In this document: positions 1-64,000 of the stretch, in pieces
Position numbering within the stretch: the stretch's first letter is position 1
Layout: each line of letters starts with the position of its first letter
NCBI GenBank assembly: GCA_039881145.1
Contig: JAYKKI010000090.1
Span: 6,049,501 to 6,113,500 of the forward strand
DNA: 64,000 bases
Reading direction: 5' to 3'
Source of the DNA: Druceiella hillmani
Lineage: Eukaryota; Arthropoda; Insecta; Lepidoptera; Hepialidae
Translations under genes and position numbers: made by a program
Notes under the pieces: model-generated
The model's input: the letters and a program-made list of their open reading frames with translations, nothing else
Told to the model about the DNA's origin: nothing
The model's database searches: none

Positions 1-1046
1 ATTTATCTGTAGTCACCCGAATTATTTTAATTAAAAATATCTTTAATGTACACATTGTTTTATAAGATAATAATTTGAAGCTAATTTATGGCTTTATTTA
101 CAAAATAATATCGAAAAAGTTCCTTTTATCGTAATTTGAAGCAATAAACTTTGTCTCTCTACTAAGATTTATCTGTAGTCACCCGAATTATTTTAATTAA
201 AAATATCTTTAATGTACACATTGTTTTATAAGATAATAATTTGAAGCTAATTTATGGCTTTATTTACAAAATAATATTGAAAAAGTTCCTTTTATCGTAA
301 TTTGAAGCAATAAACTTTGTCTCTCTACTAAGGTTTATCTGTAGTCACCCGAATTATTTTAATTGAAAATATCTTTAATGTACACATTGTTTTATAAGAC
401 AATAATTTGAAGCTAATTTATGGCTTTAATTACAAAATAATATTGCAAAAGTTCCTTTTATCATAATTTGAAGCAATAAACTTTGTCTCTCTACTAAGGT
501 TTATCTGTAGTCACCCGAATTATTTTAATTGAAAATATCTTTAATGTACACATTGTTTTATAAGACAATAATCGGAAGCTAATTTATGGCTTTATTTACA
601 AAATAATATTGAAAAAGTTCCTTTTATCGTAATTTGAAGCAATAACTTTGTCTCTCTACTAATGTTTATCTGTAGTCACCCGAATTATTTTAATTGAAAA
701 TATCTTTAATGTACACATTGTTTTATAAGATAATAATTTGAAGCTAATTTATGGCTTTATTTACAAAATAATATTGAAAAAGTTCCTTTTATCGTAATTT
801 GAAGCAATAAACTTTGTCTCTCTACTAAGATTTATCTGTAGTCACCAGAATTATTTTAATTGAAAATATCTTTAATGTACACATTGTTTTATAAGACAAT
901 AATTTGAAGCTAATTTATGGCTTTATTTACAAAATAATATTGAAAAAGTTCCTTTTATCGTAATTTGAAGCAATAAACTTTGTCTCTCTACTAAAGTTTA
1001 TCTGTAGTCACCCGAAATATTTTAATTGAAAATATCTTTTATGTAC
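1..1046. repeat. 166-bp satellite array, 6.3 copies, open at the window edge
   Basis: Units begin at 1, 167, 333, 499, 664, 830 and 996, so the period is 166 bp (165 once). Each unit starts with (A/G)TTTATCTGTAGTCACCCGA and ends with TTTGTCTCTCTACTAAG. Copies are well over 95% alike by eye, differing at a few positions such as ATAATTTG/ATAATCGG, which suggests recent amplification or homogenisation. The array stops inside a unit near 1046 and runs off the left edge, so its full size is unknown. No open frame spans a unit. Confidence 0.95.
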
Positions 1047-2119
1047 ATGTATCGAATTCTTCATTTTTTTCTTTAGTCTTCTATTACATGCAAAGACTGT
1101 CACGTTTTTGAAGTGAAAATTCTTTGGGGGCAATGAGAGTAAAATTTCAAGGTCTAATTTCGTGCAACGGTTTTATGCAATGTTTAGTTGTAACGTCTGA
1201 AAGTAACAAATCTATCACAAGAAGGACGGAAACTTAGCTAACAACTGAGAAAGATAGATGAACACGACAGAATTAGACAAAAAGTGCAAACATGTGCGAA
1301 AACAAACAAAAATGGCGCTCACTATTGCTATCAGCTGTTGTGTACGGTATGTGTGTCAAAAGTAAACTGTCAAATTTTTGTCAATTTATTTATCTATTTA
1401 CAATTGATTTATTACTAATTTTCCGTGTAGTTTAAGTTAGTTAAGTTTAGTTTAAATTATTTAGTTAAGTTTAAATTATTAAAGGTAGTTAAGTTTAAAT
1501 TATTTAACGAACCCGCACATATACTTGTCGTAAATATACTTTATAACAGGAGCGATATATCCCGCCTTTTTTCAGCCGCATTCAGCACTGGCATTGCACT
1601 GTACTGGCATTGCAGCTATTTTTCTCTCTTTCTGCCGTATTAACCTTTACTTGCAATCGATATTTAGGTCACCGAAGAAATTTAACTTCTTTCACGTATG
1701 CTGAGTTGTACGCGATCAATTTTTATTTTTAAATTTTATGTGACCAAAAAATATATTTTTGTATATCGAATTCTTCTTCATCTGGTTTCAAAAATAAAAT
1801 TGTTCACCCAATCGTCTGGATCCTCAAAATTCATTAATGACTCATAAAATTCCGATTCATATATTGTAATGTGACTGATATTCTTAATTAAAACTTCACA
1901 GCTAACGGTATCTGAAAAATGTTGCGATCATTATACAGACGGATCTTAAGTGTATTCCTAGAATAACAAGTTTGTCTAATTTTGAAGAATAAAAATTAAC
2001 AAAAGTTATCTGTACATCTTGCTAATTATACTCCTACATCGAAAATATATTAAAATTTTGTTTAAATTTATGGTATAAACTTATTTATGATACATTTAAA
2101 AAAAAGTTTAAAACAAGAA
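1047..2119. other. AT-rich intergenic DNA, nothing recognised
   Basis: No coding region, splice-site pair or clear repeat. A short run near 1585-1612 repeats ACTGGCATTGCA. TTAAGTTTAAATTATT recurs near 1440-1505 as a low-complexity stretch. Confidence 0.5.
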
Positions 2120-2396
2120 ACTCATTTAAAATATAAAAAGGAACTGCCTCTAAATTACCATAGATGGCTCTACGGATTATTTTATACCGCGCTAATGAGT
2201 GTTGTTCATAATTTACAATTCACAGTGAGTTTTACATATTGTATCATGTATATTGTTTGACGCTCACAAATATTTTTATTTACAGTACTCGTGTCGTATT
2301 TTTCTTATGTCACCAAAATATTTTTAGAGGCGTAAATAGATGGCGCTATAAATAAAAATATTCACGCAGACGAAGTCACGGTCAAAAGCTAGTGTG
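2120..2396 (-). mobile_element. Degenerate lepidopteran interspersed element, 5' edge at right
   Basis: Read on the minus strand it begins ACTAGCTTTTGACCGTGACTTCGTCTGCG, here split as ACTAGCTTTTGACCGTG and ACTTCGTCTGCG (2392-2364). This is a close variant of the ACTAGCTTTTGCCCGCGACTTCG start of very common lepidopteran repeats. It is followed by TAGATGGCGC-type motifs (around 2340 and 2163). No protein remains. Class uncertain; LINE-tail-like. Confidence 0.55.
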
Positions 2397-3904
2397 TTTG
2401 TGTACTTTGAAATAGATTCGAAAGAAAACTGATTTTTACTCTAGCCTTTGAACGTTACGTTTTTCTAACGTTAAATGATATATATTTAGCACTATCAACA
2501 TAGTGGAAGTGAGACATTCCACCGAAAAGGATAATTAGTTAAGATCAGAGAAACGAAATATAGAAAATAAAGTTTGTTCTCAAGTCATTGCTTGCGCGAG
2601 TATAGCACGAGCAAACCAATAACAAGTGATACCGTCCACTACATAAGGTCATAGGAAAAGTAAAAAGAATGAAAACTTTGTTTCTTTTGCTTTTTGAAAT
2701 TGCCACTTTCCCACTTTTCTTTGGTAAGAATGGTCGTAAGTGGTTTTCTTGTTTCCTGTTTTCAAACTTTTCAGCTTTAGATACATGTGAAGTATGATAC
2801 AATCAGTTCCAGTATTTCCGTGTAATTAACAATAGACATATCAATATTAAACGCAGTTTTTTATTGTGAATGAATTTTTTATTAGTACAGTTACATACTA
2901 AGAATTTTATAACGTAATATATGATGTTATGTTTTACAAAATGTGATATAGGTAATCAAACAAAAAAAAATTAATTTATGTGTGGAAACTATGCGTTTGA
3001 AATGAAGGTACTTGAGTTTATGATTTATTTATAACTAATTTAATTACAAATATATTAATTGTAAACTGTACGAAAAACAATGATAAATAAATACGTAAAC
3101 TTTATCTTTACGGTTTTATAACTCAATATGAAAGATATTTATTAAAAATGCTGTAAAATTAATATTTTTAACAATTTTTTATACAAATATCCTATTCGTA
3201 CAATAAATAATTTTTTTTAAATAAATTAATAAACGGATCTATCTTTCTGTAGTTCGAATTTTAATATTAATTTAAAAAAATATAAATATTTATATAAACT
3301 GACAGATGGCGTTAGCATAGCGTCATAGGTCATTCAAACGTTACGGAATTATTTCTCGGGGTTTCATGTTTCTAAACGAAAAGAGTTTCACTTCCATTAT
3401 ATTTGGAATACATTTATATTTTTACGTTTTTATGTTTCTTCCAATAAAAGAGAGATATTACGGATGGATTGGATGGTATATGGACTATTAATATGTCCGA
3501 CATAGCTGTAGTTTAAGTGAAACACAACTTTCGAAACTATAAAAGAGTCGAAGTGAGTAAGTTTCATTTAACGTATTCTTCACATCGACCTGACTGGCAA
3601 ACGCTCGGACTGAAGTTGGAAACTGGAAATGCCATTTATCATTCAATTATAATCTGCAATTTAAGGAACTAAGGAAATTTCCACTAACCAGGTCGCACTC
3701 TTTCATCAAAATTTCGCTTTTAGTCGAGTTACGTAATTTCTCAAAGTAAGTTCAAAAGTTATAAGGTTGTGATTGGTACTACAGGGGCTACCTGTAAACC
3801 GGTTGTGTCGGTGATGCTTATAACATAACTCAACCAGACAAGTTAGTTACCTCATTGTGGACAACATTTCGCATTTTTAAAATCTAAGAATTGAAATTGA
3901 ATAA
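2397..3904. other. AT-rich intergenic DNA, nothing firm
   Basis: A chance 85-codon open frame (2545-2802, minus) has no recognisable domain. A TATAAAAG string at about 3539, with GC-richer sequence after it, resembles a core promoter, but no exon follows that I can support. Confidence 0.4.
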
Positions 3905-3973
3905 CAATATTGTTTCTCACAATTAAATGAAACTAAGTGATGTAGTATTATTTCTACTTTCTTTAATTTCTTT

Positions 3974-4016
3974 ACCACGACCTAGGTTTCGTTGTATTAC
4001 AACATCTTCAGGTGGG
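3974..4016 (-). ncRNA. Hammerhead-ribozyme-like core (copy 1, left arm)
   Basis: Reverse complement of the same motif with an identical core: CCCAC, CTGAAGA, stem II GTTGT/ACAAC, GAAA, CCTAGG, TC, GTGGT. Present because the element is an inverted repeat, so a transcript of either strand carries one sense core and one antisense core. Confidence 0.7.
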
Positions 4017-4054
4017 ATATTAGCAAAGATAAGATAAGATATATTTGCTAATAT

Positions 4055-4097
4055 CCCACCTGAAGATGTTGTAATACAACGAAACCTAGGTCGTGGT
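4055..4097 (+). ncRNA. Hammerhead-ribozyme-like core, type I (copy 1, right arm)
   Basis: In order: CCCAC (stem I 5'), CTGAAGA (core box CUGANGA), T, GTTGT-AAT-ACAAC (5-bp stem II), GAAA (core box), CCTAGG (tiny palindromic stem III), TC (cleavage site UH), GTGG (stem I 3', pairs CCAC). All required core bases are present. The very short stem III and the extra base after CUGANGA resemble hammerheads known from Penelope-like elements, which often work as dimers. Activity is not shown. Confidence 0.72.
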
Positions 4098-4479
4098 AAA
4101 GAAATTAAAGAAAGTAGAAATAATACTACATCACGTAGTTTTATTTAATTGTGAATATTGAATTTCTACAAAATTAACGCCAAATATATTCAATATTGTT
4201 TCTAATAAAAATTCCATATATAACTTTTTCTTTACATATTTGCACATTTCATTCGCAAATAAATAATAATGATGAACTATTATTATTTTTCAAAGAATGA
4301 CGGATAAATAGATTTAATCAAGTGCTGCTGTTTTTAATAGTGCAGTAGGGAAAGCAAAAATAAAGTAATTAAAATTTTATTAAAATCAGACGATTTTATA
4401 TTTTTAGAAACCACTCATGCAATGCTTTCGTTAAAAATGTAAAGTTTGGCAAAGATACATCTTATTGTGACTATTGAGT

Positions 4480-5240
4480 ATAAATTTTATTGTGACTAAA
4501 CGACAAAAGAATTTCAATTAATTTGAGAAGATAAAATTAACAAATAATACGTGTTTCGTATTAAAATATTAATACAAAATCACTGTCAGAGTTGCAATGT
4601 CAATGAAAATTAAAGTTACATGTTTTTATAGAAACCCGCTTCAAACATACTCCGTTTTGATGCAGGAAAAAGTGTATATTATGCATACTTATGATTTTGT
4701 ACATCATTCTGAGTAGAAAATGGTAAAGAATTATTTAAACATTTTCAACCGTTTCTGCAAAAATCCTATCAAAAATGCGATTTCAACGGAAACAAAATTT
4801 ACTTTTTTTCATATAAAAACGCTCCAAATGTATTCAGTTTGATGCACATAAACATATCTATTATTCATACAGATAATATTTTTCATCAAACTAAATAGAA
4901 AATGTTTAGAAAGTTCTGAATAAATCACTATCCAAGTTGTGATTTAAACAAGAGAAAGTTACATTTTTTTTATCAGAAACACGCATAAAAAATACTCAGT
5001 TTGATACACATAACGTATATATTATTTGTATAAGTGATTCTGTATATGACTCTGAATATAAAGTGTTAAGAAACTATACGAAAATTATCATTTACTTCTG
5101 AAAAAAAACAACCTTCAAAGTTATAATTTAAATGGAAAAAAAAATATTTAAAAAAAAAAACACGCTTCAAAAACGCACACAGTAACCTGTTTCAATAGTA
5201 GACAAGTTCTTTGTTACAGAGTATAAGCGCCCATAGTGTG
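4480..5240. repeat. Degenerate ~170-180-bp tandem repeat, about four copies
   Basis: Recurring landmarks: ACTCCGTTTTGATGCAGG (about 4650), ATTCAGTTTGATGCACAT (about 4831), ACTCAGTTTGATACACAT (about 4996) and a weaker match near 5175. Each is preceded by AAAGTTACAT(N)TTTTTAT and followed by TATATTATNCATA. Copies are well diverged, so this is an old array. Confidence 0.65.
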
Positions 5241-5705
5241 ATATATTTTCGTCTGATGCCGAGACATACAGTAAAAGAATTTCAGAGGAAATGAAAACAC
5301 AGATTGGAATTTCATTTTTTTGTTTCCTCCCTCTCTTTATACTTATTTGTTATTTTAAGGATAAACATAAATTAGATCTATCAGATTTCAAAAACTGTCA
5401 CCGGATGTCAATTAGAACGGAAAGAAGCGTACTTTAAAAACAAGATTTCTACGAAATTTTAAAAGTGTTGACATGTTGACATTAGTTATTAAGTGGGCTC
5501 TACGAACTTTTGTGGGCGGTAGCGTCCTCTTTGAGAGAATATTGACTGACCTTGAAAAATCGGACTGCTTTCGCCTCAAACACATTACTGGATTTCTCTC
5601 ATACGATTTAATTTCGATCATTTATTCAATGTAAGGAAAATATTTGAACATAACTAAAGGGTAAAAAAGTTAATTGTTGAAAATTATAAAAGAAAGAAAA
5701 ATATA
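5241..5705. other. Intergenic DNA, nothing recognised
   Basis: A 69-codon minus-strand open frame (5412-5621) shows no domain; treated as chance. Confidence 0.4.
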
Positions 5706-6050
5706 TACTGCAGTTTCAGGGATTCCTTAGTCACTGTGGCATAATAGGTAATGAAATAGTCAACATAAAAGCTCAGTTTGCCGTCGTGAACGGGGATCCA
5801 TTTTCACTATTAATTTCATTGAGGATTTCCTCCCCACGACTCGTATTTCTCATATTTCCAGATTCAATCTTTCATACCCACAAAACCTTGGTTCTCAACA
5901 TTTACTTTCCCTCAAAAGGAATCCTCTGTGGTATCCCACATGCGTTTGGGTCATTGTTCTATTCGTACCCATTTGGCTCGACTGCGGGTCAGAGAATCTC
6001 CAATTTGGATTGTGGGCTTGGAGAAGGCGATTTTCATGTCCATTGAATAA
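5706..6050 (+). pseudogene. Remnant of Jockey-type LINE ORF2: end of RNase H region
   Basis: Reading FLSHCGIIGNEIVNIKAQFA resembles the RNase H motif xPSHxGIxGNExADxxAK of Jockey-clade elements. Farther on, in another frame, SVVSHMRLGHCSIRTHLARL and RVRESPIWIVGLEKAIFM resemble the following xxRLGHxxxTHxxx...CxCG...H segment. The expected cysteines are mostly lost, the Asp of GNExAD is Asn, and at least one frameshift separates the halves. Dead fragment; flanks not delimited. Confidence 0.7.
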
Positions 6051-7560
6051 TATATTTCCTTCGTTTATTTATTGAATAATATATTTCATTCAGTTCATAA
6101 GAAAGAACGACGTCAAAAGATATAATTTTTCATAATTTTTATATTCTTGTTTATTTTTGTTTTTATGTTTGTTTGTTTATTTGTATATACTTATTTTGTA
6201 CTCTCGGTATATTATAATCTTATTTTTTTCTTTTTGTTTAATTGTAGCCAACTTCTTATTTAATTTTTGTTTTATTGTATAGTTTATTCTTTTGTTAACA
6301 AGCAACAAAGGCAAATATCTGAAATATGACTTAATCAGTGTTGCTTGGCCTTTTTTTCCACACTTGACATTGGCAAACGTTCTCTCTGGAAAGAACGAAC
6401 GCTATATAATTAAAGATAAAGATAAAGTTTCAGGGATAACCCGCCTCACGAGGTTTGACATGGAATCACATTTAAGAATATTTTTCGTAATATGTTTCAT
6501 ATAATGCTTCCCTACGAGTTCTTTTTAATTTGTTTTAAATATTTGTCCATAGTTTTAAACTTACAAAGTGAGCAAATATTTAGTTGCTTTGATTTATCAT
6601 CCAGAACTTCAGTATTACTTAATTTAGACATGAAAAATTTTGCACAACCGCCATCGGACGTGTGTTGCATCATATTGCAGGTCAAAGTCACTTAATTGTA
6701 ATATAATATGAAAATAAGTAAATGAAACGTATTTTAATTAGTTGGATCGGTTTATATATAGTAGTCTCGTGTATCGAGGGTTCCGTGCCCACTTTCAAGT
6801 AAAATTGTTTTATTTGTCATAATTCAATACTAAAATGAACTTTCTAATACAATAAATATCTAGTAATATCTAAGATAATTAAGTAAGGAGAAAAATATAT
6901 AATATTAATTAAACCGATTATCAACAGATGACTCTGATTAAAATATAAACACTTTTGAGAAATAATATATACAGAATAAAAAAAATTTATTAAACAATTA
7001 CTTTTGATTGTTTGTGAAGGTAATCTTTTAAATAATAGCTCAATTATTGGTTTTTTATGAAGTATTTAGGGAGATATGGCGTACCGACAAGAAACACTTT
7101 TGAGAAACAATTCATAGGAACATTATTTTATTAGAATATTTTATTCTTTAATAGACTTTTAGATCTTGTTACTTTAATATTAATCCAAAAGTTATGCTTA
7201 GATACTTTTTTACTAGATTTCAAAAGTACCGAAATAGATTTCCACCTCTATAGTAAAGAAATAAACTGAGTTTTCCTGCGCCCTCTTTGTCATATACTTT
7301 ATTCTTTTCTATCTTTGTACCTAATTATGTATTAATTATTATACACTTTATCATCGCGTACGTCTAGAATAACATGGTCCTAAGAATAAAAATAGTCAAG
7401 GAAAATTTTTCAATTCTCAATTTTTTTTTATTTTATAAGATTAGCTTGAATTGGTAAGGTTATAAATATAACAGAGACATTAATAACGATCTACCGTACT
7501 TCTATCAACGGCTGTCCCTAATCTGGCGTATAGGGTTGAGAAATCTGCTTGTCTAGATTT
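6051..7560. other. AT-rich intergenic DNA, nothing firm
   Basis: Short open frames at 6292-6504 and 6492-6695 have no recognisable domain and sit next to the LINE remnant; they may be further decayed element sequence. Confidence 0.4.
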
Positions 7561-7564
7561 GCTA

Positions 7565-7755
7565 CTTCTAGTTAAAACGCGCTAATGGAGAAAAGGATAA
7601 AACATGTTATTGAACACTAACGGAGAGAGTCAGCAGTACATGTTAACTTGAACGATAAGTCGTTGGAAACTCGCCCACCAACTTTGTCCGACAAAATTCG
7701 GATATTGTCGGCCGCCGACTCACCAATACAAAAGTCGTTCTTTTGCGTTAGGTGT
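7565..7755 (+). repeat. GCCGACT-family interspersed repeat, copy A
   Basis: Landmarks in order: AAAACGCGCTAATGGAGAAAAGGATA, here AAAACGCGCTAATGGAG then AAAAGGATA, then AAGTCGTTGGAAACTCGCCCACCAA (AAGTCGTTGG / CTCGCCCACCAA), then TTGTCGGCCGCCGACT and AAAAGTCGTTCTTTTGCG. The same order occurs inverted at 52640-52505 and partly at 34135-34275 and 31215-31150. No protein; MITE-like. Confidence 0.65.
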
Positions 7756-8599
7756 AAATGTTACCTTGTGATGAGACATTAATTTGAAAAGAAATCAACT
7801 CAATATTAATGACTTCAGAGATGTGACCTTTTAACTAATTCAAATTATAACTCTTTGAGGTTTTAACCTTTGCTATCTACAATATCTAATTTTAAAGTTG
7901 ATTCTGGTATGTCGAGTTTTATAACTTATGAGCAATTTTCAAGGTTCTTTATGGTAGAACCCGTTAATGTGCGAAAAGAACCTTGAAGTTACTTATCAAT
8001 TTTATCATTATCAATTTAAATAATCATATTGGCAATGTCAACTAATCCTTCGAAGTACACTGTTTTTGTTGTGGGCTTAGTATTTTGCACGTGTTATATT
8101 TCCATATAGTTAAATAAAGAGTCCATAAAACAGTCGTTATGCGAATTTTCTTAAAGGATGCACACTCTCAACTTTAAATGCCGTTAAAAATGCCAGTTGG
8201 CAAGTTTATACCTTATAGTTTAACAGTAGTGTAGCCCGTTATCCCCACCCCTACCGAATTATGTCAGTCACTTATTTCCGTGACGTTTAGTGTCAGCCAC
8301 ACAGGTGTGAGCGTCAGCCACACGGTTCATTTTAGTTAATAATTTAGAATAATCCTTAGTTATCTAGGAGTATATTCTTCATTAGATAACTAGAAATATT
8401 TTTCCTCATATAATTTTTAAATATATTTTCACTAATAAATTTTCACTCGTAGCTATTGATTAAATGATTATATCAGGCTCACTTATAACTTTTGAATTAT
8501 ACTCTAGATAAAACTAAAGGTTGTGAAAATTGGTGGTGACCTATCGGTTCACCGGTAAATTAGTGTTGGAATAAACTTTTTGACATTCTCGGCCCCCAT
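7756..8599. other. Intergenic DNA, nothing firm
   Basis: GTCAGCCACACAGGTGTGAGC and GTCAGCCACACGG form a short imperfect direct repeat near 8292-8325. Nothing else stands out. Confidence 0.4.
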
Positions 8600-8740
8600 A
8601 ACAACGTTTGGCCTTTTCCGTCATCATCGGTCGGATGCGTTCGGCATTCGATTTCTTAAGCGTTACGCAATTTTAGCGTGACTAAAAAAGTTTAACTTCA
8701 AAATGTCGCTAAAGAAGTTTCACTTCAAAAACTTGAAATG
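8600..8740. repeat. Interspersed repeat with AAGCGTTACG...AAGAAGTTTCAC
   Basis: TTAAGCGTTACGCAATTTTA, then GCTAAAGAAGTTTCACTTC. The same order (TCAAGCGTTACACAATTTTA ... GCTAAAGAAGTTTCAG) lies at 50773-50834. The homologous segment extends left with a TCGGCATTCG-like string. Recognised as a common lepidopteran repeat type; class unknown. Confidence 0.6.
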
Positions 8741-9492
8741 TTTAAAAGTAAAAATAATTATTTTTTAAATATCGAAAAATAAATCTACGAATATACTTAA
8801 GATTTGTGCAATATACATATTACAATACAAATATACTAGCTGTCCCTATAACGAAACCTCTTTATTATGGTTTTACGAAATTTATTATGTCATTTCAATC
8901 AATCTTCGACGTATTTTTATGGTATAGCAATAGAACAATTGCAGATATAACATCTACGTAATATAAAAAATATGCATTGAATTTTTTGAATGTAATATTT
9001 TCTTGTGAGTTAAATAGTTAAGAATGCAAGAATGCAAGAAGAATAAAAGAATGCTGAAGTAATTTTATACACAAAGTGACTGTAAGTTTCACCCGACTAA
9101 GTCTCTGTAGCTATATGCATTTCAACATAATTTTAATGTCATGTCACAGTAAGTGAGGCTAATCTCACTACTTGCCACTTTTGAACGGTAAGGGAAATCT
9201 GTTTCTTTTTAATTTCCTCTAGAAACTAGATTTTGCAAATTCTTCGATAGAGATTAAAAATTTCGTAAAAAATTGTTGTCAAACAGTTAACTTCCCAATA
9301 TACGGTTTTCTGATTAAAATAATTTACACATTATTGTTTCAAAATTTAATCGAGTTCCCAAATATAAGAAACAAATGCTTTAACAGTTCTAAAAAGTAAT
9401 GTACCTAAGGTAATGATCCGAAAAGGTAATGCACCTACTAACGTCTACTAACGTTTATGTAAATGGTTTCTATATATTTTGTGTACGTTTAC
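8741..9492. other. AT-rich intergenic DNA
   Basis: TACTAGCTGTCCCTATAACG at about 8836 resembles the edge of a lepidopteran interspersed element; the rest is unassigned. Confidence 0.35.
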
Positions 9493-9600
9493 TAATAGAC
9501 AATATTGAATATATTTGGCGTTAATTTTGTAGAAATTCATTATTCACAATTAAATAAAACTATGTGTTGTAGTATTATTTCTATTTTCTTTTAATTCTTT

Positions 9601-9643
9601 ACCACGACCTAGGTTTCGTTGTATTACAACATCTTCAGGTGGG
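9601..9643 (-). ncRNA. Hammerhead-ribozyme-like core (copy 2, left arm)
   Basis: Reverse complement reads CCCAC, CTGAAGA, T, GTTGT-AAT-ACAAC, GAAA, CCTAGG, TC, GTGGT, an intact core identical to copy 1. Confidence 0.7.
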
Positions 9644-9731
9644 CTATTCTTCTGGATCTTCTAGATAGAAGATCTACTAGATAGAGGATCTACTATCTAG
9701 ATCTTCTAGATAGAGGACCTTTGCTAATATC

Positions 9732-9772
9732 CCATCTGAAGATGTTGTAATACAACGAAACCTAGGTCGTGG
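9732..9772 (+). ncRNA. Hammerhead-ribozyme-like core (copy 2, right arm)
   Basis: CCAT (stem I), CTGAAGA, T, GTTGT-AAT-ACAAC, GAAA, CCTAGG, TC, GTGG. Core intact. Stem I keeps three Watson-Crick pairs and one G-U next to the core. Confidence 0.68.
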
Positions 9773-9989
9773 TAAAGAACTTAAAGAAAGTAGAAATAAT
9801 ACTACATCACGTAGTTTCATTTAATTGTAATAGACAATAATTGAGCAAAATTCAATAGCAGATAAAACAATTTTATTCCCTTTGTTTACACTTGCAATCG
9901 ATTAAGCCTTCTCCGTTTCACTGTTTTAATCACTTTTAGGTTGATAACCCTGAATTGAAATAATGATCAATAATTCAGAAAACACTTAT

Positions 9990-10800
9990 CTTCATAACTA
10001 GTATGTTGAACAAGTTTCGAGAAATCGCGGTCTCCTGCATTTGCATGTTGTTTTATTTACACTCGCTTTGTTCTCACTGCGCGTTACTGAAATTAATGTA
10101 GCTATTAATTATTATGACAAATTACCCATTGCGACAGCGATAGTTTTTATTTCGGTACCGTTTAGGAAACATAAAGCATTAACAACGATTTAACGCAAAG
10201 ATAAATAAAGTATTGCAGCAAAACGTATTCCAAATTGCGTCGCACTGAAAAAGTCCATGAAGTGAAAGTCTACGTACCTTGATATTGGAGAACGACTTTT
10301 ATATACAATTACACGAACGAAGAACGTAAACGAAAGTACTTCTTAAATAAAAATAAGTATCTAAAATAGTTCAAGATAATTTCAGACAACGGGTGATTCC
10401 ATCGATGCCAAGAGGCGAGACGAAACTGAATACATTATAACGAAGTGCGCTCCGACGCCCGTAAAAACGCCATCTCTCTTTCCAGAGAGCGTGTTTACAT
10501 AAAAATGTCAACGGGGCTTGCCCGATTTCGATTCCAATGCTACATGGAAATAAATTCATAGATCCATCAAGGTCTTCGCAGCTTAATAAATAACGAGCGG
10601 ATGAAGGTCATCGCCTCGGAGAGCTTAACGCGCGACATTCGTGTGGCTGAAGTGGCCGCTCTGTTTTACACAATTTAAATTCAATATTTATTTTAAGAAC
10701 GCCCTCGCGCGATCTCACTGTTTCAGAATAATCTTATGCAAAGTGTTATTATGAAACAAAGTTTGGGAAGCGTCTTGTGTTATCGGTTTCAATTAATGCA
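9990..10800. other. Repeat-free, GC-richer intergenic block, possible regulatory DNA
   Basis: Composition is more balanced than the surroundings and no repeat or coding signal is visible. It contains clustered homeodomain-type TAATTA sites near 10100 (ATTAATTATTATG) and CpG-containing words around 10380-10660. The 62-codon minus-strand frame at 10371-10559 has no domain. Inference only: such unique blocks are often conserved non-coding elements. Confidence 0.3.
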
Positions 10801-11515
10801 AATTAGCAAATACAGGTGATGCACTTTTCGATAATTCGATTAAATTATTGTAATACTTGAGCTTCATTGAAAGTTTGAAGTTTTCTTTGTTTACATTAAA
10901 ACTATTTGTCAAGGTCAATGTCAAAATTTTGATAAGTGTGTGGCAGTAAACTAAAAAGTTTTAAAATACAAGCTGAACTTTTTAAGACAAAAAAGACATT
11001 AAGCTCTGTGGGCAGAGCTTTTGTTTAAATACATATGTGAAAAAATAATATTTTTGTAGTACGAAAAGTTACAATCGCATAACATTTTCAAAATTATAAT
11101 ACTTAACTAAGTTACTGGTTTAAACAGGTTAAAGTTAAAATGAGCAAATAAACAGTGATATCCTCAATTAAGAGCTTACGAATTGCAAAGATATGCACTG
11201 CCCGCCCTCCGCGTTTGGTGAGCGCCACAATTATATTGCTGACTCACGTATTCCGTTTATACATAATCAACTCGAATTTGCTAGTTTTTTATTTTGTTTA
11301 CATTCAGCGTTTTACATGGCAAACTGTCGATTCGATAACGATGAACACAATGCGTTGTTAGTGTAAATATTTGCAATAAAAATTATTAATAGCTTTTGTG
11401 TTACAGCACTTTCGATCCGAAAATATGAACGAGTGGCAAAGTAATATTTTTCGTATTAGATGCGAGAAGATCGATCGAGTTAGGATGAGTGATGTCCATT
11501 TTTTGAAGCTGTGTT
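10801..11515. other. Intergenic DNA, nothing firm
   Basis: CTTTTGTGTTACAG at about 11393-11406 resembles a plus-strand 3' splice site, but no credible exon follows. Confidence 0.35.
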
Positions 11516-11543
11516 AGCTAGCTGTGTATAGTGGCTATGTTAC

Positions 11544-11760
11544 CTGTCTGTGCAGCAGATTGGTTCGGGTTCGTGCGCGCGGCGACGACGCCTGAGAGAG
11601 ACTGGCGTCGCGGCGGCCGCGGCTCCCTCGCGCCCGCCTTTTTCTTGGACACGATTATTGAAAGCTTTTTTACGGAGTGTAGATGTTGATTGTACTTAAT
11701 CGTAATTGTATGATGATAGAATATCAAGCACAATCAAACGGCAGGAAGGAAGTTAGTTAA
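11544..11760 (-). other. GC-rich island with minus-strand splice donor: possible first exon
   Basis: A block of over 75% GC with many CpGs (about 11567-11640), in DNA that is otherwise about 30% GC. On the minus strand it ends CACAGACAG|GTAACAT, a good 5' splice site at 11544/11543. An open frame crosses it (KKAGAREPRPPRRQ...) but is basic, Pro/Arg-rich and unlike any family I know. It may be a 5' UTR exon or promoter of a gene to the left; I found no partner exon. Confidence 0.35.
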
Positions 11761-12550
11761 ACTTAATCTGAAGTCAAAATGTATGTGTTAATGCAAGACA
11801 GGAGATATTCATTTACAATTTTGAAAATATGTAATTGGTGAATGATTATAGTTAATAGTACCTCTAGTACTTGTATGTCAAATTTTGTTTATACTACTGT
11901 AACTTCGAAGTAGTTGAACTGATTTCATTAATCAAAATATCGAATAATTCGTCTCAATACTTAAAGTTAAATTAATTAAACGAAGTTGCAGACGGTGGAC
12001 GTTAAACGCCATGCCGCTCGAATGCTTTTGAAAATTTACAAGTGCCGTATAATTTGGAAGATAAAAACCTATTTACCAACCAGTTTTCTTTTCTTCTTAG
12101 GATTTTGATTTAGAAGCTCATGCTTTCCTGCATTAGTTGATGGTTTTTCTTACTTTTTACTATTTTAAGCAATTTAACTTTGAATAATTAAAGGAGTGTC
12201 AACATGAAAAGCAGCCAGCTGACAAAGAACAATTTTGAAATTGATTGGACATTTTCATTAAAAACAAATAAAAAAGCAATACTTACATTTTATTTATATT
12301 TCAAATTAGATTAAATATGCCTGTACTTGTTTGTCATAAATAGTTTAATCTACGTATTTATGTGTGTTTCGTTTTACTGGTATGTAAACTTATTAGATAG
12401 AACATACCAAAATAGTCAAATATTAAAATCAAAAATATTTTTTAATCTAAGAGAACGACTTTCTATACCTTTAAATGAAAACCAGTTTCATGGCCGCCAT
12501 TACATAACTACATTGAATTCATATTTAGGAAAGATTTCTAACGTTTTTAC
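11761..12550. other. AT-rich intergenic DNA, nothing recognised
   Basis: The long open frame starting at 12327 runs into the foldback element at 12564 and is not a gene. Confidence 0.4.
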
Positions 12551-12820
12551 GAATTTTCAATTATTGAATATATTTGGCGTTTATTTTGTAGAAATTCATT
12601 ATTCACAATTAAATGAAACTACGTGTAACCTACTTTAAGTTCTTTACCACGACCTATCTTTGCTTTCTTTAAGTTCTTTACCACGACCTTATGTAATCTT
12701 AGCTAATAGCCCACCTGAGGATGTTGTAATACAACGAAACCTAGGTTGTGGTAAAGAAATTAAAGAAAGTAGAAATAATACTACATCACGTAGTTTCGTT
12801 TAATTGTGAATTTTCAATTA
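12551..12820. mobile_element. Foldback hammerhead element, copy 3, left arm damaged, 13-bp TSD
   Basis: The direct repeat GAATTTTCAATTA lies at 12551-12563 and 12808-12820. The body (12564-12807) starts TTGAATATATTTGGCGT, as in copy 2, and ends CGTAGTTTCGTTTAATTGT. The right hammerhead core is present (12711-12751). The left core is broken: ACCACGACCTA is followed by a duplicated CTTTAAGTTCTTTACCACGAC piece (12666-12687), and the catalytic boxes are missing on that side. Confidence 0.87.
12711..12751 (+). ncRNA. Hammerhead-ribozyme-like core (copy 3, right arm)
   Basis: CCAC, CTGAGGA (N7 = G, allowed), T, GTTGT-AAT-ACAAC, GAAA, CCTAGG, TT, GTGG. The cleavage-site base is U instead of C (still not G, but usually slower). 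Stems I and II pair perfectly. Confidence 0.65.
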
Positions 12821-12839
12821 CTTAACATTGTCCAATAGG

Positions 12840-14555
12840 ATTTAAACTCATAATGCTTTTTTCCGTTACTTGATTAAAATTAACGTTAAGTACAAACATC
12901 ATAAATTAAAAAATTACCCAAATTCTCTTTAGTTCATAATATTAGCAGAAAAAAAAGTTGAAATGAAAATAACCGTCTAGTTCTAAGTAAACTCTTTGCA
13001 TGAAATTAGAATAAAGTTTCAATTGAAAAGGTACTTATAAACATGTTTAAGTATTTAGAATTTTTTTCGATAACTTGATTGGAATTAACGTGAAGTACAA
13101 ACATAAATCTTAAAAAATGGGACAAATTCTCTTTAGTTCATAATATTAGCAGGAAAAAAAGTTGAAATGAAAATAACCGTCTAGTTCTAAGTAAACTCTT
13201 TGCATGAAATTAGAATAAAGTTTCAATTTAAAAGGCCCGTATAAACATGTTTAAGTATTTAGAATTGTTTTTGATAACTTGATTGGAATTAACGTGAAGT
13301 ACAAACATAAATCTTAAAAAATGGGACAAATTCTCTTTAGTTCAGAATGTTACCTAAAAAAGATTGAAATGAAAATGACCGCTAGTTCTAAGTAAACTCT
13401 TTATATAAAATTAGAATAAAGTTTAAATTTAAAGGGCACGCATAAATCTTTTTAAGTTGTTAGAGTTTTTTTCCGTAACTTGATTGGAATTAATGTAAAG
13501 TACAAACATAAATTTTTAAAAATGGGATAATTTTTCCTTAGTTCATAATGTTAGCAGCAAAAAAGGTTGAAATGAAAATGATCGTCTAGTTCTATGTAAA
13601 CTCTTTATATGGAACTAGAATAAAGTTTAAATTTAAAAGGTATTATAAACATTTTTAAGTTGTTAGAATTTTTTTCGGTAACTTCATTGCAATTAATGTA
13701 AAGTACAAATATAAATTCTAAAAAAATTGGACAAATTTTCTTTAGTTCGTAATTTTAGCTGAAAAGAAGTTTGAAATTAAAATGATCGTCTAGTTTTATG
13801 TAAACTCTTTATATGGAATCAGAATAAAGTATAAATTTAAAAGGTACGCACAAACATTTTTAAGTTGTTAGAATTTTTTTCGGTAAGTTGATTGGAATTA
13901 ACGTGAAGTACAAAATATAAATCTGAAAAAATGGGACAAATTTTCTTTAGTCCACAATGTTAGCTGAAAAAAGGCTCAAATGAAATCGGCCGTCTGGGTC
14001 TAAGTAAAATTTTAATATGGAATTAGAATAAAGTTTATATTTAAAAGGTACGCATAAACATTCTTAAGTTGTTAGAATTTTTTTCCGTAACTTGATTGGA
14101 ATTAACGTGAAGTACAAACATAAATCTTAAAAAATGGGACAAATTTTCTTTAGTTTATAATGTTAGCAGAAAAGAGGTTGAAATGAAAATAGCCGTCTTC
14201 TTCTAAGTAAACTCTTTATATGGTATTAGAATAAAATTTAAATTTAAAAGGTTTGCATAAGCGTTTTCAAGTTGTTAGATTTTGTCGGTAACTTGATTGG
14301 AAGCAACGTGAAGTACAAACATAAATCTTAAAAAATGGGACACGTTTTCTTTAGCTCATAATGCTACTAGAAAAAAAGGTTGAAATGAAAATGACAGTCT
14401 GCTTCCACGTAAATTCTTTATATGGAATTAAAATAATTTTTTTCAATTCAAAAATTATACATAACCATTTTTAAGTGCTTAAGGTAATACAAATTTTTAA
14501 GTTGTTAGAATTGTTTCGGTAACTTGATTGGAATTAATATGTAATACAAACATAA
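12840..14555. repeat. ~205-bp tandem array, nine diverged copies
   Basis: The landmark CGRTAACTTGATTGGAATTAA recurs at about 12863, 13068, 13272, 13474, 13677, 13881, 14085, 14286 and 14517, giving a 202-231 bp period. Other shared words: GAAGTACAAACATAAAT, ATGGGACAAATT, CTTTAGTTCATAATGTTAGC, AAACTCTTTATATGGAA, AAGTTGTTAGAATTTTTTTC. Copies differ by about 10-25%. It starts about 20 bp after the copy 3 foldback element. Confidence 0.93.
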
Positions 14556-14822
14556 ATTTATTTCACTATATCTTCGTCAACATAGTTTCCAGACAATTCG
14601 TTCCAAGAAATTATGTACTATCCACCGTAGAAAACTTTGGCGAGCAATACAATCATACTAGTGAAAATTTTGGGAACCAATATAATTATACTGTGTATGT
14701 TGATAATTTTCAATACAAAAATTGAAAAAAAAAACGAAAATAATTACCATTAATTGTAGTCATGTACTACTTATACAACTAATAATATATTATCCATTTT
14801 GACTCGAAGTAATTTTATAATA

Positions 14823-14880
14823 AATATTATAATGCATGCAAATACCTGAGGGCATTTGCATGCATTAATGTATAATATTG
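14823..14880. other. 58-bp palindrome with two octamer (ATGCAAAT) motifs
   Basis: AATGCATGCAAATACC and GGCATTTGCATGCATT form a 16-base imperfect stem around a 4-base centre. Outer AATATTATA / TATAATATT extends the symmetry. Each arm contains ATGCAAAT, the POU-domain octamer, in inverted orientation. It could be a regulatory site pair or simply the end of a mobile element. Confidence 0.55.
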
Positions 14881-15969
14881 ATTTATAAAAGTTTTGCAAT
14901 TACGTACAAAATTTACCACATAATAAATCAATACGATTCATCCAACTGCCTACGCCCACGCAAAGGATTTACGTGAATGAACATCACACGTTAAATAAGA
15001 AATTATTTTATGCAAAAGTACGCGCCGTAAAAAATAAAAAGGATATAGCCATGTGCGTATCCGTAATGGTTAAATATACGTAAGAAAGCACTCTGGTGAC
15101 AAATTTGTTGTCATCAAATGTGAAAGTGACATTCCGAAAATGTGTCTATCTACTTACTATACAATTATTATCATAATATCACGTAAAACAACAATATATT
15201 TATTTATACATATATTCAGTGCTTTAGCACTGTGTATAAAATTTGTATTATAATATTTTAAACTTTTTGGCACCGCTAATAATGTTCAAAAATGTAAATA
15301 TTTTTATTTATTGTGATATAATCAAATTAACTCATAGATTTATATGCCATATTAATACTAAACACTTGTTGGTGTCACTTCTAAATTCTCCTAATATTTC
15401 CAATTTGCATGATATGTCACTATTCTTAATTTTCTTTTCTAAGTATTTTCCATTAAGAATATAATATATCTATGTGTTAGCTATCAGCCGTATTTACGTG
15501 AACTGTGCTCTTTTTTATTGTATTGTTTTAGTTCTTTTAACAGAAAGCCAAAAGCTTACTCTTTTCAATTGAAATATTTCTTTAATACAATAGGAACAAG
15601 TTACCTAAAAAATATGTCAATATATTACCAGAATTGTGGCCGAATAAGGATAAAATCTAGCGAATTACGCGTGAATAAACAAGCCAATGACTAGGATATA
15701 ATTTATACTCGTCACGTGGACACTCAGGTGTACATGATTCTGAATTTATTGATGATCGTTACACCGTCTTTTGACGCTATCAAGATGTTCTCATTAGTAG
15801 CAAATCCTACGGCGGTGGATTCGTTGTTGCTGTCTTGGCGATGTTTATTGTGAGGCGCTGCTTTCAATGGGAAAACAACGATGCATAAGAAATCTATATT
15901 TGTCTGTGAATAGGAAGTTTGTACTTCACCATATTTGCCGTTTACATACCGCCAACATTTTTGAATATA

Positions 15970-15971
<2 letters not shown>
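14881..15971. other. AT-rich intergenic DNA, nothing firm
   Basis: Open frames overlapping 15724-16053 owe their length to the TA repeat that follows. Confidence 0.4.

Positions 15972-16040
<69 letters not shown>
15972..16040. repeat. (TA)n microsatellite, about 69 bp
   Basis: Perfect TA dinucleotide run. It reads as Tyr-Ile in both strands and generates false open frames. Confidence 0.97.
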
Positions 16041-16043
<3 letters not shown>

Positions 16044-16799
16044 GAAAATTCAAGCAAGCATAAGATCATATTAGGTAACTACAATAATACATCTCTGGAT
16101 GGGGAAAATTGTGTCCACGGTATTATCAAATCAGCCCTGATCCCATAGCCAATCTTTTCATCAGTGCAGTGTTATTCATGTAACTGCAACAGCTTAATTA
16201 TCTTAAAATTTCTAATAACAAAACTCTTGATCTCACACTTTGTAAAACCTAGACCCTTGAGTTATAGGCCAACAGCAGCGGATCCATTACCTCGTGATGG
16301 TCGCCATCATCCGTCTTTCCGTCTCATACTCTTGCGTCATCCCGATGTTGCAATGAAAAAATAGACCTTCCAAAATATAATTATCGTCATTGTTAAAAAA
16401 GACGCATGGGTATCCATCGTCAATGAATTTTAAAAATTTTGAATTAAGTGACACACAAAGAATATGCCAAATATTCTCCGATGTCTTTCACCACCACCAC
16501 CACCTTTGATCCACCTTTGCGCAGAGTTTACCTTTTAATTCGAATGATATATGTGACGTAAACTTACATGATATGCAAACTGTTATACTGATATGCAAAC
16601 AGTTATGTAACTGTAACTATCATTTCTTTTGCCATAGATGAGACAGTCAGTCTGCTTAACAACTTCACTGCTTGCCCCGCATATGTGCGGGGTGCGCATT
16701 TATCTGGTCACTATAAACTGTATGATGGTGAGATTTCACCAACATATTTGTATATATGTATTTGTCTATACGTACATTTGTATACCATAAATGTGCAAG
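16041..16799. other. Intergenic DNA with (CAC)n run
   Basis: A CACCACCACC run lies at about 16489-16503. ATATGCAAACTGTTAT is duplicated near 16571-16605. The open frame at 16164-16364 contains SYRPTAADPLP, which faintly recalls the YRPIS motif of LINE reverse transcriptases, but this is too weak to call. Confidence 0.35.
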
Positions 16800-17145
16800 G
16801 TACTATACTTGAGTTTATAGACGTATGCCTAGATCAAGAACTACGAATGGGTAGAAGGAACCAGACCAACGAAGTGTATATACCAAGGAAGTGTATATAG
16901 TTATAGACGCATGAAACTGGAATGGACATCTTTCTTAGTACTCAATTATGGAGCTAAAAGTTGGGTATCGACAAAAGCGCCTGTAAAACTTTATTGTCGT
17001 TAGAGCGATGAGAAGAAAGGTGGTAGGGATGTTCGTAAAGGACCACAAAGCAAATAAGTAGTTTCGGAGACAAAGCAAAGTTGCTGACATTGTCAAGAGA
17101 GCGGCGAAACTTGAATGGAAATGGGCAATGTTGACTGTTCAGAAA
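16800..17145 (+). pseudogene. Dead LINE (RTE-type) reverse transcriptase C-terminal fragment
   Basis: DQELRMGRRNQTNEV (about 16830-16875) matches the xLGxxxRxGRxNxxxEVxRRI segment. VLNYGAKSW (about 16940-16965) matches the VLxYGAExW block. RAMRRKVVGMFVKDHKANK, a stop codon, then FRRQSKVADIVKRAAKLEW (about 17005-17125) match the QRAMERxMLGxSLRDxxxNxxIRRRTKVxDIxxRIxxLKWxW tail of insect endonuclease/reverse-transcriptase LINEs. Stops, frameshifts and a deletion between the first two blocks show it is dead. Confidence 0.82.
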
Positions 17146-17364
17146 TTTCATATAGTATCTTTACGGTTTCTATTCAGATTTCCACCAATCCTGGTTTCGC
17201 GTTATTGTTCTCTTTTTCATAATTCTACAATGTAATTTCTAAACGTTAGGTTGTCAACTAATATGCTAGCAATATCAGATCATCAGTATCTGTTAATATA
17301 GTAACCAAATAGAATATTTTCTCCACTTTCTCAAAGTATTTTGTTTTTTTCTATTACAGTATAG

Positions 17365-17600
17365 GAACACGACAGTAGCTCTACCAGACAACATGAGCTT
17401 AACCTGGGATCTGTTTTTAAAAGGTTTTTTAAAAAATTTTTTTTATCTTCCTCGGTAAGGATTATTGGAGAGATGAGAATTTCATTCTTTGAATTTTGGA
17501 GTCAATGCTTGGCGTGTCATAGGAGGGAATACTGTCGTTCATCTTTGTGCATATATTAGGTGTTGATACGCCCGCTTTCCGCCCTAAATATATTTTAAAA
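17365..17600 (+). repeat. Interspersed repeat shared with 27520-27745 (copy A)
   Basis: Shared words: AGCTCTACCAGACAACATGA, CTTAACCTGGGAT, CAATGCTTGGCGTGTCATAG, GTGCATATATTAGGTGTTGA. The second copy also sits next to LINE remains, so this may be LINE-associated sequence. Confidence 0.55.
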
Positions 17601-17690
17601 AGCAAAAGTGCTCTTAAGTTCTCTTCGTTAAACTATATTTTGTTTGTGGTTTGTGCTTTACTTTTATACACTATCAGATATATTCGAAAA

Positions 17691-17850
17691 GTCAGTGTGT
17701 GTGTGAGTGCATGTGCGTGTTGTGTGTGCATGTTTGTGCGTGTGGGTGTGCGTGTGGGTGTGCGTGTGCGTGTACGTGCGCGTCACGTGTGCGCATGTGT
17801 GCATGTACGCGTATGCGCATGTGTGCGTTGACACGCGCGTTCGCTGCGCG
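17691..17850. repeat. Degenerate (GT)n / GTGCGT alternating purine-pyrimidine tract
   Basis: Long stretch of GTGTGTGAGTGCATGTGCGT-type sequence ending in ACACGCGCGTTCGCTGCGCG. Nearly strict purine-pyrimidine alternation favours Z-form DNA. All three plus frames are open across it, giving false Cys/Val-rich ORFs. Confidence 0.85.
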
Positions 17851-18879
17851 CGCTGCTTTGAGACAATTAGTTTTCCTCTGCAGATTTTATATTAAAACTT
17901 TATTGTAAATAAGAGAAAACTTAATTTCATAATTGGAATTAAATTTAAACATTACTACGGACTGTTGTTCCTTACCCTGTACGTTTTACTTATGAATGGA
18001 CGTATTTTTAATACACTTATGAATATGAACGTATTGTGTATAAGTAGAATGTGCGTATTCTACTGTGAATGGATCTACTTATAAAGTGAAAATAGTCCTG
18101 GGTACGTACTTATTTATGAAGACACTATACGGTCACAATTTTTGAGGAATTTGCCTCATCTTTCTTAATTAATGCTTAGTTTGAAGAATTGAATCCTGTT
18201 GAATAATTATTTTATTTTGCACATTCCGTCCTGTCTAACTAAAATTGTATTCATGTTTTTGCAATTAATATTTGTACTTTTTACGATGTAATTCAATTTT
18301 TTTTCCTATTAAGTACTCAAAATACAAGAAAGAACAGGAATAGTCATTTAAGAAATATATAAAATAAGACAAAATGAAAATTCCGTGATCTTTCGTGAAT
18401 TTTTTTATGTTTATAAATTTTAAATTTTTTATATAAATTATGGTAATTTACAGCCTTATTTCCGTGGTGAATTAACCTTTTAAGTTCCTTTTTTTATTAA
18501 TTAATAGGGAGTCATCATTGCTATGATTTCGTACTTCTTTTGAAGTGAAAATACTTTATTCATCACAAGTCATCAGTAATATGGAATTTATAGTGTAATA
18601 AATATTTAATAACACCTAATATAATAAATATAGCCTTAGGTGTAACAAATATGTTATCATGAAAAACTATAAAAATATGACATCTAGGATCATCGCAATA
18701 GTTTTCCTAACGCATTGGCTGGAAGGTACTTTGTTTTTCATAGTGTTAGCTCAGTAGTTTCAAAAATAAGGGTGGGAAGAAAAAAATAATTGATTAAATT
18801 TTTAAGATATTCCTAACTACACGCTATATGGTGAAATATAACAATTTCAATTTTTGTTCGAGTATTTAAATTGCCACTC
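17851..18879. other. AT-rich intergenic DNA, nothing recognised
   Basis: GAATGGACGTATTTTTAATA and GAATGGATCTACTTATAAAG form loose short repeats near 17995-18080; no gene signal. Confidence 0.4.
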
Positions 18880-19045
18880 CTAAAATTTATGCATAATTTT
18901 TTTTAAATATGTGTAATGTACTTTGACTAATTTCAAGTTTCTATCACAAGAAATTTCTAAGAAAATCGGCTGCGATAGACGGAAAGATCGATAAGTAAAT
19001 GATTTTAAGACGGTTCCGTTTATCCATTCACCGCACGAAACCCAA
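18880..19045 (+). repeat. Degenerate interspersed repeat (AATCGGCTGCGATAGACGG type)
   Basis: CAAGTTTCTATCACAAGAAA, TTCTAAGAAAATCGGCTGCG, ATAGACGGAAAGATCG, ACGGTTCCGTTT. This follows the lepidopteran pattern of a CAAGTTTCTAGGT...ACGGTTTCTGAGAAAATCGG...GACAGACGGAC...GGTTCCGTTT repeat. A related copy is at 41900-42190. Confidence 0.6.
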
Positions 19046-19380
19046 AAAAAGAAAAATATTGAATAATTCAATTTTGCTAAAGTTTACTTATACCCAGAGA
19101 AAATATAATTTCCTCCCTATCAGAGGGTTGATAAATATTTATCATATTCATTTTGCGCTTGCTTCGTAACATTTCTTAAGTTAGAACTTAATTTAGACAA
19201 GTTTTTGAAAATATATACCTAAATACGTAATACGTTACCATTTCAAATCACCGTTTCTGATTCTTGTGTCCTTTTACATCTAGAAATCATAATATTTAGA
19301 AAAAAAATCGAGTCAGATAATAGTCATGCAAAATAAAATCAATAATTTAAAACAAGTGGTTCATATCTAAGAATAGGTTA

Positions 19381-20530
19381 AAAAAAGACCGAATTTCTAT
19401 AATAATATTTCTATATTTAAATTCACTGAATTGACAAAAATACTATACAAAATAAACTGCCCTTTACTAATATTATTGTATATCATCGCTATAGTCGGAT
19501 GTAGATATTAGAGATAACGTCTTCCAATGTCAAAGTGAAATACAAAAAAAGACCGAATTTCTATAATAATATTTCTATATTTAAATTCACTGAATTGACA
19601 AAAATACTATACAAAATAAACTGCCTTTACTAATATTATTTTATATCATCGCTATAGTCGGATGTAGATATTAGAGATAACGTCTTCCAATGTCGGAGTG
19701 AAATATAAAGAAAGACCGAATTTCTATAATAATATTTCTTTATTTAAATTCACTGAATTGACAAAAATACTATACAAAATAAACTGCCTTTACTAATATT
19801 ATTTTATATCATCGCTATAGTCGGATGTAGATATTAGAGATAACGCCTTCCAATGTCGGAGTGAAATATAAAAAAAGACCGAATTCCTATAATAATATTT
19901 CTTTATTTAAATTCACTGAATTGACAAAAATACTATACAAAATAAACTGCCTTTACTAATATTATTTTATATCATCGCTATAGTCGGATGTAGATATTAG
20001 ATATAACGCCTTCCAATGTCGGAGTGAAATATAAAAAAAGACCGAATTCCTATAATAATATTTCTATATTTAAATCTACTGAATTGACAAAAATACTATA
20101 CAAAATAAACTGCCTTTACTAATATTATTTTATATCATCGCTATAGTCAGATGTAGATATTAGAGATAACGTCTTCCAATGTCAGAGTGAAATACAAAAA
20201 ACGACCGAATTTCTATAATAATATTTCTATATATAAATTCACTGAATTGACAAAAATACTATACAAAATAAACTGCCTTTACTAATATTATTTTATATCA
20301 TCGCTATAGTCGGATGTAGATATTAGGGATAACGTCTTCCAATGTCAGAGTGAAATGCAAAAAAACACCGAATTTCTATAATAATATTTCTATATTTAAA
20401 TCTACTGAATTGACAAAAATACTATACAAAATAAACTGCCTTTACTAATATTATATTATATCATCGCTATAGTCGGATGTAGATATTAGGGATAACGTCT
20501 TCCAATCTCGGAGTGAAATACAAAAAAAAT
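19381..20530. repeat. 163-bp tandem array, seven copies
   Basis: GACCGAATTYC starts at 19388, 19551, 19714, 19877, 20040, 20203 and 20366 (CACC in the last), an exact 163-bp period throughout. Units contain AAACTGCCTTTACTAATATT and ATCATCGCTATAGTCGGATG and end TCTTCCAATGTCGGAGTGAA. Neighbouring copies share variants (for example TCTTTATTT in copies 3-4, AAATCTACTG in 5 and 7). Confidence 0.96.
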
Positions 20531-21587
20531 CCCATTAGAATAAAGACACAATACGCAGGAAAAGTAAAAGAACATTATTTATTTGCTCAAAACGTACTTA
20601 TATTATAAGTTTTCTACTCTACACATTTTAAAAGTATTACTTGTATGTGGTTATTAATTAAAAAAAATGATTTTTGATTACATGTATATTCTACTTTTAT
20701 GGCCGAATCTACAAACATGAATTATAATCCTATCATTTACACATTAAAATTTAAGAGGAACAAAGCTAAATCAACCTGGTAGGTAACGCAAAATATTTAC
20801 TATTTATTAAAAATGATTTTGTTTCTAGAATTATCGTTAAGGTAATATTTTTTACTATAAAAAGCGACTAGGCAAATAAAATTCTTTAACTGCATTTATT
20901 GCAGGATCAATTCCCGCCAACTGAAAAAAATGAGAGATCTAACCTGTGTTAGTGATTATTTAGCAAAAAGAAAAAAAACACAATGAAATTGCCCACAACA
21001 CTGCTAAAATAATAATGAAATGTAATCAGATCCCAAAGAGAACTCCCGTCAAAAGGGTCTGTAAGCCTTTGAAGTTAGCCAATCAAAATTCAACAACGAA
21101 CTCTTAGAAATTTCATTTTTCTCCAGGATCCGTCAACACTCGGTGAATAGGTAATGAGTTTTTTTGGCTTGTTTAATATTTCGTTAATAAAATATTACCT
21201 CTCTAGAAGAGGCAAATATTTTTTTCAATAACATAACTAACTACTTTTAAAAGTATACACAGCAAGTGATTTTCGAACTACTTTTAAGTGAATTTACTAT
21301 ACACGATAATATTTTTTTTATTAAACTTTAATGAGAGATTAAAATAAAATAAATAAAATCATCTTTGTCAAACGTTGTTGTTTTGAAACTTGTTATTTTT
21401 TGTTTTTATCAGCGTACTCACTTTATTTGTTCCGTTTGAATGGGTTGGATTAACGAAATAAAATAAAAACGATTTAATCAAACCACTTTCACTTCTCGTA
21501 TATTATATACATTTACAAACTTAATATACATTACGAATACATAATTTCTTTAATAATATAAGTAATAGATGCCTATTATTTAATTTG
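20531..21587. other. AT-rich 3' flank of sNPF, nothing recognised
   Basis: No open frame over 60 codons and no recognised repeat. It contains further AATAAA-like strings that could serve as alternative poly(A) signals. Confidence 0.4.
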
Positions 21588-21597
21588 TTTATTTATT
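21588..21597 (-). terminator. Candidate poly(A) signal of sNPF
   Basis: On the minus strand this reads as two overlapping AATAAA hexamers (AAATAAATAAA), the first found downstream of the sNPF stop. It predicts a 3' UTR of roughly 170-190 nt. Other AATAAA-like strings occur farther left in this AT-rich DNA, so longer 3' ends are possible. Confidence 0.5.
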
Positions 21598-21753
21598 TCC
21601 ATATAAGTTATTAAACACACATACGTTTTTAAGTTTTTTTTTTCAAGTATAATACTTTAGTTGTAAAAGAATAATTTAAATAATTAATGTATTATGTGGC
21701 TTAGGAGATATGTGAATTAATCTTTGTGTTGAGTGACGGTGGGGGCGAGTGAT

Positions 21754-21810
21754 TCAATCTTGCCGCTCGACGTCGTCGGAGACAAGCTTCACGTCCTTTG
21801 GTACGTTTTG
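21754..21810 (-). CDS. sNPF: sNPF terminal coding exon
   Basis: The acceptor TTTGTTACAG|CAA is followed by QNVPKDVKLVSDDVERQD and TGA at 21756-21754. It contains no RF-amide and forms the acidic C-terminal tail of the precursor. Phase 0 matches the previous donor. Placement rests on the splice site, phase and GC-rich composition rather than on a conserved peptide, so it is slightly less sure than the peptide exons. Confidence 0.82.
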   Translation of the reverse strand, partial: QNVPKDVKLVSDDVERQD

Positions 21811-24800
21811 CTGTAACAAATAATCGTAAAATTAATTTCATCTTCTTAATTAGTATATCAAATAGCCAGAAAGTGATAATTAATTAAAGAAAAAATCGTT
21901 GAGCCTAGATACTTTAAAATCGTTTAGTTGCGGTACTTTAAAATCGTTTAGTCGCGGTGTTTCAAAAACGTATAGACACAGTATTTTGAAATCATTTAGT
22001 CGCGCTACTTTAAAATTGTTTAGTCGCGATACTTTAAAATCGCTTAGTAGCGGTGTTTTAAAATCGTTTAGTCGCGGTACTTTACAATCATATAAAAACG
22101 GTACCTTAAAATCGTTTATTCGCGGTACTTTAAAATCGTATAGTCGTGATACTTTAAATTACCAGTTTATTGCGACAATTGTTATTGTCAATTACCAATT
22201 TATTTGCAGACGACAATTGCGATCATATTTGATTACATCATTAACGATATACCCATAAAATATTTCATTAAACTACGTGAATTTAATTTCACATTAAATA
22301 GACGAAATAAATAAGCGCTCATTCATTGAAGTAACGCGAAGATGAGAGTTTTGCAAAACCGTACTTTAAAATTGTTTAGTCGCGGTCCTTTAAAATCGTA
22401 TAGATGTGTTACTTTAAGATAGTTTAGATGCGGTACTTTAAAACCGTTTAGTCGCAGTACTTTAAAATCGTATAGACGCGGTATTTTAAAATCGTCTAGA
22501 CGCGATACTTTAAAATCGTCCGATGGAATATGATTGCGATCGCGTGCGCTATTTTCTACAATCTGATGATTGAATTTTTATTTTGAACACGTCATTTTTT
22601 GCAAGAAATTTTATAAAATCAATGTAATAATCGCCAATATTACATACAGTTAAGAGTGTAATGGCCGTTTTTTAATAATAATGATTTGAGAACATGGATT
22701 TGAGAATACGGATATTCATAAATTTATTTAAAACGATGCGGATGAGGGATAAGTTAAAAAAAATTTAAAAATGGAAAAAGTGAAACGTGAATACGTTTCA
22801 CTTCGGAAAAAAGTGACACGTGAATACGTTTCAAAATATAGAAAATACGAATCCAATGACAGCTATGTGTTTATATTAATTTTAAACTAAAGGTGAATTG
22901 TGTTTTGGTTGGAAAAAAAGTAATGCTATAAAGTTTTAGAACGTTCTGGGACATAGACCTATTAGTGATAATTAGGTCCTGGAACATATTAGATTATGAG
23001 TATATAAACATTCACGGTTAAGTAAAAGAGTAAAAAGGACACAAACCAATTTGTGTATGAATGTTGTACGAGTTAAAAAAAGCAACAGTGCATGTCAGAT
23101 AGCCGAAAACATAAACTCTGCATTCGGCCCCGGTACCATCAGTTTTGTGATAGTAAACCATTAGTATAAACGTTTCACTCTGGAAGATAACAACCTTGAA
23201 ATTAGGGACCGTATCGGCCGACCATGTGAGCTCGATGACTGCACCCTACACCGCGAGACGCAATTGCACCCGAATAAAATTACACGAACGAGGATGGAAA
23301 ATCATTTACATTCGTTTGGCTATAGAAAAGTTCTTACCCGATGGATCACTGGTGTGTTAACTAGAGGTACCTGGACGGCACGAGGTTCCATTTGTCAGCC
23401 TCTCTTCTTGCGCTCCCATCGCAAAGAATTATTAACAGATTTGGTGACCGGAGATGAGAGCTATATTCATTGTGAAAATAACACGCAGTTCGCTTTCTGG
23501 ATTCGGCATGAAGAAGAGCCTCCGGTTCAGTGAAAGAAACACCACCGCCGTAAAGTCCTTTTTTGCTATTATGGGATATACAAGGAATGCTATTCTGGGA
23601 GCTACTCGATGAAAGGAAACTGTCACTGTTAAAGTCTACGCCGGCTAACTGTGTTGTCTTGCTACTGCTATCCAAGGAAACCTTGTAGTAAGTGAATCAT
23701 GATGATATTGTAGTAAGTGAAGGTTCACTTACCATAAGACATTGCTCGGTCGCACGTTATTTCAGTTTCTGGTTGTCAACTAGAGAGGCTGGGCTAGAAT
23801 TCGTTATCTTACACAGCTTATTCATCAGACTTAATACCATCAGGCTATCATCTCGTCTAAGCCCTCAAGAACTTTCTTTTTTTCCAAAAAAGTTTTACGA
23901 TTTTAAAGATACTGAATCGAACCTTGAAACGTTTTTTAACTCCCAGGCTCCAGAGTTTCAGATCGATGGTAACGAGTCTCTGTCTTCGACATGGTCACAA
24001 GTTATTGATGCACATGGTGACTACATTGCAGATTGAAAGTTTTAAATGAGTTATTAAACGAAAATTAAAAGGTTACTAATGTTTCCCTTACTTTCTTGCC
24101 AAACAATACTTTCAGGAAAATGGTTAAAGTTTTGCGTTGGCATCCAGGAGGAGGTGAAAGTAAGTATCAGAGCCTGTAGATATGTATGTACGTACTTAAT
24201 TAAACACGCTTTACGAAAGGTTATAAAACCTAATTGAAGCATCTAATCGACTACGGATTTTTTTTATTTGAAAGCGCTCAGCAAAAAAAATAAAATTACA
24301 AGTTGTAGAACTCAGAAATTCATACCTTGAATTCACCGAAAATAAAAAAACTGACTCGCTGCAAGAATTTCATCAATTTTTAATATTAAATCCTTAAGTG
24401 TAAATATGTCTGTAGTACAACCCTAATTTTATCATAGTAAGTAATTAATTACCTCAAAAGGAAGGACAAACATGTTGTTGTCTGATCTTCGGCCAAATCG
24501 CAGGCGCATGGAAGGAGCTCGTGCTGCTCTGTCTTGGTCCTGGAAGAGGAAATACATTTTGTTGATTATATTGAATTTTGTTGCATAATATTCAGCAAAT
24601 ATTTGTTGCACAATTCTCTGCGGTAATTATGTATCCATCATTGTATTGCTAGCCGGTAAAGTAATCTTTTTGGCCAATGATAGTCAATTATCAGTTTTTT
24701 TGCAGACGGCAATTGTGATCACATTTCATTATATCATTTACGATATATTCATGAAATAATTCATTAAACTAGGATAGGCTAGATGTATTCAGCTGCGTGA

Positions 24801-27800
24801 ATTTAATTTCATATTAATCAGACGGAATAAACAAGTGATAAATTATTGAAGTAACACTTTTTTAAGGGCGTGGGAATGAAAGTTTCTCAAAACCGATATG
24901 GAAGAAGTGAATGCATGAAACGAGAAATGGAAGCAAAACATGCATGACTCAAATACATATAGGAGCTAGTGTAGTCTAATACTATTAAGTTAGAGAGAAA
25001 AAAGGGAGTCTGATAGTCTTACAAACTTATAGGCTCACAGGCTTTGTGCTGTGAAGTGGTAAAATATTTCCCTATGTATGGGAGGATCGTTTCCAGCACT
25101 ACGTAATACAGTTTAGTAGTTATATCAAACTGCACAAGACAATATGTGTGTATCGTCCAGTTGAGTCCAAGTTTCTCCATTATAACACTTCATTAATTAA
25201 CTTAAATCAAATATTTGATATCTATTGAGTAACCAAAGAAAATTAACGGAACGTAATCAATAAATAATTTAGTTGGTTAATTAACGGATGTATTATTATT
25301 TCTACAATATTTTCTCGTTAGAATTAACTGGCACTTTAGCCATTTACGTAGTTACCGATGCTTGGATATGGCCTTATATTTAAGCATTGATAACTACTTA
25401 AATGGTTAAAGATTCGTGACCGATATAAACTCGATCTTCGATATATTTTGTATAATATCGTCAAGAATCCCGTTATATCTTTACATTGGCCATTTTAGTT
25501 GCCCTGTGTATTCAGTTAAATTAGAATTGGAAGTAGAGCCTTACCTCTTGAGGGAAGACGTGGGGGACGGCGCGTTCAGCTGACCGCCTGCCGAAGCGCA
25601 GCCTGACGGGTGCACGTGCGTCACGGAGTCCGAGGAGTTCTTCAGCTTCTTCCAACTGATTAATTCATAAAAAAAATATGTATAAAATCAATTGTGTTTC
25701 TATTAGCTGTTATTTATTAGCTACACTGGTAAATTCAGTGATAAAGAATATGCACCTAAAGTTTTGTTATATTTTTTTTAACAAATGCATGCATAACAAA
25801 TTTCACTGACTAGTTTTGATAATAACAAGTCTGCAGAATATCGTCTCGTAATTATCCCTTACAACAAGGTTCCAATTTATTGTTGTGGCAACGCTTTTTT
25901 TCTGTCTGTCCGTATGCCCGTCCGTCTGTTACAAGCTTGGGTTGGAGGGAGATCAGAAGATTATTTGAAAGTGGACTATTAGGGGAATTTTCTTTGAAAA
26001 TGGGCATGCGAGGTATCGTTGAGAAAATATTTATTTTTGTAGAGTACAAATTTGTCTTTTTATATGAATAAAGATAGGGTGTAATATAATATTTGGTATT
26101 TTGGAGTCATTTTATTACCAGATCTGTCTTGAAAGCGGTTTTATAAAGAAAGTTATAATAAAAATTATAATATATTATTCCCCATATCCAATATATAAAC
26201 AATTATTAAAAAGAAATAAAAAAAATGTGAGTGACAAAAGCAGCGTTTTTGAAAAATTTATGGCTATTATAAGTATACCAGGCGATATAACATATTTCCA
26301 TTATGAAAGATAAAATAATATTTACAAATAGTTTAGTAGAAACAAATATTTCTATGTAACCAAATGTGAAAAGACCCTTCGTAAATGATTTAGTTAATAA
26401 CGATATTCTTGGCGGTTTAATTAGTATTTTTGTATTTTAGTCGAACATTGAATTGTGCGGCCTAGTATAAAAATGTTTACAACAAACAATCTACAAAAAT
26501 TATTTACATGTTGTCTATAATCGTATATATATGTCTATAATTTCATTTAAACAAATGTTATGATCGCTTTTACTTCTCCACCTTAATCATTATTTCTTAC
26601 TATCCATACAACCTAGAAATATAATATTATACGTGAAAGCGTAAAAATATCAAGAAAAGACTAAACAAACAAACGAACAAAACTTTGTTTTCATATTATT
26701 ATGATTAGGATTCAAATAGTAATTTACGAAACAATGACTCATTTACAGTACAAACTTTTTAATGGAAGCGTTTTATTAGCTTGGTGCTTTATGACACATG
26801 TGTTTATCGTTTCTTTTCACGTATTGTTGTGTGATTCAGGGCTATAAAACGATAATTTTAGCTATTGTTTGCTTGAGATAAAGTTGCATTTTAATGGGCC
26901 ATGAATTAATTTTTATATTCTTCCCAAAGTTACAAAGTGCTATTCGAGAATTTTGGGGTATCAGTACTGTATATGGTCGTGAATTAACGTATAATATTAA
27001 TTTGAAATAATATTAAACTAGCGTGACCCGTGCGAAGTCTTCGCATTATAAATTATTCAACAAAATTTAATAAATCAAAATTGATTGCAGGTATTCAATT
27101 CATTTCTAATTTTGCACACTGCTTATTACGATTTTATTCCATTATGAAGCTCAGATGACAGATCAAACAAATATTTTACTAAAATTGACATATAGAGGCG
27201 CAAGTATCAAAAGCATTGAGCTAAAGCGCCACTTTATTTATACGTGAGTGGATTTGAAATTAAACAAAAATTTTACCGACCGTCAATCATATTGACGTTG
27301 AGCCGTTAGATGGCAGCATTGCTGTTTTGTGTATATAATTTTAATAATTAATTAATTTGCAAAAACAATAGCAATAATAAATTTTTTAGTTGTGGATGCC
27401 GGTAGAGCAAGCAATTATCTATAAAATGATATATCATTTATGTGGATTAGTTGTGAGTTTTTTTCTAAAAAGGGAGAGTAACATCTTAACCTTAGCGTAT
27501 TAATATATATGATGATGATGATGATATAGCTCTGTTAGATAACATGAATTTAACCTGAGATTTATTTCAACAAAGCTTTTTAATATCCCTAAATTTTGAC
27601 GTATGAGGCCGTTCTTAATCAAGATTACAAGTCAAGAGACAGAGAGATCAAAATTTTATTATTTCAATCTTTGGCACCAATGCTTGGCTGTGTCATAGTA
27701 GGGTCCACCTTTGCCCATTGTTTTGTACATATTGCGTGATGCTTCTCTGAATTTTGTTTTTTTCCTGAAATTTCCATATTTGTTTGTTCTTTACTCAACG

Positions 27801-30800
27801 AAACTCCGAAATCGTTAAATGTTATAAAACATTTAATGTTCTGCTATTTACATGTTGTACAAAAAATTGCTGTATCGATTGGCGCTACACAGCTACCAAG
27901 CATCGGTAACATCCTTTTGGAATCAATCAGCAATATTAAATACCTTGGCTCAGTAATAATAGCAGATGCATCCTTTGAAAATGATATTGAAAATAGAATA
28001 AATATCGGCTGGTTGAATTGGAGATCTCTAAAGGGAGTTATGTGCAATGTAAGAATGCATATAGAGATTAAAGGTAACATATACAAAAGAACAATAAGGC
28101 CAGCTCTACTCTTCGAGTCAGAACTCCATGTAACTGAGTCAAGGATACTCAAATGTTCCGAAGGCGTGACCATGAAAGATAAAATTAGAAATCGACAAAA
28201 AAATTCAAGATAAAATTGTCAAGAACCGCCTGGGCTGGTATGGGTCCGTTATCCGTCGCAAAAAAGATGGCATGACGAGATCTGTTATGGAGTTAGAACA
28301 ATCTGAAAGAGTCCGTGGCAGGCCATCGATCACTTAGATGTGGAAAGTGGAAAGGGACATGAGGATAATGGAACTACACCCGGACATGACTCGATTACGC
28401 TAAGAATGGCGTAATACGATAAGGAGGGCCGACTCGAAAAGACATGGAAAATGAGGCACAGAAAAAGAAGAAATATGAAGTATGATAGTTGTTATCACTG
28501 CAGGCAAGTTAATTATTTCACTAACATTAACACCAAAGAATGAATGATGTAACTGCTGTTAAAAGATAATTAAAATTGGTCGCTAATAAACGTTGTGCAG
28601 TAACTCATGCAACGTTCTTAATTGCAAATTAGCTTATGCGAATAGCGATTGCATGATTAGCGTGATGACTAAGACGTCAGAGACAGCTCACGAATGCCAT
28701 ATGATTCAGCTGATAGGAGAGACTCTGCAAGATTTCTTTGCCAAATTTCTCTTGCCAAACTATAGAATTAAGTAGTTTTTTATTCTCATTATAAATATTT
28801 GACCCAATTTTACTTCTGTTATTAATGATACAGTCCATATCGCATCTCAGCTTAACGATTAAGTGGAAATTTATGTTTAAAAATATAAAAAAGCAATATT
28901 TATAATTTTGTAAAGATGCAATTTGACGTTTCAAATTGTGAAAATAATGCATTATTAGTCGCTATACATTATATCTCAAATAATTGATGAAAGTTATTTT
29001 AAAATAAAACGAAAGATTTTTTTTTGAAATTTAAAACAGGACGAAAGATTATTTTAAAATATAACTGGTTAATTGGTGAAGTTATTTCGATGTGTGTGAT
29101 TTCATATTTTAATTATGATGATGTTAAATTTTGGATTTGTGGAAATTTTGCGTTATAATAGTTTTAAAACCATGTATTTTTGCATTTTATAGCTTCGATA
29201 AGGATTGTTAACTGTCCTCTGAACTGTAATATGTAGACAGGTGTCGTTAAATTGGCCTAGCAAGTCTGTGCTTTACTGTGTACAAAATGATATCCCGTCG
29301 TCGTCGTGGATACGCTATTTCAACGTTAGCACTAGGATTAAGCATTATGCAGTGCATCACATATTGGGCGCTTCGCGATATCATCAAAGCTATACGACAC
29401 GACGCAGGAAACTCTTATCACGCTTTAAATACTGAGTGAAACAAATATTATTTCACATTTATTATAATGATATTTCATTGTTTTTCTTAACTTTTTATAG
29501 AAGTTCTTATGATATGGAAATATTTAAACGTAACTATGATTGACAAAATATTGAAAACAAAAATGTGTCATTGAAACATAAATTATTTCTTCAAAATAAA
29601 GGCTTAAATAATAATTATTTTAGTCTTATATTTTCGAGATTATTTTAGTCTTATATTTTTGAGAGGAGTCTAAAAATTGTTATACCATTTAAACAACACT
29701 TTTAGTAAACCAAACTTAAGTTCAGTATAAGCATTTATAAAAACATAATAGATTTTCACAGAAGTAAACTTGATTATGAAAACATAATTCTATATTTTAA
29801 AAAATGCATTTCCAAAATTATAAATAAACTAGGGAAAATAATACTGTGGATTATAAATAAATTAGGATTTTTATGTTTGACTGTTTTTCTATTTGTTTGA
29901 CCGCAAGTCTTGTAAAAACCTTGGACGGATTTTGGATAGTCTATTATATTTCTTAGAGTTCAGAGAAGAACATTATTACAAAAAAAAGTATGCAGCGTTT
30001 TTAGAAATTTTTGACTGCTGTTTACATGTCTGTTTGTATTTGAATTACTTCTAATCTGCTAAACAATTTCTCTTTGTAATATTATACTTATTAAAGTCTA
30101 GGAAATTGCCCCGCTCTCATTAACCATTGTGTAACGACTGGATAATATGGATAATAACTGGTAATTTTGGTAAAAATTGAGTAATCTGGGTAACAACTGG
30201 GTAAACTGAATAAGAACTGGGAAACTCCAGTGGCTTGTTTATATTATTTGTTTCTGAATAATAATTGCCATGATAGTTATATTTTGTGTAGATATATATA
30301 ATCAAATTTTAAATTTCTACATCATTGTATTATAAAACATTAGTATTTATGTACATAATTATAATCATAGCTTAGATAAGGCTTATTAACCAGGTATATA
30401 ATTAAACTTGTAAAATGAAAGGATCACATTACATTTGATACCCCTGAAACCTGCAGCGGGTATGAACAATATTATTTCACATAGTTACTCCTTTAATATT
30501 GAAGATATTAAAGGAGTATTCCAAACACTCTACGTCGTGTAGTTTCATAAGAAGTCGATTAGTATGTTAAAGTCACCTTTGACAGTCTGATCCACAGATT
30601 TATAATGTCAATATAAATCTGTGGTCTGATCATCTTTCCACAAAATATTCAGAAGTTTTAAGAGTTGCAATTAAAAATGTCAAATGATGTTTATACCAAA
30701 TATTTAAATGGGTATAAAGCATGATACTGACTGGTGCTTGAGGCAGCATGTCTGGGTCGGAGCGGCGGCCGAAGCGAAGACGGCGTGAGGGCGAACGAAC

Positions 30801-33800
30801 TGATTTGCGAGCGAGCGCGTGTCCGTCCAGAGCGCCGTGCTGTGCGAGCAGTGCGAGCAGGGAATCCTCTACGCCAGCATCTGGAGAAATAAGAAAAAAA
30901 AATCGTTTTATTATTTATATCACTACGTTTAGCACCTTTGATTAACATTTTAATCAGGTGTAAGGTGTTAAAAGTTAAACCATTACAAATAAATTAGTAT
31001 TTTTTTATTAAAATTATTAATTTTTTTAATTAATTAAACATTATTTTTCAATTTGTATTACTCATTTTCGTTACGTTTACGAAATATTAACTTTTTGCCA
31101 AAAAAAACAATTATATTCACAGCTATTAATAATAATACCCAACGTAGATGAAGAACTTTTGTAGGTGGTAAATCGGCAGCCGGCAACTACTGGCTTTTTT
31201 CGGACAAGGTTCCATTTTCCTTCAAATCGCTGCCTATATCAAGAGTCGCGAGCTGCTGACTGAATATCTCCCGTTTCTCTCTCTACGCGTGTTCAGTCTT
31301 ATGTCTTATCTTTCTCTCCTTTAAGGCGTTTTAACGTTTGTATCGGTGAAATTCAGTCAATGTCGTCCTTTTTTTGTTGGGTCTCCTTAAAATATCGAAC
31401 TAATTATTGTCGGTAGTTCGCGTTACGCGTCATGCGGGGAACTTTTTCTCTAATAATATTGTTTGCATTTTAAAGTACCCTTGAAGGGGATCAAAAGTAA
31501 TTTATATTTTAGGTTTAACTATAAACTGAATCTTCCCTTTTCCTCACGTACTTGGTTCGCAATGTCTTAAAATAATGTCTTAAAATCTTAAAATATCCTT
31601 AAAGGGGGAACAAAGTAACTTATAATTTAGTTTTAACTATAAACTGAATAGTCCCTTTTCATCAGTTTTTACCTCACGTACTTGGTTCGCACTGTAATAA
31701 GGTTGGCATCTTAAAATATCCTTAAAGGGGGATCAAAGTAACTTATACTTTAGTTTTAACTGTAAGCCGAATAGTACTTTTTCATCAGTTTTTACTTTAC
31801 ATACTTGATACTCACTATGCGAGCGCTGTTAATTAATTTAAAATTCGTTGAGGAATATTAGACTGGACGAAATATAGCCATCCACCTAGTGAAAACACTA
31901 TTCAAATCAGACCAATTGCTTTGCGTACTGCTCTAACAAACTCAAAGACAGACAGGAAAAAAAGACAAAGATAAAAAAAATCCTTAAGCTATTTGTTCCC
32001 GGATAGGTTCGTGTTACAAATTTTTTCAAAAGGATTTTTTATGTACAGACTCATTCCATGAACGATTTTATATTAAAGTCTGATTATTTGCAGATGGGAA
32101 ATGAGCAATAAAGAGAAAACGAAGGTTTATTAATGATTTTCCTTGTTTGTTTGCGGCGGTACATGACGCAAATAAACAACAATTATTCATTGTAAATAGC
32201 AATTTGTCTTAAATTACGCTTTTGATAACTGTTGGAGGTTATGTAGACCAGATACTTTTGAGAAAAGTTAAAATTTACTAAGAGCTATTGAAATAAATAT
32301 GGACACTATACTTATTACCAGTAGATACTATTTTAATTTTTTTTACTGAATAGAACATTTTAATATAAAAAAAAATATTCGAAAGAATTTCATATACGAT
32401 TTTGAGAAAAGTGCGAGATTATTTAGATAAGCCATTGATGTATTTGGATTTTATACGTAATACCTGCAGATACCGATTCAATTTTCATTTGCCTATTTGT
32501 AATATTTTAATAGAAAAAAGCCATTCGAAAGAAGAAGTTCATAGGTATAAAAATACTTCAAATTTGATCAATTCTTCTGGGATTTACCTAATTGTTGATT
32601 GGGTAAATTTCAAGGATTGTTACATCTCGCTGCTTTGTAAAATAAGAGATTAGCTGTTATTAAAAAATAGTAGCATTTTTCGATGAAAATAGTTTTTTTT
32701 GCGTTCCTAATTCAGCCGATTAAAGAGAAAGAAAGCGCCATATACTTCCTTAGAGAAAAGATATATAAGGAACAGATGTTCAGAGTGTCGATCATTAATG
32801 TTAGCACTGGAGAAATAATTAATGCATATTTGTGTGTTGCCATGTAAACAAATTTTTATTACTTCAAAAAGTTGTCAGTGGGAAAAACAAAAAGCGACGA
32901 TAATTTTCAGTGTCTATTGATATATTTGTATGTTTGGTTCCCTGCATATCGATGACGATAACCTCCCCAAAGTTTCGTTTCTATATTTAGAGTGGTTATC
33001 ATCATAAACGTAAATTATGTTTATATTATGGCTTCATATGGACTTATATTGCAAACACTAAATTAAAGAACGTAAAATGTCAACGTTAGTGAATTTATTT
33101 GAATCACTAACGCGAAAACGCGAAACATACTAAGTGCATTAGAAAATTTGTTCTTACTCGTCATTTTCAGACATTTTCAATGCATTAATATTTTTAACAA
33201 AAATGATTAAATGTCAAATAGGAAAATATATTGGCACAACGCCAAGTATGGAGCATTCATCGCGCGATGCTGTTTGGTATCGTTTTATTTCTTTCGTGTA
33301 TTTTAAAAATACAGTAATAGATTTCGCGTATGCAAATTTGACCAAATTTTATTCCATACACGTTATATCGCCTTATTTATTTTCCGAATTTGAATCGACT
33401 CTTTTTATTTCAAATTTTAACAGGTTTCGCGTTCGAAAAAGAATGTTAATTAACCGATTAACGACTTTGCCGGATATATATTTTACTTTTGGTAGTGAAG
33501 GCAGAATGTACCAAAATTTGAGGCCATCTTACTTTGGCAAATTTCGTGTTAAAGAAATGAAATACACATTATTTTACAGTTACCTGTTGGTTACTAAATT
33601 CGTAATTATAAAATAACTGATGGAATTAGTACATATCGCTAACACGGAATAAGCAACATTGACGATAACAAATTAGCCTATGAAACTAACAAACATAATT
33701 CAGCTCTAATGCATATGGTGTTATTTATTTTGTCAAACTATGTTTCAATTCATTTTACTACAAAATGTCTAATATAGTATCCTGCTAATTTGCCTATGCG

Positions 33801-34416
33801 CTGTAATAAACTTATATGAAATTTAAATTGAAAATGTGAGTGATTGCACAATGTTTCGTGCTTTGGCTTAAAGCCAAAAAATATTTAACAATATCATAAT
33901 GAACGCTGATAATTAGAAATGTTAATAATGTACGTCAACTCAAGGAGAACATTTCCAATAGTTAAAAATATTTAAAAACTCCATGATAAGAAAAATATTT
34001 TCCAAACACCTGAAAATCGTTTCAAACCAATGGGATGTGTATTACACACATCCCATACTGATAATTTCTACAAAACGACTCTTGCCGATCCGAATGTTCA
34101 GAGTTAAAATGCGATAAAAAAGGAAAGGTACTAAATTGGATTGAACACGGGGTAAGGGAGACAGCAGGGTGTATCCGACGGCGCGCGTGTTTACTTGTGG
34201 GGTAAGTCGGTGAAAAGTCGGCAGTTGTCGGCCGCCGACTCTTCACCGGCAAAAGTCATTCATTTGCGATTCGCGTTGGTTTCATCTTATTTATGATGTA
34301 GAATGAACAATAAAAATAACGATAAACATAAGATGTGTAAAAATTTGTTGTTGGCAGAATAAGGACATGTGATAAAACGCGGTACTTTCTTTTGTCGATA
34401 AGATTAGAGAACCTTC

Positions 34417-34474
<58 letters not shown>

Positions 34475-37400
34475 TGAAGCGAAGTAAAGATCCTGAATCG
34501 GTTGGATGTTTAAACATTTCAAAATTTCATAAAGATTGATTCAGGTGGTTTGTTCGCATTATTTGTAAAAATTTATTTAATTTTAATTTGAACTTACAAT
34601 TATAGCAATTGTCATATTTTGCCGACACCTCATTTCAAGTTTATGTTTGCTTGTAAATACAAGGCCTAGCTATGTGGTCACTTCTACGTTTACAAAGTAT
34701 ATCAAGTTTAGTTTCTAGATTAAGACAAGTTTAAACATAACAGACTTTGTATATAATATACAAGTGGAAGGCAAAAGAGCCCGAGACTATTCACCAACAT
34801 TTTGGACAGATCTGATCAAGACAACGATGGAATCTACAGTAGCGCAATGTACATGCGATGCCATTAATCGTGTAATACATACATATGACAGAATTATCAT
34901 GCACATCCGCACCATTTGTATAAATCGAGACCACTCTGACAAGAGAGCTGGACTATGAAGAGGTGAAACATGATGTTCTTAATTGTTTATTCAAAGCTAC
35001 GTCTGCTTTTTGCTCTTGCATTGACTGGAAGATGCAGTTGCCCCAGAAAAAAAGGTAAGATTGTTGGAATAGGTATTTCAATAATCAAAGAGAATTAATA
35101 AAAATATTAATCACACTTTGCCCTCTGTGTTTGCAAGGATTTGACTTTTCGACGTATTAAACTTTTTTGAGCTAATTAATTGCTTTCGCCATCTCTATAT
35201 GAAATTGTCGACATGTATTTCAAATGAATATATGCATACCTTAGCATATTCTAAGTTTTATCCTATATTTTAAGTGTTACACCATTTCGCTGAAGGCTAA
35301 TATTTTAAATAATTTTCCAGCGAATACAAATAGTTTTATTTTATTTGTTATTAATATGTTGTCATTGTAGGTATTGCATAAACATATGTACAACCGAAAG
35401 TTCTAAGCTTAGGATTGAAAAGTATTTTACCACTTCTTTAACCATTTCTTTAGGTTATTTTAGTGTTACCACAATAAACAAAAAATCTGAATATAACCTA
35501 CTTGAACTCTAAATTTTCTGCATAAAAATTTAATCATACATTTTTAAATTTTATTATATTTTATTTACATTTTATTTAATTCCGTCTCACGACCGCTTCG
35601 ATGCGATTATGGAATAATCCAGCTGTTCATCATTTGCAATTAATATGATTTCAAATCATATTGTTGCGTGTTTTTCTGTTTTATTATTTTCAGGTTGTAT
35701 TATAATTTAAAACCATCTACATTTACGTTACTAAAGTTATGGTATCCAACGCTTCGGATCAATCTTTAAGTTAAGCATGTGATTTTTAAAAATATTAGAT
35801 TCGTTAACCATTTAGGTACAGAAAAGCGATGATAATTTTCGGTGCCTATTGATAAATTTGTACGCATGTTACATATCGATGATCAAAACACTTCAAATAT
35901 TCATAAACACACATATATATTTGGGGTGATTATCATCACGAGCGTATGTTATATTTGTATTACTGCCTCGTATGGACATTTATTGTAAACACTCAATTAG
36001 TGAAGGTAAAATATTAAAGCTTGTTAAATTTATATGTATCGCTAACGCGAAAAGGCGAAACATTAAATGCATTATAACATTTGTCTTTACTTGTTATCTT
36101 AAGACATTTTCAAGCCAATAATTTTTTTTACAAAAATATTAAAAACCAAAGAGGAATAATGTATTGGCACAACGCCAAGTTTGGGACACTAATCGCGTAA
36201 TTCTGTTTAGTACCGTTTTATTACTTTCGTATATTTCAATAATACGGTAAAACCCGCTTTCCCGCGTGCAAATTCGACCAAATTTTATTCCATACACGTT
36301 ACGTTGCCTTATTTATTTTTGGAATTTAAATCGAATCTTTTTATTGCAAATTTTAACAAGTTTCTCGTTCGAAAAAGAATGTTAATTAACCTACTAACGG
36401 CTTTGCTGGATACATACTTTATTTTGGTAGTGAAAGCAGAAAGTCACATTTGCTTTGAAGTCATATTATTTTGGCAAAATTCATGTTACAGATATTAAAA
36501 AAACATTAGGTTGGCTGATTATTTTTTAGTCACGTGTTTGTGACATTTTTAGAAAAGTTGTCGAAAGTCTAAGGATATTTCATCACAAGGTATGAAAAAA
36601 TTAAGTTCGTTTGGTTAGTGAACTTTAGTGCCAAGTTTTTCACTGCATTACATCAAAGACAAAATAAAATTACATCGAAATTTACATGTACGAAATTTTT
36701 TATTTTATGAGTTAACGTTTGTCAAAAATGTATCATTTTGAAAATTAGAATGTATCTTTGATTGGCTGAAATAACCAGTGATGGGAGTATATTTTAATAA
36801 CACCAGAAAGGTAACAACATTAAATTAATAGCACAATTGATACTTCAAGGGTTTTATTAATGACATGTTGTTACCAAAAGGGATCTATGATGGATACAGG
36901 TCTAATTAAGCAATTGTTTGGCTCGTTTACCGGCTCAATTGTGTAGCTCGTTTATCAGCTCAATAGTCAACAGGAACCTGTTTTTTTCATCATAATAAGG
37001 CTAGACCATAAAATAGACTCGCCAAAAACTACAGAAGTTGGTCTGGTTCTGCTAGTACATCCAGTTCATTCACTCGACGTTGCGCTGTCGGGTTATCAGT
37101 TATTATGATATTGATATGAGCAATTATTTGCAGAACTAAAAAATCGATACTGTGGAAAACTTTGGAAAAAACTCATCAATTTTTAAATAAATCTATGTTA
37201 CTAGATTTTTAATGGTGGTAAGTCATAGTTAAATAGGGGTGTACATGATTTGATTTGTTAATGATATTTATATTTTAAAATATTTGTTAGAATGTAAAGT
37301 ATAAATCGAGTTTAAATATTTTGTAGCTGCTGAAATAGATACGTAAAAACAAATTTATATCTGTACTTTCTTCAAAAACTGTCACACATTTGTTGACGTT

Positions 37401-40400
37401 GTCTGAATCGTTACATCATTTTCAGCGATAAGAATTTAATATGAAATTTAAATATACTTAGCCTTTCTGTTATTGATATAGGTTTATTTATGTGACATGT
37501 CGATCCAAAAATGACAGGTATTTTCCATGTATATTTGATGAGATTAGAGCGAAACAACATCAGACATAGTTATTACAAATTTAGAGGGAAAGAGATAGAG
37601 GACGTTATTGAAATATGTAGATCACATGAATCTAAGAGAGAGTGAGAAAAAACATATTTCAAACAAGAAAAGTCGATTACTATCAGCCGATGATTGGCAC
37701 GCGTCAGTCGCACACAATTTGGAATTAATAGGACTAAACTCGGTAGTTATTTTGAAAATAATATATTATACTGTTATTTAAATTCTGTTTTCAGTGGTAT
37801 CAGAGAATTTAGTTAATTTTAATGTCATTACCAATTTATTATTTTAATATTAAGAAATAAATCACAAACATAAATCCCACAGCTGATAGATTCTTGGCAT
37901 TTAAACACATTTTTCAATATCAGATAAACATAATACCTTCATACTGAGTACAATGTGAAATGTTTGGTGACATAGACAATTGATTTATGAATTTGAGGAT
38001 TACATAGATGGTGCAGGAAAATAGCAAATATTTGAGTCTTACAATTGTTTGGGACTAGTCCCAAGCACTTAATCTTAACCTCAGCATTATCAACTGTACC
38101 AGTTGAACTAATTGGCTAAGTACATATTATGAGGATTGTATATTTATAAGCTTTTAACTGTCACAATTTTTGTTGCGTTTACTTAATTTTTTTTCGTTAT
38201 GTCGGGAACCTGAACGAATAAAGACGACCGTTAAATTTTTTTCCAACATTGTTTAGCAAATTCACATTTATTTCAGTGTTTGAATTAATATATGTAATAT
38301 ACGAACAAAGACTACGAGTAACTATATTTAAACTTGTGCTCTTTTCGTGCGTTGGCAGCGTGCACTTAGCGCAACCGACTGACGCACCCCACGTATGCAT
38401 CGTTGAATGCAGTAAATAGTGTTGAACGGGTGACTAACGATATACGCGTGTCAACCCGGTTGATTTGATTCATTAGACAGACGCATTTATGTCACTAGAA
38501 TGTGGGATAGTAAAAGAGTAATTTTAATGTTTATAGAAGATTAGAAGCAGAAGTGTCGGAAGGACAAAATAAAGCATTCTAATGCTTTGAAGATTCTGGA
38601 GCAAAAATATATTATCATTGAATGACTGAATGACTGGATAACTTACAAATACTTCCGTTCATGAGAGAAATATGAGCCTGCATAGTTTTCACATATACTA
38701 TTTTTCATTATTGGGGTTTACTGACACCAAGAGAGATGAAATATACTCTTAATGTCAATATTCCAATATATAATAATACTGGAATAGAACATTTTTAAAT
38801 AGAAGGGCTCTGTCATCTTGTATTTCTTTCATGGCAGTGTGATCACGTCATCTGTAAGAGCTCTGTCATTTTCTATTTCTTTCATGGTAGTGTGGTCACC
38901 TTTGAAATTGTTTCTCATTCATATTATATTTTTATCACTGAAAAGTCTGCTTTCTACCTACACGTAAAAGGCATCAGTTACATTCGTCTTAAAATTGAAC
39001 TGACGATTAAGAATATCACACACCGAGGTTAAACAGTGAATAGCATGATATTTTCGTTATTTAACAAAATCATGCGTTAGATCAATGATTTCCAAAGTGA
39101 TATACAGTATAGACCCCGAGTGATCGATTTCGATTTACCGGGGTTCACTTGTTTAAACAAAAGCTTTGCACGGACTTGTTCTAGTTAAGCATTATAAATA
39201 AAAGTGTTAGACAAAAATAAAAAAACTTTGTTTTCTGATAAGAAAAATAGTTTGAAATTACTTAGGTCAAAGTTAATTAAAGTGAATTAATATCGTTTTG
39301 TTTATCATAGACATCCTGTATATGAAAAGTCATTTTTCAATTTGATTTGAGTAAATATAACGTATGTTTAGGGTTTCGCTCCTCAAAATGAAATAAAACG
39401 GAATGCTTTTCAATATGATTGTCTGTCCGTCCGTCTGTCTGTCAGAGCTCCTTTTCTCAAAAATGACTTAAGATATCATGTCAAAATTTCAAGTTTTTTG
39501 TTCACGTAACAAAAAGATATGGCCTTTTAAAGAATATTTTCCTTTGTTTTCAACATAGTCTTACCTACTGATTATCAAAACTTACAGAGAACTTCTCGTT
39601 CACCTACAGTCAGGAATGTCGGCGTAATAGGAGGTCTTATATCATAAGTAAACAGGAAAATTCCAAAATCTATAAGTCTATCTTAATTTATAATTTCTAA
39701 TTCTATGTGTTTTTAGAGACTTTTTTAAAATATTCAAATTTGAAATATGTAGTAAGCAATTTAGGTTCTAAAATATTAAAATTTTGTAAACAACAAGTAA
39801 ATTTAACAGAAATAACATTAAATAATGTACCATTTAATGTTACATAATTTAATGGTATGTATATTCTTTAGTAACCTTAATTATGCCTGTATTATGTACC
39901 AATAAATGTTTATAAATGCCTAAATGTGTACGTAACTGTTGTGGTGCGTGTTTTACTCGTGTTTGACAGGTATTTTTGTGGAATTGTCCACTCTACAAAG
40001 AAACCCTATCATAATGACAGCATTGGGTCAGTTGTAAAAAACACATTTCATCTCAATATATACAGGAAAATTCAATATTAGGTAGGCACAGTTTCCACGA
40101 AAAGAACCTCCACATTCGATGAAAAACGAATTGAAAACACACGTAAGAAACGCTAATTGTAAATTTATTTAAGGATTTATATTATGAAGCCGTATTTGAA
40201 AGTATATTCTACAAGTGCTTTGTTTTCACAGCTTGTCTGACATAAAGATATATACTATTTATTTTCGTGCTAAAAATGTGATTAAAACAGAAATAAAACA
40301 AAATTATGTAAGGCAGTAGCAAAACAAACAAATACAAACTAAGAACCCATCTATGTTACGGGTGATCGCTTTGGGTATTCAAATAAGACAAGGACGCGGA

Positions 40401-43400
40401 AGAAGATGTCTGTCGCCCTCAGTGACCTAAGTTAAGTCGCCGGAGGGTGGATGTGCAGCGAGGCGAGCGACCTGCGGCCTGGTCACGTGTCACCCTCGCA
40501 CCCTTCAACGCCGCCGGCCGCCCACTCGCCGGTTATAACTCAATTCCCGCAGGTACCGATTTTCGCGACGAACTTATTTACTACTTGTGGGAATATTAAG
40601 GTGAGTTGGTTAAGGGCTAATGTGATAAGTCGATTTTTTTACTTATTATGTTTTTAGTTTGTAATGAATTTAATTTGGTATAGGATGTGATATTGTGTTT
40701 GGAGCATATTTTTTATGAACCGATGCCATTTTCGAATTAAAATGTTTAAATTCGAATATTTTTTTAAGTATTGCTATCTAGAATTGATTTACATCGTAAT
40801 TATCCAATTTTTAGTTTGTAATGAATTTGATTTGGTATAGGATGTGATAATGTGTTTGGAGCATATTTTTTATGAACCTATGCCATTTTCGAATTAAAAT
40901 GTTTCAATTCGAATATTTTTTTAAGTATTGCTATCTAGAATTGATTTACATCGTAATTATCCAATTTTTAGTTTGTAATGAATTTGATTTGGTATAGGAT
41001 GTGATAATGTGTTTGAAGCATATTTTTTATGAACCGATGCCATTTTCGAATTAAAATGTTTCAATTCGAATATTTTTTTAAGTATTGCTATCTAGAATTG
41101 ATTTACATCGTAATTATCCAATTTTTAGTTTGTAATGAATTTGATTTGGTATAGGATGTGATAATGTGTTTGGAGCATATTTTTTATGAACCGATGCCAT
41201 TTTCGAATTAAAATGTTTCAATTCGAATATTTTTTTAAGTATTGCTATCTAGAATTGATTTACATCGTAATTTTCCAATTTTTAGTTTGTAATGAATTTA
41301 ATTTGGTATAGGATGTGATAATGTGTTTGGAGTATATTTTTTATGAACCGATGCCATTTTCGAATTAAAATGTTTCAATTCGAATATTTTTTTAAGTATT
41401 GCTATCTAGAATTGATTTACATCGTAATTTTCCAATTTTCTATGATACTTAACTGTCTAACCACATAACTATAATTGTACTAAATTTGATTAAAATAAAT
41501 TTTGTTAAAATACATTTCTTACGTAATTTGTGTTAAAAGTGGTAAACGGTATTATTGAAGAAATATACTTCTCAGCCTGCGGTGGTACCATGTATAACCG
41601 GACTATAAAAAAGTTAAAACTGTCAGGGGTAGATTTCTACCCCCAGTATGATGGTTCAAAATGTATTATATTTCACCGTATTAATATACTGCCTACTACA
41701 CCTTCCGAAGGCATAAAACTATTGTGAATTTCTCAAGAACTAAAGACATAGGATGACCTTTATAGTTTCCTTGTAATCTTCTAGTCAAATTCTACCAATA
41801 GTGTTTATTATGTTTCTGATTCAGTAGTTTCTCGAATGGAAGGGTAGGTGAGTATTTTTTTAAGCGTTTTGGTGAATATTTCTAAGGGTACTTAAATTTC
41901 GAAAAAATTACATTTTTGAGTTTCTGTGACTAGCCATTTTAAACAATGTTCCACACCGCATATAAAACTGAAAATTTTTCGAATCTTAATTTGCTTCCAT
42001 CTAAAATTAGCATATAAAAATTTTCAAATGTTAGCTATTTCAAAACATGCAATTTAATATGATCTATACTAAGCCGAAATTTTAAGTTTCTAGGTAAAAC
42101 GGTTTCTAAGAAAATTGGTTACAACAGACGAGAGATAGATTGTTGAGTGATCTTATAATGACTCAGTTTTTAATTTTGAGATAGGGAATCCTAAAATGTG
42201 AGTCGGGAAAAAGTTTGACATCCGAGATTAAAAAATATGTATGGTTATATGTAAAGCTTCGTCATTTGGAATTTAATACATACGGAAATGTATGGTAATA
42301 TGTAAAATTTCGTTATTTGGAATGTAATATATACGAAAATGTATGGTAATATGTAAAACTTCGTCATCTGGAATTTAATATATACGAACATGTATAGTAA
42401 TATGCAAAGCTTCGTTATTTGGAATGTAATATATACGAAAATGTATGTTAAATGTAAAGCTTCATCTAGAATGTAATATATACGAAAATGTATAGTAATA
42501 TACTATATATTTTCGTATATATAATAAAGTAATATGTATAAAGGTTCGTTATTTGGAATGTAATATAAACAAAAATGTACGGTAATGTGTAAAGATTCGT
42601 TATCTGGAATGTAATATATACGAAAATGCATGTAATATGTAAAGCTTCGTCAAATGGAATGTAATATATAAAATGTATATTAACATGTAAACTTCGTCAT
42701 TTGGAATGTAATATATACGAAAATGTATGGTAATACGTACAATTTCGTTATTTGGAATATAATTAATATAAAAATATATGGTAATACGTAAGTCTTCGTC
42801 ATTTGATAATGTTGATAGTATTAAACAGTATAATTTAAAAACTATATGGTAATACGTAAGTCTTCGTCGTATTAAACAGTACAATTTAAACCAATTTGAG
42901 AAATTAATAGTGAGGGACTAAAGAAATTATAGTGGACAGACTTAAATATCTGATTTGCAAGATATGATTTTTAAGTTAGATAAACATAACAGTTACTGAT
43001 CCATTAATGAATAGAAACCACTTTTCCGGTTTTCTATAATCAAACTGATTCGATATCAACGCGATTTCCCTAATCTATAGCTCTTTTAAAATATATTAAA
43101 AAACTCCCTACAATATTTCTTATCATGTGGCCAGGTATCCAATGTTAATTTGCTATTGCCTGGGTCTACGTTCTGAGGAAATTCTCACATCCATTATCCC
43201 AAAACATAGTGCTTCCTTCCATGATCAATTGTTCATTGTTCATGCTACCAAGGCCCAAATTCAATTACGACACCAAACTCTCAATGTCTATTCAAACATG
43301 CAAAAGGCCTCTGAAAAGACACACCTCCACGAACTTTACTTTCCATTATCCATTCCCTTTCATGTCTCTCTCCCTTATTGCTTCTTTTTTCCTTTTATAA

Positions 43401-46400
43401 CCTTTAATCAAAGGCCATCTCTACATATCAATATTACGTTATTTTTGTCTTTTTCCTCTCCTTTATCAAAAATTAATTTGTCGTATTTTGTTATTATTCC
43501 ATTTTATTCAACCTGTCTTATAACATTGTAATAAACTATAATTCTGATTGACAGGAAGAGATGCTACTGTAGCAATAAATTGAACAGATGTATAGATTCA
43601 TTAAAGTAAATAAATTTATAAACCGCTGTTCATATAATTAGATTATTTCGTAATCAATGACGATTAATAGCCAAATGATTGTCCAGAAATCATGTAATGG
43701 GTTTTTTATGTCATCCACTAGATAATTGTCTTTATTTCCTCCTAACGTTACGTAGCATTGGAGTAAATATGAAAATTTAATAAACAAAGAAAACTTTTTG
43801 GGACTAATCTGGAACATTGTAAGGTTGCGTAATACTTGAATATAATTTCCGATACTCCACGTGAGACGATGTAAATAATAGAGCAGACCTTTTCCTAATA
43901 TTCAAAACTTCTTTCTATTCGTGATCAATCCCCAAGTGTTACAAGTTTTTAGACCTTTCCTAAATGGGGGACGTTTTCAACTAAAGCTTTGGGTGATGTC
44001 ATTGCGGATGCATTTGTATAGAAATTATTTCAGTAGTTTATAGTATTTATCGTTTAAAATAATTTTTATAGCAAAATTTCATTTCAAATATCAAAAGTTT
44101 TGATTCGAATGCTATGATAATCGTTACCACAATACGGGCATCACCGAGAAGGAAATACGTTTTTCATTAACTGAATCGGTAAAATTGCATATTAGCGATT
44201 CAGCTAAAATTATATACACCGCATAACTTTGTGTGAGCCATATGGAAAATAATGTTACCTACGTCTGTTGGTTATTGGAGGCTCAGTATTTGTCATTTAG
44301 AGTTGATTCAATTTTATATAATCTAAAAGGGAATTTATGCTAATGCAACAATAATATATGGGAATGTGATTTTTAATGGGAAAACAATTCAAACCAATTA
44401 TATAAGTATTACATCAATCAATAATACTACGTCTAATTACTTGTCTAGCGGAAATCCACTAAACAATACTTCCATCAAAATGAAATCTTTCAACACGAAT
44501 TTCAAATCCTCGCTTAACGTAACAGACAACACGACATTAGAGGCATGTGGTTTATGTATACTTTCGGCACAAACAAATTGTCCAAAAAAGATTTTTCGAT
44601 TTAACCAAAAATTATAGATGCCATCTACGTACCAAAACAAAATCTAAAATTATCCAGTCAGAATTTAACAAATTTCTTCAAATTTTTGTAAGATACACGT
44701 TTACACTTTTAAGAGAGAATTTTACTGGTTTCCTAATGCCTCGGACTGTTATGTACGTGAAATCAAGAATTACGAAACAGAAGCAATTCGAAGCCAAACG
44801 GTAACTCATTTAAAATATTATGTCTTTAAAAGGTTACAAATATATATTCTAGCTATGTACATACACAATGAAAACCTCCGAGGTGACTCGTGGTTTTCCA
44901 CTAAAATTTTATATTAAATACACTCTTTCACCAATTCTCATGGTCGCCTACCGTATTGCAACATTTCTTTACTTTCACGAGTCCATTTTATTTGACATTT
45001 CTCTTTAAATATTCTACCAACTAACTGGAAATAGTTTTGTTTTTACGGCTTCTTATAAAAGATAACGTCCAGGAAGTGAAATCGTTAATGGCGTCACGAT
45101 ACACACGCCAATCGCCCACGCTGTCAAAGGGGTAGCTGGTAATATAAGGGAGAAAATTTTCGTAACTTATAAATAGAGAGAAGCAATAAATAATAACCGA
45201 CTTATCCTTTTCCGTTTTGAAAATAAAATACAGATTTTTAAATAGGGTAAAGGTGATAGGGCGGCACGCCATTGTATGTAATATTTTTCTCCTTATAAAT
45301 ATTTGATCGTATTTTTATACGATATTAAATTTGTTCGTCAATATCGGTGGCGTAGCGCCCGGCGAGCGTTGTTTTTCCCGATGTCGTTTTATGAAAATGC
45401 CCCGGGCTTTGTTCGGTCAAATCATGGCTTTTGTCTTTAAGACCTTTGTATGAATCATAGTTTTATTTGATTCGGATAGTGCCTCTGACGCAATATCTAC
45501 GTACATACATTACATATATAATATGTAATATTATTATCATTGGCTTTTTTTTAAATTGTTAAGTAAACTAATTTAATTTTTGTAATTTTATTTGATACTA
45601 CCAGTACCTACGATTTCATTCGCGTGTAATTAGGGAAAAAACCTTTTTTGTTTTTTTTTTCTCTTATTTATTGTTTCTGGGTTTATACTGTTACCACGCA
45701 GTAGATTACGCGTGATACCCGTTCAAATTAACATACAGATAGATACAAATTCCAAAAAATGTTTTTTGCGTTCCATTATTATTTTATACGTTATACCAAT
45801 CACTTTTTAAAAAAAACAATGTACAGAATTCACTTCATTACAATTTTATTACATGTAAAAATTTGTTCTACACTGTACTAAATATAGTTAATAAAATGTT
45901 GCTTTCATATTGCCGCTTCAAAGATTAAGTGAAGTTCTATAATGATTGAACTCCATAAATGTTATTTTTTTCTTATTTTAATTTATTTCATGTAAAGTTT
46001 TTTAATTTCTTACGTATGCCGATTGTTTCACAGCTGACTTTCCACAGTATAGAAAGCAAATGTAAAAACCATAATAGATGTGTAATATTCACGTTAAGCG
46101 ATGACTTAGTAATGATAGTGAGCTGCCAATATTATATAGATATATAATATTAGTGGCTCATTCTACTTTACTCCGTTTAGTATGAAAATTTAGTTATTTA
46201 TTATCTTTTTAACCTTATTATTTGATAAAGGGTTCCTCAGTTACAACAAATAATTAATAATAAGTAAGTTACAATAAACAATTACAATTATTTGTTTTAA
46301 TCCGAAAAGCGAAAGATTTTTCTACAATTTTGTAAAAAAAACTATCTTTTATGATAACTTAGGTTTTCTAATGAATTACAAATTAAAAAAAAATAGGTTG

Positions 46401-49400
46401 TTGCTTTTTTAAAATAGCAGCTGATGCAAAAACAATCAAATTTTCTATGGTAAATGCAAATACTATAATTTTTATAATATTAACTTTTATTTATGACAAA
46501 AACTACTTACTTGTAACACATGATATTCAATTGTATAATTCTTTTATTAGGTTATTTCGAAAAAGTAAGAAGTTCAACGTTCATTTTTCACCTACTAAAC
46601 CACAATTTAAGGTTATTTTGAGTTATAACGTTGTTCGATTTCAGAGTTTACACGTATATTATCGATTATTTACGGCGCAAGTTATAGATAAATAATTTAA
46701 ACCCAGTATTCATTTTAACATAAGGATTTAAACTACTTAATAAATTAATGAAATTAATATTATGGACAGTTTTTAAAGCAAATATGAATTACATACTTTT
46801 GATTTATCCCCTTTGAAACATTATACGACACATGAAAATAGTTTAAAATATAAGTGGGTTCAATATTTTAGTCTTCAAATGATCAATAAGAATATTTGAG
46901 GTTTTTTCTTATAAAATTGAAAATAAAAATTTAAAATTACAAAGTTACAGCAACTTAAGATTGTTTTTAACTAAATTTTTCACCTTCTCCGGTTCATAAA
47001 ATTTTAATTATTGAAAAAGTATTTAATAAAAGTTTTTTATACAAACAATTTTTTTCTCAGATTTGCGTTTATTGGGATATAAGAGAAAAACTAAATACGC
47101 ATGTTTTCTTTTTAAATGGTGGTCAAATTGGACGAGGTGTTTCCAACCCGAAAACGCGGTATTGCAACTCCAACTAACTCCTTTACTTTAAAAAAAATCG
47201 CTGCTACTCGAAATACCCAATTTGCCTTTTTTCAACGATTTCATTGGATTTTAACTGAAGATCATTTTCTCGAAATAACCAATTTGCCTTTTTTCCATCG
47301 TACGCATTTCGTATCAAATTTGCTTCATCAAAGATCAAATTTGAGTAACTTTCATTTGCGCTCACATCTACAGATGACACTTACACTAGACTAAGCTTAA
47401 TAATATTTTGCACATTGCATAATTATAACTAATACATTTCTATCTTTCTTATGCTCCAAAGAAATGCATTTCATTTTACTGTAAGTGAAATGAAATCAAA
47501 CTTTTTTGAGAAAATAGTGTTTTTCGATTCAATTCACCTTTATTATATGCTCAATAGACAGCGTTATATGTATTTTAAATAGCGGTAATGTTCTTTTTAT
47601 CTTAAAAACTAAATAAACTTAAGCACATTGCATTCTGTAGATTTGATATTAAGTGCATGTGTGACTGTAGATTTGATATTAAGTGCATATGTGACTGTAG
47701 ATTTGATATTAAGTGCAAATGTCACTGTAGATTTGATATTAAGTGCATGTCTGACTCTAGATTTGATATTAAGTGCATATGTGACTGTAGGTTTGATGTT
47801 AAATGCACATGTGATAGTAGATTTGATATTAAGTGCTTATGTGACTGTAGATTTGATGTTAAATGCATATGTGACTGTAGATTTGATATTAATTGCATAT
47901 GTGACTGTAGATTCGATATTAAGTGCATATGTGACTCTAGATTGATGTAAGAACATAAGATCACTAAAATGATTATTGATTTTGTCAAATGTTTTATACT
48001 TCTCTATTAATTAGGATTACTATGTTTTTATATTAATTAAGAAATATTTCGTAATTTAACAATTCTCGGCAAAAAGTTGTGAAATGCTATAAAAAACGTA
48101 AATGTGTTATTTAATTGGTAATTGAACTTTATTATAGTGGCCCATGCAAAAATATTCATTCATAGGAGGATAATATGGTGACTTATATTATCTGATACGT
48201 CACGTAATATAATTATTAAATTTTCTATGGTTTCTCGAGAGAATAAGACCTTTAACTACGGTTGGGTGTACATAACAGTCCACGTGACAAACGTGGATCT
48301 GAAAAGTAAAGTCGGTCGACAGGCGTCCTTTTGTGAATTTATCTGCGAAGGTTAAGCAAATAAAGTGATATTTCTCCCCATTTTCCCCTCCTGGTTTTAT
48401 TTTCATTACGTTTGTTCGTAATAGAGTATTTGCTCCCTCTGATTTAGTTATGCTATTAGAATGGTTTCAAAGTTTCATTTCCATCATTTGAATTAAGGGG
48501 ATGTTTATTGATGTTCATCGCGATAAGGGAGGAACGGATTTATATATTCTGTATAATTTATTTAAAAAAAAAAATATTTAATACGGATATAAATATTAAT
48601 CCGTTATCATTCTGATGAAAATTACTATATTAAAAACAATGAAAATCGTGAAAAAATAATGAAAACTGAAGAAATATGCTAAAAAATAAAGTGTTTTGTA
48701 TTGGCTATTTTTCATAAATTTAACAATTATATGTATCAAAATCTTTATTTGAAATTCATCATTAATTACGCATATGAGGGAAAAGTGGAATGGAATGAAA
48801 AAAATTGACAAGCAGGAGTGGAACTCGCACTACCATAAACATTCCGTAAACATTTATAAACATTTAATGGTATATAATTTCATTATTTTAGGTCAACGGG
48901 AAGTAAAGGTTTTGATCTATTTGAGAGTGTTAAAAAATGCGGCATAAATGGCAGTATTTTTAGGGTTTTTTTATTTCTTTAACTTAGCAGCTTGATACAA
49001 GGGAACGTAGACCTAAATATTTGATATTAATTTCAACTCGATACCTCTATGCGTTCCTGAGAAAAAGCGTTTTGACAGAAAGACAAACAGACGGACAACG
49101 AAGTGATCCTGCAAGGTTTTTTTTTTCCTTTTTTGATAAAATAATAAGAACAGGATTATTTTACGAAAAAACAGTCGAAAAATAAGAACATAATGGTTGA
49201 GGTTTTGATGACGATCAGGAAAATGGTAACTGGGTCTACAAAACGAAACTGACAGCGGTATAACAAATATTGCGAACGTTTTCAACGGTTGGATAATTTA
49301 CTTTCTATAATAATATTTTGCATTTAATACGTGCTTTGTTTAAAGTCATTAATATTTCCCAAATTTTTTAGTACTTTTCCAAACAGTCTGAGCGTACCTA

Positions 49401-49890
49401 CAATTAATGAAAATTCATGTATTGCCTAATATCTACTTTGTGTTTCTAGATATTACGAAATGAAACCGCGTAATGACGGGTACAAGTAAGTCATTAGTTT
49501 GGTATAGACCTTTATTTGTACTATGGAATGTAAATTTGAGAATCTATTTAAATTTTAAATGTGAAATAATGTTTTTAATTTCACATTAAGAAAATTTACT
49601 TTCATAACTGCTCAACATTGGACTGTACTCTAGGAAAGCAGAGTTTTCTTGAGAAAATTAAGAGCTGTATCGACAAAAAAAATTCATTGCTGACTACACC
49701 ATCTTGGTAATATATTTTTAGGAGTTATCGTTAGATACGATTGAAATATTATTTCCTTTTCGGTATTCAATAAATATAAATTACACTCACTGTCATAGGG
49801 GGTGTCAAGTCCTTGACATTCGGATCGCACTGGGAAGGACATGAAGAGGGCGATCGCGAGGACGATGACTCTGGCGATGTTTCGGTGCAT
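21754..49890 (-). CDS. sNPF: Short neuropeptide F (sNPF) precursor, spliced gene of five coding exons
   Basis: Secreted neuropeptide precursor. Known sNPF peptides are C-terminally amidated RLRF-amides that act through a rhodopsin-type GPCR in feeding and endocrine control. Exons in transcript order on the minus strand: 49890-49791, 30880-30732, 25655-25545, 24539-24453, 21810-21754. These total 504 bp, or 167 residues plus TGA. Phases match at every junction: 1 nt plus 2 nt at the first, phase 0 at the other three. All introns are GT-AG. Residues 1 to about 26 form a signal peptide. Three peptides precede a glycine amide donor and an RR cleavage site: SVRSPSRRLRF-G-RR, APVRLRF-G-RR and APSMRLRF-G-RR, with acidic spacers between them. 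Peptide 1 is released after RK; peptides 2 and 3 after a single R. The first peptide fits Lepidoptera. Uncertainty: the 18.9-kb first intron could hide a small phase 1-1 exon. Confidence 0.93.
21903..22165. repeat. 24-bp minisatellite block 1 (about 11 copies), sNPF last intron
   Basis: The unit ACTTTAAAATCGTTTAGTCG plus CGGT is 24 bp and diverged. Because 24 is divisible by three it stays open and would read TLKSFSRG repeatedly; I treat the 119-codon frame as an artefact. The block is cut off at about 22165 by the segment duplicated at 24686. Confidence 0.85.
22186..22362. repeat. Duplicated segment, copy A (interrupts the 24-bp array)
   Basis: About 180 bp similar to 24686-24894: shared GACAATTGCGATCA/GGCAATTGTGATCA, ATTTCATTAAACTA, CGTGAATTTAATTTCA, AGACGAAATAAA, ATTGAAGTAACGC and CAAAACCG end. 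It lies between two blocks of the same minisatellite, as an insertion would. Confidence 0.7.
22355..22530. repeat. 24-bp minisatellite block 2 (about 7 copies)
   Basis: Continues the ACTTTAAAATCGTTTAGTCG-type unit of block 1, with more GTATAGACGCGGT variants; ends at ACTTTAAAATCGTCCGATGG. Confidence 0.82.
23050..24040 (+). pseudogene. Dead mariner transposase, in the last intron of sNPF
   Basis: A Tc1/mariner transposase copy antisense to sNPF. Visible in order: INSAFGPGTIS (HTH region), RFTLEDNNLEIRDRIGRPCE (GRP linker), MENHLHSFGYRKVL, LLTDLVTGDESYIHCENN (first catalytic Asp in VTGDE), KKHHRRKVLFCYY after a Trp-to-stop change (TGA at 23533), YTAYSSDLIPSGYHL, and a C-terminus KKFYDFKDTE...DAHGDYIAD. 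At least two frameshifts separate the parts. The WWD-type motif is lost, and the last catalytic Asp of the PSDYHL motif is Gly (PSGYHL). Terminal inverted repeats were not found by eye. Confidence 0.9.
24453..24539 (-). CDS. sNPF: sNPF exon carrying peptide 3 (APSMRLRF-amide)
   Basis: The exon is 87 bp, 29 codons, phase 0 at both ends. The acceptor is CTCTTCCAG|GAC and the donor TTTGAG|GTAATT. It reads DQDRAAR, APSMRLRFGRR, SDNNMFVLPFE. APSMRLRF-amide is a recognised lepidopteran-type sNPF form. Like the preceding exon it is a symmetric cassette. Confidence 0.93.
24686..24894. repeat. Duplicated segment, copy B (sNPF intron 3)
   Basis: Homologous to 22186-22362, same orientation, with about 30 extra bases near 24770-24795 (GGATAGGCTAGATGTATTCA). 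The two copies bracket the peptide-3 exon (24453-24539). Confidence 0.68.
25545..25655 (-). CDS. sNPF: sNPF exon carrying peptide 2 (APVRLRF-amide)
   Basis: The exon is 111 bp, exactly 37 codons, phase 0 at both ends. The acceptor is TTAATCAG|TTG and the donor CAAGAG|GTAAGG. It reads LEEAEELLGLRDAR, APVRLRFGRR, SAERAVPHVFPQE. The peptide is released after a single Arg (DAR|APV) and ends in G-RR. The leading acidic stretch is a typical spacer. Because its length is divisible by three and both ends are phase 0, skipping it would remove one peptide without a frameshift. Confidence 0.93.
25656..27017. other. sNPF intron 2, left part
   Basis: AT-rich intron. CTGTCTGTCCGTATGCCCGTCCGTCTGTT (split: CTGTCTGTCCGTATG / CCCGTCCGTCTGTT) at about 25902-25930 marks a GACAGACGGAC-type interspersed repeat remnant. 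Nothing else recognised. Confidence 0.45.
27018..27330 (+). mobile_element. Degenerate lepidopteran interspersed element fragment
   Basis: It starts ACTAGCGTGACCCGTGCGAA, GTCTTCGCA, a form of the ACTAGC(T)GACCCG...TTCGC start common to lepidopteran LINE-like repeats, and includes TTAGATGGCAGCATTGCTG near 27306. No protein left here. Confidence 0.5.
27520..27745 (+). repeat. Interspersed repeat shared with 17365-17600 (copy B)
   Basis: AGCTCTGTTAGATAACATGA, TTTAACCTGAGATTTATTT, CAATGCTTGGCTGTGTCATAG and GTACATATTGCGTGATG match the other copy in order. It lies just upstream of the LINE fragment. Confidence 0.55.
27836..28465 (+). pseudogene. Dead LINE reverse transcriptase C-terminal fragment in sNPF intron 2
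   Basis: The first frame (27836-28213) reads IKYLGSVIIADASFENDIEN, RINIGWLNWRSLKGVMCN, IKGNIYKRTIRPALLFESEL. This corresponds to the FKYLGSxI...DIxxRIxxGWxKWRxxSGVxCD...LKGKxYRxxxRPxLLYGxExW block of insect LINEs. After a frameshift: RLGWYGSVIRRKKDG, RVRGRPS, a stop codon, ERDMRIMELHPDMT, matching xxLRWxGHVxRR...RGRPxxxW...DMxxxxLxxxxxxxR. Several stops; not functional. It lies antisense to sNPF. No target-site duplication seen. Confidence 0.87.
28466..30485. other. sNPF intron 2, middle part, nothing firm
   Basis: TTATTTTAGTCTTATATTTT is tandemly duplicated near 29616-29660. Short open frames at 28593-28775, 28677-28952 (minus) and 29241-29435 have no recognisable domain. Confidence 0.4.
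30486..30518. other. Perfect 14-bp hairpin
   Basis: TACTCCTTTAATAT and ATATTAAAGGAGTA are perfect inverted repeats around TGAAG. Located in sNPF intron 2, about 215 bp past the peptide-1 exon donor in transcript direction. Confidence 0.7.
30592..30624. other. Perfect 13-bp hairpin
   Basis: CCACAGATTTATA and TATAAATCTGTGG with a 7-base loop (ATGTCAA); flanking GTCTGAT / TCTGAT are direct rather than inverted. It lies about 110 bp downstream of the donor at 30731 in transcript direction. Confidence 0.7.
30732..30880 (-). CDS. sNPF: sNPF exon carrying peptide 1 (SVRSPSRRLRF-amide)
   Basis: The exon is 149 bp, GC-rich against AT-rich introns. The acceptor is ATTTCTCCAG|AT and the donor CACCA|GTCAGT. 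It enters with two bases that complete a codon (AAT, Asn) from the previous exon, then reads AGVEDSLLALLAQHGALDGH, ALARK, SVRSPSRRLRFGRR, SDPDMLPQAP. The RK before SVRS and the RR after G are prohormone-convertase sites, and G is the amide donor. The internal RR inside the peptide could also allow a truncated LRF-amide. An open frame on the other strand here is a shadow. Confidence 0.93.
31150..31215 (-). repeat. GCCGACT-family repeat, partial copy
   Basis: On the minus strand: AAAGCCAGTAGTTGCCGGCT, GCCGATTTACCACC, TACAAAAGTTC, the same order as the GTCGGCCGCCGACT...CAAAAGTC section of copies at 7.7 and 34.2 kb. Confidence 0.45.
31430..31805. repeat. ~120-bp tandem repeat, about three copies, sNPF intron 1
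   Basis: CCTTGAAGGGGATCAAAAGTAA, then CCTTAAAGGGGGAACAAAGT, then CCTTAAAGGGGGATCAAAGT, each followed by TTTAGTTTTAACTATAAACTGAA and CTCACGTACTTGGTTCGC (last copy more diverged). Starts near 31480, 31600 and 31720. Confidence 0.8.
31806..32875. other. sNPF intron 1, nothing recognised
   Basis: AT-rich; the 83-codon frame at 32402-32653 has no domain. Confidence 0.4.
32876..33620 (+). repeat. ~700-bp direct duplication, copy A
   Basis: Aligns by eye with 35820-36500 over its whole length: GCGACGATAATTTTCAGTG, TTATCATCATAAACGTA, AACGCGAAAACGCGAAACAT, TTGGCACAACGCCAAGT, ACCAAATTTTATTCCATACA, CGAAAAAGAATGTTAATTAA. This copy has an open frame of 137 codons (33203-33616) with no family I recognise; the other copy has stops in the same frame, so coding is unlikely. 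Confidence 0.82.
34135..34275 (+). repeat. GCCGACT-family repeat, copy C
   Basis: GTAAGTCGGTGAAAAGTCGG, CAGTTGTCGGCCGCCGACTC, TTCACCGGCAAAAGTCATTC match copy A at 7.7 kb. Preceded by a GC-rich stretch (ATCCGACGGCGCGCGTG). Confidence 0.65.
34420..34472. repeat. (AT)n microsatellite, about 53 bp
   Basis: Uninterrupted AT dinucleotide run. Confidence 0.96.
34473..35819. other. sNPF intron 1, between the duplicated segments, nothing recognised
   Basis: AT-rich; the 64-codon frame 34764-34958 shows no domain. Confidence 0.4.
35820..36500 (+). repeat. ~700-bp direct duplication, copy B
   Basis: Same landmarks as copy A in the same order and orientation: GCGATGATAATTTTCGGTG, TTATCATCACGAGCGTA, AACGCGAAAAGGCGAAACAT, TTGGCACAACGCCAAGT, ACCAAATTTTATTCCATACA, CGAAAAAGAATGTTAATTAA. 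Roughly 80% alike with several indels. Confidence 0.82.
36501..38780. other. sNPF intron 1, nothing firm
   Basis: A small direct repeat GCTCGTTTACCGGCTCAATT / GCTCGTTTATCAGCTCAATA lies at about 36921-36964. No coding signal; the 67-codon minus frame at 38197-38400 has no splice support. Confidence 0.4.
38800..38895. repeat. Two-copy ~60-bp tandem repeat
   Basis: GGGCTCTGTCATCTTGTATTTCTTTCATGG and GAGCTCTGTCATTTTCTATTTCTTTCATGG (each quoted as GCTCTGTCAT + TTCTTTCATGG), both followed by (C/T)AGTGTG(A/G)TCAC. Confidence 0.7.
39370..39990 (+). repeat. Interspersed repeat with CTGTCTGTCAGAGC, copy A
   Basis: Shares with 53865-54310 in order: CTCAAAATGAAATAAAACGG, CTGTCTGTCAGAGCTCCTTT, GAGATAT-like, TTATCAAAACTTA, ACCTACAGTCAGGAATGTCG, GGAGGTCTTATATC, TTCTAATTCTATGTG, GTACCAATAAATGTTTATAA, CTCGTGTTTGACAGGT. 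About 450-620 bp long, non-coding, probably an old non-autonomous element. Confidence 0.75.
40385..40600 (+). other. Candidate plus-strand exon inside sNPF intron 1
   Basis: A GC-rich block (about 60% GC) in DNA near 28% GC, ending ATTAAG|GTGAGTTGG, a textbook 5' splice site at 40600/40601. From the ATG at 40451 the frame is exactly 50 codons to the donor: MCSEASDLRPGHVSPSHPST, PPAAHSPVITQFPQ... A short upstream frame (ATG at 40406, MSVALSDLS, stop) precedes it. I do not recognise the protein and found no partner exon. It could be the first exon of a nested or antisense transcript (coding or lncRNA) or a CpG-rich promoter. Confidence 0.45.
40656..41440. repeat. 157-bp tandem array, five copies
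   Basis: AGTTTGTAATGAATTT(A/G)ATTTGG starts at 40656, 40813, 40970, 41127 and 41284, an exact 157-bp period. Copies are almost identical (a handful of substitutions such as CCTATGCC/CCGATGCC), pointing to recent expansion. It begins 56 bp after the exon-like splice donor at 40600. Confidence 0.96.
41441..41889. other. sNPF intron 1, nothing recognised
   Basis: The 65-codon frame 41530-41727 (SACGGTMYNRTIKKLKL...) matches nothing I know. Confidence 0.4.
41890..42190 (+). repeat. Interspersed repeat related to 18880-19045
   Basis: AAGTTTCTAGGTAAAACGGT, TTCTAAGAAAATTGGTTACA, ACAGACGAGAGATAGATTG, AGTGATCTTATAATG. Same lepidopteran repeat pattern as 18.9 kb, with more of the left part preserved. 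Confidence 0.62.
42236..42800. repeat. 51-bp degenerate minisatellite, about 11 copies
   Basis: GTAAARYTTCGTYATYTGGA recurs at 42251, 42302, 42353 and 42404, then with small indels to about 42790. Unit words: GTATGGTAATAT, TTCGTCATTTGGAATG, TAATATATACGAAA. An inverted TATAGTAATATACTATATATTTTCG piece interrupts it near 42493-42518. Confidence 0.85.
42801..45020. other. sNPF intron 1, nothing firm
   Basis: Contains a 134-codon frame (43127-43531) and smaller frames near 44.4-44.8 kb. None shows a domain, a consistent splice pair or a GC rise, so none is annotated. Confidence 0.4.
45340..45430. other. Short GC-rich patch in sNPF intron 1
   Basis: GGTGGCGTAGCGCCCGGCGA and ATGCCCCGGGCTTTGTTCGG stand out from about 28% GC surroundings. 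No splice sites or reading frame of note. Possibly a conserved regulatory element or an old repeat; undetermined. Confidence 0.3.
45431..47630. other. sNPF intron 1, nothing firm
   Basis: The 92-codon frame 47116-47394 contains an internal ~63-bp repeat (CTCGAAATAMCCAATTTGCC then TTTTTTC) and looks like repeat sequence rather than a gene. Confidence 0.4.
47636..47945. repeat. 30-bp minisatellite, about 10 copies
   Basis: The unit TGTAGATTTGATATTAAGTG plus CATATGTGAC is 30 bp. Being a multiple of three, it stays open in two plus frames and one minus frame. The frame reading CDCRFDIKCI looks Cys-rich but is an artefact of the repeat. Confidence 0.95.
47946..48999. other. sNPF intron 1, nothing recognised
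   Basis: Short frames only, without domains. Confidence 0.4.
49000..49290 (-). repeat. GACAGACGGAC-type lepidopteran interspersed repeat
   Basis: ACTCGATACCTCTATGCGTT, CCTGAGAAAAAGCGTTTTGACA, GAAAGACAAACAGACGGACA, ACGAAGTGATCCTGCAAGG. This word order is a well-known lepidopteran repeat, here slightly decayed. The strand is arbitrary. Confidence 0.65.
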
Positions 49891-49918
49891 CGTGCTGTCG
49901 TTAGGTTATCCACTGGGT
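49791..49918 (-). CDS. sNPF: sNPF exon with start codon and signal peptide (5' UTR 49918-49891)
   Basis: The acceptor TTGTTACAG lies just above 49918, followed by 28 nt of leader and the ATG at 49890-49888. The coding part reads MHRNIARVIVLAIALFMSFP and continues VRSECQGLDTPYD, with one base left over before the donor A|GTGAGTG at 49790. It has a basic N-terminus, a hydrophobic core (VIVLAIALFM) and a likely signal-peptidase site near SEC|QG. The open frame continues past the donor into intron sequence, so the apparent 68-residue ORF is not the real product. The acceptor before the ATG means an upstream untranslated exon exists at a higher coordinate. Confidence 0.88.
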
Positions 49919-50700
49919 CTGTAACAAAATGATTTAATTAGTTACACGAGAGCTCGCGTCAAAGGCAGTGTCAGTCAGTTCAGTGAGCCCGTCATACGTC
50001 TGAATTTCAACTTGATCGGTCCAATTTTCGAGTTAAAAAATGTCCAGATTTACCAACACTGAATAACAACACTTAAAATAATGAGTTATTTAAACATATT
50101 TCATTAAGTTAACGTCGTAAAATTTGTGATGTGTTTGTGTAACTTATTATTTGTTCTCACCACAGTTTTCATAGAAATCTTTATATACTTTTTGCAGTCG
50201 CTATTTACTTCAGCCTTAAAAATACAAAAAACAACAAAGAATTATTAAAAAAATGGGGTCGTCTGACAAATTTGAATGTTACCAAAAATAAAATTTATTA
50301 AAGAAGAAAATTAAATGTCAAAGATCATTATTGGCATCAATAATTGGTAACCGAAAATGTAATTTGAGATTACTATGATTTTTACTTATTATAAATATAA
50401 ACACAAAAGCTCACGGACGAAGTGAAACTTCTTTACCAGTTTGTGTCAACTAATTATAATCATTATTTATCTAGAAGAGTTTTAATTTTTTCGTTGTTCT
50501 GAATAAAATTATATTATCTCTGATATGTTATAATATACTTAACAAATTTTCAATAGAATCTATCGAATAAATAATATCATACCCAATTGTATTTTTTTCC
50601 ATAATATAATACAGTAAACAAAATATAAGAAAGAATATGCGAAATTTGTCGTATCCTGCCGATCCATTGACATATTTGCGTTTGAATAATTTTTTTATGA
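49919..50700. other. sNPF leader-side intron, nothing recognised
   Basis: Lies upstream of the acceptor used before the start codon. No untranslated exon could be identified; a donor-like ACAG|GTAAGAGT on the minus strand at 50881/50880 is a possibility without further support. Confidence 0.35.
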
Positions 50701-50850
50701 ATTTGCTTAACTGCGATGCTGATAGTGCTCAACTGATTCGGCTGCCAATCTGATGTTTTCAGCATTTATTTACTCAAGCGTTACACAATTTTAACGTCAC
50801 AGAATGACTTAAATGTTGCTAAAGAAGTTTCAGTCTAAACATATTTTTAT
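50700..50850. repeat. AAGCGTTACR...AAGAAGTTTCA repeat, second copy
   Basis: Matches 8600-8740 in order: CAGCATTT..TCAAGCGTTACACAATTTTA..AACGTCA..GTTGCTAAAGAAGTTTCAG. Confidence 0.55.
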
Positions 50851-51029
50851 TTTTTTAATCTTATATTGTCTGACTCTTACCTGTAATATTTGTTAGTCAT
50901 TTATTTATGTATTATATAATTGTAAAGTTTCGTTTTGAAAAATGGCAGCCCTACGTATTACGAGTGTCACTGATGCAGCAATTCAAACTAGTTTCAAGAA
51001 TACCTCTTGCATTAAAAACGGCTTTGACA

Positions 51030-51360
51030 CCATTTCCGATTCAAGTAGTTGATAGAGATTACTTAAACTAACATCGTTTCATTGGAAATTCTCTTCCACG
51101 AATTCGATATTGTAATAACATTCGACGAACTGTGTGGTTCTGTGCCGTCCATTGATTGGATTGTCGATTCATAGGGGCAGCAACTCGTCTAACTCTACGT
51201 CGATTGAAGTTAGCGCGACTTGTAATAGACAAAGTTTGTAATAATTTCCCGATTGAACTGAAGCTCGTCTCCATAGGCGTATTTGTTATGTTTTTGTCGG
51301 CGAATGCCGTCTTAATGTGGGGCGAATTTACTACGATTATTATAATCTACGTAACTTGAA
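51030..51360. other. GC-richer block with overlapping open frames, not identified
   Basis: Both strands are open (minus 51274-51068, plus 51156-51359), and composition is higher than the flanks. The minus frame reads METSFSSIGKLLQTLSITSR, then an Arg-rich segment. It may be a decayed transposase or retroelement fragment; I cannot place it in a family. Confidence 0.3.
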
Positions 51361-52504
51361 ATTATATATTCTGAAAAGTTAAAAGTGTATATTTCCATTA
51401 TTTTTCATATTTCTAAAGTACATTTAATTTGAAGAGAGACCATAAGGGCGAGTTAGAATAATTACTTTCAATAACGATGCAAACTAATTTGTAGTTTCAT
51501 AATTTGCGATAATTAGTGTATATCGTTGTGGAAACACGAAAGATTTAATATTTAGCATATTTCGTTGTGAACCAATTAAATGATGAATACTGAAAGATTT
51601 TATTTGCAATTTTAAGATTATTATGTTATATAACCAATTTTCTCATTGTGTCATATATTTTCTATATTTCCTTTTATTTTTTGATTTAAAAGAGGTGGGG
51701 AAGGAGGGGAAAAGTCGATTTTTAAGCAGTTCTAAGTTGGTCGAGCCGATGATATTTCAAACGCAGCTTTTCATAATTAATACGCAACACCTATTACATT
51801 TCTTAATACTGAAGTTTGTTATATCCTGCGTAAAAACTTCATCGTGGTTGCTGTTATCGAAACTGGTGGTCGGGCCAACGTAGCGAAGTTCGCCAAAGTG
51901 AATTTTTCTTTCCGACACTCTAGTGGCTATTAGCCCATCAAGATTTTCATCCCGGCAATATTACCTAAACATTCTAAATTTCCGGCAATTTTACCTAAAT
52001 ATTCTAAAATATTTCGAAGGAAAATGAAAATGAATTTCTTGATTTTCTCTTTTCTGTTACTTTTCTTTTTGAAAATTTTTAGTTCTATCAAGTTCTATTA
52101 CGATAATTAACTGCAACTCAAAAACGAACATTTTTAATGGAAATTTCATGAGCTTACCTCAAATAATTTGAATTTATTTTCTGGTGCCAAACGGAATACC
52201 AACAAAATCTAGTGAATATACGAGATTCAACTGAAGGTTAATAGAATGAAATAAAAAATGATCAATTGGAAATATGTCTATATTTGTTTATAGAAAACCA
52301 AACTTCTTGTTAAATAAAGATAAATTACGATATATGTGTTACGACTTTGAATACAGAAATAAATAGATTCCTTTAAGATTTATGATAACTAATGCTATCT
52401 TCCGACGACTTTATTTTTACTGTTAGGGCTGTAGAAACAGGAGATTTGCGTATTTCGATTACGTAATTTCGATTCTTCTATTTCCACAGTTTAACGCGCA
52501 ACAA
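51361..52504. other. AT-rich DNA, nothing recognised
   Basis: CGGCAATWTTACCTAAAYATTCTAAA is tandemly duplicated near 51954-52009. No gene signal. Confidence 0.4.
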
Positions 52505-52640
52505 GGATAAATGACTTATTAGGGCGGCTGACTACTGCCGACTTTTGTTGGATAAATTTGGTGGCCGACTTTCCACCGACTTATTGCACAATTCATCATA
52601 TGCTCTATCCTTTTCTCGGTAAGCGCGTTTTGAATCGTAA
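52505..52640 (-). repeat. GCCGACT-family repeat, copy D (inverted)
   Basis: On the minus strand: AAAACGCGCTTACCGAGAAA, AGGATAGAGCATATGATGAA, AATAAGTCGGTGGAAAGTCGG, CCACCAAATTTATCCAACAA, AAGTCGGCAGTAGTC. The order matches copy A at 7565-7755. Confidence 0.65.
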
Positions 52641-53528
52641 TGTTCGAATCAGCGGGAGCCAGCAAGAGTCGTGCTGATTTTTTCGTAGGACCGATTTTTG
52701 TGGGATGTGTGCGTTAAAATATTATATATTCTCTTTTCTCCAATTACTGTCGGGCCGATTATAGTTGGTTGTCTACGTTGAGCATTAATCTCATTTCGAA
52801 TAGCTTTTTTTAGTTTCTAATGCGATTGAATATTAAGAATTTTATATTTTAATAACAAGCTAAAATCATTATTTTCCGCATTTGTTAATAATCCAGTAAC
52901 TCATAATAATTTCAGTAATATTTAATATTGATCAATATTTAACGATATTTTAATAATATTTCTCATGTACTAATGGCTTCGAATATGCCTCTTCTTCCAT
53001 AAGAGTAATAAGAATCTTCCGGCCATATATTTTAACTTCCGTCGATAAAAATACATTACAAATAGCTATAATTTCACTCTATTTCACGAATGACTGTAAT
53101 ATATTTTAAGGCTGCGTTGTGATCACGTAACGAACGTAACGAGTAAGTAATGATAAAAATATTAAATATTATTACGTAATCAATCGTCGGAACCGTAAGA
53201 TTTTTTTCTGAAATTATTAAATTCGGTTCGGAGTTTTGTGTTGCAAATAATTTTCCACAGTTGGAAGGTAGAGGAAAAAGTTGTAATGAAGAAATATTTG
53301 TTTGGGTATTGTAATTATTGTACGGTCATTTTACATTTAGGGTTTGTTATTAATGTAAATAATTAGATATTACGCAATGATTAAGAAGTAAATGTAAAGA
53401 CAAATATTTAACAAAATTTTTATCATTTCACCACATAGGTTTTTGCGGAATCTACGATTTTTTGTTATTAATTTAAAATCAAGATCTCATTTATTTATTT
53501 ATTGCAAAGTTTAATGTACTCACATAAT
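52641..53528. other. AT-rich DNA, nothing recognised
   Basis: No open frame above 60 codons and no repeat identified. Confidence 0.4.

Positions 53529-53575
<47 letters not shown>
53529..53575. repeat. (TA)n microsatellite with CA interruptions
   Basis: TATACATATATATA... run ending TATACACATA. Confidence 0.93.
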
Positions 53576-53581
<6 letters not shown>

Positions 53582-53864
53582 TTGGTTTGTTGTTACGGAA
53601 GCAAGAGTTCTTCCAGTTGAGAGGAACGAATTTTCCGGACGTTTTTTTGATTCTAATGATTGTTAAATATCAAAGTTTTAAATATTTATTTACTAGAGAA
53701 AAATAATAGTACAGATGGTGATAAAACATTGAAAAACTTTGGCTTTCGAAATGGCTCACTTTGATTTATTTTTATAGTAAATCAGAAGTGAGATTTTTTT
53801 TCCGAGTTATCTATTATCTCTATCTTTCCTTTTTTTATTTTATTCTGTAATATAACGCATTTTA

Positions 53865-54310
53865 GGATTTTGTTTTTCAAAATGAAAGGAAAACGATCTG
53901 TCTGTCTGTCAGAGCCCTTTTTCTCAGAAATGGCTTGAGATATAAAATTGAAATTAATTCTGGGTTCACATAAGACAAAAATTAAAAACGTGTTCTTTTG
54001 TTATTTATACGGTTATCAAAACCTATTTGGTGCTTGTTGTCGACCTACAATCTTGAAAGTCGGTATAATGGAAGATCTTGCAGTACAAGTTAAAAAAAAA
54101 ATCGAAAAAATTAACGATTCCTAACTCTATGTGGAATTATATTTTTTTTTAAATATGCGCATCTGAAGAATATAGTAGGCGTACTTGCGTTCTAAAAAAA
54201 TACAATTTTATAAATTATTATGTACCATGATGTTTATAAATGATTAAATTTGTACGGAACTCCCGTAGTGCGATTTCTACTCGTGCTTGACAGGTTTTTT
54301 ATAATAAACT
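53865..54310 (+). repeat. Interspersed repeat with CTGTCTGTCAGAGC, copy B
   Basis: Matches 39370-39990 in order and orientation: TCAAAATGAAAGGAAAACGA, CTGTCTGTCAGAGCCCTTTT, GGCTTGAGATATAAAATTG, TTATCAAAACCTA, CGACCTACAATCTTGAAAGT, TAACTCTATGTGG, CTCGTGCTTGACAGGT. Diverged to roughly 70-75%. Confidence 0.74.
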
Positions 54311-54599
54311 TTTCAAATTTATTATTGCTAATACAAAATGGCGGGTGTTCATGAAAAAATAATGCGATTGGCTCAACTGGATATGACCTTTTTTTTAAAT
54401 CTGTCAAATGGACTGAGATGGCTTAGTCTCTTCCAAATAATGTATTAGATTTATTTCTACTTTTTTGTGCGTTAGAGTATCATATTTAATTTAAATACCA
54501 TGATAAAAAAAATTATTAGCAAAATTTTGTAAAAAAAACTAAATTTCAAATTAAATGCGATCGAGAATAAACTCACGTTTGGGCTTACCTTCACGTTTG

Positions 54600-55320
54600 G
54601 GCTTACCGTTACAATGTGCATATAAAACACAAATTTTTAAAAAGATTTGTTTTTACTTCCATTATTTGTATGTAAAATACAAATTTTAAAAAATCATAAT
54701 TTATGTAAAAAATATAATTCAAAAAATATATTGTATTGGACGAATGTGGTTGACGTTTGTTTACTCTTAAAACAAATAAAAAACCAATTGCGTTGGAGAA
54801 ACAAATCTAATTGACATTGTTTTTAACATGACACTTTGTATATACTCGTAAAACATAAATAAAAAACCAATTGCGAAAAAAATCGTATCGCGGAAACAAA
54901 CGTAGCTAACCTTTGTTTTTAACCTCTTATTTTGTATTTAACTTGCAAATTTTAAAAAAAATGTAGCGGGGAAAATCATGGTCAATTTTGTTTTTTATCG
55001 TCACATAATATCGTTGCTGTTGGCTTTTATCGTCCCGGCGCACTATGGGGACCCGGGTTCGATTCCCGACTGCTCGTCGAGCGGGACTAGACTGTTATTC
55101 TAATTGGCTGTAAGAGATTATGCTCGTAGCTATAAGTCCGTCATATGTATCAAATGATACATTAAAGTACCTAAATAAATAAATAAAAATTGTCTATTTT
55201 CTTCTCCACCACAATTTTTCTTTGTTTATAAAATATCAATAAAAAATTATTTTGCAGAAATAAACGTGGCCGACGTTTGTTACTATCATCACACTATATA
55301 TACAATACAACATGAGAATA
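54600..55320. repeat. Degenerate ~120-130-bp tandem repeat, split by a SINE
   Basis: Recurring words: AATAAAAAACCAATTGCGTTGG, AATAAAAAACCAATTGCGAA, AATAAAAAATTATTTTGCAG, each followed by ACAAAYSTRRYTGACNTTTGT and a CTTTGTATATA-like stretch. The last copy lies beyond 55195, after the SINE. Confidence 0.55.
55010..55192 (+). mobile_element. tRNA-derived SINE fragment
   Basis: GGGTTCGATTCCCGAC at 55055-55070 is a pol III B box in tRNA context. It is followed by a non-tRNA body with GGCTGTAAGAGATTATGCTC and CGTCATATGTATCAAATGAT and an (AAAT)n tail at 55172-55189. The A box is not clear, so the left end is truncated or diverged. It sits in, and interrupts, a tandem repeat. Confidence 0.78.
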
Positions 55321-58275
55321 TCATTGATTTTATTTTGGTGAAAAGTTTAGTTTCAAAAGATTTATGCATTTCGTAGCAAAGGATCGTATCTATACTGTAC
55401 GAATAACATATTTTTTCCAGTTATAAACTGAAAATATAATATAATTGTTTCTGGGTATGAATCCAATAAGTAATTGTACGGTTTTACTGACGTCATTTCC
55501 GCACTTCACAAGATTTTACTGATGTGGGCGGATCTTGGGCGGCTTGTCGTTACCGGTCATTCGTGTTGTCAGTTATTTCTGTCGCGAAATATTGTCGCTT
55601 TGTTTAATTTTAAATTAAAATAAGCCCAAGGGTTTTGTTAACAATTAAAGGTGTGAAACGAATAAATGGAATTTAGCTTCTGAACAAATTTTTTTCTTTT
55701 AAATTAATAAGAAGAGTTTGTAAATTTTTATTTGTAATATTTGTTATCTTAGGCAGTATTCAATACACATTACACTAAGAATCCATATTAATAAATATTT
55801 GTGACAAAATTTTATTTCATGCTGGTACTTATTAATATTGCAACATAAAACATATCACACGTCGCGGTCTTGAGTGATGAGAGCCAAGTGTGGACTATGC
55901 CTCACTTTGATAGGAGTCAAATTGACATTTAAATTAATTACCTGGCCAAGGGGTTGCTATATAAAGGAAACATTTCTATTGGCCCATTAATAAATCTTTC
56001 TATTAAGTAAACATACCTGTTTTCAATTGAAATAATGTCGGATCTTTGAAGCCAAGTATTTGTAAGATTTATATGGTCGATTTACCTGCTGTTTCTACTA
56101 CTTGTAATTCATGTTTTGTTTTAATTTGTATTAATACTTGTATTTATCTAATGATGAATATAATGCTATCTAATGGTGTAATTCCAAGAAGCGGTATAAT
56201 TTTAGAGATGTTCCAATTTGTAAAGCTCATTTTAGAAGTTTAGGCGAAATTTATGGTTTTTAAGTACATTAACAAGTATCTTTAACGGGGGAGGTTGTTA
56301 AGATATTTAACAATGTCGTCTTTGTTTAGCCTATGTAAACAAGTATGATATATTTATGGCAACTGAAAAATTGATCGATAACAAAATAGTACCTTAACCA
56401 CTTGTTTTGGCTCTTAATATTGACACCTCAATGTATTGGAAATTTTAATAAATGAGCATTCAGAATTCCGGTTTTTTACCTTTTAAAAACTTCTTCACTT
56501 TTCATATCTAAAAATGAACCAAAGTCTCAAATACGAGAGTACTTACAATATATGGTGATAAATTGTAGATTAAATTGAATTGTCATACTCGGAGTTTATA
56601 TTCAATAAAACGTGGTCTAACTATTTATTAATTTGTCGCTAACTAAGACAGTAAGTGTTAGTTTTCTTTTCCTTTTTAATACTCATACATGTTACCTTTT
56701 AAATTGTTAATAATTTCCGAATAAAATTCCTATTGCCACAAAATATATTATTAGATCTTATTTTAGCTGACCAAAAGAAACAGTTTCCCTAAACAAATTA
56801 AAAAAAAATAATAAATTCTTTTCTTAAACTTCAAAGAAGGAAAATCTCGAAAGATTTTGGAAAATGGAAAAATCATAACCGCTTTAAAAGTACAACGTGA
56901 AAAATTGACTCACAAGATAACGAGGACATAAGGTGTCTTTCGGTACTTGATAATATTATAATAGTATTTTACATAGATTGCTATGGTCATGCCGACTCGC
57001 ATTTCGTCGGTTTTAACTGTACGTATAAACACTATGTTTGTGCATAATGTAATGATTCACGGTAACGGGCCGAGAACCTTTACCGATCGTGACAGCGCAC
57101 TTCCCTTTTGACGAGTAAATTTATACAATTCATTAGACGACACGCCACGATGGACGACGCGAATCGATCGTTTAGGATACATGACATGTTACGAACATTT
57201 AACTTTGTAACATTTATCAATACACGTTTCATAGCTAAGTCATCAATTTTCAATTATGTCTGATTGCTTTCGTAAGTCGATGTATATTTTATTAAGCACA
57301 CGTTAGATTACCTATATAAAATGAATTATAAATGATGAATAACTTATAGAGTAATGAAAATACATGGGTAGAATATGCCATAGTTTAATGGGAACAGCAA
57401 CAGTAGGCGAATTCCACGAAAAATATCTTATGCATTAGTTATTTCATAATTTGAATATAGCATTGAAATCTATATACTTCTCAGACTACTTTAATGTTCG
57501 TAGTAACTCTAGTTCAATGTTCGTAGTATACACGTACAAAACTAGGGATAGTAGTGAGGCCATTTCCGTACGCGCATCACTTAAAATCACCAGATGGATT
57601 TCACTGAAAACCTTGGCAATAAAAATTATGAACATTATTGTCTACTTAATTATTATTTCACCACTTAATTATTTAATAGCGACATCTGTTTCTTTTGTAA
57701 GTAACTATTATAATCATAATTCGCCTCTAGATGGCAGTATTCCTTTATTAAAAAACGCGTTTTCAAATGATATGCATTTATATTTACATATTATTAATTG
57801 CAATATCGGTATTAACTATATGATTCTAGGATACCTTCCTGAATAAAAAAGTAGTGACTTAAGACAACTAGGCGAAGAGCGGTTAGAGTTGCTAGTTGGC
57901 TATTAAACTAAGTCTTCTTTACGTCATTCATATCATAGCCTTCTTTAATATCTATTAAACCTTTCTCTATCTCATATCAGTTCTTTTCATATTTTCTTTT
58001 CTTCAGACAAACAATTGCTCCAAATTTCCACAATTAAAATTCATCAAAATGTCTCACAATTAAAGCTCTCTTTAGAGAAAGAGAGGGAGAGAGAGCTTTT
58101 ATATAAATCGCTATCTATCTACTTTTTCTCTGAACGCTACTATCGATACTAAACGTCTTCAGTGGCGAACTTTTGGCGCAAAATAAATATGTGTAGAACA
58201 GAGCAAAGTTAGCGATTTTATTAGAGTTTATATTTTATCTACGTATATACTACTATATGTTAGTATGTACTATAA
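55321..58275. other. DNA on the 5' side of sNPF, nothing firm
   Basis: A CRE-like TGACGTCA lies at 55489. TATATAAAGG lies at about 55961. A GC-richer stretch at 57060-57180 (CGATGGACGACGCGAATCGA) has no reading frame. TAGATGGCAG near 57727 is a common LINE-tail motif. The 131-codon frame 57451-57846 has no domain. A noncoding sNPF leader exon or promoter may be here, but nothing proves it. Confidence 0.35.
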
Positions 58276-58321
58276 ATATCTTCTTTATACTGTGTCTTTA
58301 TACACAGTATAAAGAGGATAT
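58276..58321. other. 20-bp-arm hairpin
   Basis: ATATCTTCTTTATACTGTGT and ACACAGTATAAAGAGGATAT pair over 20 bases with one mismatch (G-U in RNA) around the 6-base loop CTTTAT. No second copy seen in the window. Confidence 0.75.
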
Positions 58322-61300
58322 TGAAAGGAAACATCGTTGCTTTTTTGTTTTTGAGCTTTAATTTCTGGAACTACACGCACGATTTGAAAAATTATTTTTA
58401 TGTTAGAAAACGTACACTTTGAGGAAGATTATATATTATATCATCCGCCTAAATTTCTTAAGGGTAGAGCAGTGATTAAAAATGTAACAGAAGTTTGAGA
58501 ACACTGTTTAAATGATACGAAGTAAAGAGACCTGTTTATTTATTGACGAATGAAGTGGAGGCGTTTAGCCGAAGTAATTTTAAATGAATAAGTAATATTA
58601 CAATATTTGTCTAGAATTTTTGCATTGGTTCAATATTATGGGGATATTATACGCGAAAAATATATTACACTTGAATATTTCAGAAAGTAGTCTTTTAACG
58701 TCTTTGATGAGTATATAAAAAAAATATTTTACTACACGCTAATTGAGATATCCATATGAAAAATTTATCTGGAAAATATTACGCAAGTATTTGCAATTTT
58801 GCGAGTAGACTCGTAAAATTAAGACATCGCAGAAATTGAAAATTATTAAATTACATCGATCCATAATCTAATTAAAAAACCATAAAAATTTGTTAAATAA
58901 TCACTCCTTTAAAGTTATCCGTATTAAATAATATAGTAGGATGGATCCCTCAAATCTACCCGCAGAGCTAGGAGATTAAAATTACATCCAAATGATTTAT
59001 TTTGCAGAAAAAACCATAGTAAAAAGTTTCAGTCTTACGGAATCCTTAAAAAGGAAAAACAACTTAAACCCCAAAATATTTTATATTATTTTAAAGGCGT
59101 CTTATTAAACCGCTGAATAATTTGCGGAAAAGTTGTTTTATATTTTCTATCCATTCACGCGAAGAAAGCGATTCGAAACTTATTTTTTAGGCTTCAGAAC
59201 CTTTTTAGCAAAGTTGTAAATTCTATATCATCTATAATTTGTGTTTTTTAATTATTCAAGCCTGGATCGTTCTTGATTTACAGGGTAAATAAAAACCTTA
59301 GATAATTTAATTTCATATTATTAATATAGAACAATATTACGGAGTTGGCCGAACATAGAAACCAAACAATTGCTAATAAATGCCCAATTAAAAAAGTTCC
59401 ATAATCAAATCTCTCATTTTGTTTATTGAGCAGAAGAAAACAAATTAGACAAATGCCAATCATCGACTTGAGAAACGCCGTACCGTCTACGAAAGAATAA
59501 CGCCACACAATATTGATTCATAGCTATCATTCAACGTGAAGTACTTTAGTAATATTATTTTAGATATAGACTAAGTTACATTGGGTAAATAGAATTTTAC
59601 CTTAAAAATACTTCTACTGGATATCGCAGTGACGGATAAAAAACCGAAAACGAAACTATTTTCCTTTTAACTTCAAGTATTTAGTTCAATACATATCAAG
59701 TGTCCCGTGTGTTAATATAGGGATTGTTCGCATTTGGACTACCAAACGTCACTAACAGTCCTGCATTGAAGAGATAAGAGCAAATAAAGGACTTACCGTC
59801 TGATTGATCGAGTATACAATACGACATTTCACTTAAGACTCAATCAATGTTTGCAGAAGCAATGTTAAAAAAATATTTTCGAAGTTTATTGTATCATATG
59901 TAGAAACATGGAACAAATTGCTTATTTATATTTTTTTTGTTCAATATCTAATAATATAAACCTCCCTAAATGAATTTTAATAACATTCTTGTTACTTGTT
60001 GCTACAGAATATAAAGGGTTCAGGAGACGATATGTCACTAGCTTAATAATGAATTAAACAAAGCTGTTTTAAGAATAAAAGGTTATTCGGAAAAATTCAA
60101 TGTAAGTGAAAAGATATGTTATTCCACTGAAATCCACCTTTATGAAACGCTTTTAATACTTTAGCTTAATTATGGAAATGTATACTAACCTGATATTACT
60201 GGAGGTGGGTTAAATAAACTAGAACCCTTACAAAATTTATATTCGCTATATATTCGGCCTGAGAAAATATGACTATATGAGTTAGGTCACGTCTCGACTG
60301 GACAGAAATACGCGATCGCAATTTGCGTACCCTGTGTCTTCTATTGAATGCATTTAAATCCTCATAGTCCATTTTATTTCAATTCTAGGTTCAAAGCCCT
60401 AGGTGTTCATGGTCTTGGATTAGGTTCTGAATCTCTCCTCACCCTTCTTATTCATGAACACAACATACTTTCTACGAGTACTCCTTCACCTCAACATGCT
60501 GCCTTACTCTGGAATAAACTTGGTTCCTATTGAAGCGCAATATTGATTTATGGTTTCAAAAGTAGCCCGAAAAATATATTTTGGATTGGATTCGTTGTTA
60601 CTATTAAATATCTATTTCTTCAATCTTATCCCTTTCTTCTATACATGTTGACATCTAATAATTTGCTAATTTAGTTACTGTGATACGTTTAATTGTTATA
60701 TTGTAATATATATTTAATTTAACAATATCTCATTGCTTGTTTCAAATATAGTATAATTGTATACGAATCTTCTCCTCTGTTGCATCTTAGCTGGTGAATT
60801 TCATGCATGTCTAGAAGTGTCTTGCTAGAGGAGCTGACTAGCTGTTATTATTTCCATTCTTCTCGAGGCTTAGTCATGATATGCCATACACAGACGTTAA
60901 ATGGAAGTAGCAATAAAATACATCGTTGACGCACCTCTTTTCTGGTTACTAATTTGGAGATAGTGTAATCATGATGAATTCAGTCTTTTAAAATTAGAGG
61001 TATCTTAACTTAAACACAACGGTATATTTTTAAAACATATGCTAATAGCTAAATTTTATATGCGAATTTATCTTGTTTTGGAGGTGTGTGTGCCATAATT
61101 TCGCGAATATATTATTGCCTTTGGTCTAATCGGCTTATGTCAAGTTTGAAGCAAATCCTTGTTACAAAGTTCTTGCCCCTGTTATATTTTATTAACTTAC
61201 TAGACTTTAAAGACAAAATTCCTAAGGTCGAGCAAGCGCTGTTTTTGAAGCTTAAAACCTTTATTAAAATGACTAAAATTTTATTTATAACTCTGGAAAT

Positions 61301-62713
61301 TACCACGTGTGTATAAGTTATTATTTATTACTAATATCTGCTTGTTAGGCAATGTTCATAGGGAATCACCCTATTAATACATGAGCAATCTCTTCCAGTC
61401 AACAAACTTGTCATAAAAGGAGATCAAAGATAAATAGAAAAGGATAAAGTAGCAAGGGTAAACAGGAACAATTCAAATGAGATTAGTAGAGTTGTGATTT
61501 TTTAGACAACTTTTCAATACGTTTATTCCTGGATTCTGAGTATGTGGCGACATAGACAGTAAACGTTTATTAGTAAGAAAATGTAACATGTTTAGGATAG
61601 TTTTGTTATAAATGTTCTAAACGTTAAAAAATTAAAGACTGGCCTTCACCTAAGTGAATATAACAATTAAAATACCTATGTGATTAATACTTTCTATGCA
61701 TATATTTATGCGGCACAAATGTAAATGTGTAAATGTGCCCGACACAAATATAAATGTATGCAGTGAAATAAATGTACCCACGCATAAATGTACATATTTA
61801 GGCGCTCCGTGGTTTACAAGAATGCTGGTGCCAAAGTTACTTTCGTATTATGTTTATTTTTTTGTATCCAAGGATATGCATGTAAAACAATGTATTTAAC
61901 AATTTTAAAAGGTGTTTACGATTAAATAGAAAAAGATAGATTTAAACAATGATTTTACTACTGGCAACTAATTATCTAATTTGATATGGCCATTTACATC
62001 ATTTTTTTCACTTATTGTGGCAAGATTCGTTAGGGTCCAAACGGAACTCTATTATGACAAGTTATGCCTATATTTGTATTTGTCATGGGTTTCTAAGTTT
62101 CCTTAATCCTTGACCCAAAAATAGAATTGTATTTCGAGGAGGTGGAGATAAAAAAGAAAAATTATTCTGCTGTAGGATATCGTTGAAGAGAGAAAATATT
62201 AGAGCACGAACTGTTTTTATTTTTTTAAATGATTTCATAGTCGTAGTTTGTTAATTTTAGACCAATTTCGTTATGAGGTCCATCTCAAAAACCCCATTAC
62301 GTAATAAGCAATAATTCAATACCAATATTTCTCATATTCTGTATTAAAATAATAAATATTGAAAAGACCTAAATAGAAAATATTAAAATTGTTATGGGTA
62401 ATCAAAACAAAGCATATTTTTCAGAAATTCGTGATATTTTTATACCCGTAAAAGACCCATTAGGTAATACATTCACATCGTGAAAGAAATATTAACATTT
62501 GTAAATCATTTAATAGAAGTATTATGTACACTTAAACGTTATTTTTTCATGCCTAAGTATTTACCGGACCCTACTAGTGCGAATTTTACCAGTGCGAGTC
62601 TCACTCAGTACTTAAAACATCTATTTTTTTATGTATTATACTTGACAATTTATGTTCTAATTTGTACATTAAGTATTTAGTGACTAAAAATGAGTATCAA
62701 ATAGAAAAATTAT
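58322..62713. other. AT-rich DNA, nothing firm
   Basis: A hydrophobic 76-codon minus frame (59508-59278) and frames at 60348-60533 and 61086-61316 show no family I recognise and no splice support. Nothing else was found. Confidence 0.35.
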
Positions 62714-63300
62714 AATAAACTAGTTGTTGCCTATGGCTTTGTTCATTCTTGGAGACCCATTTTCGTTTTTATTATATTAGTTGGGATAAGTTAAAAAACA
62801 CTGTAATCAAGAAAATTATATGTACCACTTAGACGAATAACTTTTACGGAAATCTTAAGAAATTAAATTAGCCACTTTGCCCGTAATATTAAATAATGAT
62901 GTGATCTGAATTCTACTAGCATTACATAACTATACATCTAATAATTAGAACATATTTGTTAAATAAACTACTGACACCATAGATTTTGATTTTCCATAAA
63001 TATCGATGATGGTAGTAAAAAGTTAAGCGGCTGATTTTTATTTGTTTCTTTTTCAGAGTGCTTATACGAAGTTTCGAATTAATAGGCCATCTAATTTTTT
63101 TTAACTAATTTTGAACCACTATTTCACCTCCTTAAGGGTTAAGTGAAAAAAAAAACCTTTCCTTAATGGGTACCTTCGTTATATAAGAAAGTTCTGTGTA
63201 AAATTCAAATTTATAGAGCCAGCGGTTTGGCCTGTGCGCTGATATGCCATTTTCTTCCTTTACGTGTATATATGATACGTACCAAATTTAAACAGAAAAA
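62714..63300 (+). mobile_element. Degenerate lepidopteran LINE-like interspersed element
   Basis: It begins AAACTAGTTGTTGCCTATGG, CTTTGTTC, a decayed ACTAGCTTTTGCCCGCGGCTTCGCTC. It ends with GTTCTGTGTAAAATTCAAAT, TTATAGAGCCAGCGGTTTGG, CCTGTGCGCTGATATG, which follows a pattern common near the 3' side of these elements. Non-coding. Confidence 0.55.
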
Positions 63301-64000
63301 AAATTGTTGTCTATTTTTCATAAAAATAAATCAAGAGAGGTTATCGTAACTATCCTAAGCAAGGTTTCTTGTGAGTATCCTTTATCAAATAATAGAAAAC
63401 AGTGAAATATATTCACTTTTGGTAAAGCGCACTTGTTCTCTCATTTGCTTGAATCTCGCATTGAGAGGGTTAAGCAATATTGTAATCATAATTTGAATAA
63501 ATACGTCTTGTTTATCAGCATCGAACTACCCTCTTTTTATTGAATCAGATCAGGGAATTTTGGACATAACTTCGTACTATAGCAAAATGCTTACGTTAAA
63601 AACGTGGGAATATTCTACAATGTAATCATTACAATGAACTTTTAACTACACGAATCGTTGACCTTTATGTGTGTTTATGGCGGCTAAGCTCGCATGTGGT
63701 TTTCCCTGACTCTAAAGAACCTAATAGTCATTAGAGTGATTTATTAACTTTACAAGCAGCGTTTAGACGTTTCGTGTCACGGAAAATTTTATCACGGTGA
63801 TAATATTTGTTTATGGAAATTTTAGCTGAAATTTAAAAATCTAATGATTAGTTTTTAATTTTAATTGTACAGTGATAAATAATCTTTAAACACTTAAGGA
63901 ATTCAGGAACACAGGAAAAATATTCATAAATGTACATTTCATGTACAGGAAAAGTTTGTTTATTAAATGTTTTTATTTTGGAGAAAATATGTTCGACGTT
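63301..64000. other. AT-rich DNA to the window edge, nothing recognised
   Basis: No coding or repeat signal. Confidence 0.4.

What the first reader, a model, noticed from the sequence alone, without database searches (positions are those of the whole stretch)
3905..12820. Foldback element family carrying hammerhead-ribozyme cores on both arms
Three copies (3905-4203, 9493-9843, 12551-12820) share an inverted-repeat body. Each intact arm reads CCAC-CTGARGA-T-GTTGTAATACAAC-GAAA-CCTAGG-TY-GTGG: both catalytic boxes, stems I and II, a minimal palindromic stem III (ACCTAGGT) and a UH cleavage site in type I order. Hammerheads with tiny stem III are known from Penelope-like elements and retrozymes. 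A head-to-head pair inside a short non-coding foldback means one transcript holds a sense ribozyme and its exact complement, so folding into the long hairpin competes with self-cleavage. I know of no description of this arrangement in a lepidopteran neuropeptide locus.
Basis: partly seen in the sequence, partly recalled or inferred. Interest (0 to 1): 0.88.

Follow-up and report, generated by a model that had tools for sequence, protein, structure and literature searches.

The report
Penelope-element hairpins carrying hammerhead motifs
The three hairpin-shaped repeats are small hitch-hiking relatives of a Penelope-type jumping gene whose ends carry a self-cutting-RNA motif, and the same motif occurs tens of thousands of times in this genome, giving a large natural set for studying how these elements copy themselves.

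Summary
Window copies at 3905-4203, 9493-9839 and 12551-12820 carry five intact type-I hammerhead cores. None reaches Rfam's threshold; Hammerhead_1 fits one arm in register at 16.6 bits, E 0.054, and does not fit copy 3. The unnamed 2.59-Gb genome holds 32,015 exact 34-nt cores; reversed control 0. Typical elements have two inverted ~110-nt arms, a ~40-nt tail on one arm, and 12-13-nt target-site duplications (>=9 nt in 52 of 72 tail-bearing loci; mispaired control 45 of 3000). Locus L081 has the same arms, tail and a 12-nt duplication around a broken reverse transcriptase and GIY-YIG piece. So these are non-autonomous foldbacks of a Penelope-like element (PLE), and the hammerhead sits in its pseudo-LTR. 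Subfamily variants tend to occur in both arms of an element, so the inverted arm is probably re-copied rather than inherited as a unit. Catalysis and in-vivo cleavage are untested; a full transcript folds as a rod that hides the motif. New variant of a known kind.

The parts
3905..3917 (+). copy 1 target-site duplication, left (CAATATTGTTTCT)
   Evidence: direct repeat with 4191-4203
3918..4027 (-). copy 1 untailed inverted arm (pLTR-like)
   Evidence: blastn of arm
3975..4015 (-). hammerhead core in copy 1 untailed arm; predicted cut between 3979 and 3978
   Evidence: descriptor, motif
4044..4153 (+). copy 1 tailed arm (pLTR-like)
4056..4096 (+). hammerhead core in copy 1 tailed arm; predicted cut between 4092 and 4093
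   Evidence: descriptor; Rfam Hammerhead_1 16.6 bits in register, below the gathering score of 34
4152..4195 (+). copy 1 tail (one-sided); its last bases overlap the duplication
4191..4203 (+). copy 1 target-site duplication, right
9493..9504 (+). copy 2 target-site duplication, left (TAATAGACAATA)
9503..9546 (-). copy 2 tail
9545..9648 (-). copy 2 tailed arm
9602..9642 (-). hammerhead core in copy 2 tailed arm
9720..9828 (+). copy 2 untailed arm
9732..9772 (+). hammerhead core in copy 2 untailed arm (C-to-T in stem I keeps a U-G wobble)
9828..9839 (+). copy 2 target-site duplication, right
12551..12563 (+). copy 3 target-site duplication, left (GAATTTTCAATTA)
12562..12605 (-). copy 3 tail
12604..12689 (-). 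copy 3 tailed arm, scrambled, no hammerhead
12699..12808 (+). copy 3 untailed arm
12711..12751 (+). hammerhead core in copy 3 untailed arm (N7 = G, H17 = U); no Rfam hammerhead match
12808..12820 (+). copy 3 target-site duplication, right

Best explanation
The three features are insertions of a very abundant, non-autonomous, ~266-bp Penelope-like element (PLE) derivative made of two inverted pseudo-LTRs (pLTRs) plus a one-sided tail. I infer that it is mobilised in trans by a PLE of the same family; a broken copy of such a PLE, L081, has the same arms, tail and a 12-nt duplication around RT and GIY-YIG pieces. The hammerhead is the motif of the PLE pLTR, with a 2-bp stem III closed by a palindromic CUAG loop. 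Inferred cycle: target-primed reverse transcription starts at the tail, copies the tailed arm, reaches the palindromic loop (simplest form TTAGCAAAGATCTTTGCTAA), and then snaps back or switches template to make the inverted arm; both arms would thus come from one template in most cycles and the loop would vary from copy to copy. Shown: structure, duplications, one coding relative, arm concordance. Inferred: trans-mobilisation, snap-back or template switch. Open: whether the hammerhead cleaves. In the full foldback RNA it should be locked in the rod; it could act in RNAs holding only the tailed arm, or as a dimer through the palindromic stem III.
For: 32,015 exact 34-nt cores in the genome, control 0. 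Flanking repeats >=9 nt in 52 of 72 tail-bearing loci (72 of 82 loci had a tail in the element read), most often 12 nt, vs 45 of 3000 mispaired flanks. L081: RVT_1 E 1.1e-11; GIY-YIG E 2.7e-4 and an inverted second piece E 1.5e-4; 12-nt duplication TATACGTGAAAT outside the same arm and tail ends. L082: a longer foldback with 363-nt arms sharing part of this interior. L043: a tailed arm alone, beginning at the loop centre, flanked by a 13-nt repeat with one mismatch (read by eye), as 5' truncation would give. Arm concordance: in 40 tailed-untailed pairs, 29 shared derived letters vs shuffled mean 7.8, maximum 17 in 2000; three common variants are in both arms of 10 of 11, 7 of 10 and 7 of 11 elements carrying them, two rarer ones in 2 of 2 and 2 of 2. 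Published PLE anatomy fits: inverted pLTRs, palindromic junctions, 31-bp tail on one pLTR, duplications of 8, 9 and 10 bp (PMC3846280, passages); hammerhead in the PLE pLTR, tail explained by internal RT initiation, AT-rich cutting (PMC11167929, passages and section 3 part 1).
Against: No Rfam gathering-level hit, no hammerhead at E 10 in 9.2 kb, none for copy 3 alone. GIY-YIG scores lie just under Pfam's cutoff (21.6 and 22.4 vs 22.6); the coding link rests on one broken locus. The duplications here (mode 12) are longer than the 8-10 bp in the passages read, and 20 of 72 loci show none of >=9 nt. 84 of 125 near-full arms pass the strict descriptor, and one-arm substitutions are about as dense inside the hammerhead (47 in 41 columns) as outside (87 in 69): no sign of selection on individual copies. 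On arm re-copying: the shuffle test alone would also be passed by units inherited with the marker in both arms; many recurrent variants are one-arm only (of letters at variants seen in 3 or more elements, 24 in both arms, 53 in one), and A-to-G at column 72 is tailed-only in L008 and L023. Discordant elements (L035) and copy 3, whose tailed arm is scrambled while the other is whole, do not fit plain snap-back of one cDNA. The search for copies starting exactly at the cleavage site did not complete.
Confidence: 0.85

Rival explanations
1. A cut-and-paste DNA transposon derivative (MITE or Foldback type) with long terminal inverted repeats; the hammerhead resemblance is accidental.
For: Inverted-repeat body, no long ORF; three copies in 64 kb.
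Against: Variable 12-13-nt duplications, a tail on one end only, a copy cut off at the loop (L043), and an RT plus GIY-YIG interior in L081.
Confidence: 0.05
2. PLE foldback as in the best explanation, but the hammerhead is an inherited passenger with no catalytic role in these short elements.
For: The rod fold far outweighs the hammerhead fold; no excess conservation of the hammerhead after insertion; foldbacks without it exist (L030 2933-3087); in the anole PLE hammerhead cleavage was not a necessary step for insertion in vitro and no reads began or ended at the site (PMC11167929, passage).
Against: 32,015 exact cores suggest that source elements kept it intact; either RNA strand of an intact two-arm copy presents one sense core.
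Confidence: 0.45
3. A metazoan non-LTR retrozyme: tandem monomers transcribed, cut by the hammerhead, circularised and reverse-transcribed.
For: Type I layout, similar size, low GC, duplications longer than 4 bp, as described for metazoan retrozymes (PMC7229834 section 13). One locus, L049, does hold two tailed arms in direct tandem.
Against: By eye, the other loci read are inverted pairs, single arms or rearranged forms rather than direct tandems of whole units, so a typical transcript has a single sense hammerhead.
Confidence: 0.05
4. The foldback moves as a fixed unit; arms of a source were alike (for example after gene conversion) and descendants inherit both.
For: Both arms would share subfamily markers in this case too; some recurrent variants are confined to one arm.
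Against: It needs several independent markers (five seen in both arms of at least two elements) each to have spread to both arms of a source, while one-arm changes after insertion are common and unrepaired (139 one-arm letters in 40 pairs). Confidence raised from 0.20 to 0.25 on re-checking that the shuffle test does not exclude it.
Confidence: 0.25
5. The hairpin serves the host as a Dicer substrate (hairpin siRNA or miRNA-like).
For: About 115-bp near-perfect hairpin in copy 1; 13 of 16 permissive Rfam matches in 9.2 kb are miRNA-precursor models, 10 of them on the elements, E down to 1.3e-15, all below their gathering scores.
Against: Such matches are expected of any long hairpin; no small-RNA data; tens of thousands of dispersed copies.
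Confidence: 0.05

Closest known systems
Penelope-like elements with inverted pLTRs (e.g. Pen families of Adineta vaga)
   Same: Inverted pLTRs, palindromic junctions, one-sided tail, short target duplications, RT plus GIY-YIG in the larger member, other sequence captured between pLTRs (PMC3846280, passages seen).
   Different: Here the pLTR pair without coding interior is the mass-produced form (32,015 exact cores genome-wide), and duplications are mostly 12-13 nt rather than the 8-10 bp in the passages.
PLE hammerhead ribozymes (Cervera and de la Pena 2014; Lunse et al. 2017)
   Same: Minimal type I with little or no helix III, in the pLTR, able to act as dimers; known to me from citing passages and reference lists; the two papers are not held.
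   Different: Carried as an inverted pair, so a typical transcript has one sense core and its complement. The extra U before stem II resembles the U10 variant that I recall from de la Pena and Flores 2001 (only the reference seen).
Metazoan non-LTR retrozymes (PMC7229834)
   Same: Short non-autonomous elements with type I hammerheads and duplications longer than 4 bp (section 13).
   Different: Direct tandem repeats there; inverted pair here, with one tandem exception (L049).
MITEs / Foldback DNA transposons
   Same: Long inverted repeats, short, non-coding, abundant (recalled).
   Different: Retro-type duplications, one-sided tail, RT-bearing relative.

Membership tests
Penelope-like element (non-autonomous member) | RT and GIY-YIG endonuclease in a larger member with the same ends | tested here: met
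   L081: RVT_1 E 1.1e-11; GIY-YIG E 2.7e-4 and 1.5e-4, just under Pfam's cutoff; same arms and tail. Broken copy; one locus only.
Penelope-like element (non-autonomous member) | Inverted pLTRs with optional one-sided tail | tested here: met
   tail in 72 of 82 loci; layouts; single-arm and rearranged forms also occur
Penelope-like element (non-autonomous member) | Short target-site duplications at AT-rich sites | tested here: met
   >=9 nt in 52 of 72, control 45 of 3000; AT-richness seen by eye only, in an AT-rich genome
Penelope-like element (non-autonomous member) | RT falls in the PLE/telomerase-related clade on a tree | not tested
   No tree built; four unnamed relatives only
Type I hammerhead ribozyme | CUGANGA and GAAA boxes, UH cleavage site, three stems in type I order | tested here: met
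   Five arms in the window, with one extra U after A9
Type I hammerhead ribozyme | Covariance-model score above the Rfam gathering threshold | tested here: not met
   16.6 bits vs 34 for one arm; no hammerhead match for copy 3 or. PLE hammerheads are described as minimal variants lacking helix III
Type I hammerhead ribozyme | Self-cleavage | not testable with these tools
   needs in vitro transcription
Metazoan retrozyme | Direct tandem repeats giving circular RNA | tested here: not met
   inverted pairs are the typical form in the loci read; exception L049 with two tailed arms in tandem; circular RNA not testable
MITE / Foldback DNA transposon | Symmetric terminal inverted repeats with fixed short duplication and transposase relative | tested here: not met
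   one-sided tail, 12-13-nt variable duplications, RT relative

The most novel reading that the evidence does not exclude
A PLE lineage has turned its pLTR into a 'snap-back' parasite: each round re-creates the inverted arm from one tailed arm by self-priming at a palindrome, and the hammerhead acts only on single-arm RNA, so that cleavage decides between making a foldback copy and a truncated one. Tens of thousands of copies would record this process.
Probability: 0.2. Interest if true: 0.85.

Novelty: new variant of a known kind. Interest (0 to 1): 0.62.

Why it matters
The role of PLE hammerheads and the origin of PLE inverted pLTRs are presented as open in the passages read. A family with 32,015 exact hammerhead cores, short enough to read through, with recognisable ends and copy-specific loops, makes both testable: arm concordance already leans towards re-copying of the inverted arm, and the positions of 5' ends could show whether RNA is cut at the ribozyme site in vivo.

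Tried and rejected
DNA-transposon (MITE) reading: rejected on duplication length, one-sided tail and L081. Retrozyme reading: not favoured because inverted pairs, not direct tandems, are typical (one exception, L049). Rfam gathering search: nothing; permissive search of 9.2 kb: 16 matches, 13 of miRNA type, no hammerhead. Exact 27-nt core in viral contigs: 0. Conservation of the hammerhead within copies: no signal (on a smaller set showed fewer changes in it in tailed arms and more in untailed arms than in the 3' flank). The samples were chosen by similarity to copy 1 (L002-L040, of 40 scored among 330 candidates) or by carrying the exact core (L041-L080, the first 40 sites listed on contig C1), so a test for constraint at source level is not valid on them and is not claimed. 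Interiors of single arms: eight 5-kb stretches fetched; L081 and L082 gave a clear paired element. RT homologues: 4 unnamed hits, uninformative on clade. Gene content of the window: 0 of 8 ORFs with a Pfam match. Papers: eight searches, of which I saw listings (20 of 62 and 15 of 32 papers listed); no title or abstract told of a hammerhead-bearing PLE foldback; the library lacks most subscription papers.
Full report
WHAT IS THERE. A strict hammerhead descriptor (stem I >=4 bp, CUGANGA, 0-1 extra base, stem II >=4 bp, GAAA, stem III >=2 bp beginning with the A15.1-U16.1 pair, UH, stem I) finds these five arms and nothing else on either strand; in 533 Mb of simulated sequence it hits six times, 0.0014 per window. 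It was fitted after the fact. Rfam finds nothing at gathering level and no hammerhead at E 10 in a 9.2-kb stretch; with one 57-nt arm alone Hammerhead_1 aligns from end to end in register, 16.6 bits against a cutoff of 34, E 0.054; copy 3's arm gives no hammerhead match. Changes among the five cores are three: a stem I C-to-T that leaves a wobble pair, N7 A to G, H17 C to U. All are allowed, but three changes prove little.

ENDS. Each window copy is bounded by a 12-13-nt repeat of its own: CAATATTGTTTCT, TAATAGACAATA, GAATTTTCAATTA. One arm ends ...CATTTAATTGTG; the other goes on for about 40 nt (the tail). 72 of the 82 loci examined have a tail in the element; 52 of those 72 have a flanking repeat of >=9 nt, most often 12 (23 of 52); mispaired flanks give 45 of 3000. 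20 of 72 show no such repeat.

GENOME. The window lies in an unnamed 2.586-Gb assembly of 181 contigs. The 34-nt core pattern has 15,984 forward and 16,031 reverse exact matches; the reversed control none. That average would give about 0.8 exact cores per 64 kb; this window has five. The first 40 sites listed on contig C1 show full two-arm elements, elements with one arm partly deleted, and single arms; one, L049, has two tailed arms in direct tandem. L043 is a single tailed arm starting at the loop centre and flanked by a 13-nt repeat with one mismatch (by eye), as a 5'-truncated retro-insertion would be. The loop in its simplest form (e.g. L071) is a palindrome, TTAGCAAAGATCTTTGCTAA; many copies differ at its centre.

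THE CODING RELATIVE. Two single-arm loci, L053 and L069, shared about 300 nt of interior at 86%. Fetching 5 kb on the inner side of eight loci gave L081: an untailed arm at 2146-2255, a tailed arm from 4943, the 12-nt repeat TATACGTGAAAT outside both ends, and between them a broken reverse transcriptase (RVT_1, E 1.1e-11) followed by a GIY-YIG piece (E 2.7e-4; a second, inverted piece E 1.5e-4; both just under Pfam's cutoff). The element is itself a large foldback: 0.9-1.0 kb of its 3' part is repeated inverted at its 5' end. L082 is intermediate, with 363-nt arms. The other six stretches gave no clear pair. RT and GIY-YIG between inverted, tailed, hammerhead-bearing pLTRs is the anatomy described for PLEs (passages of PMC3846280; passages and section 3 part 1 of PMC11167929; passages of PMC6155905). 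The tail contains ATGAATTTCTACAAAATTAACGCC, open to its end; PLE pLTR and tail are reported to reach into the ORF start, but I have no full-length copy to prove it here.

HOW IT COPIES ITSELF. I aligned 125 near-full arms (64 tailed, 61 untailed) and compared the 40 tailed-untailed pairs of single elements. Letters differing from the majority are shared by both arms of one element 29 times; shuffling partners gives 7.8 on average and at most 17 in 2000. Three common variants are in both arms of 10 of 11, 7 of 10 and 7 of 11 elements that carry them, two rarer ones in 2 of 2 and 2 of 2. The shuffle shows that the arms of one element belong to one subfamily; that a subfamily's variant sits in both arms and not in one is what argues for re-copying. 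Against this stand 139 one-arm letters, 53 of them at variants seen in three or more elements; I take most of these as later, partly recurrent mutations, but some could be arm-specific inheritance (A-to-G at column 72, tailed arm only, in L008 and L023). The simplest reading is that both arms come from one template in most cycles, by snap-back at the palindromic loop or a template switch; self-priming was proposed for PLE inverted repeats in PMC3846280, there on an antisense template. L035 and copy 3 of the window, whose tailed arm is scrambled while the other is whole, do not fit a strict form.

WHAT THE RIBOZYME MAY DO. The full copy-1 RNA folds as a rod of -184.5 kcal/mol; the hammerhead fold of a 46-nt arm is -4.8 against a minimum of -8.9; two 74-nt arms paired through the palindromic stem III give -25.0, better than two separate minima (2 x -10.1), though another dimer fold is -29.4. 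So the motif should be silent in the full foldback and possible in single-arm RNA or dimers. Within copies the hammerhead is no better conserved than the rest: 47 one-arm changes in 41 columns against 87 in 69; 84 of 125 near-full arms pass the descriptor. Whether source elements keep it for a function cannot be judged from these samples. The search for copies beginning at the cleavage site did not complete.

VERDICT. PLE hammerheads and inverted pLTRs are known; a mass-amplified pLTR-pair element, and evidence leaning to re-copying of its inverted arm, I did not see in the listings of eight searches.

Noticed in passing
L030 2933-3087 and L006 834-990: Related foldbacks with the same ends but no hammerhead core; the ends seem enough for a recognisable element.
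   Followed up: partly
L049: Two tailed arms in direct tandem inside one element: an RNA from it would hold two sense hammerheads.
   Followed up: no
L038 486-1013: Element with two extra partial copies of the untailed arm, each breaking at CCTAGGTTT near stem III and joined by ATAGATAATATATT.
   Followed up: no
L064 and L065: 32 nt next to the single arm of L064 reappears inside the loop of L065, as if flanking sequence had been carried along.
   Followed up: partly
window 3975-12751: Five exact cores in 9 kb against about 0.8 expected per 64 kb from the genome count: a local cluster.
   Followed up: no
window 23165-23533: ORF that looked like a mariner transposase fragment by eye; Pfam gave no match at E 0.01.
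   Followed up: partly
window 47606-47950: Minisatellite-like repeated ORF (CDCRFDIKC units) open in two frames.
   Followed up: no
L086 3050-3256: ORF that looks by eye like a Copia-type RNase H piece, between foldback arms that I could not pair.
   Followed up: no
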